A DNA stretch of 64,000 nt from Roseimaritima ulvae (GCF_008065135.1 NZ_CP042914.1:7297404-7361403); one strand, 5' to 3'; numbered from the stretch's first letter, positions 1 through 64,000 are shown. The notes: generated from the sequence alone by a model not told the origin. A program made the numbers and translations.

Positions 1-367
1 TGGCCACCGAATCGTCGCCGCCGGCTTTCCGCGTCCAGACCGACGCCGAGGCCAAGGTGCAGGGAATCACCGCCGCCACGATCAGTCCACCGCTCATCGC
101 CGACGACAACGCCAAGGCCGCCCCCGCAGCCAATAAGGGCACACAAACCGCGTTGATGAACACGGCCATCGTCCAGGCCAGCGGCTTGCGGACGCTGCGG
201 ACGATCGATTCCGGATGCAGCGGCAAGCCCATCAGCAACAGCACGCCCGCCACCACCGAATACCGAAAGGCGGTCGAATTGGCGATCGGTGCTAGCAATT
301 CGCCCCCGAAGAAACCGGTAACGAGGGCGGCGGCCAGAGCGATCAAGAACCAGTGGCGAACAAACAA
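1..367 (-). CDS. SBF-like (bile acid:sodium symporter-like) transporter, N-terminal part
   Basis: This is the amino-terminal ~122 residues of a membrane protein cut by the left edge. Translating the minus strand gives hydrophobic segments (WFLIALAAALVTGFFGG, then VVAGVLLLMGLPL and WTMAVFINAVCVPLLAAGA). These are followed by IPCTLASASVWTRKAGGDD, which matches the conserved Cys/Trp-Thr-Arg region of the SBF-like family (PF13593) of sodium/bile-acid-type transporters. The substrate cannot be told from this fragment. An in-frame stop at 377-379 limits the start to TTG (365-367) or CTG (368-370). No good ribosome binding site is visible, and a repeat array begins only 32 bases upstream, so the 5' end may have been remodelled. 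The family is fairly sure; the exact start is not. Confidence 0.75.
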   Translation of the reverse strand, partial: MFVRHWFLIALAAALVTGFFGGELLAPIANSTAFRYSVVAGVLLLMGLPLHPESIVRSVRKPLAWTMAVFINAVCVPLLAAGAALALSSAMSGGLIVAAVIPCTLASASVWTRKAGGDDSVA

Positions 368-398
368 CAGGCAATCTCAAGGGAAGGAAAACGGGTGA

Positions 399-519
399 GT
401 AGCATGGGCCCCCGGCCCGTGTAAGTAGCATGGGCCCCCGGCCCGTGTCGTAGCATGGGTCCCCGGCCCGTGTAAGTAACATGGGTCCCCGGCCCGTGTA
501 AGTAACATGGGGCAAAGGC
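399..519. repeat. Tandem cluster of family A repeats (24-bp unit)
   Basis: Four near-identical 24-bp units start at 399, 425, 450 and 476, and a decayed fifth starts at 502. The core is GCATGGGCCCCCGGCCCG, with C/T variation at one position. The period is 25-26 bp, so the units are nearly contiguous and there are no spacers of the CRISPR kind. A single inverted copy lies at 588-610. The same family recurs near 10.4, 13.4, 22.5 and 53.0 kb. It fills the gap between the SBF-like gene and the next gene; nothing else is visible here. Confidence 0.9.
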
Positions 520-587
520 CGGATGCAAATGCTTGCGTGGTAATTGTCTAGACGGTTGAGAAACGTTTGGGCGACAAACTTTTGCCT

Positions 588-610
588 ACACGGGCCGGGG
601 CCCATGCTAC
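588..610 (-). repeat. Family A repeat, inverted copy
   Basis: This is the reverse complement of the 24-bp unit at 399-499 (ACACGGGCCGGGGCCCATGC followed by TAC, with one base deleted). With the forward units it could form long hairpins in DNA or in RNA. It ends about 80 bases before the start of the gene at 692. Confidence 0.85.
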
Positions 611-691
611 TTTTTTCGGGCTACGCGCCGTGGTGCCTTTTGCGATACAAGGGTTAGTCGACCGAAATCTTCGAACCGCGGGGGGCCCTGC

Positions 692-1999
692 ATGCACGAA
701 CGCACTCAGAAAGCGATATGCCGATTGGCGTTCGTTTGCCTGTGCGCGGTGCCGACCGCCTGCGTATTGCTGGCCATTGTGGTTTCCTGGACCCCTTGGT
801 TCCATAGCTATCAATTGGGGAAAATCGAGACCCAGCTGACGGCCGAGCTGGGGTTACGGGTGGAGATCCAGGATTTTGAACGCCCGTCGCCCTCGGTCAT
901 TCGACTGCACGGGATCGTCATTCTGGAAAATGAAACCGGTGCCGAAGTCGGCCGCGCTCGACTGGCCACGTTTGCGACCCTGGACGACAAGCGGATCCTG
1001 CGAGTCCATCAGCCCGAGCTGCAATCCGCTCAACTGCAGCATGCTTGGCAGATCGTGCATGATCGCTTCCTCTGCCAGCCCGAATTGACGCGGCAACCGC
1101 TGCTGCTGGCGGCCGATGACCTGACGCTGCACAGCAAGTCCGGCGGCGTGACGCTGCGAGACACCGTGGCTCGCGTGAACCCGCGTGGCAAAAGCATTGA
1201 AGCTCAGCTGGAATTTGTTCCCGCCGGCCGTGAGACCAGCGCCAAAGCCACCGTGGAGGTGGTTCGTGACCGCAGCGGCCCGCTGCCGGAAACCCGCTGG
1301 CAGCTGTACACCGGGGGCACTCCCCTGCCCTGCTCGGCTCTGGCCGACTACCTGCCGACGCTCCGCACGCTGGGCGCCGAAGCCGAGTTCAACGGCTCGC
1401 TGAACTGGAAAATGGACAGCCAGGGCTGGTCGGTCGACCTGGCCGGAGCTCGTTTTACAGAAGTCGATTTAAGTGAAGTTTTCGACGGCCTACCGCATAA
1501 ACTTTCCGGCCGGGCCACGATTCAGTTGGTGACCTGCAAGATTCGTCCCGGCCAAGCGGTCGACGTGTCGGGATCGTTGGTGGCCACCGGTGGCTACGCC
1601 GGCACCAGCTTGCTGGATGCCGCTCAAACGCACTTGGGCATCACCAGCACGGCCCAACCAACCGCTCAGGGCAGCCTGTGGTACGACCTGATGGCGTTGC
1701 GATTTGAGGTCTACGGATCGAAGCTGACGCTCAGCGGCGATTGCCGCAACCACCGCGGCTTCGAATCGCTGCCGGCCGGCGTGGTCCTGGCCAGCGACAC
1801 TCAACCACTGGCCACCCGCAGCGACGACGAAGTCATGTGGGCTACCAACCTGGTCGCCGCCCTGGCACCGCAGCACGCCGCCATGGTGCCGTACTCGCAG
1901 CAAACGGCCGGCCTACGACACCTACTGGTGCCGCCCGAACGCCGGCTTCCCGAAGGCAGCTTGCCCGCCGTGCCGCGGATCACGTTGCGGGACAACTAG
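692..1999 (+). CDS. AsmA-like membrane-anchored protein of unknown function
   Basis: 435 residues with one N-terminal membrane segment (about residues 10-32, including VLLAIVVSWTPW) and a large, probably periplasmic, beta-rich remainder. Right after the membrane segment comes a stretch of the type 'L-x-x-x-L-G-L-R-V-E-I-x-D-F ... I-x-L-x-G-I-V-I-L-x-x-x-x-G', which is how AsmA/YhdP-type proteins begin. I therefore infer a distant relation to that envelope-biogenesis family, without knowing the partner or substrate. The ATG at 692 follows GGGGGCCCTGC, which may serve as the ribosome binding site. It stands alone between repeat-filled gaps. The ORF is well supported; the function is inferred weakly. 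Confidence 0.7.
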   Translation: MHERTQKAICRLAFVCLCAVPTACVLLAIVVSWTPWFHSYQLGKIETQLTAELGLRVEIQDFERPSPSVIRLHGIVILENETGAEVGRARLATFATLDDKRILRVHQPELQSAQLQHAWQIVHDRFLCQPELTRQPLLLAADDLTLHSKSGGVTLRDTVARVNPRGKSIEAQLEFVPAGRETSAKATVEVVRDRSGPLPETRWQLYTGGTPLPCSALADYLPTLRTLGAEAEFNGSLNWKMDSQGWSVDLAGARFTEVDLSEVFDGLPHKLSGRATIQLVTCKIRPGQAVDVSGSLVATGGYAGTSLLDAAQTHLGITSTAQPTAQGSLWYDLMALRFEVYGSKLTLSGDCRNHRGFESLPAGVVLASDTQPLATRSDDEVMWATNLVAALAPQHAAMVPYSQQTAGLRHLLVPPERRLPEGSLPAVPRITLRDN

Positions 2000-2044
2000 C
2001 GACCGTCGCCGATCTCGCCAGAGATTGGATCTTGCAACCGACAC

Positions 2045-2220
2045 TCCACCCTCCCTCTGGGAGGGTCGCGAGGAACGAGCGGGGAGGGTGCATTGGATTT
2101 GCAGATATTTAGACGCGTTTCCGGCAGCCGATAAACCCTCCCAGCGATAGCGACAATAGGTGCCACCCACCCTTTGTTGAGCGACGGACAATAGGTGCCA
2201 CCCACCCTTTGTTGAGCGAC
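2045..2220. repeat. GGGAGGGT-type inverted motif and 35-bp tandem duplication
   Basis: About 2045-2090 holds a hairpin-like CCCTCCCTCTGGGAGGG motif followed by GCGGGGAGGGT; similar sequence recurs near 22.6 and 50.7 kb. Then 2149-2220 carries two almost identical copies of a unit with core AATAGGTGCCACCCACCC followed by TTTGTTGAGCGACG. No open frame here looks like a gene. Together with the element at 2226-2428 this fills the 480-bp gap between the AsmA-like gene and the end of the cytochrome c maturation gene. Confidence 0.75.
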
Positions 2221-2225
2221 GTGTT

Positions 2226-2428
2226 CTTAGTCCCGAAGGGACGACGTCATGTAGCCATGGGCGCCAGCCCATGGACAGCGGACCGCTCGCGCGCGTCCAG
2301 CCCCAGCGGGGCGACGTCATTCCGCGGCGGCCCCCAAGCGATGTCGTCCCGTTGGGACTTTGCGATTGGTTTGACCGTCTCCATGGGCTCGCGCCCATGG
2401 CTACATGACGCCGCCGCTTCGCGGCTGA
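2226..2428. repeat. Family C ~200-bp palindromic element, intact copy
   Basis: The element starts with TTAGTCCCGAAGGGAC, then ATGTAGCCATGGGC. It ends with CCATGGGCTCGCGCCCATGG and CTACATGACGCCGCCGCTTC, GCGGCTGA. The inner part has GATGTCGTCCCGTTGGGAC. The outer arms are complementary, so the whole could fold as one imperfect stem. Two further copies (56935-58555 and 63145 to the right edge) are each interrupted by an insertion sequence, which makes this the only uninterrupted copy in the window. Confidence 0.8.
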
Positions 2429-2479
2429 ACCCCGTTTTGCCTTTCCAAAGTCTGGCGACTTCGGCTACGGGGGGCTGAC

Positions 2480-5400
2480 TTAAATCCGTTTGTTTTCCCA
2501 GCCAGGGCCTTCGGTCTGCGGCGGCTTGGACGTTGGCAATACGGCTCCCAGCACGATCAGCGCGATCTGGCTGGCGACGAACAGTCCCAGCCACATCATC
2601 GTGCCGCTGGTAAAGCCGTAGCTGTGCAGGCCGAAGCCCAACTGGTTCGTTCCAAACCAGCTCCACGCCGTGACGATATTGCCGCCGATGGCCAGCATCG
2701 CAAACCCGCGCGGTCCGACCATTTTGTCCCAGCGCGCGTGCAGCATCAGGGCGTTCCAGATCACGATCAACAACGCGCCATTTTCTTTCGGGTCCCAGCC
2801 CCAGAAGCGGCCCCAACTGTCATCCGCCCAGAGCCCGCCGAGGACGGTGCCGATGAAGCTGAACAGGATGCCAAAGCAAGTCACCCCGTACATCATCCGA
2901 TAGACCTCTTTGCGGGTCTGCTGTTCGGCGCCGGCCCAGGATTGGACCAGATAAATGATCCCCAGCAGGCCGGATGCAAAGGTCGCCGAATAGCCCAGCG
3001 TGACGGTGATCACGTGGGTGCCCAGCCAGAACTGGGTGTCCAACACGGCTTCCAGGACCGGCATCGTATCGTCACCGCTCAAACCGCGTAGCGCGATCAT
3101 CAGCGTCATCGAACCGGCGGCGGCGGCCAGCAAGTTGCCGATGCCCCTGCGTCCTAAGTACTCGATGACCACGCCATACAACACCGCGGCCCAGCCGATA
3201 AACACGGCCGAGGAATACAGATTGATCACCGGAGGTCGTTCGGTGATCACGATCCGGGCCACGATCGCAAAGGTGTGCACGACCAAAATTCCGATCAACA
3301 TTGCCCATGCCGATGCTCGCAGCGCTCCGACCCCCGAGAGCAGATGCGCGAGTGCCAAAACCAGCACGATCAAATATAGGATCATCGCCGTGCCCGAGGG
3401 CCAAGTGGCTTCCATCCAGCGTTCCAGCGTCAGCTTCCAACCCGTCTCGTCTTCGGCCATGCGGGGACGAATCAATTCGTCGTGCTGGTCGATGGCTTGA
3501 TTGAAGGCCAAGGGGTCATTGTCCTGATAGGCTTTGACCATGGTCATAAAGCCAGCCGTCGGATCCACCGCTTCGGGATCTCTCAACCGATCTTTAATCG
3601 ATTCGAAATACGCGTTGGAAAGTGGCAACCAGCGTTCGCGTTCCGGCCGCGGCAGCTCGGCCTGCCCCTGCTGAGGAATCAAACCAGGCGATGGAATCTC
3701 GGCGATCAATTCCATTCTCCGGCGCAAGTCTTCGAACGAGGCCAATTGCCGGAATTCGTCGGTGATCTCTCGCCCCGCCAGCTCACTGGCAAACATCTGC
3801 CGTAAAAGCTCATCGGGAATCTGCCGCGGCGTGGGCATCTGCATGGAAATCGACACCACGTCATAGAGATGCAAGCGCGAAGCCAATTCGATGATCTTGC
3901 GTTCTTTGAAGGACAGCTGCGCGGAGTCCTTTTCGTTGGCCTTGGTGGCCATTTCACGGACCCGAGCGCTGGCCGGCATTAACTCGCTCAGCGAATACAG
4001 CTTCGATTTGCGGCGGCGTTCGATGCCTACTTCCGCCAACACTTCGGCGGCGTCGATACGGATCATCGGCAAGTCGTAGATCTCGTCCGAATCCGCCGAG
4101 ACTTCCATCAACCACTGCAGCGCAGGCAGACGTTTTTCCCGCATCCCCGGGTCGCGGTACTTCTCCATCGCTGACGGAGAAACCTCCTCCATCGCATACC
4201 GATTGATCATCTCCTGACCGGCTTCGGTCAACGGCACCGACTCTTTGCTGCTGAGCGTTTTCAAGGTCAGCCGAGCGTAGGCGTCCAGAGGCATCAAGCG
4301 GCCGCCGAACTGCACGGGAATTTCACCGGCGCGGTACAGGTCGCGAGTCGTCTTGGCGCGATCCGGATTCATGGCCATGGCAACCGCCGACCAGGGAATT
4401 AACTTCATCGAAACGATCAAGGTCACAAAGGCCACGGCCACGGACATCGCCACGGGGAAGAACAGTTTGGGATGCGTTTCACGATCGTGCCGCGAGGTAT
4501 AACGATTGAGCGATCCCAAGAAGTGGAACAGCATGCCCACGCCGGTGATCGAACAAGCCAGATAGGGAATCAACCAACCGGAGTTTTGCACGACCTGCAA
4601 CCCAGTGCGTTCTTTGCCACCGGGCACGGGCACGTGATCGGCCTGATAAAACGTTTCGCCGCGATAACGCAGCGGATTGTTCATCCAAATCCGTTCCTTG
4701 CGATTCTCGTCGTTGCGAGGATCGACCAAACGGATCACCGAGGAAAACGATTGGGCCTTGGTATCGCCGGCGTAGTCGTTTCGCCGCACATCCAGCAGCT
4801 TGACCCAGTAGGGTTTGACGATACGTTGGAACCGCAGCCCCATCTCGTAAGTCGTATCGCCAACGGTAACACTTTCAAATTCATCAGGCGCGGGAGTCAC
4901 AAATAATGACTGCCCATCGTTGACGAACTGGGTAACCAAATACGTGCCCAGCGATTCGCCGGAATCTTTGGACAGCAGTTCCACATAAGCCGAGGCGACA
5001 TTGATGCCGCCGGTCGCCCCACCCTGCATGCGAGCTTCTTCAACGGCCAGCTCCAAGCCCTGCCCCGTGGTCGCCAGATTCGGTTTGTCCGCCGGCAGAT
5101 CGTTGGGGTCGACCAGTTTCGAATTGATATAAAACGCCGGCACCTTGACGTCGAATGGCACGGCCGGATCGGAAATCACGCTGTCCCATTCGTGAGCTGC
5201 ACGCAGCCGCGATCCGGGAATCCCGACCACCTTGGTTTCGGCGGGATTGCTGTTATCGATAAACGCCAATTCCAGCTTGCCCGTATTGATCAGCGTATTG
5301 GACACATCGCCTTCGGCCAGCTGCAACTTTTGTTCGACCTGCCGGTCGCCATAAGCAAACTGACCGACCATCAATAGAGCCACGCCAAAGTGCAGCAACA

Positions 5401-6181
5401 CGTTGCCGCCTTGTTTGTCAAAAATCAGATGACAGCCCAGCATCATGATCATCGCCACGCCGGTGCCCTTGAGCAGCTGCCAGAGGATTCGCAGTCCGGG
5501 GTCGCTGAGCGTCATATAGCCCGTCAGCATGCCGATCAACAGTGCGCCCATGACCACCACGCCGGCGATCGACCAATTACGACGGCGAGGGCTATCCGCG
5601 GTAACGCCCACCGCAAGCAGGCCGACCCAAGCGGCCGCCAAGCCTCCACACACCCACTTCCATAACGTGGGGTACGACATCGGCGGTTCGCCCTGCACCC
5701 CTTCGCTGCTGCCGCCCGTGATGATCACCGCCAACATCAACGCGAAACCGATCGCCAAGGCCGCCAGACCGGCCGCCAAGCGCCCACCACGGGCGCGGGC
5801 GTGAAAACGTGTGATCTTGGCCGCCAATAGATTGACCAACAACAGCGTGCCGACCAACGCCCCGCCGGGGAACGGAAGCCAAAAATAAAACGGCTCGTGC
5901 TTGTAAAACACCTGAGGAATGAAGTCGTCGATGTACAGCTTGGCGATCCACGATGTGAAGTACCGCTGCTTAACCTGCTCCATGTTCAGCGATTCTTGGC
6001 TCAGCGTGCCGGCCATCACCAACACCAGCGAGACCGCGAACAAGATGATCGTCCATTTCAACGACCCCAACGGTCGCAACACCGCCAACAGAAACCGCAG
6101 CGGCCCCTGCTCGGGCTCCACCTCGGTGTGGTGTCTATCCATCGTGTCGTAAAGTTGACTGGCTGCGCCGGTATTGGCCAT
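2480..6181 (-). CDS. Fused cytochrome c maturation protein CcsB-CcsA (ResB-ResC, System II)
   Basis: A single 1233-residue polypeptide covers both halves of the System II haem delivery and ligation complex, which exports haem and attaches it to CXXCH apocytochromes outside the membrane. The N-terminal half has ResB/CcsB-type membrane segments (WTIILFAVSLVLVMAGTLSQ and WLPFPGGALVGTLLLVNLL), a long extracytoplasmic region, and a closing segment near WLIPYLACSITGVGMLFHF. The C-terminal half is CcsA with about eight membrane segments and the haem-handling WWD motif WGRFWGWDPKEN at about residues 1123-1134. Start: ATG at 6181 with AGGAG eight bases upstream; a TTG one codon earlier is less likely. 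Such fusions are known in epsilonproteobacteria, Bacteroidetes and planctomycetes. Confidence 0.93.
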   Translation of the reverse strand: MANTGAASQLYDTMDRHHTEVEPEQGPLRFLLAVLRPLGSLKWTIILFAVSLVLVMAGTLSQESLNMEQVKQRYFTSWIAKLYIDDFIPQVFYKHEPFYFWLPFPGGALVGTLLLVNLLAAKITRFHARARGGRLAAGLAALAIGFALMLAVIITGGSSEGVQGEPPMSYPTLWKWVCGGLAAAWVGLLAVGVTADSPRRRNWSIAGVVVMGALLIGMLTGYMTLSDPGLRILWQLLKGTGVAMIMMLGCHLIFDKQGGNVLLHFGVALLMVGQFAYGDRQVEQKLQLAEGDVSNTLINTGKLELAFIDNSNPAETKVVGIPGSRLRAAHEWDSVISDPAVPFDVKVPAFYINSKLVDPNDLPADKPNLATTGQGLELAVEEARMQGGATGGINVASAYVELLSKDSGESLGTYLVTQFVNDGQSLFVTPAPDEFESVTVGDTTYEMGLRFQRIVKPYWVKLLDVRRNDYAGDTKAQSFSSVIRLVDPRNDENRKERIWMNNPLRYRGETFYQADHVPVPGGKERTGLQVVQNSGWLIPYLACSITGVGMLFHFLGSLNRYTSRHDRETHPKLFFPVAMSVAVAFVTLIVSMKLIPWSAVAMAMNPDRAKTTRDLYRAGEIPVQFGGRLMPLDAYARLTLKTLSSKESVPLTEAGQEMINRYAMEEVSPSAMEKYRDPGMREKRLPALQWLMEVSADSDEIYDLPMIRIDAAEVLAEVGIERRRKSKLYSLSELMPASARVREMATKANEKDSAQLSFKERKIIELASRLHLYDVVSISMQMPTPRQIPDELLRQMFASELAGREITDEFRQLASFEDLRRRMELIAEIPSPGLIPQQGQAELPRPERERWLPLSNAYFESIKDRLRDPEAVDPTAGFMTMVKAYQDNDPLAFNQAIDQHDELIRPRMAEDETGWKLTLERWMEATWPSGTAMILYLIVLVLALAHLLSGVGALRASAWAMLIGILVVHTFAIVARIVITERPPVINLYSSAVFIGWAAVLYGVVIEYLGRRGIGNLLAAAAGSMTLMIALRGLSGDDTMPVLEAVLDTQFWLGTHVITVTLGYSATFASGLLGIIYLVQSWAGAEQQTRKEVYRMMYGVTCFGILFSFIGTVLGGLWADDSWGRFWGWDPKENGALLIVIWNALMLHARWDKMVGPRGFAMLAIGGNIVTAWSWFGTNQLGFGLHSYGFTSGTMMWLGLFVASQIALIVLGAVLPTSKPPQTEGPGWENKRI

Positions 6182-6262
6182 CAAGGTCGCTCCTTTAAGA
6201 GCTTCGTGTTCAGTGAGGAGAGGTTGGGGGGTGGTTAGGAAGTTAGGAAGTTAGGCGATTTC

Positions 6263-6394
<132 letters not shown>

Positions 6395-6395
<1 letters not shown>

Positions 6396-7531
6396 CACTC
6401 TTCCGCTTTCAGCTTGATCGATTCGATCAGCCGCGTCATGGCTTCCTGCTGTTTGCGGACTTCCGCTTCGGGTCCTTTCATTTTAATGAACAGGGGCAGA
6501 CCCGCTTCGGATTCCACGACCACGATGTCGATCGCTTGGGCATCGTCGCCTTCGCCGGCCATGAACAAGCGTTTGGCGGGTTGACCATCGACGGTGATGT
6601 CTTCGCCCGCTTCCACGACCTCGTCGACCATCTCGGCGTCGCCGGCAACTTGGCCGACCCACATGCCGACGTTGCTGCGCAGATCGCCGCCGGCCCGGAT
6701 AAACGTGACTTCCACCGCCGTGTCGCCTTCGCCGATGTCCAGCGTGGCCAACCGCATCCCGCCCTTGCGACCTTCTCGCCAGCCCTCGGGAGCTTCGTAA
6801 TGAAGTCCGCTATCGGCGACCGCTGGTGGGCCGTCTTGACCCGGGGTGGCCGAGCCGTGAGGGTTGGCGGGTGAATCAGCGCCGGTGGCTGCCGGTGGCT
6901 GCATCATTGGGGGAGTCATCATGGGCGGAGTCATGCCGCCACCGGCCGCATTTTCGTCGGCGACCAAATCGACCCACAACGTCGTGGGACCTTCGGCGGC
7001 ATCTGCGTCGAGCGGTTGAGCGCCGGCCCACTTGGATTCCAGACTGGGCAAGCCCATCTGCCCCCGCCAACGGTTCACATTGGCCAGCACCCCGGCGTCC
7101 CAGTCGGCTTGTCGGCCCAACTGGGTGAGCGTCAGGTCCAACTGGTGTTCCGGTGTCTCAATGGAGATTTTAGCGTAGGGTGCGAAGGGCCCCGATCCGG
7201 GAGAAACCTGCTGCCAATCTTCGGGCAGGTCGCTCAGCACGGGCAGTTCTTCCTCGAACTCCATCGTGGCCACAAACTGCCGCACTTGGTCCGCGACCGT
7301 ATCGACCGCCGATTCGGGGCCTTTGAGTTTGACAAACCAATTCGCTCGCTGCTGAGGAATGATCGCCCCCAGCATCCGCGATTTAGACTGCAGCTCTTCG
7401 GGCACTTGGCGATCAATGCTGTACACACGAATCGGTTCCGGTTCGCTGCAACCGGTGGTCGCCAGCACCAAAGCCACCGGCAGGATGCAAACAGACACCG
7501 TGACGACGGGCCGTCTATTCAAAATTTTCAT
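6395..7531 (-). CDS. Predicted lipoprotein with duplicated ~130-residue module
   Basis: 378 residues from ATG at 7531. An ORF extends 27 codons further upstream, but the signal sequence begins at this Met: RRPVVTVSVCILPVALVLA, then TTGC as lipobox. The protein appears to contain two related modules. The first ends in FVKLKGPESAVDTVADQVRQ and the second in LFIKMKGPEAEVRKQQEAM. They are joined by a Met/Pro-rich linker (MTPPMMTPPMMQPP). The second module opens with YEAPEGWREG, so each may be a fold that follows an 'x-x-P-x-x-W' start. I do not recognise the family. Its place upstream of ccsBA on the same strand could mean a role in cytochrome maturation or a shared transcript, but the repeat array between them makes this uncertain. 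Confidence 0.8.
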
Positions 7532-7716
7532 GAGCACCCCGCCTTCGCATGTGGCGGGTGTTTGATGGAGTTGGTGAACGAAGATGGGCGAAAGATAGTT
7601 ACAGCAGGCCAAGAGGGCCTAGGCGGGACGTAACACTATACTATAAACGCAACCACCCCTGCTGGCGTACCCCCATAACCACGGGGTGTGTCGCCACGCC
7701 GCAGGGCCTTAGCGTG

Positions 7717-8124
7717 CTAGCGTGCCGCCTTCCGCCAAGGATCCGGCAGCGGTTTCAACGGCTCAGCATGGTCGCCAAGGTCGTCGTTCGCTCCGCGAAC
7801 GCCACGCTCAAGCCCAAGCGTTTCTTCCGCCGCGCGAACGTCACGCTCCACAACCTCTTCCTCCGCCCGAGCCGCCACCCTCTGCCCTTGCGGCCCATCC
7901 AGCGTCGCCAAACGCTGCTCCAGTTCAGCCACGCGAGCGGTGATCTGCTGATTCTGCTCGGCCAACTGATTGGCCCGATCTCGTTCCAGCCGGTAATCCG
8001 CCAGCAAACGCTCGGATTCGCTTTGGCACTGTTCCAGCTTATTTTTGCCAAACAGCGCGCACCCAGGCATTCCCGTTAGCAGCAAAGTAGCTAGCAAACA
8101 AACTCGAAACGCCTGGACCGACAT
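7717..8124 (-). CDS. Small coiled-coil lipoprotein-like protein
   Basis: 135 residues. An N-terminal signal (CLLATLLLTGMPGC) ends in a lipobox-like Cys near residue 22. It is followed by a heptad-rich coiled coil (LEQCQSESERLLADYRLERD to about residue 75). AGGAGG lies nine bases before ATG 8124, or six bases before an in-frame GTG at 8127. The C-terminal third is odd: codons around 7780-7801 are a copy of the TTCGCTCCGCGAA repeat that is intergenic elsewhere in the window, giving GVRGANDD. A decayed copy upstream gives DVRAAEE. The tail may therefore be repeat-derived. Function unknown; probably an outer- or inner-membrane lipoprotein. Confidence 0.75.
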   Translation of the reverse strand: MSVQAFRVCLLATLLLTGMPGCALFGKNKLEQCQSESERLLADYRLERDRANQLAEQNQQITARVAELEQRLATLDGPQGQRVAARAEEEVVERDVRAAEETLGLERGVRGANDDLGDHAEPLKPLPDPWRKAAR

Positions 8125-8182
8125 CACCGTCTACCTCCTTGTAAACCCAATCTCCAACCTTGCAATCCATTGTCTTATACGA

Positions 8183-9745
8183 TCATGGGCCCAAGCCGAA
8201 CATGCCAATCAGGGCATCGGTCAAAGAACTGACCGGCGAGGACATTTCGTTGTAGCTCCACAGATTCCGCATCAGGTCCGTCATCAGCATTCCGCCGAGG
8301 CTCATCACCAGCAGAATTCCCAGCAAGGAAATTACGCTCAGCGTGGAATACGGGACCTCGTAAGCCGGCCGCATGGCGACCGGGGCCGCGGCGGGTTCGG
8401 CCATCGGGTCGACGGCGACTTCATCGACGGGGATGCCTTCGCCAGCCACCACGTCGTCGGCGACGACTTGTTCGCCAAACGGATCGCCCCCCATGCCCCC
8501 TTCGCCGGGCGACACGCCCACGCCGGCCAGATCGATGCCGCTGCCGAAAGTGGTGGAATCTTCGACTTCAATGACCTGCGAATTGCTGTCTTCTTCGACT
8601 TCGATATCAATTCCCGAAGGCGACAGCTGGAAATCCTCGTCGGCTTGGAAATCGACCAGCGAGCCACTGCCGCCGGTACCGCTGCCGGGCACGCCCGGGG
8701 CGCTGCTGCCGGAGCCTTCGATTTCGGCCCCCAAGTCGAGAGCCGAGATGCTGGAGCCGGCCAGGTCGAGCGGTTCGCTTTCCAGCGACAACCCGCTATC
8801 GGAGGGGCTCATCAGGTTGATCCCGCTATCGCCGGCGATTGAGATATCGCTTCCCGCCCCGCCCAGCACCAGATCGTCATCATCATCGTCGGCGATCACC
8901 AGTTCGTCATCGTCGTCGAGGGCATCGTCGAATTCCAACCCGGAACCTGCTGCGGCGGCATCGGAGCCGCCAAACAGGGAGGGATCGCTATCGCCTTGGA
9001 TCAAATCACCCGTGCCGCCACTGCCACCGCTGGCCAGCAGATCCAGTTCGGACAACACGTCTTGGCCGTGCGAGCCGCCCAAGTCGGACAGCGAATCGGA
9101 ATTGGACGTCGACAGTTCCAGGTCGTCGCCCAGCATTTCCAAGCTGCTGGAGTGGCCTTCCAGCGGATCGGCTTCCAGCGACAGGTCGCTATTGATCTTG
9201 CTGGGCTTGTCGGCTTCGCCGGCCGGAGGCAGGGTGGGGTTGGTAGAGCCTTCTTTCAGTTCGTCGGCCAGGTCCAACATTCCTGAGTCACTGGCGTCGG
9301 GAGCCAGGGTTAGGTCGCCCGAATCGGCTAGGAACAGATCGCTATTTTCGCTGGAAACGACTTCCACGCCACCATCGCGAGCGACCAAGTTAACGTCGCT
9401 GCCATCGTTGCCTGGAGCTTCGTCGCCCAAGCCAACATCGCTATCGGAACCCTCGCCGGCTTCGCTGCTCAGGTCGGTAGGGGCATCGGCCCCGATCACG
9501 CTGCTTTTACCACTGCGGATCGCGGAACCAACTTCCGGCTCGGAAATCAGGTCCGACAAGCCGGGGTCCAGGTCACCGGAAGCCATATCGGCGGCGATGC
9601 GTTCGATTTCGTTCTCGGGAAATTTCCAGCTGGCCCCGTCACGGAAGCCGCGGATAGCCCCCTGCGAACGCATCTCGACCAATTTTTCATGGGAGATGCC
9701 CAAGCGCTGGGCGGCTTCGTCGAGAGGCAGGTAGTTAGTAGCCAT
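8183..9745 (-). CDS. HTH (excisionase/MerR-type) protein with Asp/Ser-rich spacer and C-terminal membrane segment
   Basis: 520 residues. Residues 4-50 form an excisionase-type winged helix-turn-helix (LPLDEAAQRLGISHEKLVEM, then GAIRGFRDGASWKFPENEIE). Residues ~55-450 are very acidic and low in complexity, with repeated D-L-x-L/S-D-L-x-L motifs and a DDDDDD run. Residues ~468-490 are a membrane helix (LSVISLLGILLVMSLGGMLM), with a possible second amphipathic segment before the C-terminus. A DNA-binding-like head and a membrane tail joined by a disordered acidic linker are unusual. I infer a membrane-tethered regulator or a nucleoid-membrane linker, but nothing proves DNA binding. ATG at 9745 has GGAG about 11 bases upstream. 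The 453-codon frame on the other strand is a composition artefact. Confidence 0.8.
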   Translation of the reverse strand: MATNYLPLDEAAQRLGISHEKLVEMRSQGAIRGFRDGASWKFPENEIERIAADMASGDLDPGLSDLISEPEVGSAIRSGKSSVIGADAPTDLSSEAGEGSDSDVGLGDEAPGNDGSDVNLVARDGGVEVVSSENSDLFLADSGDLTLAPDASDSGMLDLADELKEGSTNPTLPPAGEADKPSKINSDLSLEADPLEGHSSSLEMLGDDLELSTSNSDSLSDLGGSHGQDVLSELDLLASGGSGGTGDLIQGDSDPSLFGGSDAAAAGSGLEFDDALDDDDELVIADDDDDDLVLGGAGSDISIAGDSGINLMSPSDSGLSLESEPLDLAGSSISALDLGAEIEGSGSSAPGVPGSGTGGSGSLVDFQADEDFQLSPSGIDIEVEEDSNSQVIEVEDSTTFGSGIDLAGVGVSPGEGGMGGDPFGEQVVADDVVAGEGIPVDEVAVDPMAEPAAAPVAMRPAYEVPYSTLSVISLLGILLVMSLGGMLMTDLMRNLWSYNEMSSPVSSLTDALIGMFGLGP

Positions 9746-9822
9746 ATCGATGGCAACTCCATTTCGGAATAGACGAGAGGCAAGTCCTGGCCAGCTGAAC
9801 CGCTCCGCATTCCTCCCGCCGA

Positions 9823-10242
9823 CTAGGAGCCCGTAATTCGCCTGATTTCCTCAGGCAGCGGTGCCACGGCGTTGTACTGGAATTCGAAGTCTTGGTTGAG
9901 CTGACGCGACCCTTTTAAAATGATTTGACCGGTTCCATCCACATGATACACCGCCATCCATGGATGCGACGTATTTATCAACGTAATTATTTGTCCACCG
10001 TCACCCGCCGGCCGGGAAAACCCCAGGAAATCCCCGGACGAAGCCCCCCCGATCAGGGATCCGCCCGCCATCGGCAGACCGCCTGCGGGCAAGCCGGGAA
10101 CCGCAGCCGGCACAGGTTCAACAGCCTGTGGACTTTGGCCCGTCCCCGAAGTTTGCCAGTTGGGACACAGCAAAAACACCAGGACTGCCAACATCAAACC
10201 CCAGCCACCGCGACTAGGCAACGATTCGTAAGCTTTGCTCAT
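9823..10242 (-). CDS. Small exported protein of unknown function
   Basis: 139 residues from ATG at 10242 (a TTG four codons upstream is less likely). It begins with an N-terminal hydrophobic signal or anchor (GLMLAVLVFLLCP), then a Gly/Pro/Ala-rich linker. The C-terminal ~70 residues are compact: IITLINTSHPWMAVYHVD followed by GTGQIILKGSRQLNQDFEFQ. It ends 77 bases upstream of the Asp-rich HTH protein on the same strand and may be cotranscribed with it. I do not recognise the family. Confidence 0.6.
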   Translation of the reverse strand: MSKAYESLPSRGGWGLMLAVLVFLLCPNWQTSGTGQSPQAVEPVPAAVPGLPAGGLPMAGGSLIGGASSGDFLGFSRPAGDGGQIITLINTSHPWMAVYHVDGTGQIILKGSRQLNQDFEFQYNAVAPLPEEIRRITGS

Positions 10243-10383
10243 TGTAAAACCCAAACCCCGTAGTTCAACTAAATAACCCGAAACCCCACAGCGATTTGAT
10301 CGGCCTGTCCGTCATGCCCCCACCAACCGGCGCGATCCTAAAGCAAGGAGAAGGTCGGCAACAAGGCAGATCCGCCCTCCCCC

Positions 10384-10437
10384 GTAGCATGGGCCCCCGG
10401 CTCGTGCCCGCCCGTAGCATGGGTCCCCGGCCCGTGT
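10384..10437 (+). repeat. Two family A repeats
   Basis: Copies at 10384-10406 (slightly diverged, GGCTCGTG) and 10414-10437 share the GCATGGG[C/T]CCCCGGCCCG core with the array at 399-499. They lie in the 590-bp gap between the small exported protein and the IS4 element. The rest of the gap holds GCGCAGGGACTGTCCCCGGC (about 10611-10655) and GGCCCGGAGGGCCG motifs (10667-10680 and 10735-10749). I see no gene in it. Confidence 0.85.
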
Positions 10438-10610
10438 GTGGACTGCCAAAGATGCTTACATGCTGGTTGACCGGATAGTTTGCGGCCCCCGACGCTGGCT
10501 TACGGGGAGAGGGAATTGCAAAAGTTAAATTGGAAAATGAAAAGTGCAAAATGGCTGTGATTTCCTAGCAATTTGCATTTCTCGCTGGGCTATGGAGAAC
10601 GACGGAAAGG

Positions 10611-10655
10611 CGCAGGGAAAGGCGCAGGGACTGTCCCCGGCGCATCGCTCCCGGC
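10611..10655. repeat. Family B repeat (CGCAGGGACTGTCCCCGGCGC)
   Basis: A self-complementary GGGACTGTCCCC stem with flanking GGCGCATCG repeated twice. The same motif appears beyond the IS4 element at about 12417-12455 and twice among the family A repeats at 13460-13545. Its presence on both sides of the insertion suggests that the element landed within a pre-existing repeat cluster. Confidence 0.75.
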
Positions 10656-10832
10656 GCATCGCTTAGGCCCGGAGGGCCGGCATAGCCCTTGCCGGGGCTG
10701 GCAAGCCCCGGTAACCGCCCTAAACAAAACGAAGGCCCGGAGGGCCGACACAAAGGTTCTCTGCGCCGCGCATCGGCAGAACTGTGCCGGCCCTTGAAGC
10801 TCCTGTCGCATGCGGTCCGGGGGTTCACACCC

Positions 10833-12360
10833 AATGCCACCTACTTTTCCGTTAATCGGGTGGGGGAGTTGGGTCTTTGGTATTGGATTTCCGAAGCGAT
10901 TTTTGAAATTTGGTTGTCTTTTGGCGGCGCGCATGGGCAAGGCGGGGGTAGCTCCGTGGCTCTTTGCGATTAGGCAGCTTGCGGCCTGATGCGCTCACCA
11001 GTGCTCCTTGGTAGGCAAGGTTCCACTCTTCCAGCGTGTTGAAGTCTTTGTACAGAAGGTCGTAACGAAATGTCGTCCACACGCCGCTGAAGCTGAGGCG
11101 ACGAGGTTTGACATTGATCAGTTTAGCCGCTTGTTTGCGAAACTGAGTCACTAGGTTGTAAGCGATCACTGATCCCAGCAACTCTTTCTTGACCGTGTCG
11201 ACGCTCTTGGCACGAATGTTCTCGGAGTCCATCGTGACCTTCAGGTCTCGGATATCGAATTCAATATCATACCGCCGCCGATACAACTCCCCGACCGATA
11301 CCCCATCAGTCTCAACATTGGTAACCAATTCAAGCGTTTGCTCATTCTCCAAATCGACTTGATGAATGAATGCCTCGACGGCTGCGTCGGCCGGAAGCGC
11401 AGGATGTTTCTTTCGTTCTTTAGCGGTCGGTTTCCAGATCAGGTGATAGGTTCGGCAACCTTCCGTTTCTTCGATCAGAGTGGCCTTCTTGATGTACGCT
11501 TTGTAACGCTGTTTGGTCAACCTGAAGACGAACGGCTTTGCTCGCAACTGGCAATGGAAAGCGACTGAAAAGATGCCGAAACCGCTATCCGCCAACACGA
11601 TCGAGTTCTCGGGAAGTCGGTCAATGATCTTCTCAGCTTGTTTCGGTTCGCTGGAGTTTTTGGAGCCGTACATCGGATCGACCTGGGGAACCAACGCGCA
11701 GCCGGTCTGCATTTCGTGAGCAACCATCAAACAAGCCACTGGCCATACCGACTCGCCGTGCTTGTTCATTGCGGGCGGGAAAGCCTTTTTTAGTTCCTGT
11801 GTTGGCGGCAGCGTGATGGTCGTTCCATCGAGGATGAAGACGCGCTGGTCTAGGAAAGCTGGTTCCGCCCGACGAGCCAGGTGATCGCATACTCGATGTG
11901 AGAATTCCTCGATCACTTCAATTGGCAGATTCTGCCGAGCCTTGTTGTAAGCGGAGTTATTTTCAGACAGCTTGCCTTCGGTGACTCGTCGATTCTCGGG
12001 CAGAATGTCACTGTGGTTATTGATGAGGTCTTTGACAACTTGCTCAAGCGTCAGTCCACCTCCTAGTCGCTGCATCACCAGCAACCAGAGCGTGGGTGCC
12101 TGCGTGTAGACCCTTTTGGCGTGAGAAGGTTCCTGTCCTTCAAAGGCAGCTTGAAGCTGAGGTAAGCCAATCAAATCGGCAAGCAAAGTCTTTGCACGAC
12201 AGAACGGAGAATCAGGATCGGATTCGTTTGTTGGTGCTACCATCACGGTTTCTACGCCAAAGTGACATTGGAAAAGAAACCAATTTCACTGCGCGAATTC
12301 CGTGCCAAAGAGCTGTCGATTCCAGCCATCCCCCCCGGAAAAACCAAAGTAGGTGGCATT
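10833..12360 (-). mobile_element. IS4-family insertion sequence, complete, 1528 bp
   Basis: The ends are inverted repeats AATGCCACCTACTTT (10833-10847) and AAAGTAGGTGGCATT (12346-12360), a 15-bp perfect match. The element is flanked by a perfect 12-bp direct repeat GGGTTCACACCC at 10821-10832 and 12361-12372, the expected target-site duplication. The one gene inside is an intact transposase. Intact ends, ORF and duplication suggest a fairly recent insertion. Only one copy is present in this window. Confidence 0.93.
10852..12243 (-). CDS. IS4-family transposase (DDE)
   Basis: About 463 residues, full length for the family. The DDE catalytic residues are visible: Asp in FILDGTTITLPP (~139), Asp in IVLADSGFG (~219), and Glu in YRRRYDIEFDIRDLK (~328). 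That last stretch is an exact Y-(2)-R-(3)-E-(6)-K signature typical of IS4 transposases. ATG at 12243 is preceded in frame by a GTG at 12246; no clear ribosome binding site is visible, as is common for transposases. The stop lies 19 bases inside the left inverted repeat end. It looks intact and probably functional. Confidence 0.95.
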   Translation of the reverse strand: MVAPTNESDPDSPFCRAKTLLADLIGLPQLQAAFEGQEPSHAKRVYTQAPTLWLLVMQRLGGGLTLEQVVKDLINNHSDILPENRRVTEGKLSENNSAYNKARQNLPIEVIEEFSHRVCDHLARRAEPAFLDQRVFILDGTTITLPPTQELKKAFPPAMNKHGESVWPVACLMVAHEMQTGCALVPQVDPMYGSKNSSEPKQAEKIIDRLPENSIVLADSGFGIFSVAFHCQLRAKPFVFRLTKQRYKAYIKKATLIEETEGCRTYHLIWKPTAKERKKHPALPADAAVEAFIHQVDLENEQTLELVTNVETDGVSVGELYRRRYDIEFDIRDLKVTMDSENIRAKSVDTVKKELLGSVIAYNLVTQFRKQAAKLINVKPRRLSFSGVWTTFRYDLLYKDFNTLEEWNLAYQGALVSASGRKLPNRKEPRSYPRLAHARRQKTTKFQKSLRKSNTKDPTPPPD

Positions 12361-12416
12361 GGGTTCACACCCCCCGGCAGAGATTGTGACGGCCCTCCGG
12401 GCCTAACCGAAACCGC

Positions 12417-12455
12417 GCAGGGACTGTCCCCGGCGCATCGTCCCCGGCGCATCGC
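12417..12455. repeat. Family B repeat
   Basis: GCGCAGGGACTGTCCCCGGC followed by two GGCGCATCG units, closely matching the copy at 10611-10655 on the other side of the IS4 element. It ends just before the stop codon of the PEP-CTERM gene at 12461. Confidence 0.75.
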
Positions 12456-12460
12456 TGCCG

Positions 12461-13195
12461 CTACGCAGCGGACGCTCGCCCGCGTCGCGTCAGCCGCCGC
12501 GTGCGCTTCACCAGCACCCACACCGCGGCTCCCCCGATAATCGCCAGCGAGGACGGCTCGGGAACCGGTGCGAAGGGATCGGTAGGATCGGCCGGGCCGG
12601 TGGGCGTGGTCGGATCCGGGGGGCCAGCACCGGGCGTAGTAGATCCCGGCAAAGTTCCCGGAGGAACGCCGGTAGAGCCCGAAATTAGGGAAGGCGGCAA
12701 CCCTCCCAGCGCGATGCTGGGCACCAGTCCGAAGGGCGAACCGAAGGCCGCCCCAACGGACGGCCCCAGTGCCGACCCAAATGACGACCCCAAAGGTGTC
12801 AGAAAACTTTCCCCACCCGCACCGCTCGCCCCCAGTGCCCCGAGGCCGGAGTGGTCTTGCGGATTGTCTGAAACGCATTCGCAGCAGTCGCACTCACAAC
12901 ATTCACAGCATTCGCAACAGCACTCCTCGCACCGGCAAGCGTCCACCAAAGGGATGGCATCACAGGCGTGCAGGTGAAAGCATCCCAGCCAACAATCCAT
13001 GCCGACAAACGTCGGCGACGGAACACTATGGGGACTCTCGGGGATGGCACTGATCTCGGATATGGCCATCACACCGCCCCAACTGTTACCGGCTCCGAAA
13101 AAGCAGAGTGCAGCCAAGATTGCCGCCGCTGCGTGTCTTGTTTTTCGCTTTGATGGCAAAGCGTGAAAGAAAGAAGAATACGGACGCTTGGTCAT
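12461..13195 (-). CDS. PEP-CTERM exported protein with a cysteine cluster
   Basis: 244 residues. N-terminal signal sequence (AAAAILAALCFFGAGNSWGG, after a basic start). Residues 68-107 hold 16 cysteines, most within CRCEECCCECCECCECDCC (87-105), alternating with Glu/Asp. A Gly/Ser/Pro-rich low-complexity stretch follows. The C-terminus has the PEP-CTERM sorting signal: VPEPSSLAIIGGAAVWVLV (about 211-229) and an Arg-rich tail (RTRRLTRRGR). PEP-CTERM proteins are processed and sorted by exosortase/archaeosortase-type enzymes, usually with exopolysaccharide. The Cys/Glu cluster suggests metal binding or disulfide cross-linking outside the cell, which is inference. The family of the Cys region is unknown to me. 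Confidence 0.85.
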   Translation of the reverse strand: MTKRPYSSFFHALPSKRKTRHAAAAILAALCFFGAGNSWGGVMAISEISAIPESPHSVPSPTFVGMDCWLGCFHLHACDAIPLVDACRCEECCCECCECCECDCCECVSDNPQDHSGLGALGASGAGGESFLTPLGSSFGSALGPSVGAAFGSPFGLVPSIALGGLPPSLISGSTGVPPGTLPGSTTPGAGPPDPTTPTGPADPTDPFAPVPEPSSLAIIGGAAVWVLVKRTRRLTRRGRASAA

Positions 13196-13378
13196 AAATC
13201 ATGTTGCGGGTGGGAGCATGTCCCATCAGAGCGCGCTCACAGCGCACGCCCTATCACGGGTGTACATTCGACCCGTGCCATCCTACTCAGCCAAACCATG
13301 CATACAACCACGACTCCTCTGGCTAGCATTCCTCCCCCTGCACTGCCTACCAGTGTTTTTCCCCCGTAGCGACTGCCC

Positions 13379-13572
13379 GTAGCATTGGCCCCTGGCCCGT
13401 GTTCCTCCCCGTAGCATGGGCCCCTGGCCCGTGTGGGCAAGTAGGCGCAGGACAAACGCGCAGGGACTGTCCCCGGCGCTGGTTCGACACGGGCCGGGGG
13501 CCCATGCTACGGCAAGAAGGCGCAGGGACTGTCCCCGGCGCTGGTTCCACACGGGCCGGGGGCCCATGCTAC
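13379..13572. repeat. Family A/B repeat cluster upstream of the MotA-like gene
   Basis: Two forward family A copies (13379-13402, 13411-13434) and two inverted ones (13487-13510, 13549-13572) are interleaved with two family B units (GCGCAGGGACTGTCCCCGGC at about 13458-13479 and again at 13520-13541). The forward and inverted units can pair over 23-24 bp. An open frame happens to run through the cluster into the downstream gene, but those codons are repeat sequence and I do not count them as protein. The rest of 13196-13678 shows no gene. Confidence 0.9.
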
Positions 13573-13679
13573 GGCCTGGTTGGCAATCTTTAACGATCGG
13601 GTCAAGTCCGCCGGTTGCAACGGTCGATGTAGCTGCAAAGGCGGTTTTGGTCTCCGCGTATTGCATGCACCCAAACCTG

Positions 13680-15053
13680 ATGGTGACAGCCATTTCTGAC
13701 TCTCCCACGACACACTCCTCCGGTGCCCGCAATCCACTGCGCACCATCGCCACGCGCTCGGCGGGCGTATTGGTTGCCGGAGTGTTTTATTTGACCCTGC
13801 ATCTGGTGCCCTTCGCACCGGCTCAGCGTTATTTTCTGGGCCATCCGGTGGCGATCGGGGCCACGATTCTGTTTTGTATCGCCGCGGTATCGCTGCTGAC
13901 CAAATGGATCACAGTCCGCCGAGAACGCCGACTGTGCGAGCAAATCAGCGATGCCGTCCTGGCCCCCAATCTGACCTCGATTGCGAACCAGGACGTCGGT
14001 GGCATCTGCAGCGAGTGGCTGCAATCGCTGTCGCAACTGCCCGTGGCCGCGCATGGCAGCCGGCTGGTCGGACGCTTGGAAGAATTGCTGCAGCGGCAGG
14101 TCCGTCGCGGCAACGCTCGCCAATTGGCCGACGACCTTCGCGAAGTCTCCGGCCGCGACTCCGACGACGCCCACGACTCGCTGCAACTGGTTCGGATCAT
14201 CGTCTGGGCGATCCCCATGTTGGGCTTTTTGGGAACCGTGATCGGGATTACCCAAACGCTTGGCGGCCTGGACTTCAGCGATGGCACGGCCGCGGTCGAC
14301 CGTTTGAAAAGCGGCTTGTACGTGGCCTTTGACACCACGGCCCTGGGGCTGGTGCTGTCGGTGGTGGCGATCTTTTTGCAGTTTCCGGTCGAACAAGCCG
14401 AACAGCAGTTGATGGCCTTGATTGATCGCCGCTCCGGAGAGTTGCTGGCGGCTCACCTGCCCGATCCGGCTGCCGACGGCGTCTCCGGTCAAATCGCCAC
14501 GCTATGTGAAGGCGTGTTGGCGGCCGTCCAACAATCCCTCGGCACGCAGGCCGAACTGTGGCGGGAAACGATCGACGGAGCGCATCAACACTGGCAAACC
14601 GTGGTGGCAGCGACCGGCACGGAACTGAGCGATTCGATCGGCCAAGCGGTGGGCTCCGCCATCGGTCCGGCGCTAGCCAACCACACCTCGGAACTGCAAC
14701 ACATTCAACAACAAGGCGTGGAAGCCATCGACGGCCGCTGGCAACAGTGGCAGCTGGCGCTCAGCGATAACGCTCGCATCCTGCTGGCTCATCAGCAGAC
14801 GCTGGTTCGCCAAGCCGAACTGCTGGCCGACAGCCAAAGCCGGGCCGAAGAGCTGGTCACCTTGCAACAGACGCTGGACCAAAACCTGGAACGGCTCGAG
14901 ACGGTCAACCGCAGCCTGGATCAGTCGCTCAACTCGACCGCCGGCGGCGAAGGCATGTCCGAAGCGGTTCGCGTACTGGCTCGGGCGGTGGACATGCTGT
15001 CCAGCCAACTGCCGGCCTCCCCTGTTTCCACTCCAACTAGGCGGGCAGCATGA
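13680..15053 (+). CDS. MotA/TolQ/ExbB-family proton channel protein with long helical tail
   Basis: 457 residues from ATG at 13680; an ATG five codons earlier (13665) is also possible and neither has a strong ribosome binding site. Four hydrophobic segments: VLVAGVFYLTLHLVPF, AIGATILFCIAAVSLL, then the diagnostic pair IIVWAIPMLGFLGTVIGITQ and YVAFDTTALGLVLSVVAIFL, which match the channel-forming helices of the MotA/TolQ/ExbB family (PF01618). From about residue 260 to the end the protein is helical and Gln/Leu-rich, likely coiled coil and cytoplasmic. Its stop overlaps the next start (ATGA at 15050-15053), so it is coupled to the two ExbD-like genes downstream. I infer a proton-driven motor; the load is unknown. 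Confidence 0.85.
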   Translation: MVTAISDSPTTHSSGARNPLRTIATRSAGVLVAGVFYLTLHLVPFAPAQRYFLGHPVAIGATILFCIAAVSLLTKWITVRRERRLCEQISDAVLAPNLTSIANQDVGGICSEWLQSLSQLPVAAHGSRLVGRLEELLQRQVRRGNARQLADDLREVSGRDSDDAHDSLQLVRIIVWAIPMLGFLGTVIGITQTLGGLDFSDGTAAVDRLKSGLYVAFDTTALGLVLSVVAIFLQFPVEQAEQQLMALIDRRSGELLAAHLPDPAADGVSGQIATLCEGVLAAVQQSLGTQAELWRETIDGAHQHWQTVVAATGTELSDSIGQAVGSAIGPALANHTSELQHIQQQGVEAIDGRWQQWQLALSDNARILLAHQQTLVRQAELLADSQSRAEELVTLQQTLDQNLERLETVNRSLDQSLNSTAGGEGMSEAVRVLARAVDMLSSQLPASPVSTPTRRAA

Positions 15054-16948
15054 GTGGGCGACGTCGCGCCACGCTGTCGCCGACGCTGTTTCCGTTCCTG
15101 GCCGTTTTAGTCTGCACGCTGGGAACGTTGATCCTGTTCCTGGCGCTGGTGGCACAGAAAGCCGAACAGACCGCTCAGGAAGCGGTCGACGATCCCGCCG
15201 CGCCGGAATCGGTCACCAGCTTGGTCACCGAACAACAGTGGCGCCGGGAACGCTACGTGGCCATCCGCGAATCCCAGACGGCCGACCTCAGTGAACGCTC
15301 CAGCGAACTGGCTCACATCGAAGACCACATCCGCCGGCTCCGCGATCAACTGCAGCAACTCCGCGCGGAAACCCAGGCGGCATCGGCCGACAGCTTCGAC
15401 GAACAAGCCAAACACCAAGAGATCGTGCTGTTGAAACAAGCCATCGCAGCGGAGCAGGAACAGCTGGAACAATTACAGCAGGAAGTTGCTTCGCGGCCAC
15501 CGCGGGTCGTGATCGTACCGCACCAAGGCCCGCACGGCACCGATCAACGGCCGATCTATGTGGAATGCACGGCCGAGGGAGTGGTGCTGCAACCCGAGGG
15601 CGCGTTCATCTCCAAACTGCAACTCGAAGGACCGGCGGGAACGGGCAATCCTCTGGACGCGGCGTTGCGGACGATCCGTTATCACTGGCAGCAAACCGAT
15701 CCCGACGGTCCGGCTCCTTACCCTTTGCTGATCGTGCGTCCCGACGGCATCACCAGCTACGCCGCCGCCCGCGCGGCGATGCAGGGCTGGGATGATCAAT
15801 TTGGTTACGAGCTGGTGCCGGGCGAAACCGAGCTGGCGTTCCCTGCCGCCGACAGCTCGCTCCGCGCTCGCGTCGACGTGGCGATTCGCGAAGCCGTCGC
15901 GCGACAACACGCTCGCCTGGCCGCCGCGTCGTATACGCTGCGGCGAGCCGCCGCGCGGGGCACTCGTCCGCGAGTCCTGTCGGCGGCCGATCTGGCGCGC
16001 GGCGATGTTTCCGGCGGCGGCAGCGGACAACGCTACTTCTCGCGGTCGGTTACGCCCGAGACGACTTCGCGCAGCGGCTCTATCGCCGGTAGCGACATCC
16101 GTGACTTTGACCAAGCACTGCAAAGCGCGGCCCAACAAAGCGGCTCCGGCGGCTTGGCCAACCTGCCCGGCCACGGTCCCGCCACGGACCTAGATATCGG
16201 GCTTCCGCAGGGCACCGGCAACCCCCTGGCCACGAACCTGGAAAGCGGCCTACCGCACCGCGGCGGCGAATCCAATTCCGCTGCAACCGCGGACGGCGAG
16301 GGCAACGGACCGGGCGACGTCAGCGGACCGGGCGCGGATTCCCTGGCCGGGCAGCCTCCGATCACCGGAACCGGCCGCGCCGACCAGCACGGCCGCTACG
16401 ATGGAAACAGCCAAGGCCCATCGACGAACGAACAAAACGTCCGCGCAGCGACCGGGGGCGGGGCCCAGCCATCGTCGGGCAACGCTGGCTCGAAGGCTCC
16501 CGCACAAGCCAATCCCTATGCAGCCAACGGCGGCTCGGCGGCCGCCGCGCAAGCCTCGTCGCCGCAATCGCCATCCCCCTCGTCGTCTTCCAAGCCCACC
16601 TTGCAACGCGGCGGCAAAGACTGGGCCCTGCCCGCGTCGGCTCGGACCCACGGCACCACGATCGTTCGCGGCGTCCACGTGATCTGCCTGAACGATGCCT
16701 TCGTGCTGATGCCCGAACGCGCCGGCGGCAGCCCGCAACGGTTCGCCTTTCACGACGGATTTGTGGATCGGGCGGCTATGGAATTGGCCACCGCCGTACA
16801 CGGGCGAGTGGAAAGCTGGGGAGTGGCGATCGCTGGCGGACGCTGGCAACCGGTGCTGCGAGTGCAAGTCGATCGCTCCAGCGAATCACGTTATCGTCAG
16901 CTTCGCACGCTGCTGCAGGGCAGCGGTCTCGAATTGGAAAAGAGGTAA
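15050..16948 (+). CDS. ExbD-like anchored coiled-coil protein, subunit 1 (no membrane Asp)
   Basis: 632 residues. One N-terminal membrane helix (LFPFLAVLVCTLGTLILFLA, about 13-32) is followed by a coiled coil to ~150. A folded region at ~150-300 contains PYPLLIVRPDGITSYAAARA and then FGYELV, resembling the periplasmic ExbD pattern 'hhIrpDg-x-x-x-y-x-x-h-r ... fGyelv'. Next comes a Gly/Ser/Pro-rich disordered stretch (~320-510). A second folded domain at ~520-632 ends with YRQLRTLLQGSGLELE. Unlike ExbD, the membrane helix carries no Asp. It is translationally coupled to the MotA-like gene before it and sits six bases before the next gene. I infer a stator-like partner of the channel protein; it has no recognised name. 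Confidence 0.7.
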   Translation: MSGRRRATLSPTLFPFLAVLVCTLGTLILFLALVAQKAEQTAQEAVDDPAAPESVTSLVTEQQWRRERYVAIRESQTADLSERSSELAHIEDHIRRLRDQLQQLRAETQAASADSFDEQAKHQEIVLLKQAIAAEQEQLEQLQQEVASRPPRVVIVPHQGPHGTDQRPIYVECTAEGVVLQPEGAFISKLQLEGPAGTGNPLDAALRTIRYHWQQTDPDGPAPYPLLIVRPDGITSYAAARAAMQGWDDQFGYELVPGETELAFPAADSSLRARVDVAIREAVARQHARLAAASYTLRRAAARGTRPRVLSAADLARGDVSGGGSGQRYFSRSVTPETTSRSGSIAGSDIRDFDQALQSAAQQSGSGGLANLPGHGPATDLDIGLPQGTGNPLATNLESGLPHRGGESNSAATADGEGNGPGDVSGPGADSLAGQPPITGTGRADQHGRYDGNSQGPSTNEQNVRAATGGGAQPSSGNAGSKAPAQANPYAANGGSAAAAQASSPQSPSPSSSSKPTLQRGGKDWALPASARTHGTTIVRGVHVICLNDAFVLMPERAGGSPQRFAFHDGFVDRAAMELATAVHGRVESWGVAIAGGRWQPVLRVQVDRSSESRYRQLRTLLQGSGLELEKR

Positions 16949-16954
16949 CGTCCG

Positions 16955-17962
16955 ATGGCAGGTACCCGTAAACGCTCATCGGTGGAACTGGGACACGATG
17001 CCTTCCTGGACATCGTCGCCAACCTGGTCGGCATCCTGATCATCTTGGTGGTCATCCTGGGAACTCGCTCGCAACAGGTGGCGCAAGAGATCAAGGCGCA
17101 ATCGCAAGTCAGCAACGACGACATGGCGCAGTTAGCCACCGAAACGGCTCGCGCGGCCGCCGCCCGCGAGGCCTCCCAGCAGCTGGAAAAACAACTCGCC
17201 GCGGTGGCCACGGAATTAAAAAGCCGCCAGCATGAACGCGCGGTGTTGAACGACCTGCTGGGCGTCGCTCAGGCCGCCTGGGAAGCCAAACAAGCGGATC
17301 TGGATGAACACCGCAAGCAAGCCGTCCAGCTGGTCGCCGCTCAAGCCGCTCTGAATACCGAACTCCAACAACTCCGCGGCCAACGCTCCCAGCTGGAAGC
17401 CTCCGAAGCGCCCGTCGTTTCGCTGGAACACCTGCCCACGCCGATGGCCAAGACCGTGTTCGGCGAAGAGTTGCACTTTCGGCTGAAAGACAACCTGCTG
17501 TCGGTCGTTCCCGTTGACCGGCTGATCGAATCAATTCGCGAGGATTTCCAACATCGCGTCAACGGCCGCGACGGCACCATGGCCTCCCAGGTCGGACCGA
17601 TCCAAGGTTACAGCGCCCAGTACGAGATGTCGCGGCAACGCAAAGCCGTCTCCAGCGGCGGCCGCGTGGGCATGGCGACGCAGATCCAGCTGGTCGGGCT
17701 GGTCATCGAACCGCTGAAGGAACCGCATGGCCAACCGGTCGAAAAAGTGTTCCAAGGCCGTTCGATGCTGGACGTCGAACTGGCCGGCCGCGATCCGGCC
17801 ACCACCACGATCACGATCTGGGTCTACCCCGACAGTTTCGCCAGCCTGCGAAAGCTGAAAGAACACCTCTACCAACGCGGCTTCGCCACCGCCGCACGGC
17901 CCCTGCCGATGGGCCGCCCCATCAGCGGCAGTCCGAATGGGTCAAGGTCGAGTGCGCAGTAG
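16955..17962 (+). CDS. ExbD-like anchored coiled-coil protein, subunit 2 (membrane Asp present)
   Basis: 335 residues. The N-terminal membrane helix FLDIVANLVGILIILVVILG (about 18-37) carries an Asp at the position where ExbD/TolR/MotB keep the proton-carrying Asp. A coiled coil follows (~45-150). The C-terminal ~170 residues include a strand-helix pattern (TTITIWVYPDSFASLRKLKE, then RGFATAARPLP) like the ExbD periplasmic domain and like the preceding gene. GAGG lies upstream of ATG 16955. Because this subunit has the Asp and its neighbour lacks it, the pair could form a mixed stator. The stop TAG at 17960-17962 is the first part of the GTAGGGGAGACAAGGAG repeat. Confidence 0.75.
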   Translation: MAGTRKRSSVELGHDAFLDIVANLVGILIILVVILGTRSQQVAQEIKAQSQVSNDDMAQLATETARAAAAREASQQLEKQLAAVATELKSRQHERAVLNDLLGVAQAAWEAKQADLDEHRKQAVQLVAAQAALNTELQQLRGQRSQLEASEAPVVSLEHLPTPMAKTVFGEELHFRLKDNLLSVVPVDRLIESIREDFQHRVNGRDGTMASQVGPIQGYSAQYEMSRQRKAVSSGGRVGMATQIQLVGLVIEPLKEPHGQPVEKVFQGRSMLDVELAGRDPATTTITIWVYPDSFASLRKLKEHLYQRGFATAARPLPMGRPISGSPNGSRSSAQ

Positions 17963-18206
17963 GGGAGACAAGGAGACAAGGAGACAAGGAGACAAGGAGA
18001 CAAGGAGACAAGGAGTGAGACGCGATTGAGTTCCCGTTCGTTCTCAGATTTCAGATTTCAGATTTCAGATTTCAGATTTCAGATTTGAGATTTGAGATTT
18101 GAGATTTGAGATTTGAGATTTGAAATTTGAAATTTGAAATTTGAAATTTGAAATTTGAAACTCCCAGACTCCTTGTCTCCTTGACTCCTTGTCTCCCCTA
18201 CTCCCC
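17959..18206. repeat. Simple-repeat block with terminal inverted repeats between convergent genes
   Basis: GTAGGGGAGACAAGGAG starts at the stop of the left gene and continues as about six GGAGACAA units (to ~18015). Tandem TCAGATTT, AGATTTG and AAATTTG units follow (about 18044-18160). The block closes with the reverse complement of the first motif (18169-18200), which runs into the stop of the right gene. Both convergent genes thus end in the same TAGGGGAGACAAGGAG sequence, and the arms could pair as a stem over the block. A bidirectional terminator role is possible, but there is no classic hairpin with a T-run. Confidence 0.85.
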
Positions 18207-20894
18207 CGCCGTCTCTTCGTAGATCGGCAGGTGACGATAGAAAACTTCTAAAGACAACACGTTCATGGTGGTCACATACACGCGACCGGCGTGGGCACTC
18301 CAGCGATCGGGCACCTCACCCAACGGTTCCCAGCTGCCGGCGTTTTCACCTTCTTGAATCTGAGAATCGACCAGCGTGGGATTGAGCGCCCGATTCCACT
18401 TCGTCCAATGCTCGCCCCCCATGTGAAACATCACCTGGGTCGCGTAGTACCAGTAGTAGGTGTCGCGTCGCGGGCGTTGCTTGGTCCCGATGCCCGGTAG
18501 GGATTGAGCCAGATAGTCCGCTCCGGAGATCATCGAGGGATGGTCGCGACGCCATCCGCCGTACATCCGCATCAGCATGCCCACGGCGGTCATCGTGCGA
18601 GTAGCTTGCCGACCATGCTGCTGCTGTGCATTGATGGGGGCGTAGGGGTTGTAGCGGTAACGGTCGGCGCGTCCCACGCCTTGCTGGGCGGACTGCAGCC
18701 AACGTTCGATGCCTTGGTAAGTGGAATCGGGCACATGCAGCCCCGCCAAATCGCCGCTCTTGAGGGCCATCATCATCCAACCGCTGACGCTGGTGTCGCT
18801 GCTGTTTTGCGGCTGGTAACGCCAACCGCCGCGGGTCGGATGCTGGCTGGCGACAATAAAATCGATCGCTCTTTGGGCCGGAGCATGCAATTGTGGATCT
18901 TGCGTCATGCCGTAGGCTTCACACAGTGCCAAGGTGGCGATGGCGTGGCTGTACAGCCAGACGTTGCGATTGCTGATCGCGTCTTCGGGACGGAACAGAT
19001 CTCCATCGGGCTTTTGACTTTTGATTAAAAAATCCAGACCGCGTGCTAGGGTGCCGGCGTACTGGTGTTGCCGATGGGTATAGCCCGCGCCTTGGAAGGC
19101 CAGCAAGCACAATCCGGTGGCCGCGGTGTCACTCTTGAGCAGCACCTTTTCGCCGGGGTGCTGCAGCGACCAATGCCCCTGGTCGTGTTGTCGTTTAGCT
19201 AGAAACGCCAACGCCAACTCAATCGCTTCTTCGGTTTCGGGTCCGACCATCCCGGCCGGTGCGGGCGCGGCGGAACCGGCCGTCCGCATCACACGGCGTT
19301 GGAAGGATTCCACCGAAGCCACTTGACTGCCGGCCGGCTTGACCGGGCCTCCCACATCGCGGCGCCGGATCGGTTCGCGGCCCAGGTCCATGGCGGTCAA
19401 ATCGGGCATTTGGGAAGTGCCCGCAATACCGGCCTGAGGAGCGCGCCGACGAGCCAGACCGGCGGGGCCCGTGGCAGCGACGATATCCAGCGGCATCGGT
19501 GCGCCCGACGGGGCGGCGGCGACGGCCGGCGTGTCCATGGCTCGCCGCGACAGCCCATTGCTCGAAGCCATCGGCGGGGAATCATCGGCTTGCCCTTGCT
19601 GTCCGGTGGCGGCGCTGGCCATGGCTTGCAAACTGGGCGGACCGGTGGGCAACCGCGGCGCGTTGGCGCGGGTGGCCCGCGAGCGTCCGCTGGCACGGCC
19701 GGATTGGCTGCTGCTGATCTGCGGCACTCCGCTTTGCGGGACCGGCACTCCACTGGCGGCTCCGCTGGCCGGCGACGCGGAATCGCTGTGCGCAAAGGCC
19801 GGACCGGTCTGGCCCATTTCCGACAACGAAACTCCGGTCGCTTCGGTGGCGCGACGGTTGCTCGTCGGTTCACGGCTGAGCATCCGGCTGGCTTCGGCCA
19901 CACTGCGAGCCACGGCCACGGTGGGCACGGCCGGCGCCGCACCGGCGGGCGACACCGCATCGCTTCGCCGCGATTCGCGCGGCCGTGGCAGATCGATTGC
20001 GGCCATGGCCATCCGCGGCATTTCTTCGCTGTCTCGGCGTTGGACTTCACGCCGCGGCGCCGTGGGCTGGGCTTGCGGTTGGGGCGTCGGCAATTCCATT
20101 GTCGCGCCGGCCGACTGCGAGCGCTGGACCTGCACGTCCTGTCGCTGCTGAACGCTGTCGGGCACCTGTTCGCTGGGCGCTACGTCGGGCACCTCGATGG
20201 GCGTCGGCGGCTGAGGCGTCATTTCGGCTTGGCGTCGCGCCAATTTTGAAGGGTCGCTTTCCGGCGAAGGCATCCGCTCGGCAGCCTGCTGTCGCTCGAT
20301 CAACTGCTTCTGCAACTCCGGTTCGGTCTGCGGCTGTTCGGTGGGCATCTCCAACTTGACCGACGTGGTTTCCATCGGCGGAATTTCCCGCATCTCTTCG
20401 GGGACTTCCTTGGAGGCGGTTTGTACGTCGATGGGCTGTGCCCAATCGGGCTGCTGCGTCTGCTCGCTTTGTCTTTGAAAGATGTGTTCTGAAACGGTGC
20501 GTTGGATGGGCGTCCGTTGAGGCTGCGAACCGGAAAACGTATCGGGCCAGTAGCGACTGAAGATCACCACGTTGACCGCGATGATCAGTAGCAACAGGTG
20601 CACAAACACGCTGACCAAAAAGCCGATTTCCACGGATCGCCGCAGCAACCGCCCGGTCAACAGATGCAGCAGGCAAGCCGACACCAACACGCCGCCGATG
20701 ACCAATGCGATGTAAGTCCAAGCGTTGTACATCCAGCGCGGGTCATCGAAGCCCAACCGCGTGGCCGCCAAATAAATCACCAACCCTCCCAGGGCCAGCA
20801 AAGCGACATCGACGGGCCACATCCGCTCCATCGATTCGCTGCCAGCAGCGGTTGGAGAAGACGATTTGCTTCGGGGGCGTCGTTGCGTTTCCAT
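18198..20894 (-). CDS. Membrane-anchored terpene-cyclase-fold (prenyltransferase/squalene-oxidase repeat) protein
   Basis: 898 residues. Three membrane helices lie within the first ~120 residues (VALLALGGLVIYLAA, TYIALVIGGVLVSACLLHLL, IGFLVSVFVHLLLLIIAVNV). A Pro/Gln/Ser-rich disordered linker runs to ~555. An alpha/alpha-barrel with prenyltransferase/squalene-cyclase-type repeats covers ~565-890: LAFLAKRQHDQGHWSL, LDFLIKSQKPDG, IDFIVASQHPTRGGWRYQ. No DXDD acid motif for cyclisation is visible, so an enzyme role is doubtful; many planctomycete proteins use this fold for binding. Start ATG 20894 overlaps the ExbD stop (TGATG), with GGAGGG upstream; a GTG one codon earlier is possible. The coupling to ExbB/ExbD suggests it is the load or effector of that motor. 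Confidence 0.85.
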   Translation of the reverse strand: METQRRPRSKSSSPTAAGSESMERMWPVDVALLALGGLVIYLAATRLGFDDPRWMYNAWTYIALVIGGVLVSACLLHLLTGRLLRRSVEIGFLVSVFVHLLLLIIAVNVVIFSRYWPDTFSGSQPQRTPIQRTVSEHIFQRQSEQTQQPDWAQPIDVQTASKEVPEEMREIPPMETTSVKLEMPTEQPQTEPELQKQLIERQQAAERMPSPESDPSKLARRQAEMTPQPPTPIEVPDVAPSEQVPDSVQQRQDVQVQRSQSAGATMELPTPQPQAQPTAPRREVQRRDSEEMPRMAMAAIDLPRPRESRRSDAVSPAGAAPAVPTVAVARSVAEASRMLSREPTSNRRATEATGVSLSEMGQTGPAFAHSDSASPASGAASGVPVPQSGVPQISSSQSGRASGRSRATRANAPRLPTGPPSLQAMASAATGQQGQADDSPPMASSNGLSRRAMDTPAVAAAPSGAPMPLDIVAATGPAGLARRRAPQAGIAGTSQMPDLTAMDLGREPIRRRDVGGPVKPAGSQVASVESFQRRVMRTAGSAAPAPAGMVGPETEEAIELALAFLAKRQHDQGHWSLQHPGEKVLLKSDTAATGLCLLAFQGAGYTHRQHQYAGTLARGLDFLIKSQKPDGDLFRPEDAISNRNVWLYSHAIATLALCEAYGMTQDPQLHAPAQRAIDFIVASQHPTRGGWRYQPQNSSDTSVSGWMMMALKSGDLAGLHVPDSTYQGIERWLQSAQQGVGRADRYRYNPYAPINAQQQHGRQATRTMTAVGMLMRMYGGWRRDHPSMISGADYLAQSLPGIGTKQRPRRDTYYWYYATQVMFHMGGEHWTKWNRALNPTLVDSQIQEGENAGSWEPLGEVPDRWSAHAGRVYVTTMNVLSLEVFYRHLPIYEETAGE

Positions 20895-21322
20895 CACAGC
20901 CCTCCGGCGGGTCCTTCCTGAGTGGTCACCGAATAGTGGCTGACGCCGGTGCGGTTACACAGATCCATGGCACTAACCACGGGCTGAAAGGGCACCGCCT
21001 TGTCGGCTCGGATGACCACCGTTTGGTTGGTGGGGTTATCGGCCACGGCGCGGCGGAGCAGGTCTTCGATGGCGTCCAGGTTCATAGCCCGGCCGCCGAC
21101 GAACATCTTGCCCGTGGCATTGATGTCGATGACAAACTCTTTGGTTTTCGCCGTCATCGGGCTGGCACTGGTGGCGTTGGGCAAGACGATGTCCAACTTG
21201 CGTTCTTCCTCTTCGAACTCGCTGGTCACAAGAAAGAAGATCAACAACAGGAACACGACGTCGATCAACGGCGTCAGGCTGAGCGTCGAGGCGGCTTGCG
21301 ACTTTTTGATTTTTAATGCCAT
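20894..21322 (-). CDS. ExbD/TolR-family biopolymer transport protein
   Basis: 142 residues, full length for ExbD. The single membrane helix (LTPLIDVVFLLLIFFLVTSE, about 16-35) contains the conserved proton-relay Asp at residue 21. The periplasmic domain follows with KEFVIDINATGKMFVGG and VVIRADKAVPFQPVVSAM, then a final helix-strand (RTGVSHYSVTTQ). It starts seven bases after the ExbB stop, and its own TGA overlaps the next start. ExbB and ExbD use the proton gradient to power envelope processes such as TonB-dependent uptake; no TonB gene is present here. Confidence 0.95.
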   Translation of the reverse strand: MALKIKKSQAASTLSLTPLIDVVFLLLIFFLVTSEFEEEERKLDIVLPNATSASPMTAKTKEFVIDINATGKMFVGGRAMNLDAIEDLLRRAVADNPTNQTVVIRADKAVPFQPVVSAMDLCNRTGVSHYSVTTQEGPAGGL

Positions 21323-21329
21323 CGCGCGG

Positions 21330-22343
21330 CTAGCCTTTTTTCGCTACGGGTTGCTCGCTGCTGACGCGGGGCTGTTTGTTGGGATGGCCGGCCAGTGGCG
21401 GCGCCGGCGGCGGAGGCGGTTTGGCGCCGGGCTGCAGCGGGCGCAAACCGCGGATGGTGTCAAACCGCATCCGCCCATGAAATCGTTCCAGCCCCGGCGC
21501 GACCGCGAAGGCCAGTTCTTCAATGCGGTGAAACAATTTGGTCAGTCGGTTCTCCAGGTACTGCGCCATGATCGCCGCGGGAATGGCCACGATCAAACCC
21601 GCTAATGTGGTCACCAAGGCTGTGTAGATGCCTTCGGACAATTGCTCGCTGCGACTGCGATCGGCGGTCAGCGATGTCGATTCATGGAAGGCCACAATCA
21701 TGCCCCACACCGTCCCCAACAAGCCCATCAACGGGGTCGCGGCAGCGGCCAGATTCAACCACCGAATGGGCCCACCATAATCATCGGCTTCGCGCTGAGC
21801 GGTGTCGATCGCCGCGCGTTCGATTTCACCCAGCGGTTGGCCGGTGCGTTCCAGCATGGCTTTGACCACCGTGGCCGCCGCCGAGGGGTTTTGCTCACAC
21901 GCGTTGTAAGCGGATTGCGGATCAAAACTTTCCACCGGGTCCCGCAGCTTCATCAGATGCTCGACCAGCCGCTTGGGAATCACGCGTCGTCGCCGCATGC
22001 TGACGAATCGTTCGACCGATAGAGTAACGACCAACAAGGACATGATCGCGATCGGAATCATGAACTTGCCGCCGCTGCCGATCAGCGTCATCAGGTCGAT
22101 GCCCGTGGGATCGGCGGCCCGTTCCGCGTCGCTGGGAAGATTATCGGCTGGGTCATTGCCCTGCAGGGCTTCGATCGCCGAAGCGTCGATGGGCACATCC
22201 TGCGCCACCGAGGCCGGCAAGCCCGCGGCCACCGCCACTGCCACCACGACGACCCACAATGCGGCTCGAACGGTCAGCCCACCGCGGTCCTGGGACAGTC
22301 GGTCGGCGCCCGAGGGACGTAGGAATTGAAAAAGCTGTCTCAA
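21330..22343 (-). CDS. MotA/TolQ/ExbB-family proton channel protein
   Basis: 337 residues. It has a cleavable-looking signal or first helix (LWVVVVAVAVAAGLPASVAQ, about 29-48), a short periplasmic stretch, and a membrane helix at ~93-113 (KFMIPIAIMSLLVVTLSVER). The two channel helices are LAAAATPLMGLLGTVWGMIV and YTALVTTLAGLIVAIPAAIM. An added N-terminal signal peptide and periplasmic segment are common in planctomycete and Bacteroidetes ExbB. The start appears to be TTG at 22343 with a weak GAGAAAA upstream, so the exact 5' end is uncertain. ExbD follows after seven bases. Confidence 0.93.
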   Translation of the reverse strand: MRQLFQFLRPSGADRLSQDRGGLTVRAALWVVVVAVAVAAGLPASVAQDVPIDASAIEALQGNDPADNLPSDAERAADPTGIDLMTLIGSGGKFMIPIAIMSLLVVTLSVERFVSMRRRRVIPKRLVEHLMKLRDPVESFDPQSAYNACEQNPSAAATVVKAMLERTGQPLGEIERAAIDTAQREADDYGGPIRWLNLAAAATPLMGLLGTVWGMIVAFHESTSLTADRSRSEQLSEGIYTALVTTLAGLIVAIPAAIMAQYLENRLTKLFHRIEELAFAVAPGLERFHGRMRFDTIRGLRPLQPGAKPPPPPAPPLAGHPNKQPRVSSEQPVAKKG

Positions 22344-22470
22344 AGTTTTCTCGATTTTTGGTTAGCGTTTTCGTGAACGTATCGGGTTGAACTCATCTTA
22401 TCCGACGCCGCCCCGATCCGTCTAATTGGCGTTTCGCAGTCGCCTTCAAAACCCGCAGATTGTCGCTGCA

Positions 22471-22604
22471 GTAGCATGGGCCCCTGCCCCGTGCAGCTCT
22501 ATCACTAAGATTCTCAAACACACACGGGCCAGGGGCCCATGCTACTAAACTAAAAAACCCTCCCCTCGCTAAGGCTCGCCCCTTCCTGAGGGAGGGTGCA
22601 ATAC
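22471..22604. repeat. Family A inverted pair and CCCTCCC-type hairpin
   Basis: A forward family A copy (22471-22493) and an inverted one (22522-22545) are 28 bases apart and could form a stem of about 23 bp. Next to it, 22556-22604 has ACCCTCCCCTCGCTAAGG...TGAGGGAGGGT, like the motifs near 2.05 and 50.7 kb. The pair sits between the TPR gene and exbB on the same strand and might end or attenuate transcription there. Confidence 0.85.
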
Positions 22605-22624
22605 CAATGCGTCAGGCGTCTCCT

Positions 22625-25600
22625 CTAAAGACGTTTGAGCACCTCCAGTCGTTCCCGAGCCTTTGCGGCCAGCTCATGCTGGGGGTGTTTCTCGACGACA
22701 AATCCGAAGAACTGGCGAGCGTATTTGATCGCGTTTTGCTTGCGTGCCCCACTGGTCGACTGAATCAACAGCTCGGCACAACGGCCCGCTTCGTAGCCGC
22801 TTTTGGCTTGCCAGTTTTTGATTCCCGGCGGGGCTTTCTCGGCCCCAAAGCCGTACATCACGCGTTGGAATTCGGGGATCGCCTTGGCCAGGTCGCGTCG
22901 CGAGAAGTAGACCTCGCCCATCATGAAGCGGCAGCGGGCCGCCGTTTCATCGCGGTATTTCCCGGCCACTTGTCCGTACAGTTTCAAAGCCTGGTCGTCG
23001 TCACCGAGTTGCTGATGGGCAAAGCCGGTTTGGAAGAACACCTGGGGCAGATAATCGGTCGTGGGAAATCGCTCGCGGAGGGCGTCGAACCAATCGATCG
23101 CTTGCCGCCACTTTTCCAACTGCCCCAGACTCTGGCCGCCATGCAGGTACACCAGTTCACGGATCTGCTGCTGGTCTTCGTCGGTGACCGTCGTGGAGGT
23201 CTCATTGGCGGCTTCGATTTTCTGGCGAGCCGCGGTGAACACTTCGACGGCCGATTCGTAGCGTTTGAGTTTGAAGCGGGATTCACCGGTCATCAACAAC
23301 GCGTCGAGCGACAGTTTGCCCTCGGGGTGCTGTTTGGCTTGCTGCGCAAAAACGACTTCAGCGGCTTTGTAATCAGGAATCCGAAACAGCGACCAGCCTT
23401 GATTGTAGAGCGCCTTTTCGGACAGTTCGGCGTCGCTGGTGATTTCGGCTGCCCGGCCAAACGCCGTCGCGGCCGCTTTCCAATCCTGCTTGGCGTACTC
23501 CTGTTCGGCGATGAAATAACTGGCTTCGGCCGCCAACGCATTCTGGGGATACTTTGTGATCAGCTGTTGAAAGTACTTTGCCGCTTCCGATTTGTTGCCT
23601 TCTTCTTTCAGCGACCAAGCCAAGTCGTACAGCACGCGTTCCATGGCCGGATAACTGGGGACTTCGCTCACCAATCGCCGCAACAGCTTGGCCGATTCAC
23701 CGGGCTGATCGCGTTTCAGTTCGATCTGCGCCAATTCGTACAGGGCATGCCCCAAAGCGTTTCCTTCGGGCTTGCTGTCGATGATCGCTCGCAACTGTTG
23801 TTCGGCCGGATCCAAGTCTTCCATTTTTCGCAGCGTGACGCCGTAAGCCAATTGAGCTTCGTCGCGCAGCGGATGTGATTCGTATTCATCCAACATCTTC
23901 TTCAGCAGCGGACGAGCTTCATCCGGTTTGTCTTGCTGTAACAAGCACCAGCCTTTGTTGAACAGCGCGTAGGGAATCAAACCGGGATCGTTATTGCGCT
24001 GCAAGATTTGGGAATAGGCGGCGATGGCGGCATCGTAATCTTTACCGCCCGCGGCTTGCTGGCCGAGCCGGAAGTAGGCCTGATCGGCCATCCGTTTCTT
24101 GTCATAGGTTTTGATCAGCTCCCGCCAGGTCGCGGTGGCGGCGGCTTGATCGCCGGCCTGCTGCTGGGCCTGCCCGAGCAGCAACATGGCTTCGTCGCCC
24201 TTGGGCCAACTGGGATCCTGCTTGCGGCAAGCCTGCAGTTCCGCAATCGCTTTGTCGGGTCGCTGTGCGAACAGATGACTAGCACCGATCAGAAAATGGG
24301 CTTCGGCTTTTTGGGCATCGCTCTGCAAGCTCTGCAATTCGCGTTGAGCCACTTCAATGGCGTCGTCGTATTTGCCGGCCAGGTAAGCCGCCGTGGCGCC
24401 GCGAAGTACCCACACCGGTCGCTGCGGATTATCTTTACTGCGTTTCAACAGGGCGGCGTAAGCGGCGGCGGAGTCGGCGTGTTTGCCGGCCAACAATTTG
24501 GCTTCGGCGTCGATGTAGCGCACGTCGTTGGCTAACGTGTCTTGGTCAAAACGTTTCATGAATTCGCCAGACAAATCGACTGCCCGCTGCAGGTTACCGG
24601 ACTGCAAGGCGGCAAAGGCGGCGCTGTACAGGGCCCGCGGCGCCAACGGACTCTGCGGATCTTCGCGGTACACGGCGGCGAACAAGTCCAGCGAAGCGGC
24701 GGCTTTTTCCGGGTCCAGCGACATCGCTTCGGCCTGGTCTAATTTCAGTGTCAACGCATAAGGGCCCTCGACGCCTTTCTTGATTTGGTCCACGGCAATT
24801 TTCTCCGCCGCCGCGGCATCCCCCTTGCGAAGGGCGATCTGCGCCAACCAATGCGCCGCCTCGGTGGCTTCCGCGCGACTGTCTCCGTCCAACACCTGTT
24901 GAAAACGTTTGCGAGCCGTATCGATATCGCCGGCGATGTACGAGCTCTGCGCCGAGGCCAAAATCGCCGCGGCGGCGTAGCGTGATTGGGGATGTTTGGC
25001 GATCACCTGTTCGTAAGCCTGAGCGGCTTCGGCCGACTTGCTAGCTTGGGCCAGCGCAAAAGCGCGACGGAACATCGCGTAAGCCGCGTTCTCGCCGCCC
25101 CGCTGTGCGACTTCGGCAAACACCGCTGCGGCTGCGTCGTTTTCTTTACGCATGATCAACACGTCGCCCATCCGCACCTGTACCTCGGCGGCCAGAGCGG
25201 CGTCGGACTCCGCACAGCTGGCCAATAGGTCGCGATAGGATTTTAAAGCACCGTCAAAATCATCCAGTTCTTCCTGCGCGACGCCGCGCGCGTACAAAGC
25301 GTCGCATCGGAGCGGGCTTTCCGCCGCCTTGGGCAGCTTCAACATCGAATCGTAAAACGCGATCGCTTGCTGCGAATCGCCCAACGCATAAGCGGCTTCT
25401 CCGCTGAAGAAATACGCCTGATCCAAAAACTGGCTCTTGGGAAACTCTTGCTTCAGCTGTTTAAAACCCGCGATCGCCTCCCGCAGCGGTTCCGGCTTGC
25501 GAGGTTCGCCGGGCTGAATCCCCTCCCCCGACGCGGCGTACAAACACCAGCCACGGTTGGCCAGGCTCTCTTCCCGCAGATCGTACTTGGTGTCTTTCAA

Positions 25601-25912
25601 GGCCCTTTGAAAAGCGTCGGCAGCAGCCTGATAATCGGCCGGTTCTTTTTGCATAAAGCAGACCCCCAGATAGTGAGCCGCCTTGGGGACCAGGGGATCT
25701 TGGGGGAATTCCTTCAAAAATTCCTGCCAGGCCGCAATCGCCAGATCCATCGCCCCGTTGGTCTGGAAGTTGGCGGCGTCGGCGTACTTGGCAATCGCCG
25801 CCTGACTGGACTTCTCGGCCGCCTGCGCCGTGGGAACACGGCCCAACGACAGGCACAGCATGCCGACGAACACGAGTACCAGACAGCGAGCGGCGGAGTG
25901 CGACAACTGCAT
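22625..25912 (-). CDS. Large exported tetratricopeptide-repeat protein
   Basis: 1095 residues from ATG at 25912 (an ORF extends 15 codons further, but the signal peptide begins here: CLVLVFVGMLCLSLGRV, then PTAQA-A). The mature protein consists almost entirely of TPR-type helical pairs, e.g. AIAAWQEFLKEFPQDPLVPK, AKYFQQLITKYPQNALAAEA and ALYNQGWSLFRIPDYKAAEV, with motifs like those of YbgF/BamD. It is probably a periplasmic scaffold. It lies upstream of exbB on the same strand with a 281-bp repeat-bearing gap. Together they resemble a Tol/Exb-like envelope system in which the TPR protein recruits substrates; that role is inference. Confidence 0.88.
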   Translation of the reverse strand: MQLSHSAARCLVLVFVGMLCLSLGRVPTAQAAEKSSQAAIAKYADAANFQTNGAMDLAIAAWQEFLKEFPQDPLVPKAAHYLGVCFMQKEPADYQAAADAFQRALKDTKYDLREESLANRGWCLYAASGEGIQPGEPRKPEPLREAIAGFKQLKQEFPKSQFLDQAYFFSGEAAYALGDSQQAIAFYDSMLKLPKAAESPLRCDALYARGVAQEELDDFDGALKSYRDLLASCAESDAALAAEVQVRMGDVLIMRKENDAAAAVFAEVAQRGGENAAYAMFRRAFALAQASKSAEAAQAYEQVIAKHPQSRYAAAAILASAQSSYIAGDIDTARKRFQQVLDGDSRAEATEAAHWLAQIALRKGDAAAAEKIAVDQIKKGVEGPYALTLKLDQAEAMSLDPEKAAASLDLFAAVYREDPQSPLAPRALYSAAFAALQSGNLQRAVDLSGEFMKRFDQDTLANDVRYIDAEAKLLAGKHADSAAAYAALLKRSKDNPQRPVWVLRGATAAYLAGKYDDAIEVAQRELQSLQSDAQKAEAHFLIGASHLFAQRPDKAIAELQACRKQDPSWPKGDEAMLLLGQAQQQAGDQAAATATWRELIKTYDKKRMADQAYFRLGQQAAGGKDYDAAIAAYSQILQRNNDPGLIPYALFNKGWCLLQQDKPDEARPLLKKMLDEYESHPLRDEAQLAYGVTLRKMEDLDPAEQQLRAIIDSKPEGNALGHALYELAQIELKRDQPGESAKLLRRLVSEVPSYPAMERVLYDLAWSLKEEGNKSEAAKYFQQLITKYPQNALAAEASYFIAEQEYAKQDWKAAATAFGRAAEITSDAELSEKALYNQGWSLFRIPDYKAAEVVFAQQAKQHPEGKLSLDALLMTGESRFKLKRYESAVEVFTAARQKIEAANETSTTVTDEDQQQIRELVYLHGGQSLGQLEKWRQAIDWFDALRERFPTTDYLPQVFFQTGFAHQQLGDDDQALKLYGQVAGKYRDETAARCRFMMGEVYFSRRDLAKAIPEFQRVMYGFGAEKAPPGIKNWQAKSGYEAGRCAELLIQSTSGARKQNAIKYARQFFGFVVEKHPQHELAAKARERLEVLKRL

Positions 25913-26281
25913 CACGACCAATTCCCTACATGTATCAGTAAGTATTAAGACGACCAACCAGCATGGCGGCCCGGCAGAGCCTTCAGTTTACCGACCTGCC
26001 CCCAAATCCGAAACCTTCAAATCCGCCACCCCCACAGCGGCAAGGTGCGAAAAATACACGTTCTAGCGAAGCCGGGGCCGCCGGGCGGACCTGCGAACCA
26101 AGATCTCCTACAATGCGTACCCGATTGGTAAGGACGCGGAACCAACAACGGGTTTCTTGCCGCCCCTCCCCCGCCACGAAGCAAATAGCGGGAGCTGAGG
26201 AGCCAATAGAAATGTTGCCGTTATTGATTTCAAGCCGCCTCCATCGCCGCCCCTTTTCTCTTTGTTTTCTTGGAGCCTCGT
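25913..26281. promoter_or_regulatory. Divergent intergenic region, TPR gene / epimerase gene
   Basis: This 369-bp gap separates the divergent TPR gene and the epimerase gene and must hold both promoters. I see no repeat of the families found elsewhere and no ORF that looks real. The only clear signal is the ribosome binding site GGAG at 26272-26275, six bases before the GTG start of the epimerase. Confidence 0.5.
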
Positions 26282-27274
26282 GTGAAGACGTCCCTGGTAA
26301 CCGGAGGCTCCGGCTTCATCGGCTCGCACCTTGTCGAATCGTTGCTTGAACGTGGCGACCGGGTGTTGGTCGTCGACGATTTGTCAACCGGCAACTTTGC
26401 CAACCTCGACGCCGTCCGCAATCACCCGCGGTTGGAATGGACCCAGGGTACGATCGAGGAGCAAGCGGTGGTGCATCGCTTGGTCGATCAGGCCGACGAG
26501 GTGTATCACTTGGCAGCGGCCGTGGGCGTGGCCTTGATCGCCAAACAACCGATCCAAACGATCGAACGCAATGTGTACCCCACCCAGCTGATTCTTAATC
26601 GCTTGGGGGAACGCGTCAAAGCCGGCAGCGAGGTCCGCTGCTTTATCGCCAGCACCAGCGAAGTCTACGGCAAGAACCCCAAACCGACTTGGTGCGAAGA
26701 GGACGACTTGGTGTTTGGGGCTACCACCAAGACGCGGTGGAGCTATGGAGTATCGAAAGCCATCGATGAATTCCTGGCCTTGGCCTTCCATCAGGAACAT
26801 CAATTGAACGTGGTCGTGGGCCGCTTCTTTAATGTCGTGGGGCCCCGCCAAACGGGCGCCTATGGGATGGTGCTGCCGCGGTTCGTCGAAGCGGCCCTGG
26901 CCGGTCGCGCGATGACCGTCCACGACGATGGGCATCAGGTCCGCTGCTTTGCCCACGTTCAAGACGTCAAGAACGCCGTCATGCAACTGGTTGCCAACGA
27001 CCACTGCATGGGGCGCGTATTCAACATCGGTAGCGATCAACCGATCTCGATCTTGGATTTGGCCAAACGGGTGCAAAGTCGCGTGAACCCGGATTGCTCG
27101 ATCGAGTTTCAGTCGTACTCCGATGCTTACGACGCCAGCTTTGAAGATATCCGCCGCCGGGTTCCCGACCTGTCACGGATCCGCGAAGCGATCGATTACG
27201 ACCCCAGCTACAACCTGGACGACATTATCGACGCCGTCGCCGATTCGCTTCGCTCGACAGGCCCAGCCGGCTGA
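26282..27274 (+). CDS. NAD-dependent sugar-nucleotide epimerase/dehydratase (SDR extended family)
   Basis: 330 residues. The N-terminal Rossmann motif TGGSGFIGSHLVE binds NAD(P). The catalytic Tyr/Lys pair is in WSYGVSKAIDEF (about residues 155-166), preceded by a Ser/Thr in CFIASTSEVYG. VVGRFFNVVGPRQ is the usual substrate-loop region of UDP-sugar epimerases, decarboxylases and GDP-mannose dehydratases. The exact substrate cannot be told. The start is GTG at 26282 with GGAG six bases upstream; a TTG four codons earlier overlaps that site and is unlikely. It probably serves polysaccharide or glycan synthesis. It stands alone rather than in a glycan cluster. Confidence 0.9.
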   Translation: MKTSLVTGGSGFIGSHLVESLLERGDRVLVVDDLSTGNFANLDAVRNHPRLEWTQGTIEEQAVVHRLVDQADEVYHLAAAVGVALIAKQPIQTIERNVYPTQLILNRLGERVKAGSEVRCFIASTSEVYGKNPKPTWCEEDDLVFGATTKTRWSYGVSKAIDEFLALAFHQEHQLNVVVGRFFNVVGPRQTGAYGMVLPRFVEAALAGRAMTVHDDGHQVRCFAHVQDVKNAVMQLVANDHCMGRVFNIGSDQPISILDLAKRVQSRVNPDCSIEFQSYSDAYDASFEDIRRRVPDLSRIREAIDYDPSYNLDDIIDAVADSLRSTGPAG

Positions 27275-27441
27275 ACGCGGGGGGACTCAAGCCACCACAC
27301 AGCGACTACATGGTGGCGATGACGGCGAGCCTTCAGTGAAACAATTGGGTAGGCAATTCTCGTTCCAAACGCTAGGATGCGGGCACGTCCATTCCTGTGG
27401 GTGGCAAGCAAAATGCAATGGTGGCTAGTGGACTGGAAACG

Positions 27442-28482
27442 ATGCCTAACAGATCCCCCAACTTTGAAGAATCGTTTGCGATTGCCACGCAGGCGCTGCG
27501 TTACATCGGACGTTACCGATTGCCGCCGACCCCGCAGATCTACGAAGTCTGGTATCGCTTTGCCGAAGGCCAGGATGAGACCATCAAGAGTCAGCTGTCG
27601 CATGCCATCGAACGGTCCGATGCGGTTTCCAAACAACTGATCGAAGATCTCTACCAACAGTTCTGCCGAGCAGACGTCTGCGACCAAAACCAGTCCTTCA
27701 GCCAGCGACTGGAAACAGAGATGCAAGGCCTGCAAACGGTCATCGACACCCAAATCGAAGCCGGCGAAGCTTTTGGCCAATCGATGGATTCGGTCAACGA
27801 AAGCCTTACAGCGCCGGACATGACGCCTCCCCAGGCCCAGGATTGCATCACCGATCTACTCACCAGCAACGCGGCCATGCAGACCCAGCTGGACGAAATG
27901 AAGGAGCGGTTACAGGAATCGAAACAGCAGATCGACTTGCTGAAACGAGACCTATATGAATCGCAAAAAACGATGCTGACCGACCCGCTGACCGGCGTCG
28001 GCAACCGTCGCGCATTCGAAGCTTTGATGGACGCGGCCATTCGCGACCGCGATGCTCTGGGGACCCAACTGGCCGCCCTGGTGCTCGTCGACCTGGACGG
28101 GTTCAAAGCCGTCAACGATACGCTGGGCCACTCCGTCGGAGACAGTTTGCTGCAGTTCATCGCCCGCAGCATCGAATCGCTGCGCGAGGATGCCTCGGTG
28201 GCTCGCTATGGCGGCGACGAATTTGGCGCGTTTGTTAAAGTGCAAACGGCCGCAGAAGGCTTGGAGTTTGCCGAGCAGGTCCGCAACGCCCTGGCCACCC
28301 ATCGCTTTGAACACAAGATGAGCGGCACGGCGATCGGCCGAGTAACCACGTCGGTGGGGCTGGCCATTCTCCGCGAGGACGACACCCACGACAGCTGGTT
28401 TGACCGCGCCGACAAACTGTTGATGCGGGCCAAAGAAGCCGACGGCAACTGCGTCCGAGCCGAACGCCAAATCAGCTGCTAA
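27442..28482 (+). CDS. GGDEF-domain diguanylate cyclase
   Basis: 346 residues from ATG at 27442 (GGAA five bases upstream); in-frame ATG 27418 and GTG 27397 are alternatives. The N-terminal ~160 residues are helical with no membrane segment and no named sensor domain (FAIATQALRYIGRYRLPPTP). A coiled coil follows (residues ~140-170). The GGDEF domain begins at DPLTGVGNRRAFE and has an intact ARYGGDEFGAF motif near residue 256. It should make cyclic di-GMP from GTP. The inhibitory RxxD site that normally sits five residues before GGDEF reads R-E-D-A here, so product inhibition may be missing. It is cytoplasmic and monocistronic as far as can be seen. Confidence 0.93.
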   Translation: MPNRSPNFEESFAIATQALRYIGRYRLPPTPQIYEVWYRFAEGQDETIKSQLSHAIERSDAVSKQLIEDLYQQFCRADVCDQNQSFSQRLETEMQGLQTVIDTQIEAGEAFGQSMDSVNESLTAPDMTPPQAQDCITDLLTSNAAMQTQLDEMKERLQESKQQIDLLKRDLYESQKTMLTDPLTGVGNRRAFEALMDAAIRDRDALGTQLAALVLVDLDGFKAVNDTLGHSVGDSLLQFIARSIESLREDASVARYGGDEFGAFVKVQTAAEGLEFAEQVRNALATHRFEHKMSGTAIGRVTTSVGLAILREDDTHDSWFDRADKLLMRAKEADGNCVRAERQISC

Positions 28483-28496
28483 CAGCACGCTCTGAT

Positions 28497-30068
28497 TCAA
28501 CGAATCGTAATCTGTTGTTGGCTGGTTACAGGTTGCGCCCCGCGTTCGCTGATTCGTTCGATGGTGGCGGTATAGCGGCCGGGATACAAATCCGGAATAG
28601 GAAACCGATACACCTGCTGTTGGCCCGGCAAGACCCAGGCATGGTAGCCTGCCTCCCTCCGTACCTTAGTCAACCGATCGTCCGCCAACGTTAACACCAA
28701 ATGCGGGGCCTGGTGCCGGGTGCCCTGGTTTTCCAGAGACAGTTGCAGCATTGGAGTTTTCCCCTCCCGCATCTCCAACCGGCCCAGCGCCAGATTCTCT
28801 GCGGGCTGCCGAGCGGCGTTGAGCCATGCGACCGGCAGTTGGGTAATCCCCTGGGACCCGGACCCGGTGCCTCTCGCGGCAACGGTCAAGGTCGCATAGT
28901 GATCTTTCCCTCCGCCGTCGCGACCGCTTAGCGACACCATCACATTGCGGCGTCGGCCGGGGGCCAGCGTCAGCGTCTTCGGCCGCACGCTCAGCCACTT
29001 CAGCGGTTGCCCGTTGGCGTCGATGGCCTGAAGCTGAATCGCCACCGCTTCGCGGCCTTTGTTTTCCAACGCCAGTGGCATGATGCGGTTGCCGCGTCGC
29101 AACGTCGACAATTCAATTTCGCGGGGTTGGATGTCGATGGTCTTGAGGACCCGCGCGACAACACTTCGCTGGGCAAGAAACTGCTCCGGTAGAACGGTCA
29201 CGGGAAACTGCTGTTTGTGTGACACGCCACGTCCGCTGCCGACGATGATCTCCAGCTGGTAGTCTCCGGGGAACACCGGATCTGGCAACCGCCCGGCCAG
29301 CAACACCTCTGTTTCAGGCAAGACGATGACCTGAGAACGCTTCGCTTCGGGCTGATTCATTCGCACCGGCAATACCAGCGGGATATCGTCCATGACCAGA
29401 TGCCCCGTCGTGTCTGTCAGGCGAGCTTTGGCAGTAAATCGCTGCCCCGCGCGACCTGGATTTCGAAGCAGCACGTTGGCGAAGGCAAACCCTCCTTGAT
29501 CGGACAACTGTCCGGACGCAAGCTGTATCGAAGTAGCGGGATGCAACTGGTGAATCTCCGCTTCCAGTCGCAGCAGATACCGTGTCACGAACCGCACTCC
29601 CAGGGGACGCGTGCCCTGTTCGACCGTTTGCTCATGTTGCGATCGATCGGTGACCATCAGCCCCGCAGCGTGGAATTGCCCGTTTCCCGATGGCAACGTC
29701 CAGGTCCCGGTGATCTTTGTCCGCTCGCCCGACCGCAAACGCAACTCAGGCGGACTGTCCAGCCGCACCGTCCCGGGCAGTTGCCGTTCGGTGGACGCCG
29801 TGATCGTCCCATCGCGTTGCTGGACTAGCGACACCGGCTGGACGTGCAGGTCGAGCACCTGCTCGCTGCCGTACAACTGGAATTGAAAGCGGACCGTTTG
29901 CCCCACGCGAGCTTGACACTCAAACACCAGCGGATCCATGCGAAACGTTGGTACGAACGCTGGACCGTCAGCGGCCGAATTCTCACCAGCATCAGCGCGG
30001 GCCGACAACCCCCAACTGGCCATCCAGCATAGGGCTGTCAGTAATAATATCCATCGTTCTCGGTTCAT
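28497..30068 (-). CDS. Exported Ig-like / pilus-chaperone-like protein
   Basis: 523 residues from ATG at 30068 (AGGA eight bases upstream). Signal peptide WILLLTALCWMASWGLSARA. The rest is beta-rich, with repeated sandwich-domain features: LRLRSGERTKITGTWTLPSG in the first half and IELSTLRRGNRIMPLALENK followed by LTLAPGRRRNVMVSL in the second. The 'Leu-Arg-Arg-Gly-Asn-Arg ... Leu-x-Leu-Ala-Pro-Gly' layout resembles PapD-type chaperones or Ig-like assembly proteins. Its first 77 bases overlap the 3' end of the secretin gene in another frame, so the two are tightly linked. I infer a role in assembling or anchoring what the secretin exports; no close family name is assigned. Confidence 0.65.
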   Translation of the reverse strand: MNRERWILLLTALCWMASWGLSARADAGENSAADGPAFVPTFRMDPLVFECQARVGQTVRFQFQLYGSEQVLDLHVQPVSLVQQRDGTITASTERQLPGTVRLDSPPELRLRSGERTKITGTWTLPSGNGQFHAAGLMVTDRSQHEQTVEQGTRPLGVRFVTRYLLRLEAEIHQLHPATSIQLASGQLSDQGGFAFANVLLRNPGRAGQRFTAKARLTDTTGHLVMDDIPLVLPVRMNQPEAKRSQVIVLPETEVLLAGRLPDPVFPGDYQLEIIVGSGRGVSHKQQFPVTVLPEQFLAQRSVVARVLKTIDIQPREIELSTLRRGNRIMPLALENKGREAVAIQLQAIDANGQPLKWLSVRPKTLTLAPGRRRNVMVSLSGRDGGGKDHYATLTVAARGTGSGSQGITQLPVAWLNAARQPAENLALGRLEMREGKTPMLQLSLENQGTRHQAPHLVLTLADDRLTKVRREAGYHAWVLPGQQQVYRFPIPDLYPGRYTATIERISERGAQPVTSQQQITIR

Positions 30069-31668
30069 GCGAAGCATCCTGCTCGATAATCTGTGGCGAG
30101 ATAAAAATAGCCACCTCGGCTTCCTGATCGCGCCGCTCGATGCGTTGAAACACCCGTCCTACATAAGGTAGGTTTCCCAGCACGGGCAACTTATTGATCT
30201 GATCGACTTTCTGACGTTGTGTTAAGCCGCCGATGACGATCGTCTGACCGTCCTGCACATGCACGGTGGTCGCGACACGCCGCCGATTGATAACAGGAAA
30301 TTGATCGTAAGCGTTGCCTTGCGTTTCATCGCTGCGGATGTCTTCGCTGACTTCGGCTCGCTCGATTTGAACCGTTACGTACGGGGCCCGGATGGTGGGA
30401 GTCAGTTCCAGCATGATCCCTGAATCCACCTTCTGGATGTCTTGACGGAAGACCACGCCGGTGAGGTTGGGTTGCACACTGAAGAAGGTTTCCCGGCCGA
30501 TGTGTATCTCGGCTTTCTTGCCATCCTCAGCCATCACTCGCGGGGCGGCCCGAATCTTGACATGCCCCTTCTGTTCCAAGGCGCGCAAAAACACGCTCGT
30601 AAACTGAAAGTCGTTTAGTTGAGTATTAAAACCAGCCGGTCCGTAATGCCCTCCCACGCCCAACCCGTCCAGGGAGAGCGCGGCGCTATCGACACCGTTT
30701 AAGGTCACGCCCTGTTGCAGGTCAAACCCAAACCGAAAATTGGCTTCGGGACTGTAGACACACACCAAAACCTCCAAAACCACCTGGGGCACCGCGCGAT
30801 CGAGTTGCTGCAATTCCTGCAACACCTGATCGGCCAGTACGCGAGGCGCTTCGACAACGATTCGTCCGCCTTGCTCCATCGTCCGCACGAACGGCAAATG
30901 GCGTTCGGGAAGCTGTGCCTTCAAGACCTCGGGCGTGCGATGTTCGGCGCAATAAATAAACCGCTCCGCCAAATAGGGAAACAGCGCGGAATCCGGTTCA
31001 GCAAGCCCCACATAGCAGTCACGTTCATCTTGCTTGAACACGTACCCCAGCGGGAGCAACAACTTGCGCAGCGCGTCCTCGAAAGTTTCGTCTTCTACGA
31101 TCGCTGTAACCTGCCCCCGCACCTGCTCGTCAATGATGACCGAGACTCCGGCTTGCTCCGCCAGAGACTGCAGGGCTTGGCGGACATCCGTTTCCAAATA
31201 CACGTCGCTAACGCGCTTGCGATCAGAGAAATTCTCCGTTGGGAAAGGCAGAGGCTCGACGCCGGTAACGGGTGGAGTGTACGGAGATTCGTGGGTGACC
31301 CCGGCAACGGGAAACCGCGTTTCCGGCGGCAACGCCATGGCTTGCTGATGCACTGGACGAGCAGCGGCCAAAGGTGGCAGCGGTTTCGGACGTCGCCGAG
31401 CGACTTCTGCTTCTGCGGGTTCGACCAGTGGCGTTGCCCGCCGGGCAATCGTTGGCCCCAATGAGACGATTCGATCCTTCGGTCCCCGGCCTGCCAGGGG
31501 ACGGTCCAGGCCGGACCGCGATCCTTTAGGCGGCTTAAAAAATTCGCGATCGACCTGCTCGATCGACTCCGCCGGAGCTTCTAACGGAGCGTTAGGCAGG
31601 GACGCACACCCGACACCTAGCGTCAACAAGCCCACCATCACCCCGGCTCGGATCCAGTAATTCGACAT
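29992..31668 (-). CDS. Secretin (type II/III secretion or pilus Q-type outer-membrane pore)
   Basis: 558 residues. The N-terminus is lipoprotein-like (GVMVGLLTLGVGC). A Pro/Arg-rich linker runs to ~145. A short N-domain of the STN/secretin type follows (YLETDVRQALQSLAEQAGVS, IIDEQVRGQVTAIV). The secretin barrel domain is at ~330-540 with the family signature VQDGQTIVIGGLTQRQ, then LPVLGNLPYVGRVFQ and AEVAIFISPQII. Secretins form large gated outer-membrane channels. There is no GspE-type ATPase, inner-membrane platform or prepilin peptidase nearby; instead it sits between a small pilin-like gene and an Ig-like gene. It lacks the multiple N-domains of GspD, so it may serve a minimal export system. 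Confidence 0.9.
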   Translation of the reverse strand: MSNYWIRAGVMVGLLTLGVGCASLPNAPLEAPAESIEQVDREFFKPPKGSRSGLDRPLAGRGPKDRIVSLGPTIARRATPLVEPAEAEVARRRPKPLPPLAAARPVHQQAMALPPETRFPVAGVTHESPYTPPVTGVEPLPFPTENFSDRKRVSDVYLETDVRQALQSLAEQAGVSVIIDEQVRGQVTAIVEDETFEDALRKLLLPLGYVFKQDERDCYVGLAEPDSALFPYLAERFIYCAEHRTPEVLKAQLPERHLPFVRTMEQGGRIVVEAPRVLADQVLQELQQLDRAVPQVVLEVLVCVYSPEANFRFGFDLQQGVTLNGVDSAALSLDGLGVGGHYGPAGFNTQLNDFQFTSVFLRALEQKGHVKIRAAPRVMAEDGKKAEIHIGRETFFSVQPNLTGVVFRQDIQKVDSGIMLELTPTIRAPYVTVQIERAEVSEDIRSDETQGNAYDQFPVINRRRVATTVHVQDGQTIVIGGLTQRQKVDQINKLPVLGNLPYVGRVFQRIERRDQEAEVAIFISPQIIEQDASHEPRTMDIITDSPMLDGQLGVVGPR

Positions 31669-31724
31669 GTCCCCTGCCCTCTTTCGCTCGGTTCGTATCG
31701 GGAGGCGAAGTCACCCCCGCGAAT

Positions 31725-32255
31725 TCAGTTGGCAGAGATGGTTCCGTACACGGTCGCGCAGTAGGTGCCGGGAACCAACGTCGACAAACTTCCCGTATCG
31801 AATACCACCGTCAATTCCAGTTCGGCGTTGCCAGGTGCAGAAGAACTGGCCTGTACTTCGGCGACCAAGTCCGGCGTGATCAAGCTGAGATCCGTTTGGT
31901 CGCTGGCCGTATCAACGGTCCAACCGGATCCGGCGTCAGCCGAACTGATGGCCAAATTCAGCTGGATATCGCGGGTGACCAGAGGCAACACATTGTGGGT
32001 AAAGCCTGCCAGCGTCGAAAAAGTGACCGTCGCCCCGTCCGCATCATTACAGAGGATCGAAAAGGTCTGCGGAGCAAACGACTTCAAGCCCGCGGTGCCA
32101 TCGTGGATCAGATTGACCGGACCGTTAGGGGCCAAAATGGCAAGCGAATTCTGGACCTGCGCGCAAAACTCCAAACTCGCGGTGGATTGACCACTGGCCG
32201 ATGGCATTCCCGCCACCCCCAACACCCCTAACATTACAGCTAATAGCCTGACCAT
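31725..32255 (-). CDS. Small exported pilin-like / coat-protein-like beta protein
   Basis: 176 residues from ATG at 32255 (a TTG at 32267 is less likely). Signal peptide VRLLAVMLGVLGVAGMPSAS, cleaved before GQS. The mature part is one beta sandwich, with a Cys early (LEFCAQVQNSLAI), a Cys in the middle (FSILCNDADGATVTF) and one near the end. It finishes with LVPGTYCATVYGTISA, the 'PGTY-x-x-x-V-x-x-x-x-x' ending typical of spore-coat-U-like and fimbrial Ig-fold subunits. The gene is 56 bases upstream of the secretin gene on the same strand. I infer a secreted structural subunit handled by the secretin and the Ig-like protein. Confidence 0.65.
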   Translation of the reverse strand: MVRLLAVMLGVLGVAGMPSASGQSTASLEFCAQVQNSLAILAPNGPVNLIHDGTAGLKSFAPQTFSILCNDADGATVTFSTLAGFTHNVLPLVTRDIQLNLAISSADAGSGWTVDTASDQTDLSLITPDLVAEVQASSSAPGNAELELTVVFDTGSLSTLVPGTYCATVYGTISAN

Positions 32256-32467
32256 CCAAAGCCCCAATCACCCAAATAAGAGAATCCCCACCGTCGCGAA
32301 GCCACCATCCGGCAAGCCGGCATCACACCCCCTCGCAGAACCAGTTTTTTACAACTTCGCGGCACCTAGTTTCTTTTTTCGGTAAACCTGGCTTCAGGCA
32401 TCAGGAATTCCCTCACACAGTAGGTGGACCGGCGTCGAAAGGCTGATGAACGCTCCCCGGCGACTGC

Positions 32468-33358
32468 TTAGCGGAACTGATATTCCGGATTGGCGATATC
32501 GAAGTCGCTATCGGTGAGCCCCAGGTTGGTTTGCAGCCGCAGGTAAGAGTACTCCTCTTCCAGCACCGGTTCGCCGCCGGGCTGCGTGGGCCACGAATGC
32601 GATTCGTATCGAATCGGCATATTCAGTTCGTTGTCGAAGTACACGCGGGCCCGATAAAAATCGAAGTACGGTCGCCGAACCGGATGAACCACTTCCAGCA
32701 TCGTACAGGCCCGCTTTCCGATCCGCGCGTTGCGATAGATCTGCACGGTGCACTCTTCCCGCTGCCGGTCTCGACGCGCGGTCTCGATCAATTTCACGAC
32801 CAGATTCTCGATGCCGATATCGGTGATCGGATAACGTTGGCCGCGCATCGCCAGATAGCCATGCGGATCCAGGTACACGTTGATGACGCCCTTCAAGCCT
32901 GTCTCATGGACGATCATCTGGCCATCGTTGCGGCCCTCCACCCAAATCACTTCCCGCCCCGCAACCGCTTCGGGCTTGAGAAATTTCAGGTACACGCTCA
33001 ACGGCGTCTCGACCCGGCCACCGGCGGTCTTGCGATTGCGGATTTTAACCTGAGCGTATTGCAACTCCGGCAACTCGCCATCGACCCGGCAACGTTTGAC
33101 GAAGATCGCGCTATAGTCAGCGATGTTGTCGCGAATGTGTTGCAAACTGGCTTCCGCAATTCGCAGAGCCGGATCGAGCGCGTGCGGAGCAACGTCGCCG
33201 TTCGTCGCAGCGGACGCTGCAGGCACCCTGCTGACACGGGCTACCGGTTCGGTCCACTGTGGTGCTTGGGCCACCACATTCCTCGCAGCAACGCCGCCAA
33301 AGACAAACAACAACAGCACCACCAGCAACCAGCGTGCAGCTCCTGTCCGAGAATGCAT
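32468..33358 (-). CDS. DUF1571-family exported protein
   Basis: 296 residues from ATG at 33358 (AGGGA upstream); the ORF extends 43 codons further but the signal peptide RWLLVVLLLFVFGGVAARNV starts here. The mature part matches the DUF1571 pattern of planctomycetes: YSAIFVKRCRVDGELPELQ, VYLKFLKPEAVAGREVIWVE, IVHETGLKGVINVYLDPHG. It ends with a YSYLRLQTNLGLTDSDFDIA segment. The fold is related to LolA/LolB-type and outer-membrane lipoprotein-sorting domains, but no function is established. No operon partner is evident. Confidence 0.88.
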   Translation of the reverse strand: MHSRTGAARWLLVVLLLFVFGGVAARNVVAQAPQWTEPVARVSRVPAASAATNGDVAPHALDPALRIAEASLQHIRDNIADYSAIFVKRCRVDGELPELQYAQVKIRNRKTAGGRVETPLSVYLKFLKPEAVAGREVIWVEGRNDGQMIVHETGLKGVINVYLDPHGYLAMRGQRYPITDIGIENLVVKLIETARRDRQREECTVQIYRNARIGKRACTMLEVVHPVRRPYFDFYRARVYFDNELNMPIRYESHSWPTQPGGEPVLEEEYSYLRLQTNLGLTDSDFDIANPEYQFR

Positions 33359-33480
33359 CTTCAATCCCTGAATCTTGATGAAAGTTAATCGTCGACGTTG
33401 AGTGACGGTAGCAAAAATGGAAGGTTCCTGGCTACGGGAAAAGGGTTGCGAGTTGCGAGTTGCTGCGTCCCCCCCCCGGC

Positions 33481-33617
33481 TCCTCACTCCTCACTCCTCA
33501 CTCCTCACTCCTCACTCCTCACTCCTCACTCCTCACTCCTCACTCTCCCACTCTCCCACTCTCCCACTCTCCCACTCTCCCACTCTCCCACTCTCCCACT
33601 CTCCCACTCTCCCATCA
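33481..33617. repeat. Tandem arrays of 7-bp and 8-bp units
   Basis: About nine units of CACTCCT (33484-33545) are followed by about nine units of ACTCTCCC (33543-33615). They fill most of the gap upstream of the beta-lactamase-like gene. Several reading frames stay open through these repeats and give Ser/Pro/Leu/Thr-rich nonsense; I do not call them genes. The arrays start about 120 bases upstream of the divergent DUF1571 gene start. Confidence 0.95.
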
Positions 33618-33677
33618 TTGCCTTGCGGCTTGGGTTGCGCTAGCATGCACTGAACGCCTTGATGCTCACCCCAACGG

Positions 33678-34931
33678 ATGACTACGGTGACTAAAACGCT
33701 GCACGATCGCACTTCCCTCCCCCCCACGATCGGCGGGTCGGTGGCTGCGGGATTTGAACCGGTGCGGACGGCGTTCGAACGCAACTTTGTCGAGTGCGGC
33801 GAACAGGGTGCGGCTTGCACGCTGTTTCACCGCGGCCGAAAAGTGGTCGATCTTTGGGGCGGGTACCGGGACACCCGCAGCGGCCAACCATGGACTCCGC
33901 AAACCCTGACCCTGACCTTCTCGGTAACCAAAGGCATGGCGGCGGCGGCGATGGCGGTCGCGCACAGTCGGGGCCTGTTCGAATTGGACGAACCGGTCGC
34001 TCGTTATTGGCCCGAGTTCGCCGCCGCTGGCAAGTCAGCGATCACGGTCGGGCAACTGCTTTCCCACCAAGCCGGCTTGATCGCTCCGCGTCAGCGGCTC
34101 AACGCCTCCATCCTCGCCAACCACGATCAATTGGCCGCCATCCTGGCCGAACAGGCGCCGCACTGGGAACCGGGGACACGGCACGGCTACCACACGCTTA
34201 CGCTGGGCTGGTATCAGAACGAATTGATTCGCCGCACCGATCCGGCGGGCCGCAGCCTGGGAGTTTTCTTTCAACAGGAGATTGCCGAACCGCTGGGCAT
34301 TGAGTTCTACATCGGCTTGCCTGCAGACATCGACCCGGCGCGACTGAGTCACATCGCGGGCTTCCCTCGAATCGCCATGTTGGCTCACCTCCATCAGTTG
34401 CCCGCCAAGATGGTTTTAAGTGGTGCCTGGCCCACGTCGCTGGTGGCCAAATCGATTCGTGTCTTGCCGGTCGACAACCCCTCTCAAATCGGCGCCCCAC
34501 CGTACCGCCACTTGGAAATCCCCTCGGCCAACGGCTTCGGCACCGCTGCGGCGATCGCCCGCGTGTACGACAGCCTGGTTCGTGACGGAGAGGAACTGGG
34601 GCTGAGCGAACAGACCAGCCAAGCCCTGGTTGCACCGCCGGTCGCGCCGACCCGAGGCAGCTACGACGCGATCCTCAAAGTCGACAGCCAGTACCACTTC
34701 GGTTTCTCGCGTCCCAGCGGCGGGTTTCCATTTGGTTCCGCCTCCACCGCATTTGGTTGCCCCGGCGCCGGCGGTTCGTTTGCGTTTGCCGACCCACAAG
34801 CCGAGATCGCGTTTGCTTACGTGACCAACAAAATGAGTTTCCGGATCTTCGATGATCCCCGCGAGCGAGCGGTCCGCAAGGCGTGTTACGCTTGCCTGAG
34901 CGACCCTCGACCGGTCACGCGCGTCGCCTAG
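33678..34931 (+). CDS. Serine beta-lactamase-like hydrolase (class C / esterase EstB type)
   Basis: 417 residues, no signal peptide. The catalytic Ser-x-x-Lys is FSVTKGM with Ser82 and Lys85; the second-motif Tyr is in HGYHTLTLGW (Tyr171). GAGGSFAFADPQ near residue 365 stands where family members have their third active-site motif. The layout and YHTLTLGW box are closest to cytoplasmic beta-lactamase-fold esterases and LACTB-like proteins rather than antibiotic-resistance enzymes, so an esterase or peptidase role is more likely. The ribosome binding site is weak. It is monocistronic, with the RND gene converging at its 3' end 11 bases away. Confidence 0.9.
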   Translation: MTTVTKTLHDRTSLPPTIGGSVAAGFEPVRTAFERNFVECGEQGAACTLFHRGRKVVDLWGGYRDTRSGQPWTPQTLTLTFSVTKGMAAAAMAVAHSRGLFELDEPVARYWPEFAAAGKSAITVGQLLSHQAGLIAPRQRLNASILANHDQLAAILAEQAPHWEPGTRHGYHTLTLGWYQNELIRRTDPAGRSLGVFFQQEIAEPLGIEFYIGLPADIDPARLSHIAGFPRIAMLAHLHQLPAKMVLSGAWPTSLVAKSIRVLPVDNPSQIGAPPYRHLEIPSANGFGTAAAIARVYDSLVRDGEELGLSEQTSQALVAPPVAPTRGSYDAILKVDSQYHFGFSRPSGGFPFGSASTAFGCPGAGGSFAFADPQAEIAFAYVTNKMSFRIFDDPRERAVRKACYACLSDPRPVTRVA

Positions 34932-34942
34932 CCGAACTCTCC

Positions 34943-37213
34943 TTAACCGCCTTCGCCGGCGGGCACCGTTTCCAACCGTTCGAGCTTTCGACGGACCGGG
35001 CGGCGTTCGAACCCACGGCCTAGCGGTCCCGCCAAGATCGCGGGCAGCAACAACAGGTCTCCGACCAAAGCGGCCAGCAGCAAAAACACCATCAACCAAG
35101 CGAAGTGCAAAATCGGCACAAAGGAACTGGCGGCAAAGACAAGCAACCCGCCACAACAAATCAACGTGGTATGCAGCATCGCGCCGGCACAGCGTTCAAA
35201 CGCATCGCGGAGCGCCGCTTGACGCGAAGCACCAGCATCGATGCCCCGGCGGAACCAAGTCAGAAAGTGAACCGTGTCGTCGACGGCGATGCCCAGGGCC
35301 GCACTGGCCGTCATCACCGACCCGATTTGAATCGGGATATCCACCCATTCCAAGCCACCAAACACGACCACGGCGGGAAACAGATTGGGGACCATCGCCA
35401 AGGCCGCCGCCAAGGGGCTTCGCAGCACCAACACCAACACTACGGCAATCACGGCAAAGGCCGCCAAGAAGCTGCGGAACAGGTCCTGCAACAATTGCCG
35501 CTGCGCTTTGTAGATCAACGGAATCACCCCGGTGTACGTGCCGCGGGCGCGCTGCTGTTGTAACAGGGGGTCGATGTTTTGCCGCAGTGTTTCGGCAAAT
35601 CGCCCGTAGTCCAGATCGCCGATCGCCTCGGCCCGCACGGTGATTCGCCACAATTGTTCGTCTTCCGTTTCGGCGACAAAATCCGTGGCCAACAACCCCT
35701 GATAGGTCGATTCGCGATTGATCACTTGCCGTTTGGCTACGTCCGCAATCCCGCCGCCTCGCGGCAGCCGCGGCGCCAGGTTGATCGCCGACATCGTCGC
35801 CAAGGGCTGGTCCATGGATTGAATTTCGCCCTGCACCATGGCCACCGTTCGCAACCGCTGCAGCAGATCCTGCGAGTCGTGTTTGTCGAAGTGAATCACC
35901 ACCTCCAGCGGCACCATCGGACCGACATGCTGTTCCAGCCACCGATAGTCTTGGATCGCATCGCTGCTGGGCAGAAAACGGTCCTGCAGTCGCACGGTCG
36001 ACTTTACGTACGGCAGTCCCCAAGCGCCCAGTCCCATCACCACCAGACAGCCAGCCAGGACGACGTAGTGATACCGCGCGATGCCGGCGATGAAATTTGA
36101 ACCCGACAGCCGCTTTGCCGACTTGGCGGGGGCTGCGGTTTGGCGAACGGGAAACAGGTACAGCGCGGCGGGCAGGAATAGAAACAACACGCCCACGCTT
36201 GCCACGATGCCAATCGCCGCGTAGATCCCAAAGGTGCGGATCGGATCGATCTTGCTGAGCACCAACGAGGCCAGTCCAATCCCGGTGGTGACAGCCGCCA
36301 GGGAACAGGGCAGCCAACCATGCGCCACCGCGGTGGCCAGCGGTGTGGTGCCCGGTCCGCGCTTGTCGCGCGGCGTCGGTTCCGCCACCGCATCGCGGTA
36401 GTAATTAGCCAGGTGCACCGCCGACGAGATGCTCAACACATAAATCAGCGGCGGCAACATCGTCATCAGCAGGTTCATTTCGCCGCCGCTGAAGTACAGA
36501 ATCGCCAGCCCCAAGCCCGTGCTATAACCGGCCACCAACAACACCATGATGGCCATCGGCACACTGCGGAGACGAACCGAGGCGATAACAAAAGAGAGCA
36601 GCGCGGCGAAGCCCGCCAGTTGAAACAGCAAACGTCGACTCTCGGCGTCGATCGCGGCGGCATCGACGGTCGGCCCGGCCAACCGCAACGAGTCGGCGGA
36701 GACATCGATACGAGCCGCCGCCAACCGCTCGATTTCACCAACCGCGGCAATCCGGTCGTCCTGTCCCACCGCCGACGTCGATAACACCAGACAGGTGTCC
36801 TGCCCGTGACTGCCCAGCAAACTCCCGCGCAACCGTCGCAACGCCGCCGGGCGACTCAGTTCCAGCGGAGGTTGCATCAATTGCTGCAACACACTGGGGC
36901 CCGAACGGACGCGATCAAAATATGGCGAGACGGTCAGGGCGGTGGCTAGCTGGTCGACGCGGGGATCGTCCAACGTACAACCCGGCCAACTGACCACCGC
37001 GATTTCGTCGCTGCCAAAGTGCTCCTGGAACCAATCGTAGCGATCCGTTTCGGCAAACCCACGGGGCAACCACTGACGAGGGTCATTCGACGTGCTGCGC
37101 AGCGCCCCAATCGCTCCCCAAACCACCAATGGCAAGCCCAACAGCATGACCACCAGGGTCGCCACCGCGGTGCGGGTGCGGCGGCGGGCCGCGGGACGGG
37201 GCGGTTCACTCAT
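34943..37213 (-). CDS. RND-superfamily (MMPL-type) exporter
   Basis: 756 residues with the duplicated RND layout: one N-terminal helix (AVATLVVMLLGLPLVVWGAI), a periplasmic loop, five helices around 215-400, a second loop, and five more helices at the end. GIAVDDTVHFLTWFRRG, in the second half, is the conserved Asp-bearing helix of MMPL/HpnN-like transporters (proton relay). Such transporters export lipids, hopanoids or other hydrophobic compounds. ATG at 37213 overlaps the stop of the alpha/beta hydrolase (ATGA), so the two are cotranslated. Together they suggest handling of a lipid or ester substrate, which is inference. No adaptor or outer-membrane factor is adjacent. Confidence 0.9.
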   Translation of the reverse strand: MSEPPRPAARRRTRTAVATLVVMLLGLPLVVWGAIGALRSTSNDPRQWLPRGFAETDRYDWFQEHFGSDEIAVVSWPGCTLDDPRVDQLATALTVSPYFDRVRSGPSVLQQLMQPPLELSRPAALRRLRGSLLGSHGQDTCLVLSTSAVGQDDRIAAVGEIERLAAARIDVSADSLRLAGPTVDAAAIDAESRRLLFQLAGFAALLSFVIASVRLRSVPMAIMVLLVAGYSTGLGLAILYFSGGEMNLLMTMLPPLIYVLSISSAVHLANYYRDAVAEPTPRDKRGPGTTPLATAVAHGWLPCSLAAVTTGIGLASLVLSKIDPIRTFGIYAAIGIVASVGVLFLFLPAALYLFPVRQTAAPAKSAKRLSGSNFIAGIARYHYVVLAGCLVVMGLGAWGLPYVKSTVRLQDRFLPSSDAIQDYRWLEQHVGPMVPLEVVIHFDKHDSQDLLQRLRTVAMVQGEIQSMDQPLATMSAINLAPRLPRGGGIADVAKRQVINRESTYQGLLATDFVAETEDEQLWRITVRAEAIGDLDYGRFAETLRQNIDPLLQQQRARGTYTGVIPLIYKAQRQLLQDLFRSFLAAFAVIAVVLVLVLRSPLAAALAMVPNLFPAVVVFGGLEWVDIPIQIGSVMTASAALGIAVDDTVHFLTWFRRGIDAGASRQAALRDAFERCAGAMLHTTLICCGGLLVFAASSFVPILHFAWLMVFLLLAALVGDLLLLPAILAGPLGRGFERRPVRRKLERLETVPAGEGG

Positions 37214-38016
37214 ACGGCCGCAAAACACTCCGGCAAAAACGCGTCCAACAGCTGAGCAAACTCCTCGGGTCGTTCCCAGTTGGGAGCGTGTCCGCAGTTC
37301 TCAATAAAGGACAACCGCGAACCTGCGATCCGACGCTGGAACTCTTCCCCGGTGGCCGGCGGCGTAATTTCGTCTTCGCGTCCCCAGATGATCATCGTCG
37401 GCAACTGCAACTGACTCAGTTCGTCTTCCACACAGCGATCTCGAGTCGCCCGCGAAACCCGCAACAGAAACCGCACATAGTCGCGATCGGTCAACATGCC
37501 GTGCCAATGATCCACCAGCGGTTCGGAAACCTTGGAATCATCGTACAATATGCCCGCGATCGTGCTCCGCACAAAGCTCTTCGAGGGTTTGGCACGCAAA
37601 CCACGAATCGGGCTGCGTTCAAACAGCCCCGCACTGCCGGCCAACACCAAGCCCCGCGGCAAATCAGGCTGCTTGATGCAAATGTCGATGGCCACCAGAC
37701 CGCCCAGCGAATTGCCGCACAGCACCGGGTTGTCGAGCGCCAGGTCATCGATCAGCTGCTCGACCGATGAGCTCAGGTCGGAAATGCTCTGCATCCCATT
37801 GCGGCGACGGCCAGGCTGTGGATCGATCGGCAACTGAGGAGCGATCACGCGATATCGATCCGCTAGACTCTCCATCACCTCCAACCAATGATCGGGGGTT
37901 CCGAACAAGCCATGCAAGAACAAGATTGTGTCGGGACCTTCGCCTAGATCGACCACCTGACTCAGATCGATCCGCGAACCCGCTCGCCGGGGGCTCATGG
38001 CCTTGGTTCTAAGCAT
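37210..38016 (-). CDS. Alpha/beta-fold hydrolase
   Basis: 268 residues. The oxyanion strand is LFLHGLFGTPDHW. The nucleophile elbow is GNSLGG (Ser103). The acid is in IIWGREDEITPP (Asp215) and the His is in NCGHAPNWERP (His243). All members of the catalytic triad are present, so it should be an active esterase or thioesterase-like hydrolase; substrate unknown. ATG at 38016 has no clear ribosome binding site; an internal Met at residue 7 (37998) is possible. The stop overlaps the RND exporter start by four bases. Confidence 0.92.
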   Translation of the reverse strand: MLRTKAMSPRRAGSRIDLSQVVDLGEGPDTILFLHGLFGTPDHWLEVMESLADRYRVIAPQLPIDPQPGRRRNGMQSISDLSSSVEQLIDDLALDNPVLCGNSLGGLVAIDICIKQPDLPRGLVLAGSAGLFERSPIRGLRAKPSKSFVRSTIAGILYDDSKVSEPLVDHWHGMLTDRDYVRFLLRVSRATRDRCVEDELSQLQLPTMIIWGREDEITPPATGEEFQRRIAGSRLSFIENCGHAPNWERPEEFAQLLDAFLPECFAAV

Positions 38017-38620
38017 ATTTATTAACTGCGTTTCCGTATGAACGAAGAGAGTAAGTCTCGATTCTGATCTTGGTTGGATTCAGGCAAGTCGACAACCCCT
38101 CGGATGTGCCCCTTGGGTCCGTCTGACAGGCCCACCCAAACAAGCGTTTGCCGCGGAGCGGAGGCGGTGCGACAATCCGCCACACAGGACACACAAGCCC
38201 CAACGCCCCGCGACCCACACCTCCGCGAAACTAAACCACCTAAACAGACGCTCAACGGAGACTTACCCACCGCAAGCACGCATCTCCACTGCTATCCATA
38301 CTGACAACGGTGCCCAAAAGGTTGCTCGGACTGCGGACCGGTCCCCCGAGCTGTTCGGCCCTTTGGCTGACAACCGGCATCCCATTGGCAGGTTGCGGTA
38401 TCGAAAACGCTTTGGACACCACCATGGACTGGCTATTGATTTCGCGTCCCCGAGCGGAGGTTTCGTGGTTTAAACCGTCGCTGAAGAGATGGTTGGGCGA
38501 CACGTGTCCCCCCTCCCCCTAACCCCCTCCCCCAAAACGGTCGCGGTCACGCCTATTGAGATGGATACCTCTAGCGCGACCATTTTGGGGGAGGGGGGAC
38601 CAGAATTCGCTCGAGCGTGA
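38017..38620. other. Gene-poor gap with a long hairpin
   Basis: About 600 bases without a convincing gene. Small open frames at 38252-38503 (minus) and 38310-38522 (plus) overlap each other, lack a ribosome binding site and show no family signature. The right end holds the hairpin described at 38525-38595. The left part should contain the promoter for the hydrolase-RND pair, but I cannot point to a clear -35/-10. Confidence 0.5.
38525..38595. terminator. Long inverted repeat downstream of the DUF3800-like gene
   Basis: CCCTCCCCCAAAACGGTCGC (from 38525) pairs with GCGACCATTTTGGGGGAGGG (to 38595): 20 of 21 bases match, around a 29-base loop. It lies 25 bases after the stop of the minus-strand gene, as a terminator would, but has no T-run of the classic kind. 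Related CCCCCAAAACAAGC-type motifs occur at 50540-50640, so it may be a dispersed repeat that doubles as a terminator. Confidence 0.6.
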
Positions 38621-40999
38621 CTACAGGTAATGGAACTTCAGCAACCCCATCAACTGGGGCACGCGGCCGGCATCGGGGCGTTCGATGGCGGTGGTCAGCG
38701 ACTGGATGATCGCCGCGGCGGCGGGCAATTTCGGTTCCGCCTGGGCGAGCGCCTGTTCGGCGGCTTCGCGAAAATGTTGGTCATCAAAACAACTGTAGGC
38801 GATCGTTCCGATGAAGGCCGAGAACAATTGCAACGTCGCGCCGCAGCGGCGGCTGGCCAGCGCCAACAGGGCTCGGTCAAACCACCGCGATGCGTCCTGT
38901 GGTTCTTTGGCTTCCCACAACACATAGGCTCGATAAAGGGCGATATCCGGCCAGGGTTCGCCTTCCCGCATCGCCCAATCTTCGCGACGGTCCAAATACT
39001 TCTCGGTCACCTCCGCCAACGGCGACTGACGCCCAAAGGCCGCCATCGCCCGCAGCAACAAGCGATGCCGATAGCGATTCGTTTTGGCTTGCTTATGCGA
39101 TGCCAATTCCTCGACCAGCACCTGCGGATCGCCGACCGCATCGCTCAGCAGAGCATACCAATCTTCCGCGCCGGCATCGATCGCGTTGTGGGCGCGGTAG
39201 CTGGCGGGAATCTGCCGCCAACCGGCCAGACTGGGCAGCGCCGCTTCGGCGGCTTCCATCAATTGCACAGCCCGCTGCAATTGGTTTTCGGCTTCCTCAA
39301 AATTTTCCAGTGCGGCCTGGTAGCGTCCCAAGCTGGTCAGCACTTTGGCGCGCAAGAACCGTGGTAAGAACGGGAACCGCACATCGTCCGCCCAGTCTTC
39401 GGCGATCAGTACGGCTTGGTCGAATTCCAATTGCTCGGCCCACACGCCGGCCAGATGCAAATCGCATTCGACCGCCAAATCGGGGACGTCTTCCAAGGCC
39501 TGTTCACGAATCGTTTCGTACTCTTCGATCAGGGCCGTCACGCGGTGCGGGTCGCCGGCGAAGGTGGCGCTTTGAAACTGCACGGCGGTGGATAACAACC
39601 GAGCCCGAATGCCCTGCTGCTCGGGCGTGATGGATACGATCCGCCGCACCACCTCGACGGCTTTTTCCAGTTTCCGCAGATCTCGGCTGCGGCGCTGATA
39701 TCGGCGGTCGAGCGTTTCCAATAGACGCAGCTGCAGATCGCGACGGTCGACCAAGCGGCGGCGGACATCGTCGACCAACAATTCGCCCATCCGCGTCTGC
39801 CGCAATTCGACAGCCAAATCCATAAACGTTTCCACGTCGCCGTTTTCTTCCAAGTGCTCCAGCCGTTTCAGCCGCTGCACCAAGTCCATGGTCAGCGGCA
39901 CGTAGCCGGGCAACTGTTTGAATTTGGCGATCTGTCCCAGTTCGCGATTCGACTTGGTGCTCTCCCTCGCCAGGTAAGCCAATTGATCGGCGTAGGCGAT
40001 GTAACTATCGATGCGATCCAGGTCGTACCAAGCGACTTCTTTGATGTCGTAACGGGCGAACCGCTGGGTGCCGCGGAGCAGCCCTTGGTAGAAATCGGTT
40101 TGGTCGAAGCCATGCGGATGACGTGAATCGTGATCCATCCAAATCCGCAACTGCGCCGGCGTGCCATCGACCGGCAACAACCACCCCAACACGATTTGAA
40201 TGCACGCCTGCAGTAGGTCGTCGTAGTGTTGGCTGGCTTGGCCGCGTCGATCGTCCAAGCGGATCGGCATGATGAACGGCAGGGCCCGTGGACAACGAAA
40301 CAACTGTTCCAAGATTTCGTAGGCTTCCAGCGTCGCGTAGCGGTGATCCTTGGCAGCCGGCAACACGCTGAAGTCCGGCCGCGCGCCTTGCCAGACGACG
40401 CCGGCGATCACGCCTTCGCTACCTCGCTTGCCGGTGTGAGGCCAGGTTTCGTCGATGCAAATCAGAAAGTCATGGCTGTCACGTCCCCAATCGGTGACAC
40501 TGGGCATTTCCAGTCGAGCGCGTTCGAGCCGCTGCTGAGCGACGCGGCTCCGTGTCATCTTTTCGGTTGGCTTGGGACGAACCCGAGCGGTCTTGGCGGG
40601 CGTTTTTGCCGGCGTCCCATTCGACTTACCGTTGCCGTTGCCATTGCTCTTGCGCGACGTCGGTTCGCGGCGGGCTACGTTGGCTTCGAAAGCCTTCATC
40701 AACACGTCGGGAACGCCGGCCGAACCGAGCACGCGGCGGACACGATGAAAGGCCCGATCGGGTGTGCGAAAAAACGGATTCAGTAGTTTCCCCAACTCTA
40801 CCTGAGCCTTCTGCAGGGCCACGGTTTGAGCTTCGTTGGGCAACCAATCCATCAAAGGTTTGCAGTCCAGCCCCAAACCGCTGATATCCTCAAGCACCTG
40901 CTTTAGATGCGGGTCCAAGCGGTGCGCGCGACCGCTTTTGATCAATCGTGGGACAATCCGCTGCCAAGCTTTCCACCAAGCGGGCGACTTCGCTTTCAT
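38621..40999 (-). CDS. DUF3800-like (RNase H-fold) domain fused to a helical-repeat region
   Basis: 792 residues, three parts. Residues 1-110 are helical; 112-165 form a basic linker (SNGNGNGKSNGTPAKTPAKT). Residues ~175-345 look like a DUF3800 domain: FLICIDETWPHTG (Asp183-Glu184), GVIAGVVW, a helix with YDDLLQACIQIVLG, LRIWMDHDSRH (Asp289, Asp291), and DSYIAYADQLAYLAR (Asp331, Asp338) in place of the usual 'S-x-x-x-x-x-Q-x-A-D-x-x-A'. Acidic residues at these points are what an RNase H-type nuclease needs. Residues ~380-790 are helical, TPR-like repeats. ATG at 40999 overlaps the NhaC stop (ATGA). Function is inferred: possibly a nuclease with a sensing or scaffold tail. Confidence 0.65.
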   Translation of the reverse strand: MKAKSPAWWKAWQRIVPRLIKSGRAHRLDPHLKQVLEDISGLGLDCKPLMDWLPNEAQTVALQKAQVELGKLLNPFFRTPDRAFHRVRRVLGSAGVPDVLMKAFEANVARREPTSRKSNGNGNGKSNGTPAKTPAKTARVRPKPTEKMTRSRVAQQRLERARLEMPSVTDWGRDSHDFLICIDETWPHTGKRGSEGVIAGVVWQGARPDFSVLPAAKDHRYATLEAYEILEQLFRCPRALPFIMPIRLDDRRGQASQHYDDLLQACIQIVLGWLLPVDGTPAQLRIWMDHDSRHPHGFDQTDFYQGLLRGTQRFARYDIKEVAWYDLDRIDSYIAYADQLAYLARESTKSNRELGQIAKFKQLPGYVPLTMDLVQRLKRLEHLEENGDVETFMDLAVELRQTRMGELLVDDVRRRLVDRRDLQLRLLETLDRRYQRRSRDLRKLEKAVEVVRRIVSITPEQQGIRARLLSTAVQFQSATFAGDPHRVTALIEEYETIREQALEDVPDLAVECDLHLAGVWAEQLEFDQAVLIAEDWADDVRFPFLPRFLRAKVLTSLGRYQAALENFEEAENQLQRAVQLMEAAEAALPSLAGWRQIPASYRAHNAIDAGAEDWYALLSDAVGDPQVLVEELASHKQAKTNRYRHRLLLRAMAAFGRQSPLAEVTEKYLDRREDWAMREGEPWPDIALYRAYVLWEAKEPQDASRWFDRALLALASRRCGATLQLFSAFIGTIAYSCFDDQHFREAAEQALAQAEPKLPAAAAIIQSLTTAIERPDAGRVPQLMGLLKFHYL

Positions 41000-42645
41000 C
41001 GACTTGGTTCCTCAACCCGGCGGCCCAGCACTCGCACGCTGGCGTACAACACCACGGCGCCTGCCACGATACTGAGCCAGGGCGACAGGCCCCACGCCGC
41101 CGGCAACGTCCCCAATAGAATCGCCACCGCGGCGGCCAGCGCCGCATAAGGCATTTGCGTTCGCACATGCTCCACGTGGTCACAACCGCAAGCCCGACTG
41201 GACAGCACTGTGGTATCGGAAATCGGCGAACAATGGTCCCCGAAAATAGCTCCGGCCAACACGCTACCGGTGGTGGCCGCAAGCAGACTCGCCTGGGAAT
41301 CCGCCACTGCCATCTGCAAGCCCAGTTGCACAGCCAACGGGGTCAGCAGGGCCATCGTGCCCCAGCTGGTTCCGGTTGAAAACGCCACCAGGGAAGCGAC
41401 CAAGAAAACCAACGTCGGCAACAGTACCCCCGGCAAACGATCGCTCAGCACTTCGCCCAGGTAGCCGCCGGTATTCAATTGATCTTCGGCCGTCATCGAG
41501 GACAGGGCCCAGGCCAACCACAGCACCAACATGGCCGGCATGATCTGCCAAGCCCCACGCACGACGCCCCACAACAAAGTTCGCAACGTGGCAAGCTGCG
41601 GGTGCGACAGAAAGCCCATCACCAGAGCCGTCAGCAAACCGACTTTTCCCGCCGTGGTTAACGCCTGATAAGAATCAGCGTTGCCCAGGATCTCGCCCCA
41701 ACCCTGCAGCCCCGTCGGTCGCTCGCCGGGTTGGTCGGCCACCGCTTCCAGCCCCGTCGACACCAACACCCCGGCGACGGTGGCCACGCACACCACGACC
41801 GGCAACAAAGCGGCGAACCAGACCCACAAACCAGCATCGTCCTCGGCGGCAGATTTGTCGGAGGCGGCTGATTTGTCGGGGCTGGCTGAGTTGTTGGGGG
41901 CGGCTGAGTTGCCGGCGGTTGCGCCGGGCTGTTCCAAAGCCGCGCGTTCGGCTCGCAACATGGGCCCGAAATCCCGCCCGCTGCGAGCGATAATAAACAC
42001 CAGCAGCAAAGCAAAGATGGGATAGAACCGATAGGCGATCGATTGCACAAATAATTCGAACGCGGTGACACTCGAATCCGGCGGCAGCCCTTCGCCGATC
42101 AAACTCACCTCGGTCGCCACCCAAGTACTGACCAATGCCAACCCGGCCACCGGCGCGGCGGTCGAATCGACCAGATAAGCCAACTTCGCACGCGAGATTC
42201 GCAGCGTATCACAGACGCTCCGCATCGTGCCGCCGAGCAACAGGGTGTTGGCGTAGTCGTCGAAAAAAATTCCCAGCCCCAAGCCGGCGACCAGCGTTTG
42301 CCCGCCTCGTCGGCCGGAAGCGCGAGCGGCCAACTGCCGCATCAAAGCCTGCATCGAGCGACTGGCCTCCAGCACCCCGATCATGGCTCCTAACAACAGG
42401 CTGAACTGCAGCACGCTGATGTGGTCGGCATCGAACAGCGATTGATAGATGTGGTGCCACAGAAATTGGGCTCCGCGGACGATGCCGCTGCGCTGCGGTT
42501 CGTCGGCGGCCAGCGGCAGTTTCCAGGCCAACAACGCGGCTCCCACCACCACCGCCAAGCCCAACGAGGCGATCACACGACGGGTCACAATGGCCAGTAT
42601 AATGGCGACCATCGACGGCAATAGACTGAGCAACCCGAATGACAC
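40996..42645 (-). CDS. NhaC-family Na+/H+ antiporter
   Basis: 549 residues with about 11-12 membrane helices. Family motifs: GLGIFFDDYANTLLLGGTMR, YLVDSTAAPVAGLALVSTWV, FSTGTSWGTMALLTPL and GAIFGDHCSPISDTTVLSS, all typical of the Na_H_antiporter (PF03553) group that includes NhaC-type antiporters. A hydrophilic Ala/Asn/Ser-rich loop near residues 245-270 (NSAAPNNSASPDKSAASDKS) is an unusual insert. The start is GTG at 42645 without a good ribosome binding site. The 3' end overlaps the DUF3800-like gene by four bases, so the two form an operon. It should exchange sodium for protons across the inner membrane. Confidence 0.92.
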   Translation of the reverse strand: MSFGLLSLLPSMVAIILAIVTRRVIASLGLAVVVGAALLAWKLPLAADEPQRSGIVRGAQFLWHHIYQSLFDADHISVLQFSLLLGAMIGVLEASRSMQALMRQLAARASGRRGGQTLVAGLGLGIFFDDYANTLLLGGTMRSVCDTLRISRAKLAYLVDSTAAPVAGLALVSTWVATEVSLIGEGLPPDSSVTAFELFVQSIAYRFYPIFALLLVFIIARSGRDFGPMLRAERAALEQPGATAGNSAAPNNSASPDKSAASDKSAAEDDAGLWVWFAALLPVVVCVATVAGVLVSTGLEAVADQPGERPTGLQGWGEILGNADSYQALTTAGKVGLLTALVMGFLSHPQLATLRTLLWGVVRGAWQIMPAMLVLWLAWALSSMTAEDQLNTGGYLGEVLSDRLPGVLLPTLVFLVASLVAFSTGTSWGTMALLTPLAVQLGLQMAVADSQASLLAATTGSVLAGAIFGDHCSPISDTTVLSSRACGCDHVEHVRTQMPYAALAAAVAILLGTLPAAWGLSPWLSIVAGAVVLYASVRVLGRRVEEPSR

Positions 42646-42775
42646 GGCGACGTACAGCGTTGAAGAAAGGGGCAGGCAGTGAAAGCGGTGTTGACAGTCT
42701 AACAGCCAAACGCCGCATCGATTAGGATGCCAATCTTTCTATTCTTCCCTTCGCTACTTGGTTGGAAAAAGCACG

Positions 42776-43105
42776 ATGTCTCAATCTCCCCCCTCCAATC
42801 CCTATCAGACCACCGGCGCCGCCCCCGCAGGTCCCGTTGGCACCAAGCCCAATAATTATCTGGTGCAGTCGATCCTGGTGACGCTGTGTTGCTGTTTGCC
42901 GCTGGGCATCGTGGCGATCATCTTTGCCGCTCAAGTCGATTCCAAGTGGAACTCCGGAGATCACGCGGGAGCGGTCGCGGCGTCGGAAAACGCCAAGAAG
43001 TGGAGCATGATCGCGTTGGTTCTAGGGATCATCGCCAATATCGGAGTGGTCATCCTGCAAGTCGTGGCAGGCGTCGCGGCGCAGCAACAGGGGGGTGGGT
43101 TCTGA
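42776..43105 (+). CDS. CD225/dispanin-family small membrane protein
   Basis: 109 residues from ATG at 42776 (GGAAAAAG upstream; an in-frame TTG at 42758 is less likely). A short Pro/Asn-rich N-terminus is followed by two membrane segments: LVQSILVTLCCCLPLGIVAI with a Cys cluster, then WSMIALVLGIIANIGVVILQ, joined by a small loop (VDSKWNSGDHAGAVAASENA). This is the CD225/IFITM layout. It ends in QQQGGGF and stops at 43103-43105 within a G-rich stretch that overlaps the next reading frame. Function in bacteria is unknown. Confidence 0.88.
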   Translation: MSQSPPSNPYQTTGAAPAGPVGTKPNNYLVQSILVTLCCCLPLGIVAIIFAAQVDSKWNSGDHAGAVAASENAKKWSMIALVLGIIANIGVVILQVVAGVAAQQQGGGF

Positions 43106-43503
43106 GCGTTTCGTCTGGGCCGCGGCGCAGCCTGATCGCCGCAGCCGTCGTACTGTTGGTGGGTTCGGGCGTGTTGTTATTATCGCGCTACGAGCCCACG
43201 GCCGATTCGTGGTACCCCAAGTGCATGCTGCATCAATGGACGGGCATCCATTGCCCCGGATGTGGCGCCACGCGGGCCTGCCGCGCGTTGGTTCAAGGCG
43301 ATCTATGGGCGGCCATACGCTTCAACCCGTTGTTGATCGTGGGCGGCCCGATAATCGCGGCCAGTTTGTGGTGGCAACGGCGGCGGGAACGTCGCGGCGG
43401 CCCCTATGCTCCGTGGTTATCCTGGACGCTGTGCATCGTGGTGATCGCCTTCTTCATCCTCCGCAACCTACCCACCCCGGGCAGCAGCCCCCTGGCGCCG
43501 TAA
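43102..43503 (+). CDS. DUF2752-family membrane protein (start unclear, possible frameshift product)
   Basis: About 133 residues. A first membrane helix (LIAAAVVLLVGSGVLLLS) is followed by the DUF2752 signature HCPGCGATRACRALVQGD and FNPLLIV, then a further helix (WTLCIVVIAFFIL). No ATG, GTG or TTG with a ribosome binding site lies at a sensible place: the nearest upstream start in this frame is a GTG at 42886 deep inside the CD225 gene. The choices are CTG at 43102, overlapping the CD225 stop as CTGA after GGGGGTGGG, or a -1 shift at G-GGG-GGT (43090-43096) that would fuse it to CD225. The domain call is firm; the 5' end is not. Confidence 0.7.
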   Translation: MSVSSGPRRSLIAAAVVLLVGSGVLLLSRYEPTADSWYPKCMLHQWTGIHCPGCGATRACRALVQGDLWAAIRFNPLLIVGGPIIAASLWWQRRRERRGGPYAPWLSWTLCIVVIAFFILRNLPTPGSSPLAP

Positions 43504-43511
43504 GTCAGTCA

Positions 43512-43600
43512 GTAGGCCGGAACAAGCCGTGCGCAGTTCCGGCAGGGGTTTGCCGTTTGATTTCCCATGCCGGAACGGCGCACGGCTTGTTCCGGCCTAC
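43512..43600. terminator. Long hairpin between convergent genes
   Basis: TAGGCCGGAACAAGCCGTGC (from 43513) pairs perfectly with GCACGGCTTGTTCCGGCCTA (to 43599), and pairing continues inward over CAGTTCCGGCA/TGCCGGAACG with one mismatch. The stem is about 31 bp with a ~25-base loop. It lies nine bases after the DUF2752 stop and ~60 bases after the end of the convergent histidine kinase gene, so it may terminate both. It also looks like a mobile-type palindrome (REP/MITE-like). Confidence 0.7.
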
Positions 43601-43615
43601 ATTGCTTGCACGTGA

Positions 43616-43643
43616 CGTTGCGTTCGCGGAGCGAACGACGACC
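43616..43643 (-). repeat. Family D repeat (TTCGCTCCGCGAA palindrome)
   Basis: CGTTGCGTTCGCGGAGCGAA followed by CGACGACC, the reverse complement of the motif repeated three times at 50167-50266 and found once inside the coding region at 7780-7801. It lies between the hairpin and the histidine kinase stop. Confidence 0.85.
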
Positions 43644-43660
43644 ATTAGCGACCTTAGACC

Positions 43661-44929
43661 TTAGTCGCGGAGCCAGAAGCGGGCGGTGCAGCCGGCCGGG
43701 CCGCTGCGGAGCGTGGCGCCGCCGTGATGCAGTTTGGCGATCCGATACACGCGGCATAGTCCCAACCCCAGCCCGCGCCCGGCTTCGCGACCGCTGTAAT
43801 AGGGATCAAAAGCGTGCCGCTGAGCCTGTTCGGATAATCCCGGTCCGCTGTCGGCGACGCGAACCCACACCTTGTCGCCGCGACGGCCGCTGTCGATCAC
43901 GATCCGCCCCGCACTGCCGACCGCTTCCACCGCATTTCGCAATAAGGCGTCGATGGCATCGTGCACCATCGCCGCATCGCCAACACATGACAACTCACGG
44001 CTGCCCGCCGCTGCAGACGCCTGGGCCAAACACAGCTCAATATCCAACTCTTCGCAACGCCGGCGATACGCCGACATGACTTCGTCCACCAAGCCGCCCA
44101 CGTCGACGGTTCCCAAATTGGGTTGCGGCGGATGCGCAAAGAACATCACGTCGGAGATCATCTCGTGAGCTCGCATGGCTTGCGCGATGACCCGCTGCAG
44201 CGAAGCATGCCGCTTCGCATCCGACTCGTCGGCCTGCAACTGTTCGCTGCGGGTGACGATATTGGCCAGAGGATTATTGATTTCGTGCGTCAAGCCATAC
44301 GCAAACTGCTTCAGCGACGCCAGCTTCGCCGTCTGCAAACGATGGTCGAAGGCGGTGCGGAGCTGCCTTTCGCTGCGGACCACCGACGCCAAACGCGATA
44401 GTGGAAGCGTGCCGTCACCGTAGCGCAGCGACAGCGCGGGCCGCTGAAGCGGCTCGGTTGGCGGGCGAAGCTGCGGCCAGGTGGCTCGCCATCGCGCGGG
44501 CACACGCGGACCGTGGATGGCTAGCCACCGCGGCGCGCTATCCATCCATTGCTCAATCGGCAAAGCCTGACAGCGTTCGGTCAACAACCGCCACTGCTGA
44601 CGGTCTTCGGCGGTGATCGTAGGAGCGTCTAACTGGCGATCCGGCTGGGCAAACAGACGCGGAGCCTGCCGCACCAACCACCGCGATAGCCGCGGCAGCG
44701 AATACCGTTTGGGAGGCGAGCGTCGTGATTGCTCGGCGCGACGCAGAACCGCATACATCAACAGCGCGGGATCGCGCTGCAAACGCTGCTCGATCGCAGC
44801 CACGTGCCGGGCGGAAGCGGCGTTGTCGGTGGGATCGAGCAAGACCGCTGCCAAACTATCCGCGGTGGTTGGCTCAAGCGGCAACCACCAGCGGCTTTGA
44901 GACCACCGCAAACACGGCAGAAACGTCAT
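43661..44929 (-). CDS. Sensor histidine kinase without obvious sensor domain
   Basis: 422 residues, no membrane segment. The N-terminal ~190 residues contain a weak helical region (ASARHVAAIEQRLQRDPALL), somewhat reminiscent of HDOD proteins, but no named sensor. The dimerisation/phosphoacceptor helix is FAYGLTHEINNPLANIVTRS with His215. ATP-binding boxes follow: an N-box in DAIDALLRNAVEAVG, DSGPGLSE and GRGLGLGLCRVYRIA. It should autophosphorylate and pass phosphate to the receiver protein encoded just before it: the upstream gene's stop TAA overlaps this ATG by one base (TAATG). The cytoplasmic location implies an internal signal. Confidence 0.92.
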   Translation of the reverse strand: MTFLPCLRWSQSRWWLPLEPTTADSLAAVLLDPTDNAASARHVAAIEQRLQRDPALLMYAVLRRAEQSRRSPPKRYSLPRLSRWLVRQAPRLFAQPDRQLDAPTITAEDRQQWRLLTERCQALPIEQWMDSAPRWLAIHGPRVPARWRATWPQLRPPTEPLQRPALSLRYGDGTLPLSRLASVVRSERQLRTAFDHRLQTAKLASLKQFAYGLTHEINNPLANIVTRSEQLQADESDAKRHASLQRVIAQAMRAHEMISDVMFFAHPPQPNLGTVDVGGLVDEVMSAYRRRCEELDIELCLAQASAAAGSRELSCVGDAAMVHDAIDALLRNAVEAVGSAGRIVIDSGRRGDKVWVRVADSGPGLSEQAQRHAFDPYYSGREAGRGLGLGLCRVYRIAKLHHGGATLRSGPAGCTARFWLRD

Positions 44930-45516
44930 TAGTTCGAAACAACGCGGTCAATTTCGACCAGGTCACAGGAGCGTAGGATCAAGTCATCGATGGCAAACGG
45001 CTTTTGCATAAAGTCATTCGCACCGGCCGTCTTGAGGCCTTCCACTTTGTCCTGTTCGACCATTCCGGAGATGCACAGGATCTTGACCATGTCCAGAGCG
45101 CTATCGCTGCGAACTCGCTGACAAACTTCTTTGCCATTGATGTCCGGCAGCATCACGTCCAAGACCACCAGGTCGGGACGGAACTCGCGGACTTGCATGC
45201 CGGCGTCGAAGCCGTTGTTGGCCGTGCGAATCTCAAACCGCCCGTCACGCTCGAAACCATCGGAGATCAGATCGACCAAGTCTTGATCGTCGTCCACCAC
45301 CAAGACCTTCTTCTTGCCGCTTTCCAGCGCGTCGGTGGGGATCCCGTTCTCCTTCATAAAGCTAAATAGCTGTTCGCGGGGGATCCGCCGAAACTTACTG
45401 CCCGGTACCCGAAATCCTCGCAACGAACCATTGTCGAAACAGCGAATGATGGTTTGCTGGCTGACCTTGCAAATCTTCGCTGCTTCGCCCGTCGTAAACA
45501 CCGTTTTGGTGGTCAT
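44929..45516 (-). CDS. Response regulator with N-terminal excisionase-type HTH and C-terminal receiver
   Basis: 195 residues from ATG at 45516 (GGAGG lies 12 bases upstream; an ATG at 45528 directly abuts it and is unlikely). Residues 5-55 are an excisionase/MerR-type helix-turn-helix (FTTGEAAKICKVSQQTIIRC, PGSKFRRIPREQL). Residues ~68-190 are a receiver domain: acidic pocket VLVVDDDQDL, phospho-acceptor Asp120 in LVVLDVMLPD, and Lys172 in FMQKPFA. The order DNA-binding-then-receiver is the reverse of common OmpR/NarL regulators. It is cotranscribed with the downstream histidine kinase and probably receives its phosphate. Target genes are unknown. Confidence 0.92.
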   Translation of the reverse strand: MTTKTVFTTGEAAKICKVSQQTIIRCFDNGSLRGFRVPGSKFRRIPREQLFSFMKENGIPTDALESGKKKVLVVDDDQDLVDLISDGFERDGRFEIRTANNGFDAGMQVREFRPDLVVLDVMLPDINGKEVCQRVRSDSALDMVKILCISGMVEQDKVEGLKTAGANDFMQKPFAIDDLILRSCDLVEIDRVVSN

Positions 45517-45813
45517 GGCAGAAATCATCCTCCCTGCTCGCGGCTTGCTTGTCCTGAAAAAAGACCGTTTAGCAAATCTCCGTTCCCCCGCACTACCCCA
45601 ATTCACAGGCAGACTGCGTGGAAACCGCAAGCAACAAGAATTCCCGCTCCTGCCTTGCTTTCCAAACTTACCAAACTTGCGGAATTATACCCAAACCCCA
45701 GAACGGGTCAAGATTGAAATTTTCGACGTAACCACAACCCACAAAAGCACTTACGCCGCAAACCGTCAATTTTCTCTAGGGTTTCTCCCGAATGGACACG
45801 TCAAGCGTTTGAC

Positions 45814-47658
45814 CTAGTTTTGATCACGTTTTCCACAACCGCCACCCTCCAGATGCGCCATCACCAGAGCGATGTCTGCGGGCGTAATCCCGCTGATCCG
45901 CCGGGCTTGCGCCAACGTCAGCGGCTGGACCTTGGACAGTTTCTGCTTGGCTTCGGTCCGCAGCGGCGTGATTCCCTGGTAATCAAAGCTGGTGGGGATT
46001 CGCCGCGACGCCAACCGCTGCTGCTTCGACACTTCCTGCTTTTGCCGACCGATGTAGCCGGCATACTTGATGTCGTATTCCACCTGCAGGGCCGCTTCGG
46101 CCGGAATCGTGGCCAGTTCGGGAATCTGGGCCTGGATTTCCGCCCAACGGACTTCGGGGCGTTTTAGGTAGCGATCGGCCGGCGTGTCTTCGATCCGTCC
46201 GTCGCGAAGGATCTGTTCGGCTCGCTGCATCTGCTGCAATTTATCGTGCAGCCGTTGGCGGCGAGCGGCATCGACCAGGCCGACTTCGTAGCCGCGTTCG
46301 GTTAATCGGCGGTCGGCGTTGTCCTGCCGCAGCAACAACCGGTATTCGGCGCGGCTGGTAAACATCCGGTAAGGCTCATCGGTGCCGGCGGTCACCAGGT
46401 CGTCGACCAGCACGCCCAGGTAGGCTTCGTCGCGCTGCGGTACGTAGGGCGATTTCCCCGCGCATTTTAATGCGGCGTTGGCACCGGCCAGCAGGCCCTG
46501 CCCAGCGGCTTCTTCATACCCGGTGGTGCCGTTGATCTGTCCGGCCAGAAATAGGCCCTCGACGGTTTTGGCTTCCAGATGCGGCCAGAGTTGCGTGGGC
46601 GGACAGAAGTCGTACTCCACGGCGTAGCCATACCGCATGATTTTGGCCTGTTCCAAGCCGGGGATCAGCCGCATGATTTGGTCTTGAACATCGCGGGGCA
46701 AACTGGTCGAGATGCCGTTGACGTAAACTTCGTGCGTCTGCCGGCCTTCGGGTTCGAGGAACAACTGGTGCTGGTTCTTGTCGGCGAACCGCACGACTTT
46801 GTCTTCGATCGAAGGGCAATAACGCGGACCGGCCGAATCGATCTGGCCGCTATACATCGGGGCGCGGTGCAAGTTGGCGCGAATTAGGTCGTGGACCGCG
46901 TCGTTGGTATAGGTAATGAAACAGTCCATCTGCGTTTGCGGCAGGGAGTCCGTTAGGAACGAAAACGCTTGCGGCTGTTCATCGCCCGGTTGGCGTTCGG
47001 TTTGTTTCCAATCGATCGTGCGTCCGCTGAGCCGAGGCGGGGTGCCGGTTTTAAAGCGTTCGATTTCGAAGCCCAACTCCCGCAGCGTGCCGCTCAGCCC
47101 GGCCGTGGTGCCTTCGCCGGCTCGGCCCCCGGCGGTTTTCTGTTCGCCGGTATGCATGATGGCTTGCAGGAAGGTGCCGGTGGTCAACACCACGCAGGGC
47201 GCTTCGTAGGTCGCGCCGCCGCGAACCCGCACGCCACGGACGCGGCGGCCCTCCGCGTGTTCTTCGGTCCACAACCCTTCGACGGTTTCCTGCCGCAAAT
47301 CCAGGTTTTCCTGATCCTCGATCCGCCATTTGATTTCGTTCTGGTAGGCCTTTTTATCGGCCTGCGCCCGCGGGCTGTGCATGGCCGGGCCTTTGCGGCG
47401 GTTGAGCAGCCGGAACTGGATTCCAGTGGCGTCGATGGCCTGCCCCATCAGGCCCCCGAGCGCGTCGACCTCGCGGACGATCTGGCCCTTGGCGACCCCG
47501 CCGATGGCCGGATTGCAGCTCATCTGGCCCACGGTATCGACATTGGTCGTCAGCAACGCCGTGCGTGCCCCCAAGCGGGCGGCAGCGGCAGCGGCTTCGG
47601 TCCCCGCATGTCCAGCGCCGATCACAATCACGTCGTAGCGATACACCGAATCGGACAT
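45814..47658 (-). CDS. mnmG: tRNA uridine-5-carboxymethylaminomethyl modification enzyme MnmG
   Basis: 614 residues, normal length. The FAD-binding motif [14 protein letters not shown] is near the N-terminus, followed by the family signatures [20 protein letters not shown] and [13 protein letters not shown]. The middle has [16 protein letters not shown] and [17 protein letters not shown]. The C-terminal helical domain ends with [20 protein letters not shown], which contacts MnmE. MnmG and MnmE install the cmnm5 group on wobble U34 of several tRNAs, using FAD, folate and GTP. MnmE is not in this window. The start is ATG at 47658; a TTG one codon upstream is less likely. Confidence 0.97.
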
Positions 47659-47877
47659 CAATTTATTTACCTACCAGAAAAACAACGGGGGGTCTGAAAC
47701 AAGCAATCCCGGCGGTCGGCCGGTTTTACTCAAGCGGGACAATCGATCTAGCCGAACCTAGCTGCTAGATGGCGGATGAATTCGTGATCGTGGGGCTGCT
47801 GGATTGTAGCGACAGCGAAGCCGATCCTCCCATCACCCTTTATTGATAACCTTGCGGTGGAGGCGTTCGCCGACATT

Positions 47878-50166
47878 ATGATTAAGAAAAATCATCTACG
47901 AGCGATTCTTGCAGCCACCTCGGTGGCCATCCCCACTGCTCTCTCGGCACAAAGCCCGCAGTATTCGCCGGCGCCGCAACCTGCCACGGCCCAGCATGCC
48001 GTGGCCGCTTCGCAACGCGCCGCGGCGCCCGCGCAACGTCCCACAGGGCAAGCTCCGAACGGGATTTTCCTGAACATGCCCCAGTTCGAGATCCCCTTCA
48101 GCGTGGCGGCAACGGGCACGCAACCACAAGAGGTGCATCTGTACATGTCGCGAGATGCGGGCGCCCGCTGGGAACTGTTCGCACGCCAGCCGGCCAGCAG
48201 CCGCAATTTTCCCTTCTCCGCGCCGGCCGACGGCGACTACTGGTTTGCCACGCGGACCATCGACAGCAACGGGGCGGCGCATCCCTCGGGTCCCGTGCAG
48301 CCTCAGTTGCGGGTCACCGTCGACACGGTCAATCCGGAACTGGAAGCTCGCGCCGATGCCGATGGCAACGGCCAGGTGATCGTCGACTACCGCATCGAGG
48401 ACTTGGCCCCGCTGGCCGAAAGCCTGCGGATCGAATACATGACCGATACGGTGCGTCAATGGATGCCCGTGAAGTCGGCTTCGCAACCGATCTTTCGTGA
48501 GCAGAAGGGCGCCGCCGAAGGACGTGTTGTCTGGGTCCCCGAAGCGGATTGGCGACACGTCTACATTCGTTTGATCGCGCGGGACCGCGCTGGCAACCAA
48601 ACCGTGCTGACCCGTCAGGTGGAAAAGCCGCGAATGGCCACTCAGCCGACGCCCGCGCAACTGGCCAGCTCGCCGCTGCTGCCGCCCAAACCGCTGCCCA
48701 ACGACGCGCCGCCGATGTACGCCAACCCAGCGGCCATCGCCGCGATGGCCGCCAGTCACAGCCGCAGCGGTCCGTTGACCGGCGCGCCGCAGGACATCAC
48801 CCACCAGCCCTTCAATCCCGTCTACAAACCCGCGCCCACGCCCGTCGCGCCGCAAGCAGCCGCCACCGGCTGGCCGAGCACTGCGCAGCAACAGGCATAC
48901 GCGCAGCAACAGGCACAAGCACAGGCTCAGGCTCAAGCACAGCAACTAGCTCAGGCCCAAGCTCAAGCGGCCGCTCGACCATCCGCCCCGGCAGGCCCCG
49001 CGAGCGAGTCGGTGGCTCCGACTCCGCCGGCAGCCCGTTACGCGGCCAATACGGCCCCGCGTCCAGCTGTCCGCGGCATGGCACCGTCGGCCTCGCCAGA
49101 CTTCAGCCTTAACGGCCCCGCCGCCGAGACGCGTCCGGCCCCGCAGCCGCAAGCAGCTCCACAGCCTCAACCGGCACCGGCTTCGCAGTCGCCCATCGTC
49201 GTGGCCGACGCGCAACGTCAACCACAAGCAGCCAAACCGCAAGAGCCGAGTCCGCGGACGGCCGAAGACGCGCTGCGTCCGATGGCTGTCGACGGTCGCG
49301 AGGTGGAAATTGTGCCCGCGCCGGCCGCCACGCCCGACACCTTGACCACGACCACCACGACGCCGTCGCCGCAAGCCGCTGCGATGGCACCGACCGCCGC
49401 GCCGTCACCAGCGACGCAGCCAGCTTCCGCTCCGGCACCACAGCAGCCTTTGCACAGTTCACGACGCCTCACCATGGACGATCTGGCCGCCAGCGGCGCG
49501 GTGGTTCGCCAGAGCGATTCGCGGACGTTCAGCTTGGACTATGAACTGGAAGCGGTGGGTCGTCAGGGCGTCGACACGGTTGAGTTGTGGGCCACCAAAG
49601 ACGGCGGCCAGAGCTGGACATATTGGGACGCGGATCCGGACGGTCAGAGCCCCTTCGATATCATCACCGCGGGCGACGGAGCTTATGGTTTCCGCATCGT
49701 GGTGGTCGCACAAAACGGGCTCACTAGCCCACGGCCGATGGCCGGTGATGACGCCGACATCTATGTGTTGGTCGACACCACCAAACCCAACGTGCGGATC
49801 ACCGGAGCGCGTTACGGCGAGCAGGACGACACGGGGAAGCTGTTGATCCAGTACGAATGCGAAGATCCGCAGGGCCAACTGGCTCGCCGTCCGATCACCT
49901 TAAAATTCTCCGATTCGCCGGAAGGACCTTGGACAACGATCGCCACGGGCCTGGACAACGACGGTTTCTACGCTTGGCCGGCCGACCCGGAACTGCCTCA
50001 TCAGATCTATTTGCGGATCGAAGCGGCCGACCGTGCGGACAACATCGGCCACTACACGCTGGACCGGCCAATCGCCGTGGAAGGGCTGGCACCGCGAGCC
50101 CGCATCCGCGGATTCCAACCGGTCCGCGAAGACACCGCCGCAGCCCCCAAAGCCCGCTTCAAATAA
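47878..50166 (+). CDS. Exported Gln/Ala/Pro-rich protein with two beta-sandwich regions
   Basis: 762 residues from ATG at 47878 (GGAGG about 14 bases upstream; a GTG seven codons earlier overlaps it). Signal peptide HLRAILAATSVAIPTALSAQ. Residues ~60-260 and ~545-740 look like paired Ig/fibronectin-type domains: VHLYMSRDAGARWELFARQP in the first and VELWATKDGGQSWTYWDADP in the second. Each continues with a 'D-G-x-Y-x-F' strand and a 'V-D-T-x-x-P' linker. The middle ~270 residues are disordered, with a QAQAQAQAQ run and many Pro/Ala. The 'strand-x-x-D-G-G-x-x-W' motif recalls BNR/sialidase-like repeats. Function unknown; probably a cell-envelope protein. Confidence 0.75.
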   Translation: MIKKNHLRAILAATSVAIPTALSAQSPQYSPAPQPATAQHAVAASQRAAAPAQRPTGQAPNGIFLNMPQFEIPFSVAATGTQPQEVHLYMSRDAGARWELFARQPASSRNFPFSAPADGDYWFATRTIDSNGAAHPSGPVQPQLRVTVDTVNPELEARADADGNGQVIVDYRIEDLAPLAESLRIEYMTDTVRQWMPVKSASQPIFREQKGAAEGRVVWVPEADWRHVYIRLIARDRAGNQTVLTRQVEKPRMATQPTPAQLASSPLLPPKPLPNDAPPMYANPAAIAAMAASHSRSGPLTGAPQDITHQPFNPVYKPAPTPVAPQAAATGWPSTAQQQAYAQQQAQAQAQAQAQQLAQAQAQAAARPSAPAGPASESVAPTPPAARYAANTAPRPAVRGMAPSASPDFSLNGPAAETRPAPQPQAAPQPQPAPASQSPIVVADAQRQPQAAKPQEPSPRTAEDALRPMAVDGREVEIVPAPAATPDTLTTTTTTPSPQAAAMAPTAAPSPATQPASAPAPQQPLHSSRRLTMDDLAASGAVVRQSDSRTFSLDYELEAVGRQGVDTVELWATKDGGQSWTYWDADPDGQSPFDIITAGDGAYGFRIVVVAQNGLTSPRPMAGDDADIYVLVDTTKPNVRITGARYGEQDDTGKLLIQYECEDPQGQLARRPITLKFSDSPEGPWTTIATGLDNDGFYAWPADPELPHQIYLRIEAADRADNIGHYTLDRPIAVEGLAPRARIRGFQPVREDTAAAPKARFK

Positions 50167-50266
50167 GGTCGTCGTTCGCTCCGCGAACGTTACGAAAAAT
50201 GGTCGTCGTTCGCTCCGCGAACGCAACGAAAAATGGTCGTCGTTCGCTCCGCGAACGCAACGAAGA
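50167..50266 (+). repeat. Three tandem family D repeats
   Basis: Units start at 50167, 50201 and 50235 with a period of 34 bp. Each contains GGTCGTCGTTCGCTCCGCGA followed by ACG[T/C][T/A]ACGAAAAAT. The first begins one base after the stop codon of the preceding gene. The TTCGCTCCGCGAA heart is a palindrome, so each unit may form a small hairpin. Confidence 0.92.
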
Positions 50267-50299
50267 AAGCTGCCGTTCGCTGGGGACGTGAAGTTGATT

Positions 50300-50800
50300 A
50301 GTGAAGCAATTCTTGCTCCCCTCTCCCCCAAGCAAGCTCGTTGTGGTGGAGTAGACTTTGGATAAACAGTCAGCTTCCCCATACTTTGCGTGCGATTTCT
50401 AGAAGCTTGCTTGGGGGAGAGGGGCTGGGGGTGAGGGGGAATTCCACGAGGCGATTTCTGGGTGAACGTGCTGTTTTGACGTTTATTTGTTAGCGCGCAC
50501 CCGACATGCAAGGGCTGCTCTGTCGCCCCCTCACCCCCGGCCCCTCTCCCCCAAAACAAGCCTTTGCGAGGAAGTCAATTGACCTAGCAAATGAACGGTA
50601 GCGTTGAGATGAAACCTGTTATCCGCAAGCTTGTTTTGAGGGCGAGGGGAGCCAGATTTTCGTCAATAAAACACTTCACTCTCCCTCTGGGAGAGTCGAG
50701 CGTCAGCGAGGAGAGGGCGACCGCGCCGCTGCCAAAGTCATAAAAACCTCCCCTCGCGAAGGCTCGTAGCGTTCTGTTCGCGGAGCGAACAACGACCATG
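50300..50800. repeat. Repeat-filled gap upstream of holA
   Basis: No gene is supported in about 700 bases. The gap holds CCCCTCTCCCCCAAGCAAGC (about 50318) and its inverted form GCTTGCTTGGGGGAGAGGGG (50403-50422), which can pair over ~20 bp. It also has CCCCTCTCCCCCAAAACAAG (50540), with an inverted partner CTTGTTTTGAGGGCGAGGGG (50631-50650). CTCTCCCTCTGGGAGAG lies near 50682 and one inverted family D copy at about 50768-50798. The pairs resemble the hairpin at 38525-38595. Any promoter for holA is hidden among these; I cannot place it. Confidence 0.75.
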
Positions 50801-50883
50801 GGTTGCTGCGTTGGGGTGATCGGTCATACTCGCAGATACGTTTCTGAGGCTTCCGCCGCTTTCCTCTGACGCCTGCGATTCCG

Positions 50884-51942
50884 ATGCCGTTGCTGCACGC
50901 CTTTGACGTCCTCACCGACACCAAACTCGACGCCGATTCGCTGCCACCCGCGATCCTGCTGGTCGGCGGCGACAGCACGTTGCGTTCCTGGTGCCGCGCT
51001 CGCCTGGCGGGCGACCAAGACGTCACAGAAGCGGAGGGCGACACGGCTCAGTGGCCCGACCTTCGCGACGACCTCTGCACCGCTTCGCTGTTTTCCTTTG
51101 GCGAACGTCGCACGGTGGTGGTCCGCGGCGGCGATGCCTTGATCAAACGCTACCGCAGCGAACTGGAAGACTACGTTGCGGCGCCCAGCACGGCCGGTCG
51201 GCTGATCCTGGAAGTCGAATCGCTGGCCTCCAACACCCGGCTGTACAAGGCGGCCGATAAACAGGGTTGGCTGGTCGAGTGCAAGCCGCCGGTGCTCAAA
51301 TCCGGTCGCTCGACGCGCCCCGATCACGGTCGTTTGCGGAGCTTCCTGACCGACTTTGTGGCCCCCCGTCATCAATGCAAAATCAAATCCGGCGCGGCCG
51401 ATCGGCTGGTCGACCTGATCGGGGACGACGCCGGTATGCTGGATACGGAAATCGCCAAGCTGGCCGTCAATCTGCCCGTCGGCGGCGAGATCACCGAAAC
51501 CTTGGTCGACGACGTGGTTGCCGGCTGGCAGGGCAAGACGATGTGGGAAATCATCGACGCCGCCGCTTCGGGCAATGCCGCCGTGGCCCTACAGCATGTC
51601 GACCGCCTGCTGACCAGCGGCCAACGACCGATCGCCTTGCTGCCGCAACTGGCCTGGTCGCTGCGTCGACTGGGAATGGCCACCGCAGCCGTCGACGCCG
51701 CCGAACAACGCGGCCGGCGGAGCGGGTTGAGCGAAGCGTTTAAAGCTTCCGGTTTCCGTGGTCGACCGCAGGACATGCAACAAGCCGAACAGCAACTGAA
51801 ACAACTCGGTCGCGAACGCGGCCGGCGGATCCTGCCCTGGCTGCTCGAAGCAGACCTCAAACTCAAAGGCAGCCACAGCAGCGAAGGCCGCGATCGCTGG
51901 GTCCTGGAAGAACTTTTCTTGAAACTCGCTCGAAACAAATAA
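50884..51942 (+). CDS. holA: DNA polymerase III delta subunit
   Basis: 352 residues, right for the clamp-loader delta subunit. The N-terminal domain has AILLVGGDSTLRSWCRARLA, in place of the degenerate Walker-like start of HolA, followed by SLFSFGERRTVVVRGGDALI, the conserved 'FGE-R-R-V-V' segment. The middle has ADRLVDLIGDDAGMLDTEIA, a family hallmark, and the C-terminal collar region runs from GKTMWEIIDAAASGNAAVAL to the end. Delta opens the beta clamp for loading on DNA. The stop is followed at once by the next ATG (51944), so the two are cotranslated. Confidence 0.93.
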   Translation: MPLLHAFDVLTDTKLDADSLPPAILLVGGDSTLRSWCRARLAGDQDVTEAEGDTAQWPDLRDDLCTASLFSFGERRTVVVRGGDALIKRYRSELEDYVAAPSTAGRLILEVESLASNTRLYKAADKQGWLVECKPPVLKSGRSTRPDHGRLRSFLTDFVAPRHQCKIKSGAADRLVDLIGDDAGMLDTEIAKLAVNLPVGGEITETLVDDVVAGWQGKTMWEIIDAAASGNAAVALQHVDRLLTSGQRPIALLPQLAWSLRRLGMATAAVDAAEQRGRRSGLSEAFKASGFRGRPQDMQQAEQQLKQLGRERGRRILPWLLEADLKLKGSHSSEGRDRWVLEELFLKLARNK

Positions 51943-51943
51943 C

Positions 51944-52972
51944 ATGACCGTATTGATCAACGCCTATGGCACGGTGCGTCAACCCACGGACATCGACTTT
52001 GGCTGCGAAGAACTGGGGCACCGCGACCTGAACGATCCGCAACTGCGCGAGCACCTGGGCCAATTCATCGGCTTCATCATGGACCGCGGACAGCGCGAGA
52101 TGACCGCCTCGCTGTACGCCGTGATGCGGCACATCGAACGCGTTCGCCATCACTACTCGTTCCGCGTCGAAGAATCCGCCTTGGACGCGGTCGCTCAGTG
52201 GGCCTGGCACAACAACGCGATCCTGTTCCTGCCCGACTCCAGTGTCCGCGACCCCTCGGGCAATGTGCTGGTTGACCCGCAGTCCGGCGAACCCGACGAT
52301 GACGCGCAAATCCCCTTCCCCGCCGACGCCCGACAGCGCAAAGCTCAAACCGAACTGCTGCTGCGGAACCGGCTGATCGACACGCCCGAATCGCTGCCGC
52401 CGGTGGTGGCCGAAGTGGAAGTCACGCTGCGTGAAGCCGACGATGTGGCTTGGCGCGCGATGTCGTTGTTCATCGTGGCGGTGCGAGCCGAATCGTTGGC
52501 GACGGGCCAACCGATCGGTGTCGACAACCTGCGTGAAAAGGCGCCGCTGGCCTTCCAATCGCTCAGTCCCGTAGAGACTCAATTCCTGGCGACCGACCCG
52601 CCGGACCAACAAAGCATCATCAATGCGGCTTGGCGTTATGAAGCTCTGTTCGTACTGCAGTGGGCGCTGGGACTGCACGACGAACTGCCCTTTGCCGACG
52701 CTATCTGCGACGTGCCCAAGGTGGCCGAGACGATGCTGCCCCGGTTGAACGCCGAATTCGTCGCGGCGGCGAGTTTGCGTCCCACCGCCGAAATCCTCGA
52801 CGCCCTGGATTTCAACCAACGCCTGCTATGGGCCGCTCGCGACGCCCAGCTGAACGAGCGAACGGCTCCGGCATCCATCGACGGCGGCGTGATCAGCGAA
52901 CGCCAACACGCCCTGAACTGGCTGGTCCGCTTCGAAAACGCCGACTGGGACGACGTCGACGTACCGTCGTAG
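51944..52972 (+). CDS. DUF4272-family protein
   Basis: 342 residues, cytoplasmic. The C-terminal two thirds match DUF4272: AQTELLLRNRLIDTPESLPP, VAWRAMSLFIVAVRAESLAT, WRYEALFVLQWALGLHDELP, FADAICDVPKVAETML. The N-terminal part starts VLINAYGTVRQPTDIDFGCE. Function unknown in the literature I know. It begins one base after the holA stop, a likely two-gene operon. The last codon is unusual: TAG at 52970-52972 belongs to a family A repeat (GTAGCATGGG...), so the repeat provides the stop and the original C-terminus may have differed slightly. Confidence 0.85.
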   Translation: MTVLINAYGTVRQPTDIDFGCEELGHRDLNDPQLREHLGQFIGFIMDRGQREMTASLYAVMRHIERVRHHYSFRVEESALDAVAQWAWHNNAILFLPDSSVRDPSGNVLVDPQSGEPDDDAQIPFPADARQRKAQTELLLRNRLIDTPESLPPVVAEVEVTLREADDVAWRAMSLFIVAVRAESLATGQPIGVDNLREKAPLAFQSLSPVETQFLATDPPDQQSIINAAWRYEALFVLQWALGLHDELPFADAICDVPKVAETMLPRLNAEFVAAASLRPTAEILDALDFNQRLLWAARDAQLNERTAPASIDGGVISERQHALNWLVRFENADWDDVDVPS

Positions 52973-53057
52973 CATGGGTCCCCGGCCCGTGTTCTTAGTA
53001 GCATGGGCCCCCGGCCCGTGTTTCCATTCTCGCACACGGGCCAGGGGCCCATGCTAC
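52969..53057. repeat. Family A repeats overlapping a stop codon
   Basis: Two forward copies (52969-52992, 52998-53021) and one inverted copy (53034-53057) lie between the convergent DUF4272 and proS genes. The first copy contains the TAG that ends the DUF4272 gene. The forward and inverted copies can form a stem of up to 23 bp, which may also terminate transcription from both sides. Confidence 0.92.
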
Positions 53058-53075
53058 TTACCGGGGAACCGCGTT

Positions 53076-54590
53076 CTAATACGCTTTGGCGAACACGCCG
53101 CGGTGCTTCGCCGGTTTGCCGGTTAGAAAACACTTGCCCGGTTCGTCGTTGTTCTCTTGCGGGATGCAACGAATCGTGACCTTTAATTCCTTCAACAACG
53201 CTTCCAGATCCTGCTCGTCGGCAAAGTGGCAGTGAGCGAAACCGCCGTGGGGTTCGGGGTTGTCGGCGTTCTTGGGTGTGAAGTACGCGCGGAAGTCGGC
53301 TTCGTTATCGATCTGACAAGTATTGTCCTCGCGCAGTTTCAGCGCCCGGTCATACAAGCCCTTTTGCATGTCGCACAACATGTCGGCGATCGACGCAACC
53401 AACTCGGCACGGTCCATACCCTGCGACTTGCCCGTATCGCGACGAGTCACAAAAGCGGCGTTCTTGGCGATGTCTTTGGGCCCTACCTCGATGCGAATCG
53501 GCACACCGCGTTTGACGTGGTACCACTTCTTCTCGCCACCGCGGATGTCGCGATCATCGACCTCCACCCGCAGCGTCTGGCCGGCCATCGTCTGGGCGGC
53601 CAGTTCTTGCTTCAGCGAATCGACGTAAGCCATGACTTCCGTGCGTTGTTCGTCGTCGCGATAGATCGGCAGGATGACGATTTGGGCCGGTGCCAAACGC
53701 GGCGGCAGGACCAGCCCGTCGTCGTCGCTGTGAGTCATAATCAGGGCGCCGACTAACCGCGTCGACACGCCCCAACTGGTCGTCCAAGCGTGTTGCAAGT
53801 TGCCGTCCTGGTCCTGGAATTGAATCTCTTGAGCTTTGGAAAAGTTCTGTCCCAGGAAGTGGCTAGTGCCCGCCTGCAGGGCCTTGCGATCTTGCATCAT
53901 GGCTTCGATCGACAGCGTTTCGACGGCTCCGGGAAAGCGTTCGGCGGGCGTCTTGTAACCGCGGATCACGGGCATCGCCATCCAACGTTCGGCGAAATCC
54001 GCGTACACGTCGACCATCTGCTGCGTCTCCTCCATGGCTTCTTCGCTGGTGGCGTGCACGGTGTGCCCTTCCTGCCACAGGAATTCAGCCGTTCGCAGGA
54101 ACATCCGGGTTCGCAACTCCCAGCGGACGACGTTGGCCCACTGGTTGATTTTGATCGGCAGGTCGCGGTAGGACTGCACCCATTTGGCGTAGGTCGCCCC
54201 GATGATCGTCTCGCTGGTCGGTCGCACGATCAACGGTTCTTCCAGCGGGCCGGCGGGTCGTAAACCGCCCTCCGGATCGGGTTCCAGCCGATGATGCGTG
54301 ACGACCGCGCATTCTTTGGCAAAGCCCTCGACGTGTTCGGCTTCCTTCTCCAGATAGCTCATCGGAATGAACAGCGGGAAGTAAGCGTTTTGATGCCCGG
54401 TGGCTTTGAACTTGTCGTCCAGCGCCCGCTGCATGTTCTCCCACAGCGCGTATCCCCAGGGTTTAATCACCATACAGCCCCGCACCGGCGACGCTTCGGC
54501 CAGGTCGGCGGCCTTGATCACCTGCTGGTACCATTCCGGATAGTCTTCGCTGCGAGTGGGAGAGATTGCGTTCTTGGGCGCCTTAGCCAT
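53076..54590 (-). CDS. proS: Prolyl-tRNA synthetase, archaeal/eukaryote-like type
   Basis: 504 residues from ATG at 54590 (GGAAATCGGC upstream; the ORF extends 17 codons further without a reason to use them). Class II synthetase features: RPTSETIIGATYAKW (TXE loop), VVRWELRTRMFLRTAEFLWQ (motif 2, R-x-E) and GHTVHATSEEAMEE. After the anticodon-binding domain (VILPIYRDDEQRTEVMAYVD) it carries the extra C-terminal region (EAFRAYF-like to the terminal Tyr) typical of the ProS3 form. There is no editing insertion. It charges tRNA-Pro. Many planctomycetes have this archaeal-type enzyme instead of the bacterial one. Confidence 0.96.
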   Translation of the reverse strand: MAKAPKNAISPTRSEDYPEWYQQVIKAADLAEASPVRGCMVIKPWGYALWENMQRALDDKFKATGHQNAYFPLFIPMSYLEKEAEHVEGFAKECAVVTHHRLEPDPEGGLRPAGPLEEPLIVRPTSETIIGATYAKWVQSYRDLPIKINQWANVVRWELRTRMFLRTAEFLWQEGHTVHATSEEAMEETQQMVDVYADFAERWMAMPVIRGYKTPAERFPGAVETLSIEAMMQDRKALQAGTSHFLGQNFSKAQEIQFQDQDGNLQHAWTTSWGVSTRLVGALIMTHSDDDGLVLPPRLAPAQIVILPIYRDDEQRTEVMAYVDSLKQELAAQTMAGQTLRVEVDDRDIRGGEKKWYHVKRGVPIRIEVGPKDIAKNAAFVTRRDTGKSQGMDRAELVASIADMLCDMQKGLYDRALKLREDNTCQIDNEADFRAYFTPKNADNPEPHGGFAHCHFADEQDLEALLKELKVTIRCIPQENNDEPGKCFLTGKPAKHRGVFAKAY

Positions 54591-54731
54591 GCCGATTTCC
54601 AAGACTAATGGATAGGGGGATTCGTCGATAACGGCTGGCATTGTATCGTTGCTCTAAGGATCCGTTTAGACGCTTAGTTTTGGTTTGCCTTTTGCCGCTG
54701 TTGTGCGAAAATAGGGAATCTGACGCGTGCC

Positions 54732-54819
54732 GCCCCACTGCCCCACTGCCCCACTGCCCCACTGCCCCACTGCCCCACTGCCCCACTGCCCCACTGCCCC
54801 ACTGCCCCACTGCCCCAAA
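54732..54819. repeat. Tandem array of 8-bp units (GCCCCACT)
   Basis: About eleven perfect CCCCACTG units lie immediately upstream of the next gene's start (ATG 54826). One reading frame stays open through the array into that gene (giving PHCPTAPL repeats), but the signal peptide starts after it. Between the divergent proS and this gene it would sit within the promoter/leader region, so changes in copy number could affect expression; that is inference. Confidence 0.93.
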
Positions 54820-54825
54820 GACCGC

Positions 54826-55689
54826 ATGATGTTTGCCGCCCGCCCCGTTTGGCTCGTACTCACGGCCCTGGTCCTGACCTGCTGCAGCGGCTCCACAGCC
54901 GACGCTCAATTCCTCCGCATCGGTCCCCTGGGCGGGGTCCGGCTGCGATTACCGATGGTCAGCGTCGACGTCGGGCCAGGCGGAGCGACCAGGGTCCGCG
55001 CCCCGTTTACGGCTGTCGATACGCCCGGATATCCCTACGGTTCGCCCTATTACGGTCCGGCTTACCCGGCTGTTCGAGCTTACCCCGCTGGCCCCTCGGT
55101 GGTGGTGGGACGTCCGGCCTTTGCGGTCCCCAGCCCCGCCGTCCCCAACCCCGCCCCGTCGGCTTCGTCCGCCGCCGCGGATCAACTGTCCGACCAGCAA
55201 CTGCTGCAAGAACTGGCCGCTGCCGGCAACGCTCTGGCCCGTGCCCTGGCGACTCGGCAAGGCGGCGACGTGTGGGTTGACTATTTGCGTCCCCACGACT
55301 TGGCCGATCTGACAAGCGGCGGCGACACCGCGACGCTAACGCGACTGCTTCGCGGCTACGAAGGCGTCCAGGCCAACAGCCAACTCACTTGGCTGAACCG
55401 CGTCACCGGCTTTACCACCACGCAAACGCTGCTGCGGCAATGGCTCAGCCGCCAAGCTGGCCAGAGCCCGACCGGCCAGCCTACGCCGGCGATGCCGCCC
55501 ACCCCGGCGGTTCCTCCGCAGCCGTCAGCCGACCCAGCGTCGAGCGCTGAACCGACGCCAGCGGTTCCGCCGCAACCGGGCGCTGAGCCGACGCGAGCGA
55601 TCCCGCCACAACCGGCCGGGGACACGGAGGCTGCCGAAGCGATTCCGACGCCGGCCCCCGAGCCGACATCGATCCGCATCGAAGCGTGA
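54826..55689 (+). CDS. Exported Pro/Ala-rich protein of unknown function
   Basis: 287 residues from ATG at 54826 (a second ATG follows at once). Signal peptide VWLVLTALVLTCCSGSTADA, possibly with a lipobox-like Cys-Cys. A small folded stretch at about 100-200 (LLQELAAAGNALARALATRQ, VWVDYLRPHDLADL, TQTLLRQWLSRQAG) is flanked by Pro/Tyr/Gly-rich and Pro/Ala-rich regions with repeated 'P-A-V-P-P-Q-P' blocks. Its TGA overlaps the GTG start of the ThrE-like gene (GTGA), so they are cotranslated. No family is recognised. Confidence 0.75.
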   Translation: MMFAARPVWLVLTALVLTCCSGSTADAQFLRIGPLGGVRLRLPMVSVDVGPGGATRVRAPFTAVDTPGYPYGSPYYGPAYPAVRAYPAGPSVVVGRPAFAVPSPAVPNPAPSASSAAADQLSDQQLLQELAAAGNALARALATRQGGDVWVDYLRPHDLADLTSGGDTATLTRLLRGYEGVQANSQLTWLNRVTGFTTTQTLLRQWLSRQAGQSPTGQPTPAMPPTPAVPPQPSADPASSAEPTPAVPPQPGAEPTRAIPPQPAGDTEAAEAIPTPAPEPTSIRIEA

Positions 55690-56894
55690 CAGCAGCTCTC
55701 GACGCAACCCACGCCTTCCTGATTCAGGTAGGCCTGTTGCTGCATCGCCACGGCACTCCCTCGCACCGGCTGGAGCGAGTGTTGACGGAGTTGGCCAGTT
55801 CGTTGAATGTCGAAGGGGCGTTTTTATATACGCCCACGTCGCTGTTGATTTCGCTGCGCGACGAGCAGGGCGAGGTCACGTATTTGCGGCGAGTCGACTC
55901 GGGCGAGGTGGATGTGGACAAATTGATCCGCTTCGACGAGACGCTGGAGCGGCTGCGAGCGGGCGAACTATCGTTGGCGGCCACCAGCGCCGAACTGGAC
56001 GCCATCGCCGCCGCACCGGCCCCCTTCCCGGCTTGGCTGATGACGTTGGCCTGTGCGATTTCCTGCGGCGCGGTTGCGGTCCTGTTCCGGGCCACGATGA
56101 TCGAAACCGCGGCTTCAGCGGCCCTGGGTTTGGTCGTCGCGGGCTGCGAAATCATGCACCGGCGGTTTGGTTGGGAACAGGGTTTTCTGGAACCGGTGGC
56201 CGGCTTTGTCACCGCCCTGGGCGCCTTGGCCGTGGCCCATTGGATCCATCCGATCGACGACCGCCTGGTCACCCTAGCCGGCTTGATCGTGATGATCCCC
56301 GGCTTGCGGATCACGATTTCGCTGACCGAACTGGCCGCCGGACACCTATCGGCCGGCGTGGCGAGGTTGGCCGGCGGCTGCGTGTCGCTGTTGACGATCA
56401 CGATCGGCGTGGGCTTGGCGTGGCGGTTGGCCGGCAGTTGGCGGAACCTGCCCGCGTTGCCGGACTGGCGAGGTGAAACCGGCTGGCAATGGCTGGCCAT
56501 CCTGGTGGCCCCGATAGCGTTTTCGATCGTGTTCCGCGCGCGGCTGCCGCAGTGGCCGGTGATCGCGGCCGTCTCGCTGGCCGGGTTTGCCGCCAGTCGA
56601 CTGACCGGCGCGGCGTGGGGACTCGAGGGCAGCGCGTTTTGCGGCGCCTTGGCCGTGGGCTTTGGCAGCAACCTCTACGCGCGGCTCCGCGACCGCCCGG
56701 CCATGGTCCCACTCACCCCGGGCATCATCGTGTTGGTCCCCGGCTCGCTGGGCTACCGTTCGTTGACGGCCTTCCTGGATCACGAGACCCTGGTCGGCCT
56801 GGACTTTGCCCTCAGCATGGTGATGGTCGCCGTGGCTCTGGTCGGCGGCGTGATCACCGCCAACGTAGTCCTGCCCGCCAAACGGATTTTGTAG
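55686..56894 (+). CDS. ThrE-type threonine/serine exporter-like membrane protein
   Basis: 402 residues. The N-terminal cytoplasmic part matches the ThrE family (PF06738): LHRHGTPSHRLERVLTELAS, FLYTPTSLLISLRDEQGEVT. Ten membrane helices follow, in two groups of five: the first includes ACAISCGAVAVLFRATMIET and MIPGLRITISLTELAAGHLS, and the second ends with TPGIIVLVPGSLGYRSLTAF (ThrE_2-type, PF12821). It is a single-polypeptide exporter combining both domains, as in Corynebacterium ThrE. The start is GTG at 55686, four bases of overlap with the gene before. The export substrate is inferred from the family. Confidence 0.92.
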   Translation: MTAALDATHAFLIQVGLLLHRHGTPSHRLERVLTELASSLNVEGAFLYTPTSLLISLRDEQGEVTYLRRVDSGEVDVDKLIRFDETLERLRAGELSLAATSAELDAIAAAPAPFPAWLMTLACAISCGAVAVLFRATMIETAASAALGLVVAGCEIMHRRFGWEQGFLEPVAGFVTALGALAVAHWIHPIDDRLVTLAGLIVMIPGLRITISLTELAAGHLSAGVARLAGGCVSLLTITIGVGLAWRLAGSWRNLPALPDWRGETGWQWLAILVAPIAFSIVFRARLPQWPVIAAVSLAGFAASRLTGAAWGLEGSAFCGALAVGFGSNLYARLRDRPAMVPLTPGIIVLVPGSLGYRSLTAFLDHETLVGLDFALSMVMVAVALVGGVITANVVLPAKRIL

Positions 56895-56934
56895 GTTCCG
56901 ACGGCCCGAAGGGCGAACCGTTTGCAACGGTTTT

Positions 56935-56981
56935 GGTGTTAGTCCCGAAGGGACGGAAGGATGTAGCCATGGGCGCGAGCC
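56935..56981 (+). repeat. Family C palindromic element, left part (split by the IS)
   Basis: GTTAGTCCCGAAGGGACGG followed by ATGTAGCCATGGGCGCGAGC C. The insertion sequence interrupts the element inside the CATGGGCGCGAGCCCATGG palindrome; the other part continues at 58513. Removing the IS and one 10-bp duplication restores a shorter family C copy. Confidence 0.88.
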
Positions 56982-58512
56982 CTGCTGATTACCCAATTCT
57001 TTTTTTGAAATCGCAAAAAAACACCGCGATTTCGGCACGCTTTTTGCGCCTCGTGTTACCTATTTTTACACGATAGGAGCGCGATTGATGACCATTGAAC
57101 CAGCCACGATTGAGCACGAATTTGACACCATCGACTTCGGCCATAAAAGCCGTAACGATCGATCGAAAGAACTTCTCCAGGCCCTCTTCGCCAATCCTCA
57201 AGCGAGCATTAATGCGGCTTGCGATAAATGGTGTGCTGCGAAAGGGGCTTACCGGTTCTTGGATAACCCCAAGGCCGATAGCCAGGAAATTCTTGCTGCG
57301 CACCGTCGGGCGACGATCAAGCGGATCAAGTCCCAGAAGGTGGTTTGCGTGGCCCAAGACACGACGGAGTTAGACTTCAACGGTCACGCCCCCGACGATG
57401 TGAAGTGCCTAAACATGGCAGACCGACGGGGATTGTATGACCATAGCTCTGTAGCCTTTACGCCCGAGAAGCTTTGTCTGGGCGTGCTGGATGTGGAGTT
57501 CTTTGATCGTAGTGAAGACAGCCTAGGAAAGGGCAGTCAACGGAAGAGTGATCCGATCGAAGAGAAGGAAAGTTTTCGATGGCTTCAAGGCTATCGCCGA
57601 TGCTGTGAATTGGCCTCACAGTGCCCGGAGACTCAAGTTGTTTCTTTAGCGGATCGCGAAGGTGACATCTACGACATCTTTGTTGAAGCTGAACAGCACG
57701 ATAATCCGGCCGACTTCGTGATTCGCAGCAAGCAAGTCCGGTGTTTGCCTGAAAAAGACGACGAAGCCGGTGGCGACAGCTACAAGAAGATCCGATCCGA
57801 AGTTGCAAAAACAGATCTCGTTACAACGCGGCAAGTCGAGTTGCCAGCCACTGCCCAACGTGCCGCCCGAATGGCCACTCTAGAAATCCGTGCCATTCGC
57901 ACAAAGATAAAACCGCCCCATGCACGACGCTCGGCTATTCCGGAAGTGACGCTCAGCGTAGTGCTCGTTCAAGAGGTCGACGGGCCGCAGGATGGAACCG
58001 ACCTGAACTGGCTGCTATTGAGCTCCCTTCCGATTGACGATTACCGAGATGTATTGCGGATTGTTGACTACTACGTCGCACGGTGGCCTGTCGAAATGTT
58101 CTTCCGAGTACTCAAATCGGGATGCCGCGTTGAGGACATCCAGCTGAAAACCAAAGCCAGGCTGATTCGCGCGTTGATGTTTTACAAAGTTGTTGCATGG
58201 CGGATCATGTTTATCACATTCCTCGGACGCGAGTGTCCTGAGTTGCCATGCGATGTTGTATTCAGCGACGCTGAATGGAAGTCGGTTTGGAAAGTCGCTA
58301 AGGAATCGGAGCCGCCGAAATCAGCTCCCGAACTCTCGCAATTCATCCCCGTGCTTGCTCAGCTAGGTGGCTACAATGGACGCAAACACGACGGCCCACC
58401 AGGAATGGAAACGATCTGGCGTGGAACTCGCCGAATGATGGACTTCGCCTTAGCCTGGCAAGCCTTCGGGCCTCCAAAATCATCCGTTCACTAAAAATTG
58501 GGTAATCAGCAG
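56982..58512 (+). mobile_element. IS4-family (IS50/Tn5 group) insertion sequence, complete, 1531 bp
   Basis: The ends are perfect inverted repeats CTGCTGATTACCCAATT (56982-56998) and AATTGGGTAATCAGCAG (58496-58512). Direct 10-bp duplications GGCGCGAGCC flank it (56972-56981 and 58513-58522). It carries one intact transposase gene. A second copy starts at 63320 and matches this one over all 681 visible bases by eye. The insertion site is a palindrome in a family C repeat; the second copy uses the same 10 bases in the reverse complement. Confidence 0.95.
57088..58494 (+). CDS. IS4-family transposase, Tn5-like
   Basis: 468 residues; ATG at 57088 with AGGAG eight bases upstream (a TTG one codon earlier is less likely). 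The layout is the same as Tn5 transposase: an N-terminal ACDKWCAAKGAYRFLDNPKA, then the catalytic Asp in VAQDTTELDF (~91), Asp in VSLADREGDIYDIF (~189), and Glu in YYVARWPVEMFFRVLKSG (~336), forming the Y-(2)-R-(3)-E-(6)-K signature. The C-terminal part has LAQLGGYNGRKHDGPPG, like the Tn5 dimerisation region. All key residues are present, so it is probably active. AT-richer codon use than neighbouring genes fits a mobile origin. Confidence 0.96.
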   Translation: MTIEPATIEHEFDTIDFGHKSRNDRSKELLQALFANPQASINAACDKWCAAKGAYRFLDNPKADSQEILAAHRRATIKRIKSQKVVCVAQDTTELDFNGHAPDDVKCLNMADRRGLYDHSSVAFTPEKLCLGVLDVEFFDRSEDSLGKGSQRKSDPIEEKESFRWLQGYRRCCELASQCPETQVVSLADREGDIYDIFVEAEQHDNPADFVIRSKQVRCLPEKDDEAGGDSYKKIRSEVAKTDLVTTRQVELPATAQRAARMATLEIRAIRTKIKPPHARRSAIPEVTLSVVLVQEVDGPQDGTDLNWLLLSSLPIDDYRDVLRIVDYYVARWPVEMFFRVLKSGCRVEDIQLKTKARLIRALMFYKVVAWRIMFITFLGRECPELPCDVVFSDAEWKSVWKVAKESEPPKSAPELSQFIPVLAQLGGYNGRKHDGPPGMETIWRGTRRMMDFALAWQAFGPPKSSVH

Positions 58513-58555
58513 GGCGCGAGCCCATGGCTACATGACGCCGCCGCTTCGCGGCTGA
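58513..58555 (+). repeat. Family C palindromic element, right part
   Basis: It starts with the second copy of the 10-bp duplication GGCGCGAGCC, then CATGGCTACATGACGCCGCC and GCTTCGCGGCTGA, as in the intact element at 2390-2428. It is the continuation of the part at 56935-56981. Confidence 0.88.
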
Positions 58556-58666
58556 TGCGATTTGGCGGCCATACACCCAACCGACCGGCAGCGGTTATAA
58601 TCGTCTGCATCTGCTGATCTCGCGGCTCGATCCGCAACCGTATCGCTTACCTGCGAGAAAATACCG

Positions 58667-58924
58667 ATGACCAACGAACGACTGAACGCTCTGCTTACGG
58701 CCCTCCATGCCGAACTGGAATCCGCCGAAACCCTTGACGAACAGCAGGCCGCCCAGCTGAAGCAGACGCTGGACGAACTGAAGGAAAAGCTGCCCGAAGA
58801 AGAGGCGGAATCGGGACTGGTCAGTCGGCTTCGCGAGTCCGCGCAGCAGTTCGAAGAAACGCACCCTCAACTGACGCACACCATCGGCAGCCTGGCCGAC
58901 GCGCTGGCCCAAATCGGCATCTGA
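58667..58924 (+). CDS. DUF4404-family small protein
   Basis: 85 residues, soluble and mostly helical: LNALLTALHAELESAETLDE, then LKQTLDELKEKLPEEE, closing with HTIGSLADALAQIGI. This fits the DUF4404 family (PF14357), small proteins of unknown function. It is acidic and could form a helical hairpin or oligomer. It sits alone between the IS and the convergent Ppx/GppA gene, 29 bases apart. Confidence 0.85.
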   Translation: MTNERLNALLTALHAELESAETLDEQQAAQLKQTLDELKEKLPEEEAESGLVSRLRESAQQFEETHPQLTHTIGSLADALAQIGI

Positions 58925-58953
58925 TCGCAGCATTTCTCGTAGCCGCTGAGGCC

Positions 58954-60546
58954 CTAGCGTCCCGATCGCAGTAACACGGCCTTGCCGTAGATCTCTTCAA
59001 ACAAGCCTCGGTTCTGCCGCATCGCTAACTGCTCCAGCGAAACATCTTCCACGCCGGGCACCTGGATCACCATCCGATTGCGTTCGGTCGTGCAGCGAAT
59101 GTCTTTGACGCGGCCGCTGCGGGAGGCGTTCAGGGCGATAGCCAGTCGCAGGATGGCGGCCAGCTTGGACACGATCACCCGCTGATCCAATTGCAACGTG
59201 CCATAGGGATCGTGTGAAGGTTGCGGGAAGGCGCGGCGGTGATACCGCGCCAACAAAGCCACCAGCAACACGTCATGGCGGGTCAAGCCGAACAGTTCGC
59301 TGTTGCGGATGATATACATCGCGTGCTTGTGGTTGCTGCGATCACTGATCGCGTTGCCGATCTCATGCAGCAGCGCCGCCACATACAGGATGACTTCGAA
59401 GCGGCTCTCCAGTCGATGAGCCTCGCGCAGCTGAGCGAACAACTTGCTGGCCAACTCCGCCGTGTGTTTGGCGAAGGCTTCATCGAAATCGAATTTCCGG
59501 CCCAGCGTGGTGGCCGAGCGGATGATCTGATTGCGGAATTCGGCCGTCAAGCTATCCCGGGCCGCCATCTCGTGTAACAACCCGTCGCGGAGGTTGGTAT
59601 TGCTCACATAGATGTTCTTCAGCTCAAACGCTTTGGCCAGTTGCAGGTACGTCAGCAGCGCGGGCCCCAACGTTTCGGCTTCGGCAAAGCTGATCCCGTA
59701 CCGCCGCACGATCTCGTCTTGATCGCAATCCACCACAGCGTTGGTCAGCCTTTCCAACTGGCTGATCGGCAACTTGGCCAACGTGCTGCCGTCCCACTCG
59801 GGATGGATATGATGAGCGGCGAAGCGGATATCGCCGCCGATGGCGATCAATTCGATCCGCATATCGATCCGCACCAACTCTTGAATCTGAGCCACCGTTT
59901 GCCCGATGCGGTTCTCCATGATCGCGCGGCGTTTGGAGCGGGGCGCGCCGAGCGTTTCCAGCACCTCGGCCAATCGCACCGCTCCCAGCCGGTAGGTATC
60001 CGACGCCAGCACGTTGCCCCCACGGACGACCAATAATTCGGTGCTGCCCCCGCCGACTTCCACCACCACAGCTTTGGCCGACGACAACTCTCGATCGCGT
60101 TCCAGGTGCGGCTGGATCCCCATATAGGTGATCCGATTCACTTCGGCTTCGTCGATCGAATCGATTTGCAGCCCCGTGGCGATATACACGCGATCCAAGA
60201 ACTGCAGCCGGTTGGCGGCTTCACGGACCGCACTGGTGGCCACGACACGAATATTTTCGGGCGACTGGATCCCAAATTCGAGCAGCGCTTGCTGATAAGA
60301 CTTGAGAATCTTAACCGCTTGTTCAATGCTCTTTCGCTGAAACTTCCTGGACGTGAACGCGTCTTTTCCCAAATCCACCGGGCGGACCAGGCGGCTGAGC
60401 GGTTTAATGCGTCCCTCGGCACCGATTTGAGCGATTTCCATGCGGATGCTGGTGGCCCCGATATCGATCACGGCCACAATTCGCGGCGGAGCGGCTTCGC
60501 TGGAAGAGTATTCTTTAGTGGCTTCCGAACGGCTAGACGTACTCAA
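58954..60546 (-). CDS. Ppx/GppA family exopolyphosphatase / pppGpp phosphohydrolase
   Basis: 530 residues. Actin-like phosphatase motifs: AVIDIGATSIRMEIAQI (phosphate 1), VVATSAVREAANRLQFL, and AVVVEVGGGSTELLVVRGG (phosphate 2). The C-terminal region is HD-like with LHEIGNAISDRSNHKHAMYI. Members remove phosphates from polyphosphate or pppGpp; sequence alone does not separate the two. The start appears to be TTG at 60546 with GGAG about ten bases upstream; no ATG or GTG is available before the phosphate-1 motif except GTGs inside it. The N-terminal ~18 residues are Ser/Glu-rich and likely disordered. Confidence 0.93.
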   Translation of the reverse strand: MSTSSRSEATKEYSSSEAAPPRIVAVIDIGATSIRMEIAQIGAEGRIKPLSRLVRPVDLGKDAFTSRKFQRKSIEQAVKILKSYQQALLEFGIQSPENIRVVATSAVREAANRLQFLDRVYIATGLQIDSIDEAEVNRITYMGIQPHLERDRELSSAKAVVVEVGGGSTELLVVRGGNVLASDTYRLGAVRLAEVLETLGAPRSKRRAIMENRIGQTVAQIQELVRIDMRIELIAIGGDIRFAAHHIHPEWDGSTLAKLPISQLERLTNAVVDCDQDEIVRRYGISFAEAETLGPALLTYLQLAKAFELKNIYVSNTNLRDGLLHEMAARDSLTAEFRNQIIRSATTLGRKFDFDEAFAKHTAELASKLFAQLREAHRLESRFEVILYVAALLHEIGNAISDRSNHKHAMYIIRNSELFGLTRHDVLLVALLARYHRRAFPQPSHDPYGTLQLDQRVIVSKLAAILRLAIALNASRSGRVKDIRCTTERNRMVIQVPGVEDVSLEQLAMRQNRGLFEEIYGKAVLLRSGR

Positions 60547-60599
60547 GTCAATCGTGCTCCGGCGAAAAGACAGCGGCGAGGAAACGCGAATAGTTGATT

Positions 60600-61271
60600 C
60601 TACACATTTGGCGAGTTGCGGAAGTCACGGCTTCGGCTTGGCAAAATCCGCTGCAGCTGCGTGCTCAATTCTTCCGCCCCACGAAACACCTCGGCTTGCC
60701 AGCCCGCCGCGAGCGCCCCGGCCACATTCTCCGGGCGATCGTCGGTGAAGAAAATCTGCTCGGCCGGCACCCCGGCTCTTCGTTGGGCGACGGCGTAGAT
60801 CTCCGCAGCCGGCTTCATCTGGCCGACTTCATAACTCAGCACATCCGCGGTCGACCAGCCCGAACAGACCGGCCAACCCTGACGGGAGATCCAGTCCCAG
60901 TGCGCGTGGCAGGTGTTGGACAGGATGCCCAAGCCCACGCCCGCCTCGCGCAACCGTTCGATGACCGGCAGCATCTCAGCCAGCGGCGTGAACATATTGC
61001 TGACCAGGTCCAACAGCGGCTGGCCTTGCTCGTCCAGGCGTCCCACAGGAACTCGCAGAGCCTCGGCGACCCGCTGGGCGAAGGCGGCCGGCGCGACGCG
61101 TCCACATTCAAAGTCTTCTTCCAACCCGCTGGCCCAAATCGCCTTGTCGACCGCCGCGGGCGTAACGCCCGCCCATTCCGCCAGATTGCGGCAGCCCCGT
61201 TCGGGATCGAACCGGACCAGCACGTTGCCCAGATCAAAATAAACGAAGCGAATGGCGGGCGATGGGTTCAC
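60600..61271 (-). CDS. HAD-superfamily hydrolase (YihX-like, subfamily IA)
   Basis: 223 residues. Motif I is [14 protein letters not shown], with the nucleophile Asp followed by Leu-Gly-Asn rather than the usual D-x-D-x-T/V; the YihX-like group has this form. Motif II is [12 protein letters not shown] (Ser/Asn). Motif III Lys is in [14 protein letters not shown]. Motif IV is [11 protein letters not shown]. It is probably a small-molecule phosphatase (YihX acts on sugar phosphates); the substrate is unknown. The start is GTG at 61271 with GGA upstream. It is divergent from ilvD, 125 bases away, so the promoters share that gap. The lack of the second Asp in motif I might alter activity. Confidence 0.9.
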
Positions 61272-61396
61272 GGTGGATTCCAGATTCGTTAGCAGGGCGT
61301 CAAAACAGGGGGGCTTTGAGAGGATGGGGCGGGCGAGGCATAATCATGGGTTCCCTAATTCTTTTTTCCCGTCCCGCTAGCAACGCGACCCCTGCG

Positions 61397-63076
61397 ATGA
61401 ACGCTCCGATCAATCAGTACAGCCGCCGTGTCACCCAACCCAAAAGCCAAGGAGCGTCTCAGGCCATGCTGTATGGCACCGGGATGACCCCCGAGGACAT
61501 GGATAAGCCTCAGATTGGCATCGGCAGTGTGTGGTACGAAGGCAATACGTGCAACATGCACCTGCTGAAGCTGGGCGAAAAAGTCAAAGAGGGCGTCCAA
61601 CAAGCCGGCATGGTGGGCATGCGGTTTAACACCATCGGCGTCTCAGACGGGATTTCGATGGGCACCGAGGGCATGAGCTACAGCCTACAGAGCCGCGACC
61701 TGATCGCCGACAGCATCGAAACGATCATGGGCGGCCAGTGGTACGACGCCCTGATCGCCCTGCCCGGCTGTGACAAAAACATGCCTGGCTGCCTGATCGC
61801 CATGGGCCGGCTGAACCGGCCGTCGATCATGGTCTACGGCGGTACCATTCGGCCGGGACATTACAAAGATGAAAAACTGGACATCGTCAGCGCCTTCCAG
61901 TGCTACGGCCAATTCCTGGCCGGACAAATCAGCGACGAGGAACGCCAAGAGATCGTTCGCCACAGCTGTCCCGGCGCCGGCGCCTGCGGCGGCATGTATA
62001 CGGCCAACACCATGGCCACGGCCATCGAAGCCCTCGGCATGTCGCTGCCCTACTCGGCCAGCGCCCCGGCCGAAACGCCCGAGAAATTAGACGAATGTGT
62101 GAAGGCCGGCGAAGCGATCCGCGTGCTGTTGGAACGCGACATCAAACCGCGCGACATCATGACCCGCGCGGCGTTCGAAAACGCCATGGTCACCGTGATG
62201 GCCTTGGGTGGCAGCACCAACGCCGTGCTGCACTTGATCGCCATGGCCCGCAGTGTCGACGTGCCGCTGTCGATCGATGACTTCCAAGCCGTCAGCGACC
62301 GCGTGCCTTACTTGGCCGACCTGAAACCCAGCGGACGCTTCGTGCAAGAAGACCTGCACTCCATCGGCGGCACGCCGGCGGTGATGAAATACCTGTTGGA
62401 CGAAGGCCTGCTGACCGGCGACTGCATGACCGTGACGGGTAAAACCCTGGGTGAAAACGTGGCCGACCTGCCGGGTTTGAAAGAGGGCCAGAAGATCGTC
62501 CGTCCGGTCAGCAACCCGATCAAATCCAGCGGACACATCCGCATCCTCCGCGGCTCGCTGGCCCCCGGAGGCGCGGTGGCCAAGATCACCGGCAAAGAAG
62601 GCCTGCAATTCAGCGGACCGGCCAAGGTGTTCGACAGCGAAGAAGATATGCTCAAGGCGCTCGAAGACAAACAGATCAGCAAGGGCGACGTGGTCATCAT
62701 TCGCTACGAAGGTCCCAAAGGCGGTCCCGGCATGCCCGAAATGCTGACCCCCACCAGCGCCATCATGGGCGCCGGCCTGGGCGCCGACGTAGCCCTGCTG
62801 ACCGACGGACGCTTTTCCGGCGGTTCGCACGGATTCATCGTCGGCCATATCACGCCCGAAGCTCAGGAAGGCGGACCGCTGGCCTTGGTGCAAGACGGCG
62901 ACGTCGTCACCATCGACGCCGAGACAAACGCTCTGGATGTAGACGTCAGCGAACAGGAACTGCAACAACGCCGCGACGCCTGGGTGGCGCCGCCGCTGAA
63001 AGCCAACCGCGGCACGCTGTATAAGTACATCAAGAATGTCAAAAGCGCCAGCGAAGGCTGCGTGACGGACGAATAA
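61397..63076 (+). CDS. ilvD: Dihydroxy-acid dehydratase
   Basis: 559 residues from ATG at 61397; an upstream ATG at 61346 (GCGAGG before it) would add 17 residues. It dehydrates 2,3-dihydroxy-isovalerate and the methylvalerate analogue in valine, isoleucine, leucine and pantothenate synthesis. Iron-sulfur cluster ligands are visible: Cys in EGNTCNMHL, Cys in [11 protein letters not shown] and Cys in [16 protein letters not shown]. The signature [15 protein letters not shown] lies near the C-terminus. Its length matches bacterial IlvD. It is not next to other branched-chain genes here. Confidence 0.97.
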
Positions 63077-63144
63077 GTCGCCGCAGAGGAGCGGGCACTG
63101 TTAGCGGCGAGTAAAGCCTGGGGTGCCAACTCAGGCAATGGTCT

Positions 63145-63319
63145 TGGTGTTAGTCCCGAAGGGACGGCGGCGTGTAGCCATGGGCGCAAGCCCATGGTGA
63201 GGCGAAAACACCTCGCACCAAGCCCCCATAGGGCGACGGCAGTCCGCGATGGCCCCGCAGCGATGTCGTCCCGTTGGGACTTTGCGTCGCGGGTGTCAAC
63301 GGTTCCATGGGCTCGCGCC
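63145..63319. repeat. Family C palindromic element, left part, split by IS copy 2
   Basis: GTGTTAGTCCCGAAGGGACGG, GTGTAGCCATGGGCGCAAGC, a middle with GATGTCGTCCCGTTGGGAC, and CCATGGGCTCGCGCC at 63305-63319. It parallels 2226-2394, but the middle ~80 bases differ more than the ends. The insertion sequence interrupts it in the CCATGGGCTCGCGCCCATGG palindrome. Confidence 0.88.
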
Positions 63320-64000
63320 CTGCTGATTACCCAATTCTTTTTTTGAAATCGCAAAAAAACACCGCGATTTCGGCACGCTTTTTGCGCCTCGTGTTACCTA
63401 TTTTTACACGATAGGAGCGCGATTGATGACCATTGAACCAGCCACGATTGAGCACGAATTTGACACCATCGACTTCGGCCATAAAAGCCGTAACGATCGA
63501 TCGAAAGAACTTCTCCAGGCCCTCTTCGCCAATCCTCAAGCGAGCATTAATGCGGCTTGCGATAAATGGTGTGCTGCGAAAGGGGCTTACCGGTTCTTGG
63601 ATAACCCCAAGGCCGATAGCCAGGAAATTCTTGCTGCGCACCGTCGGGCGACGATCAAGCGGATCAAGTCCCAGAAGGTGGTTTGCGTGGCCCAAGACAC
63701 GACGGAGTTAGACTTCAACGGTCACGCCCCCGACGATGTGAAGTGCCTAAACATGGCAGACCGACGGGGATTGTATGACCATAGCTCTGTAGCCTTTACG
63801 CCCGAGAAGCTTTGTCTGGGCGTGCTGGATGTGGAGTTCTTTGATCGTAGTGAAGACAGCCTAGGAAAGGGCAGTCAACGGAAGAGTGATCCGATCGAAG
63901 AGAAGGAAAGTTTTCGATGGCTTCAAGGCTATCGCCGATGCTGTGAATTGGCCTCACAGTGCCCGGAGACTCAAGTTGTTTCTTTAGCGGATCGCGAAGG
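63320..64000 (+). mobile_element. IS4-family (IS50/Tn5 group) insertion sequence, copy 2, cut by window edge
   Basis: It starts with the same inverted repeat CTGCTGATTACCCAATT as the element at 56982, and I find no difference over the 681 visible bases. The flanking 10 bases at left are GGCTCGCGCC (63310-63319), the reverse complement of the duplication GGCGCGAGCC at copy 1. The same palindrome was thus entered in the opposite relative orientation. The right end lies beyond the window. Confidence 0.95.
63426..64000 (+). CDS. IS4-family transposase, Tn5-like, copy 2 (5' part)
   Basis: The first ~191 codons of the same transposase as at 57088, from ATG at 63426 with AGGAG upstream. It includes the first catalytic Asp (QDTTELDF) and reaches the second (LADREG) at the window edge. 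There is no stop or frameshift in the visible part. Confidence 0.95.
   Translation, partial: MTIEPATIEHEFDTIDFGHKSRNDRSKELLQALFANPQASINAACDKWCAAKGAYRFLDNPKADSQEILAAHRRATIKRIKSQKVVCVAQDTTELDFNGHAPDDVKCLNMADRRGLYDHSSVAFTPEKLCLGVLDVEFFDRSEDSLGKGSQRKSDPIEEKESFRWLQGYRRCCELASQCPETQVVSLADRE

Follow-up and report, generated by a model that had tools for sequence, protein, structure and literature searches.

The 64,000-nucleotide stretch of Roseimaritima ulvae DNA analysed here (the window) carries a gene, directly behind an NhaC antiporter gene, for an orphan planctomycete member of the TPR-DUF3800 proteins. We favour, with reasonable though not high confidence, reading its product as a metal-dependent RNase H-fold nuclease whose sisters are CRISPR accessories and whose gene was appended to the NhaC operon. 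Computation shows the fold and the conserved acids, the family to which the protein belongs, the CRISPR genes around its relatives, and that the gene joined the operon later. The protein probably combines an RNase H-fold nuclease with a tail of helical repeats; it likely acts alone, as a nuclease that is regulated through its TPRs and is related to the accessories of class 2 CRISPR systems.

A preliminary description of this DNA had claimed a 792-residue protein overlapping NhaC by four bases, and this was confirmed (Table 1). The gene lies directly 3' of NhaC in all four Roseimaritima genomes; the 4-nt overlap was found in three of them (G000, to which the window belongs, G001 and G003), while in G002 the two genes abut. 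The four proteins are 59-71% identical in the alignment. Overall pN/pS was 0.30-0.37, indicating purifying selection and thus a real gene. The RNase H domain was the most constrained part (0.13-0.21), followed by the tail (0.31-0.36) and the linker (about 0.8). The upstream gene encodes an ordinary member of the NhaC antiporters (PF03553), unusual only in its downstream neighbour. The window is part of a single-contig chromosome of 8.2 Mb (G000).

Table 1. Features of the TPR-DUF3800 gene and its antiporter operon (window coordinates).
Feature	Position	Strand	Evidence or remark
TPR-DUF3800-like protein, 792 aa	38621..40999	-	ORF, ATG start; present in 4/4 Roseimaritima genomes
Helical/TPR tail, residues 352-792, conserved terminal [KP]F[NH][FY] motif	38624..39946	-	Pfam, AF2, Foldseek
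RNase H-fold (DUF3800-like) domain, about residues 170-346	39962..40492	-	AF2, Foldseek, profile-profile
D338, candidate metal ligand, last helix (Y-x-D)	39986..39988	-	invariant 14/14
D289, candidate metal ligand, end of fourth strand	40133..40135	-	acidic in all: 4 D, 10 E
D183-E184, candidate metal ligands, end of strand 1 (177-185)	40448..40453	-	invariant 14/14
K/N/G/P-rich linker, residues 111-147	40559..40669	-	pLDDT 30-46, variable length, pN/pS about 0.8
N-terminal helical domain, residues 1-110 (WWKAWQ...DWxP)	40670..40999	-	alignment; helices in AF2 model
ATGA stop/start overlap, NhaC / TPR-DUF3800 gene	40996..40999	-	4 nt; junction reads ...AGTCGATGAAAGCG
NhaC family Na+/H+ antiporter, 549 aa	40996..42645	-	PF03553 E=3e-44
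Histidine kinase of older RR-HK-NhaC operon	43661..44929	-	Pfam HisKA/HATPase_c; synteny
Response regulator, older RR-HK-NhaC operon	44929..45630	-	syntenic in other genera

The N-terminal domain is apparently specific to the orphan clade described below; as judged by eye, the N-terminus is similar in two of its members (L072 and L073). The Lys/Asn/Gly linker that had been placed ahead of the central domain is present and is also rich in proline. The approximately 400 residues of helical repeats expected behind the domain were likewise borne out, as the tail is all-helical in the full-length AF2 model and TPR-like in the Pfam search (PF07719, E=4e-6, 0.1 bit under the cut-off). The top Foldseek matches of the full-length model were TPR/helical-repeat proteins, in an output dominated by the helical tail of a weak model (pLDDT 66). 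The window protein thus combines a DUF3800-like nuclease domain with a TPR tail, as do the class 2 CRISPR TPR-DUF3800 accessories.

The central domain is predicted to have an RNase H-like fold. The AF2 model of residues 150-402, built with 14 homologues in the alignment, reached a pLDDT of 81.8 and a pTM of 0.83, with strands at 177-185, 195-204, 239-247, 282-289 and 317-325 and helices interleaved. Its nine best Foldseek matches in the PDB were all RNase HII/H2 (E from 2e-3, probability 0.85-0.99), and the second viral match was a phage DUF3800 protein (probability 0.99). Global TM-scores were modest (about 0.4 for the top matches) and therefore support the fold class, not close kinship. A sequence search against solved structures gave no meaningful match.

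The acidic motifs stand where the preliminary description had placed them (D183-E184-T185, D289-H290-D291 and D331-S332-Y333...A337-D338), and its expectation that the acids are conserved held in part. Scored over the 14 homologues, with identity down to about 15%, D183, E184 and D338 were invariant and position 289 was always acidic, but H290, D291 and D331 were unconserved outside Roseimaritima. At position 289 Roseimaritima has D, not E. This substitution, together with the catalytic rearrangement reported for the published DUF3800 fold (PMC10910872), would fit a catalytically dead RNase H-fold scaffold, which would bind a partner or nucleic acid but not cleave. We regard such a scaffold as unlikely, however, with all four acidic positions kept and the RNase H domain under the strongest constraint.

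Assignment of the active nuclease that we favour to DUF3800 came through its relatives. The Pfam search of the window protein returned TPR-type models and no PF12686 at E<=10, while a relative with the same tail type (L076) passes the Pfam DUF3800 cut-off of 21 with a score of 21.4. When the nuclease domains were compared by hhalign, the orphan clade matched the Cas13-linked clade over 159 columns (P=2e-4), and the Cas13 clade in turn matched DUF3800 over 157 columns (P=3e-4), with none of 60 column-shuffled controls as good; set directly against DUF3800, the orphan clade gave only a marginal match (P 0.047, 10 columns). These profiles suggest an indirect relationship of the window protein to DUF3800, via the Cas13 clade. 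It shares with PF12686 the predicted RNase H-like fold and the order of the acids (D-E on strand 1, an acid on strand 4 and D in the last helix), but is unscored by the Pfam model and far longer than its 149 positions. A DUF3800 RNA motif was sought near the gene and was absent, with chance-level matches only. Taken together, fold prediction, conserved acids and the profile-profile chain support the DUF3800-like RNase H-fold reading of the preliminary description. The structure prediction of residues 170-350 that it had proposed as a check returned the RNase H fold, and neither outcome that it had named as refuting (no such fold predicted, or acids not conserved among homologues) occurred.

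In RNase HII, a D-E pair on strand 1 is followed by two later catalytic acids, and E. coli RnhB carries the motif VDEVG. RNase HII/H2 is the best solved fold for the window domain, which likewise has its adjoining D-E pair on strand 1 ahead of two further acids; it differs in its TPR tail, in the later spacing and in having no sequence or profile similarity. By hhalign against E. coli RnhB, no profile similarity was found for the orphan clade (P 0.21), the Cas13 clade (0.27) or DUF3800 (0.44), and RNase HII homology by sequence was rejected. The likeness therefore concerns an RNase HII-like working, not RNase HII membership.

A profile built from the Roseimaritima proteins of all four genomes reached homologues in a second Pirellulales family, at E-values to 1.5e-20 over the tail, and a wider search there found more. 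Cas13b or Cas13d was located no more than about 0.5 kb away, in the same orientation, in 10 of the 18 homologous loci of that family, counting those reached from the TPR-DUF3800 side alone; these Cas13-linked loci are draft-genome contigs from one family, L065 and L066 being near-identical and L058 and L059 close. The binomial chance tail for 10 of 16 loci was about 2e-28, a rough value that ignores relatedness and predates the inclusion of L194 and L195, neither of which has Cas13. NCBIfam models identified the neighbours as Cas13b (E=1e-149 and 8e-154) and Cas13d (E=3e-157, 4e-158, 2e-149 and 2e-129). Moreover, L064 carries cas1 (2e-82) and cas2 (3e-11), L059 carries cas1, and CRISPR arrays are in or adjoining L058, L059, L060, L063 and L064. 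A search starting from Cas13 loci added three further TPR-DUF3800 genes. In L157, the TPR-DUF3800 gene stands between a Cas13b gene and a Cas13d gene of a single locus. Since the majority of Cas13 loci in the family, many of them on short contigs, are without the gene, TPR-DUF3800 looks like an optional accessory of Cas13 loci there.

A further branch is represented by L071, in which the protein is fused to a CARF-PD-(D/E)XK nuclease (PADLOC, 1e-25), near a gene for a reverse transcriptase and CRISPR-associated primase-polymerase (3.6e-57). This fusion and the relatives adjoining Cas13b and Cas13d support the defence background suggested in the preliminary description, in a form that it had not foreseen. 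In the tree, the window protein groups with L072, L073 and L183 (96/96 support) in an orphan clade that is sister to the Cas13/CARF clade. The neighbours of L072 encode a STAND-type NTPase, a DarG-like macrodomain protein and HsdR, and L073 begins about 10 nt after a patatin phospholipase gene. The class 2 effector or CRISPR array beside the gene, an accessory trait, is not found for the window protein: its neighbourhood contains no cas genes. Searches of its genome found no cas1 and no Cas13d (the Cas13d search had no positive control, and the same model matched 21 genomes elsewhere), and CRISPR in the window's own genome was rejected on these results. One congener, G001, does carry cas1, in a locus that also includes a Cas9-like gene and has no connection to the TPR-DUF3800 locus. 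Plasmid or phage origin was also rejected, as tblastn gave no match in plasmids or phages and none in viral contigs. The orphan clade could differ in role from its CRISPR-linked sisters.

Alternatively, the protein could be a housekeeping enzyme of the genus that processes RNA or carries out RNase HII-like repair and has nothing to do with defence. The fixed chromosomal locus in 4/4 genomes, the long-term purifying selection, RNase HII as the nearest solved fold and the genome without a CRISPR adaptation gene in the cas1 search are all consistent with it. We nevertheless give it a low probability, about that of the dead scaffold: the TPR-DUF3800 gene is patchy over the phylum (7/392 sampled genomes), its relatives are located in CRISPR or defence-type loci, and its profile did not match that of E. 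coli RNase HII.

The preliminary description had coupled the nuclease to the antiporter as a possible defence module. In the window, the kinase and NhaC are separated by two plus-strand genes. In four other genera (L187, L189, L190 and L192, with MnmG in view in three), RR-HK-NhaC is present without the TPR-DUF3800 gene. Among 40 relatives, NhaC was found in 23/40 and the TPR-DUF3800 gene in 4/40, all Roseimaritima, and no homologue outside Roseimaritima whose flanks were read adjoins NhaC. The simplest history is that the TPR-DUF3800 gene was added behind a pre-existing RR-HK-NhaC operon. Consequently, co-occurrence of the two genes does not extend beyond one genus, and a general nuclease-antiporter module was rejected by synteny and co-occurrence.

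A functional module could still operate in Roseimaritima, for example one coupling membrane ion flux to RNA cleavage during infection. It would accord with the ATGA overlap, with a linkage kept in all four genomes despite the divergence of the proteins, with the patatin gene before L073, which gives two orphan loci a membrane-acting neighbour, and with published CRISPR effectors such as Csx28 that act on the membrane (Makarova et al. 2025, PMC12669027). We consider it the least probable of the alternatives, and quite unlikely, given that other genera keep NhaC with the kinase and regulator without the TPR-DUF3800 gene, that NhaC is far more widespread among the relatives, and that NhaC adjoins no other homologue with flanks read. 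The antiporter would be a shared-expression neighbour and not a working part.

Instead, the appended gene would encode a metal-dependent RNase H-fold nuclease domain, with D183/E184, D289 and D338 as candidate acids, and behind it a TPR-like tail. The sister branches of the protein would serve RNA-targeting class 2 CRISPR systems (Cas13b, Cas13d) as accessories or are fused to a CARF nuclease. The Roseimaritima gene, with no CRISPR partner, would be transcribed from the RR-kinase-NhaC operon, its translation probably coupled through the ATGA. The protein would cut nucleic acid, probably RNA or RNA/DNA, with the TPR tail binding a partner or trigger that controls the nuclease, and its role would be in defence or stress control of RNA.

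Loci of a Cas12a2 sub-branch contain a TPR plus DUF3800 protein with a predicted RNase H fold and a catalytic rearrangement (Altae-Tran et al. 2023, PMC10910872). By description only, the present proteins are like it in combining TPR and DUF3800 and in adjoining an RNA-triggered class 2 effector. They are set apart, also by description, by their partners, which are Cas13b or Cas13d, with one fusion to CARF-PD-(D/E)XK, instead of Cas12a2 (type V); the window protein, moreover, is an orphan and carries an additional N-terminal domain. Some VI-F and V-A2 loci encode DUF3800-family RNase H-fold nucleases (Makarova et al. 2025, PMC12669027). As described there, these share the predicted fold, the family and the type VI context, but the accessible part of that paper does not mention VI-B/VI-D linkage, a CARF fusion or an orphan clade. 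No report of a VI-B or VI-D link of TPR-DUF3800 was found in the open-access literature, which leaves subscription papers and preprints largely outside. The VI-B/VI-D linkage extends the published Cas12a2 (TPR-DUF3800) and VI-F (DUF3800) associations.

More speculatively, and with no more credence than we give the scaffold or the housekeeping enzyme, TPR-DUF3800 might be a general RNase H-fold effector or modulator placed on unrelated RNA-sensing triggers (Cas13b, Cas13d, CARF sensors and the published Cas12a2). The orphan clade would then be CRISPR-independent, with its own trigger acting via the N-terminal domain and with membrane-acting partners (NhaC, patatin).

The antiporter hypothesis of the preliminary description is replaced by a testable CRISPR-accessory one. 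To our knowledge, few helpers of type VI systems are known (Csx27, Csx28 and WYL proteins). A gene beside both Cas13b and Cas13d suggests a second nuclease in the Cas13 immunity of some planctomycetes, perhaps one that handles crRNA or amplifies the degradation of RNA or RNA/DNA, and the orphan clade offers a way to study the action of the module without CRISPR.

All homologues of the TPR-DUF3800-like protein close with a few characteristic C-terminal residues (for example PFNFR, RFNYW or KFHYL), which are possibly a docking tail. In the window, a gene for a CD225 protein (interferon-induced transmembrane type) and a second small ORF lie between the kinase and NhaC genes of the operon upstream; both were absent between these two genes in the Roseimaritima genomes G001 and G002. 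Within the orphan clade, one TPR-DUF3800 gene (L073) is preceded at approximately 10 nt by a patatin-like phospholipase gene.

Loci described in the text
Locus	Coordinates	Strand	Feature
Window	42758-43503	plus	CD225 gene and small ORF
L073	4615-8637		Phospholipase and orphan-clade genes
L071	3427-12028		CARF fusion
L064	6518-9378		Split gene
L157	287-9545		Cas13b, TPR-DUF3800, Cas13d
L193	5196-9868		cas1 locus of G001

At L071, a CARF-PD-(D/E)XK nuclease and TPR-DUF3800 are joined in one fusion; an RT-PrimPol protein is encoded close by, and the setting is probably type III. The TPR-DUF3800 reading frame adjoining Cas13d at L064 is made up of two overlapping pieces, reflecting either a gene broken in that genome or an assembly error. 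The three genes of L157 are consecutive and co-oriented within a single locus. In the congener G001, cas1 and a gene resembling cas2 come after the gene of a large protein whose start looks Cas9-like, as read by eye. Cas13d was found in 21 of the 119 genomes of the Pirellulales family f17 (L100-L176) and Cas13b in 13, with several copies in some, so type VI systems abound in this one family.
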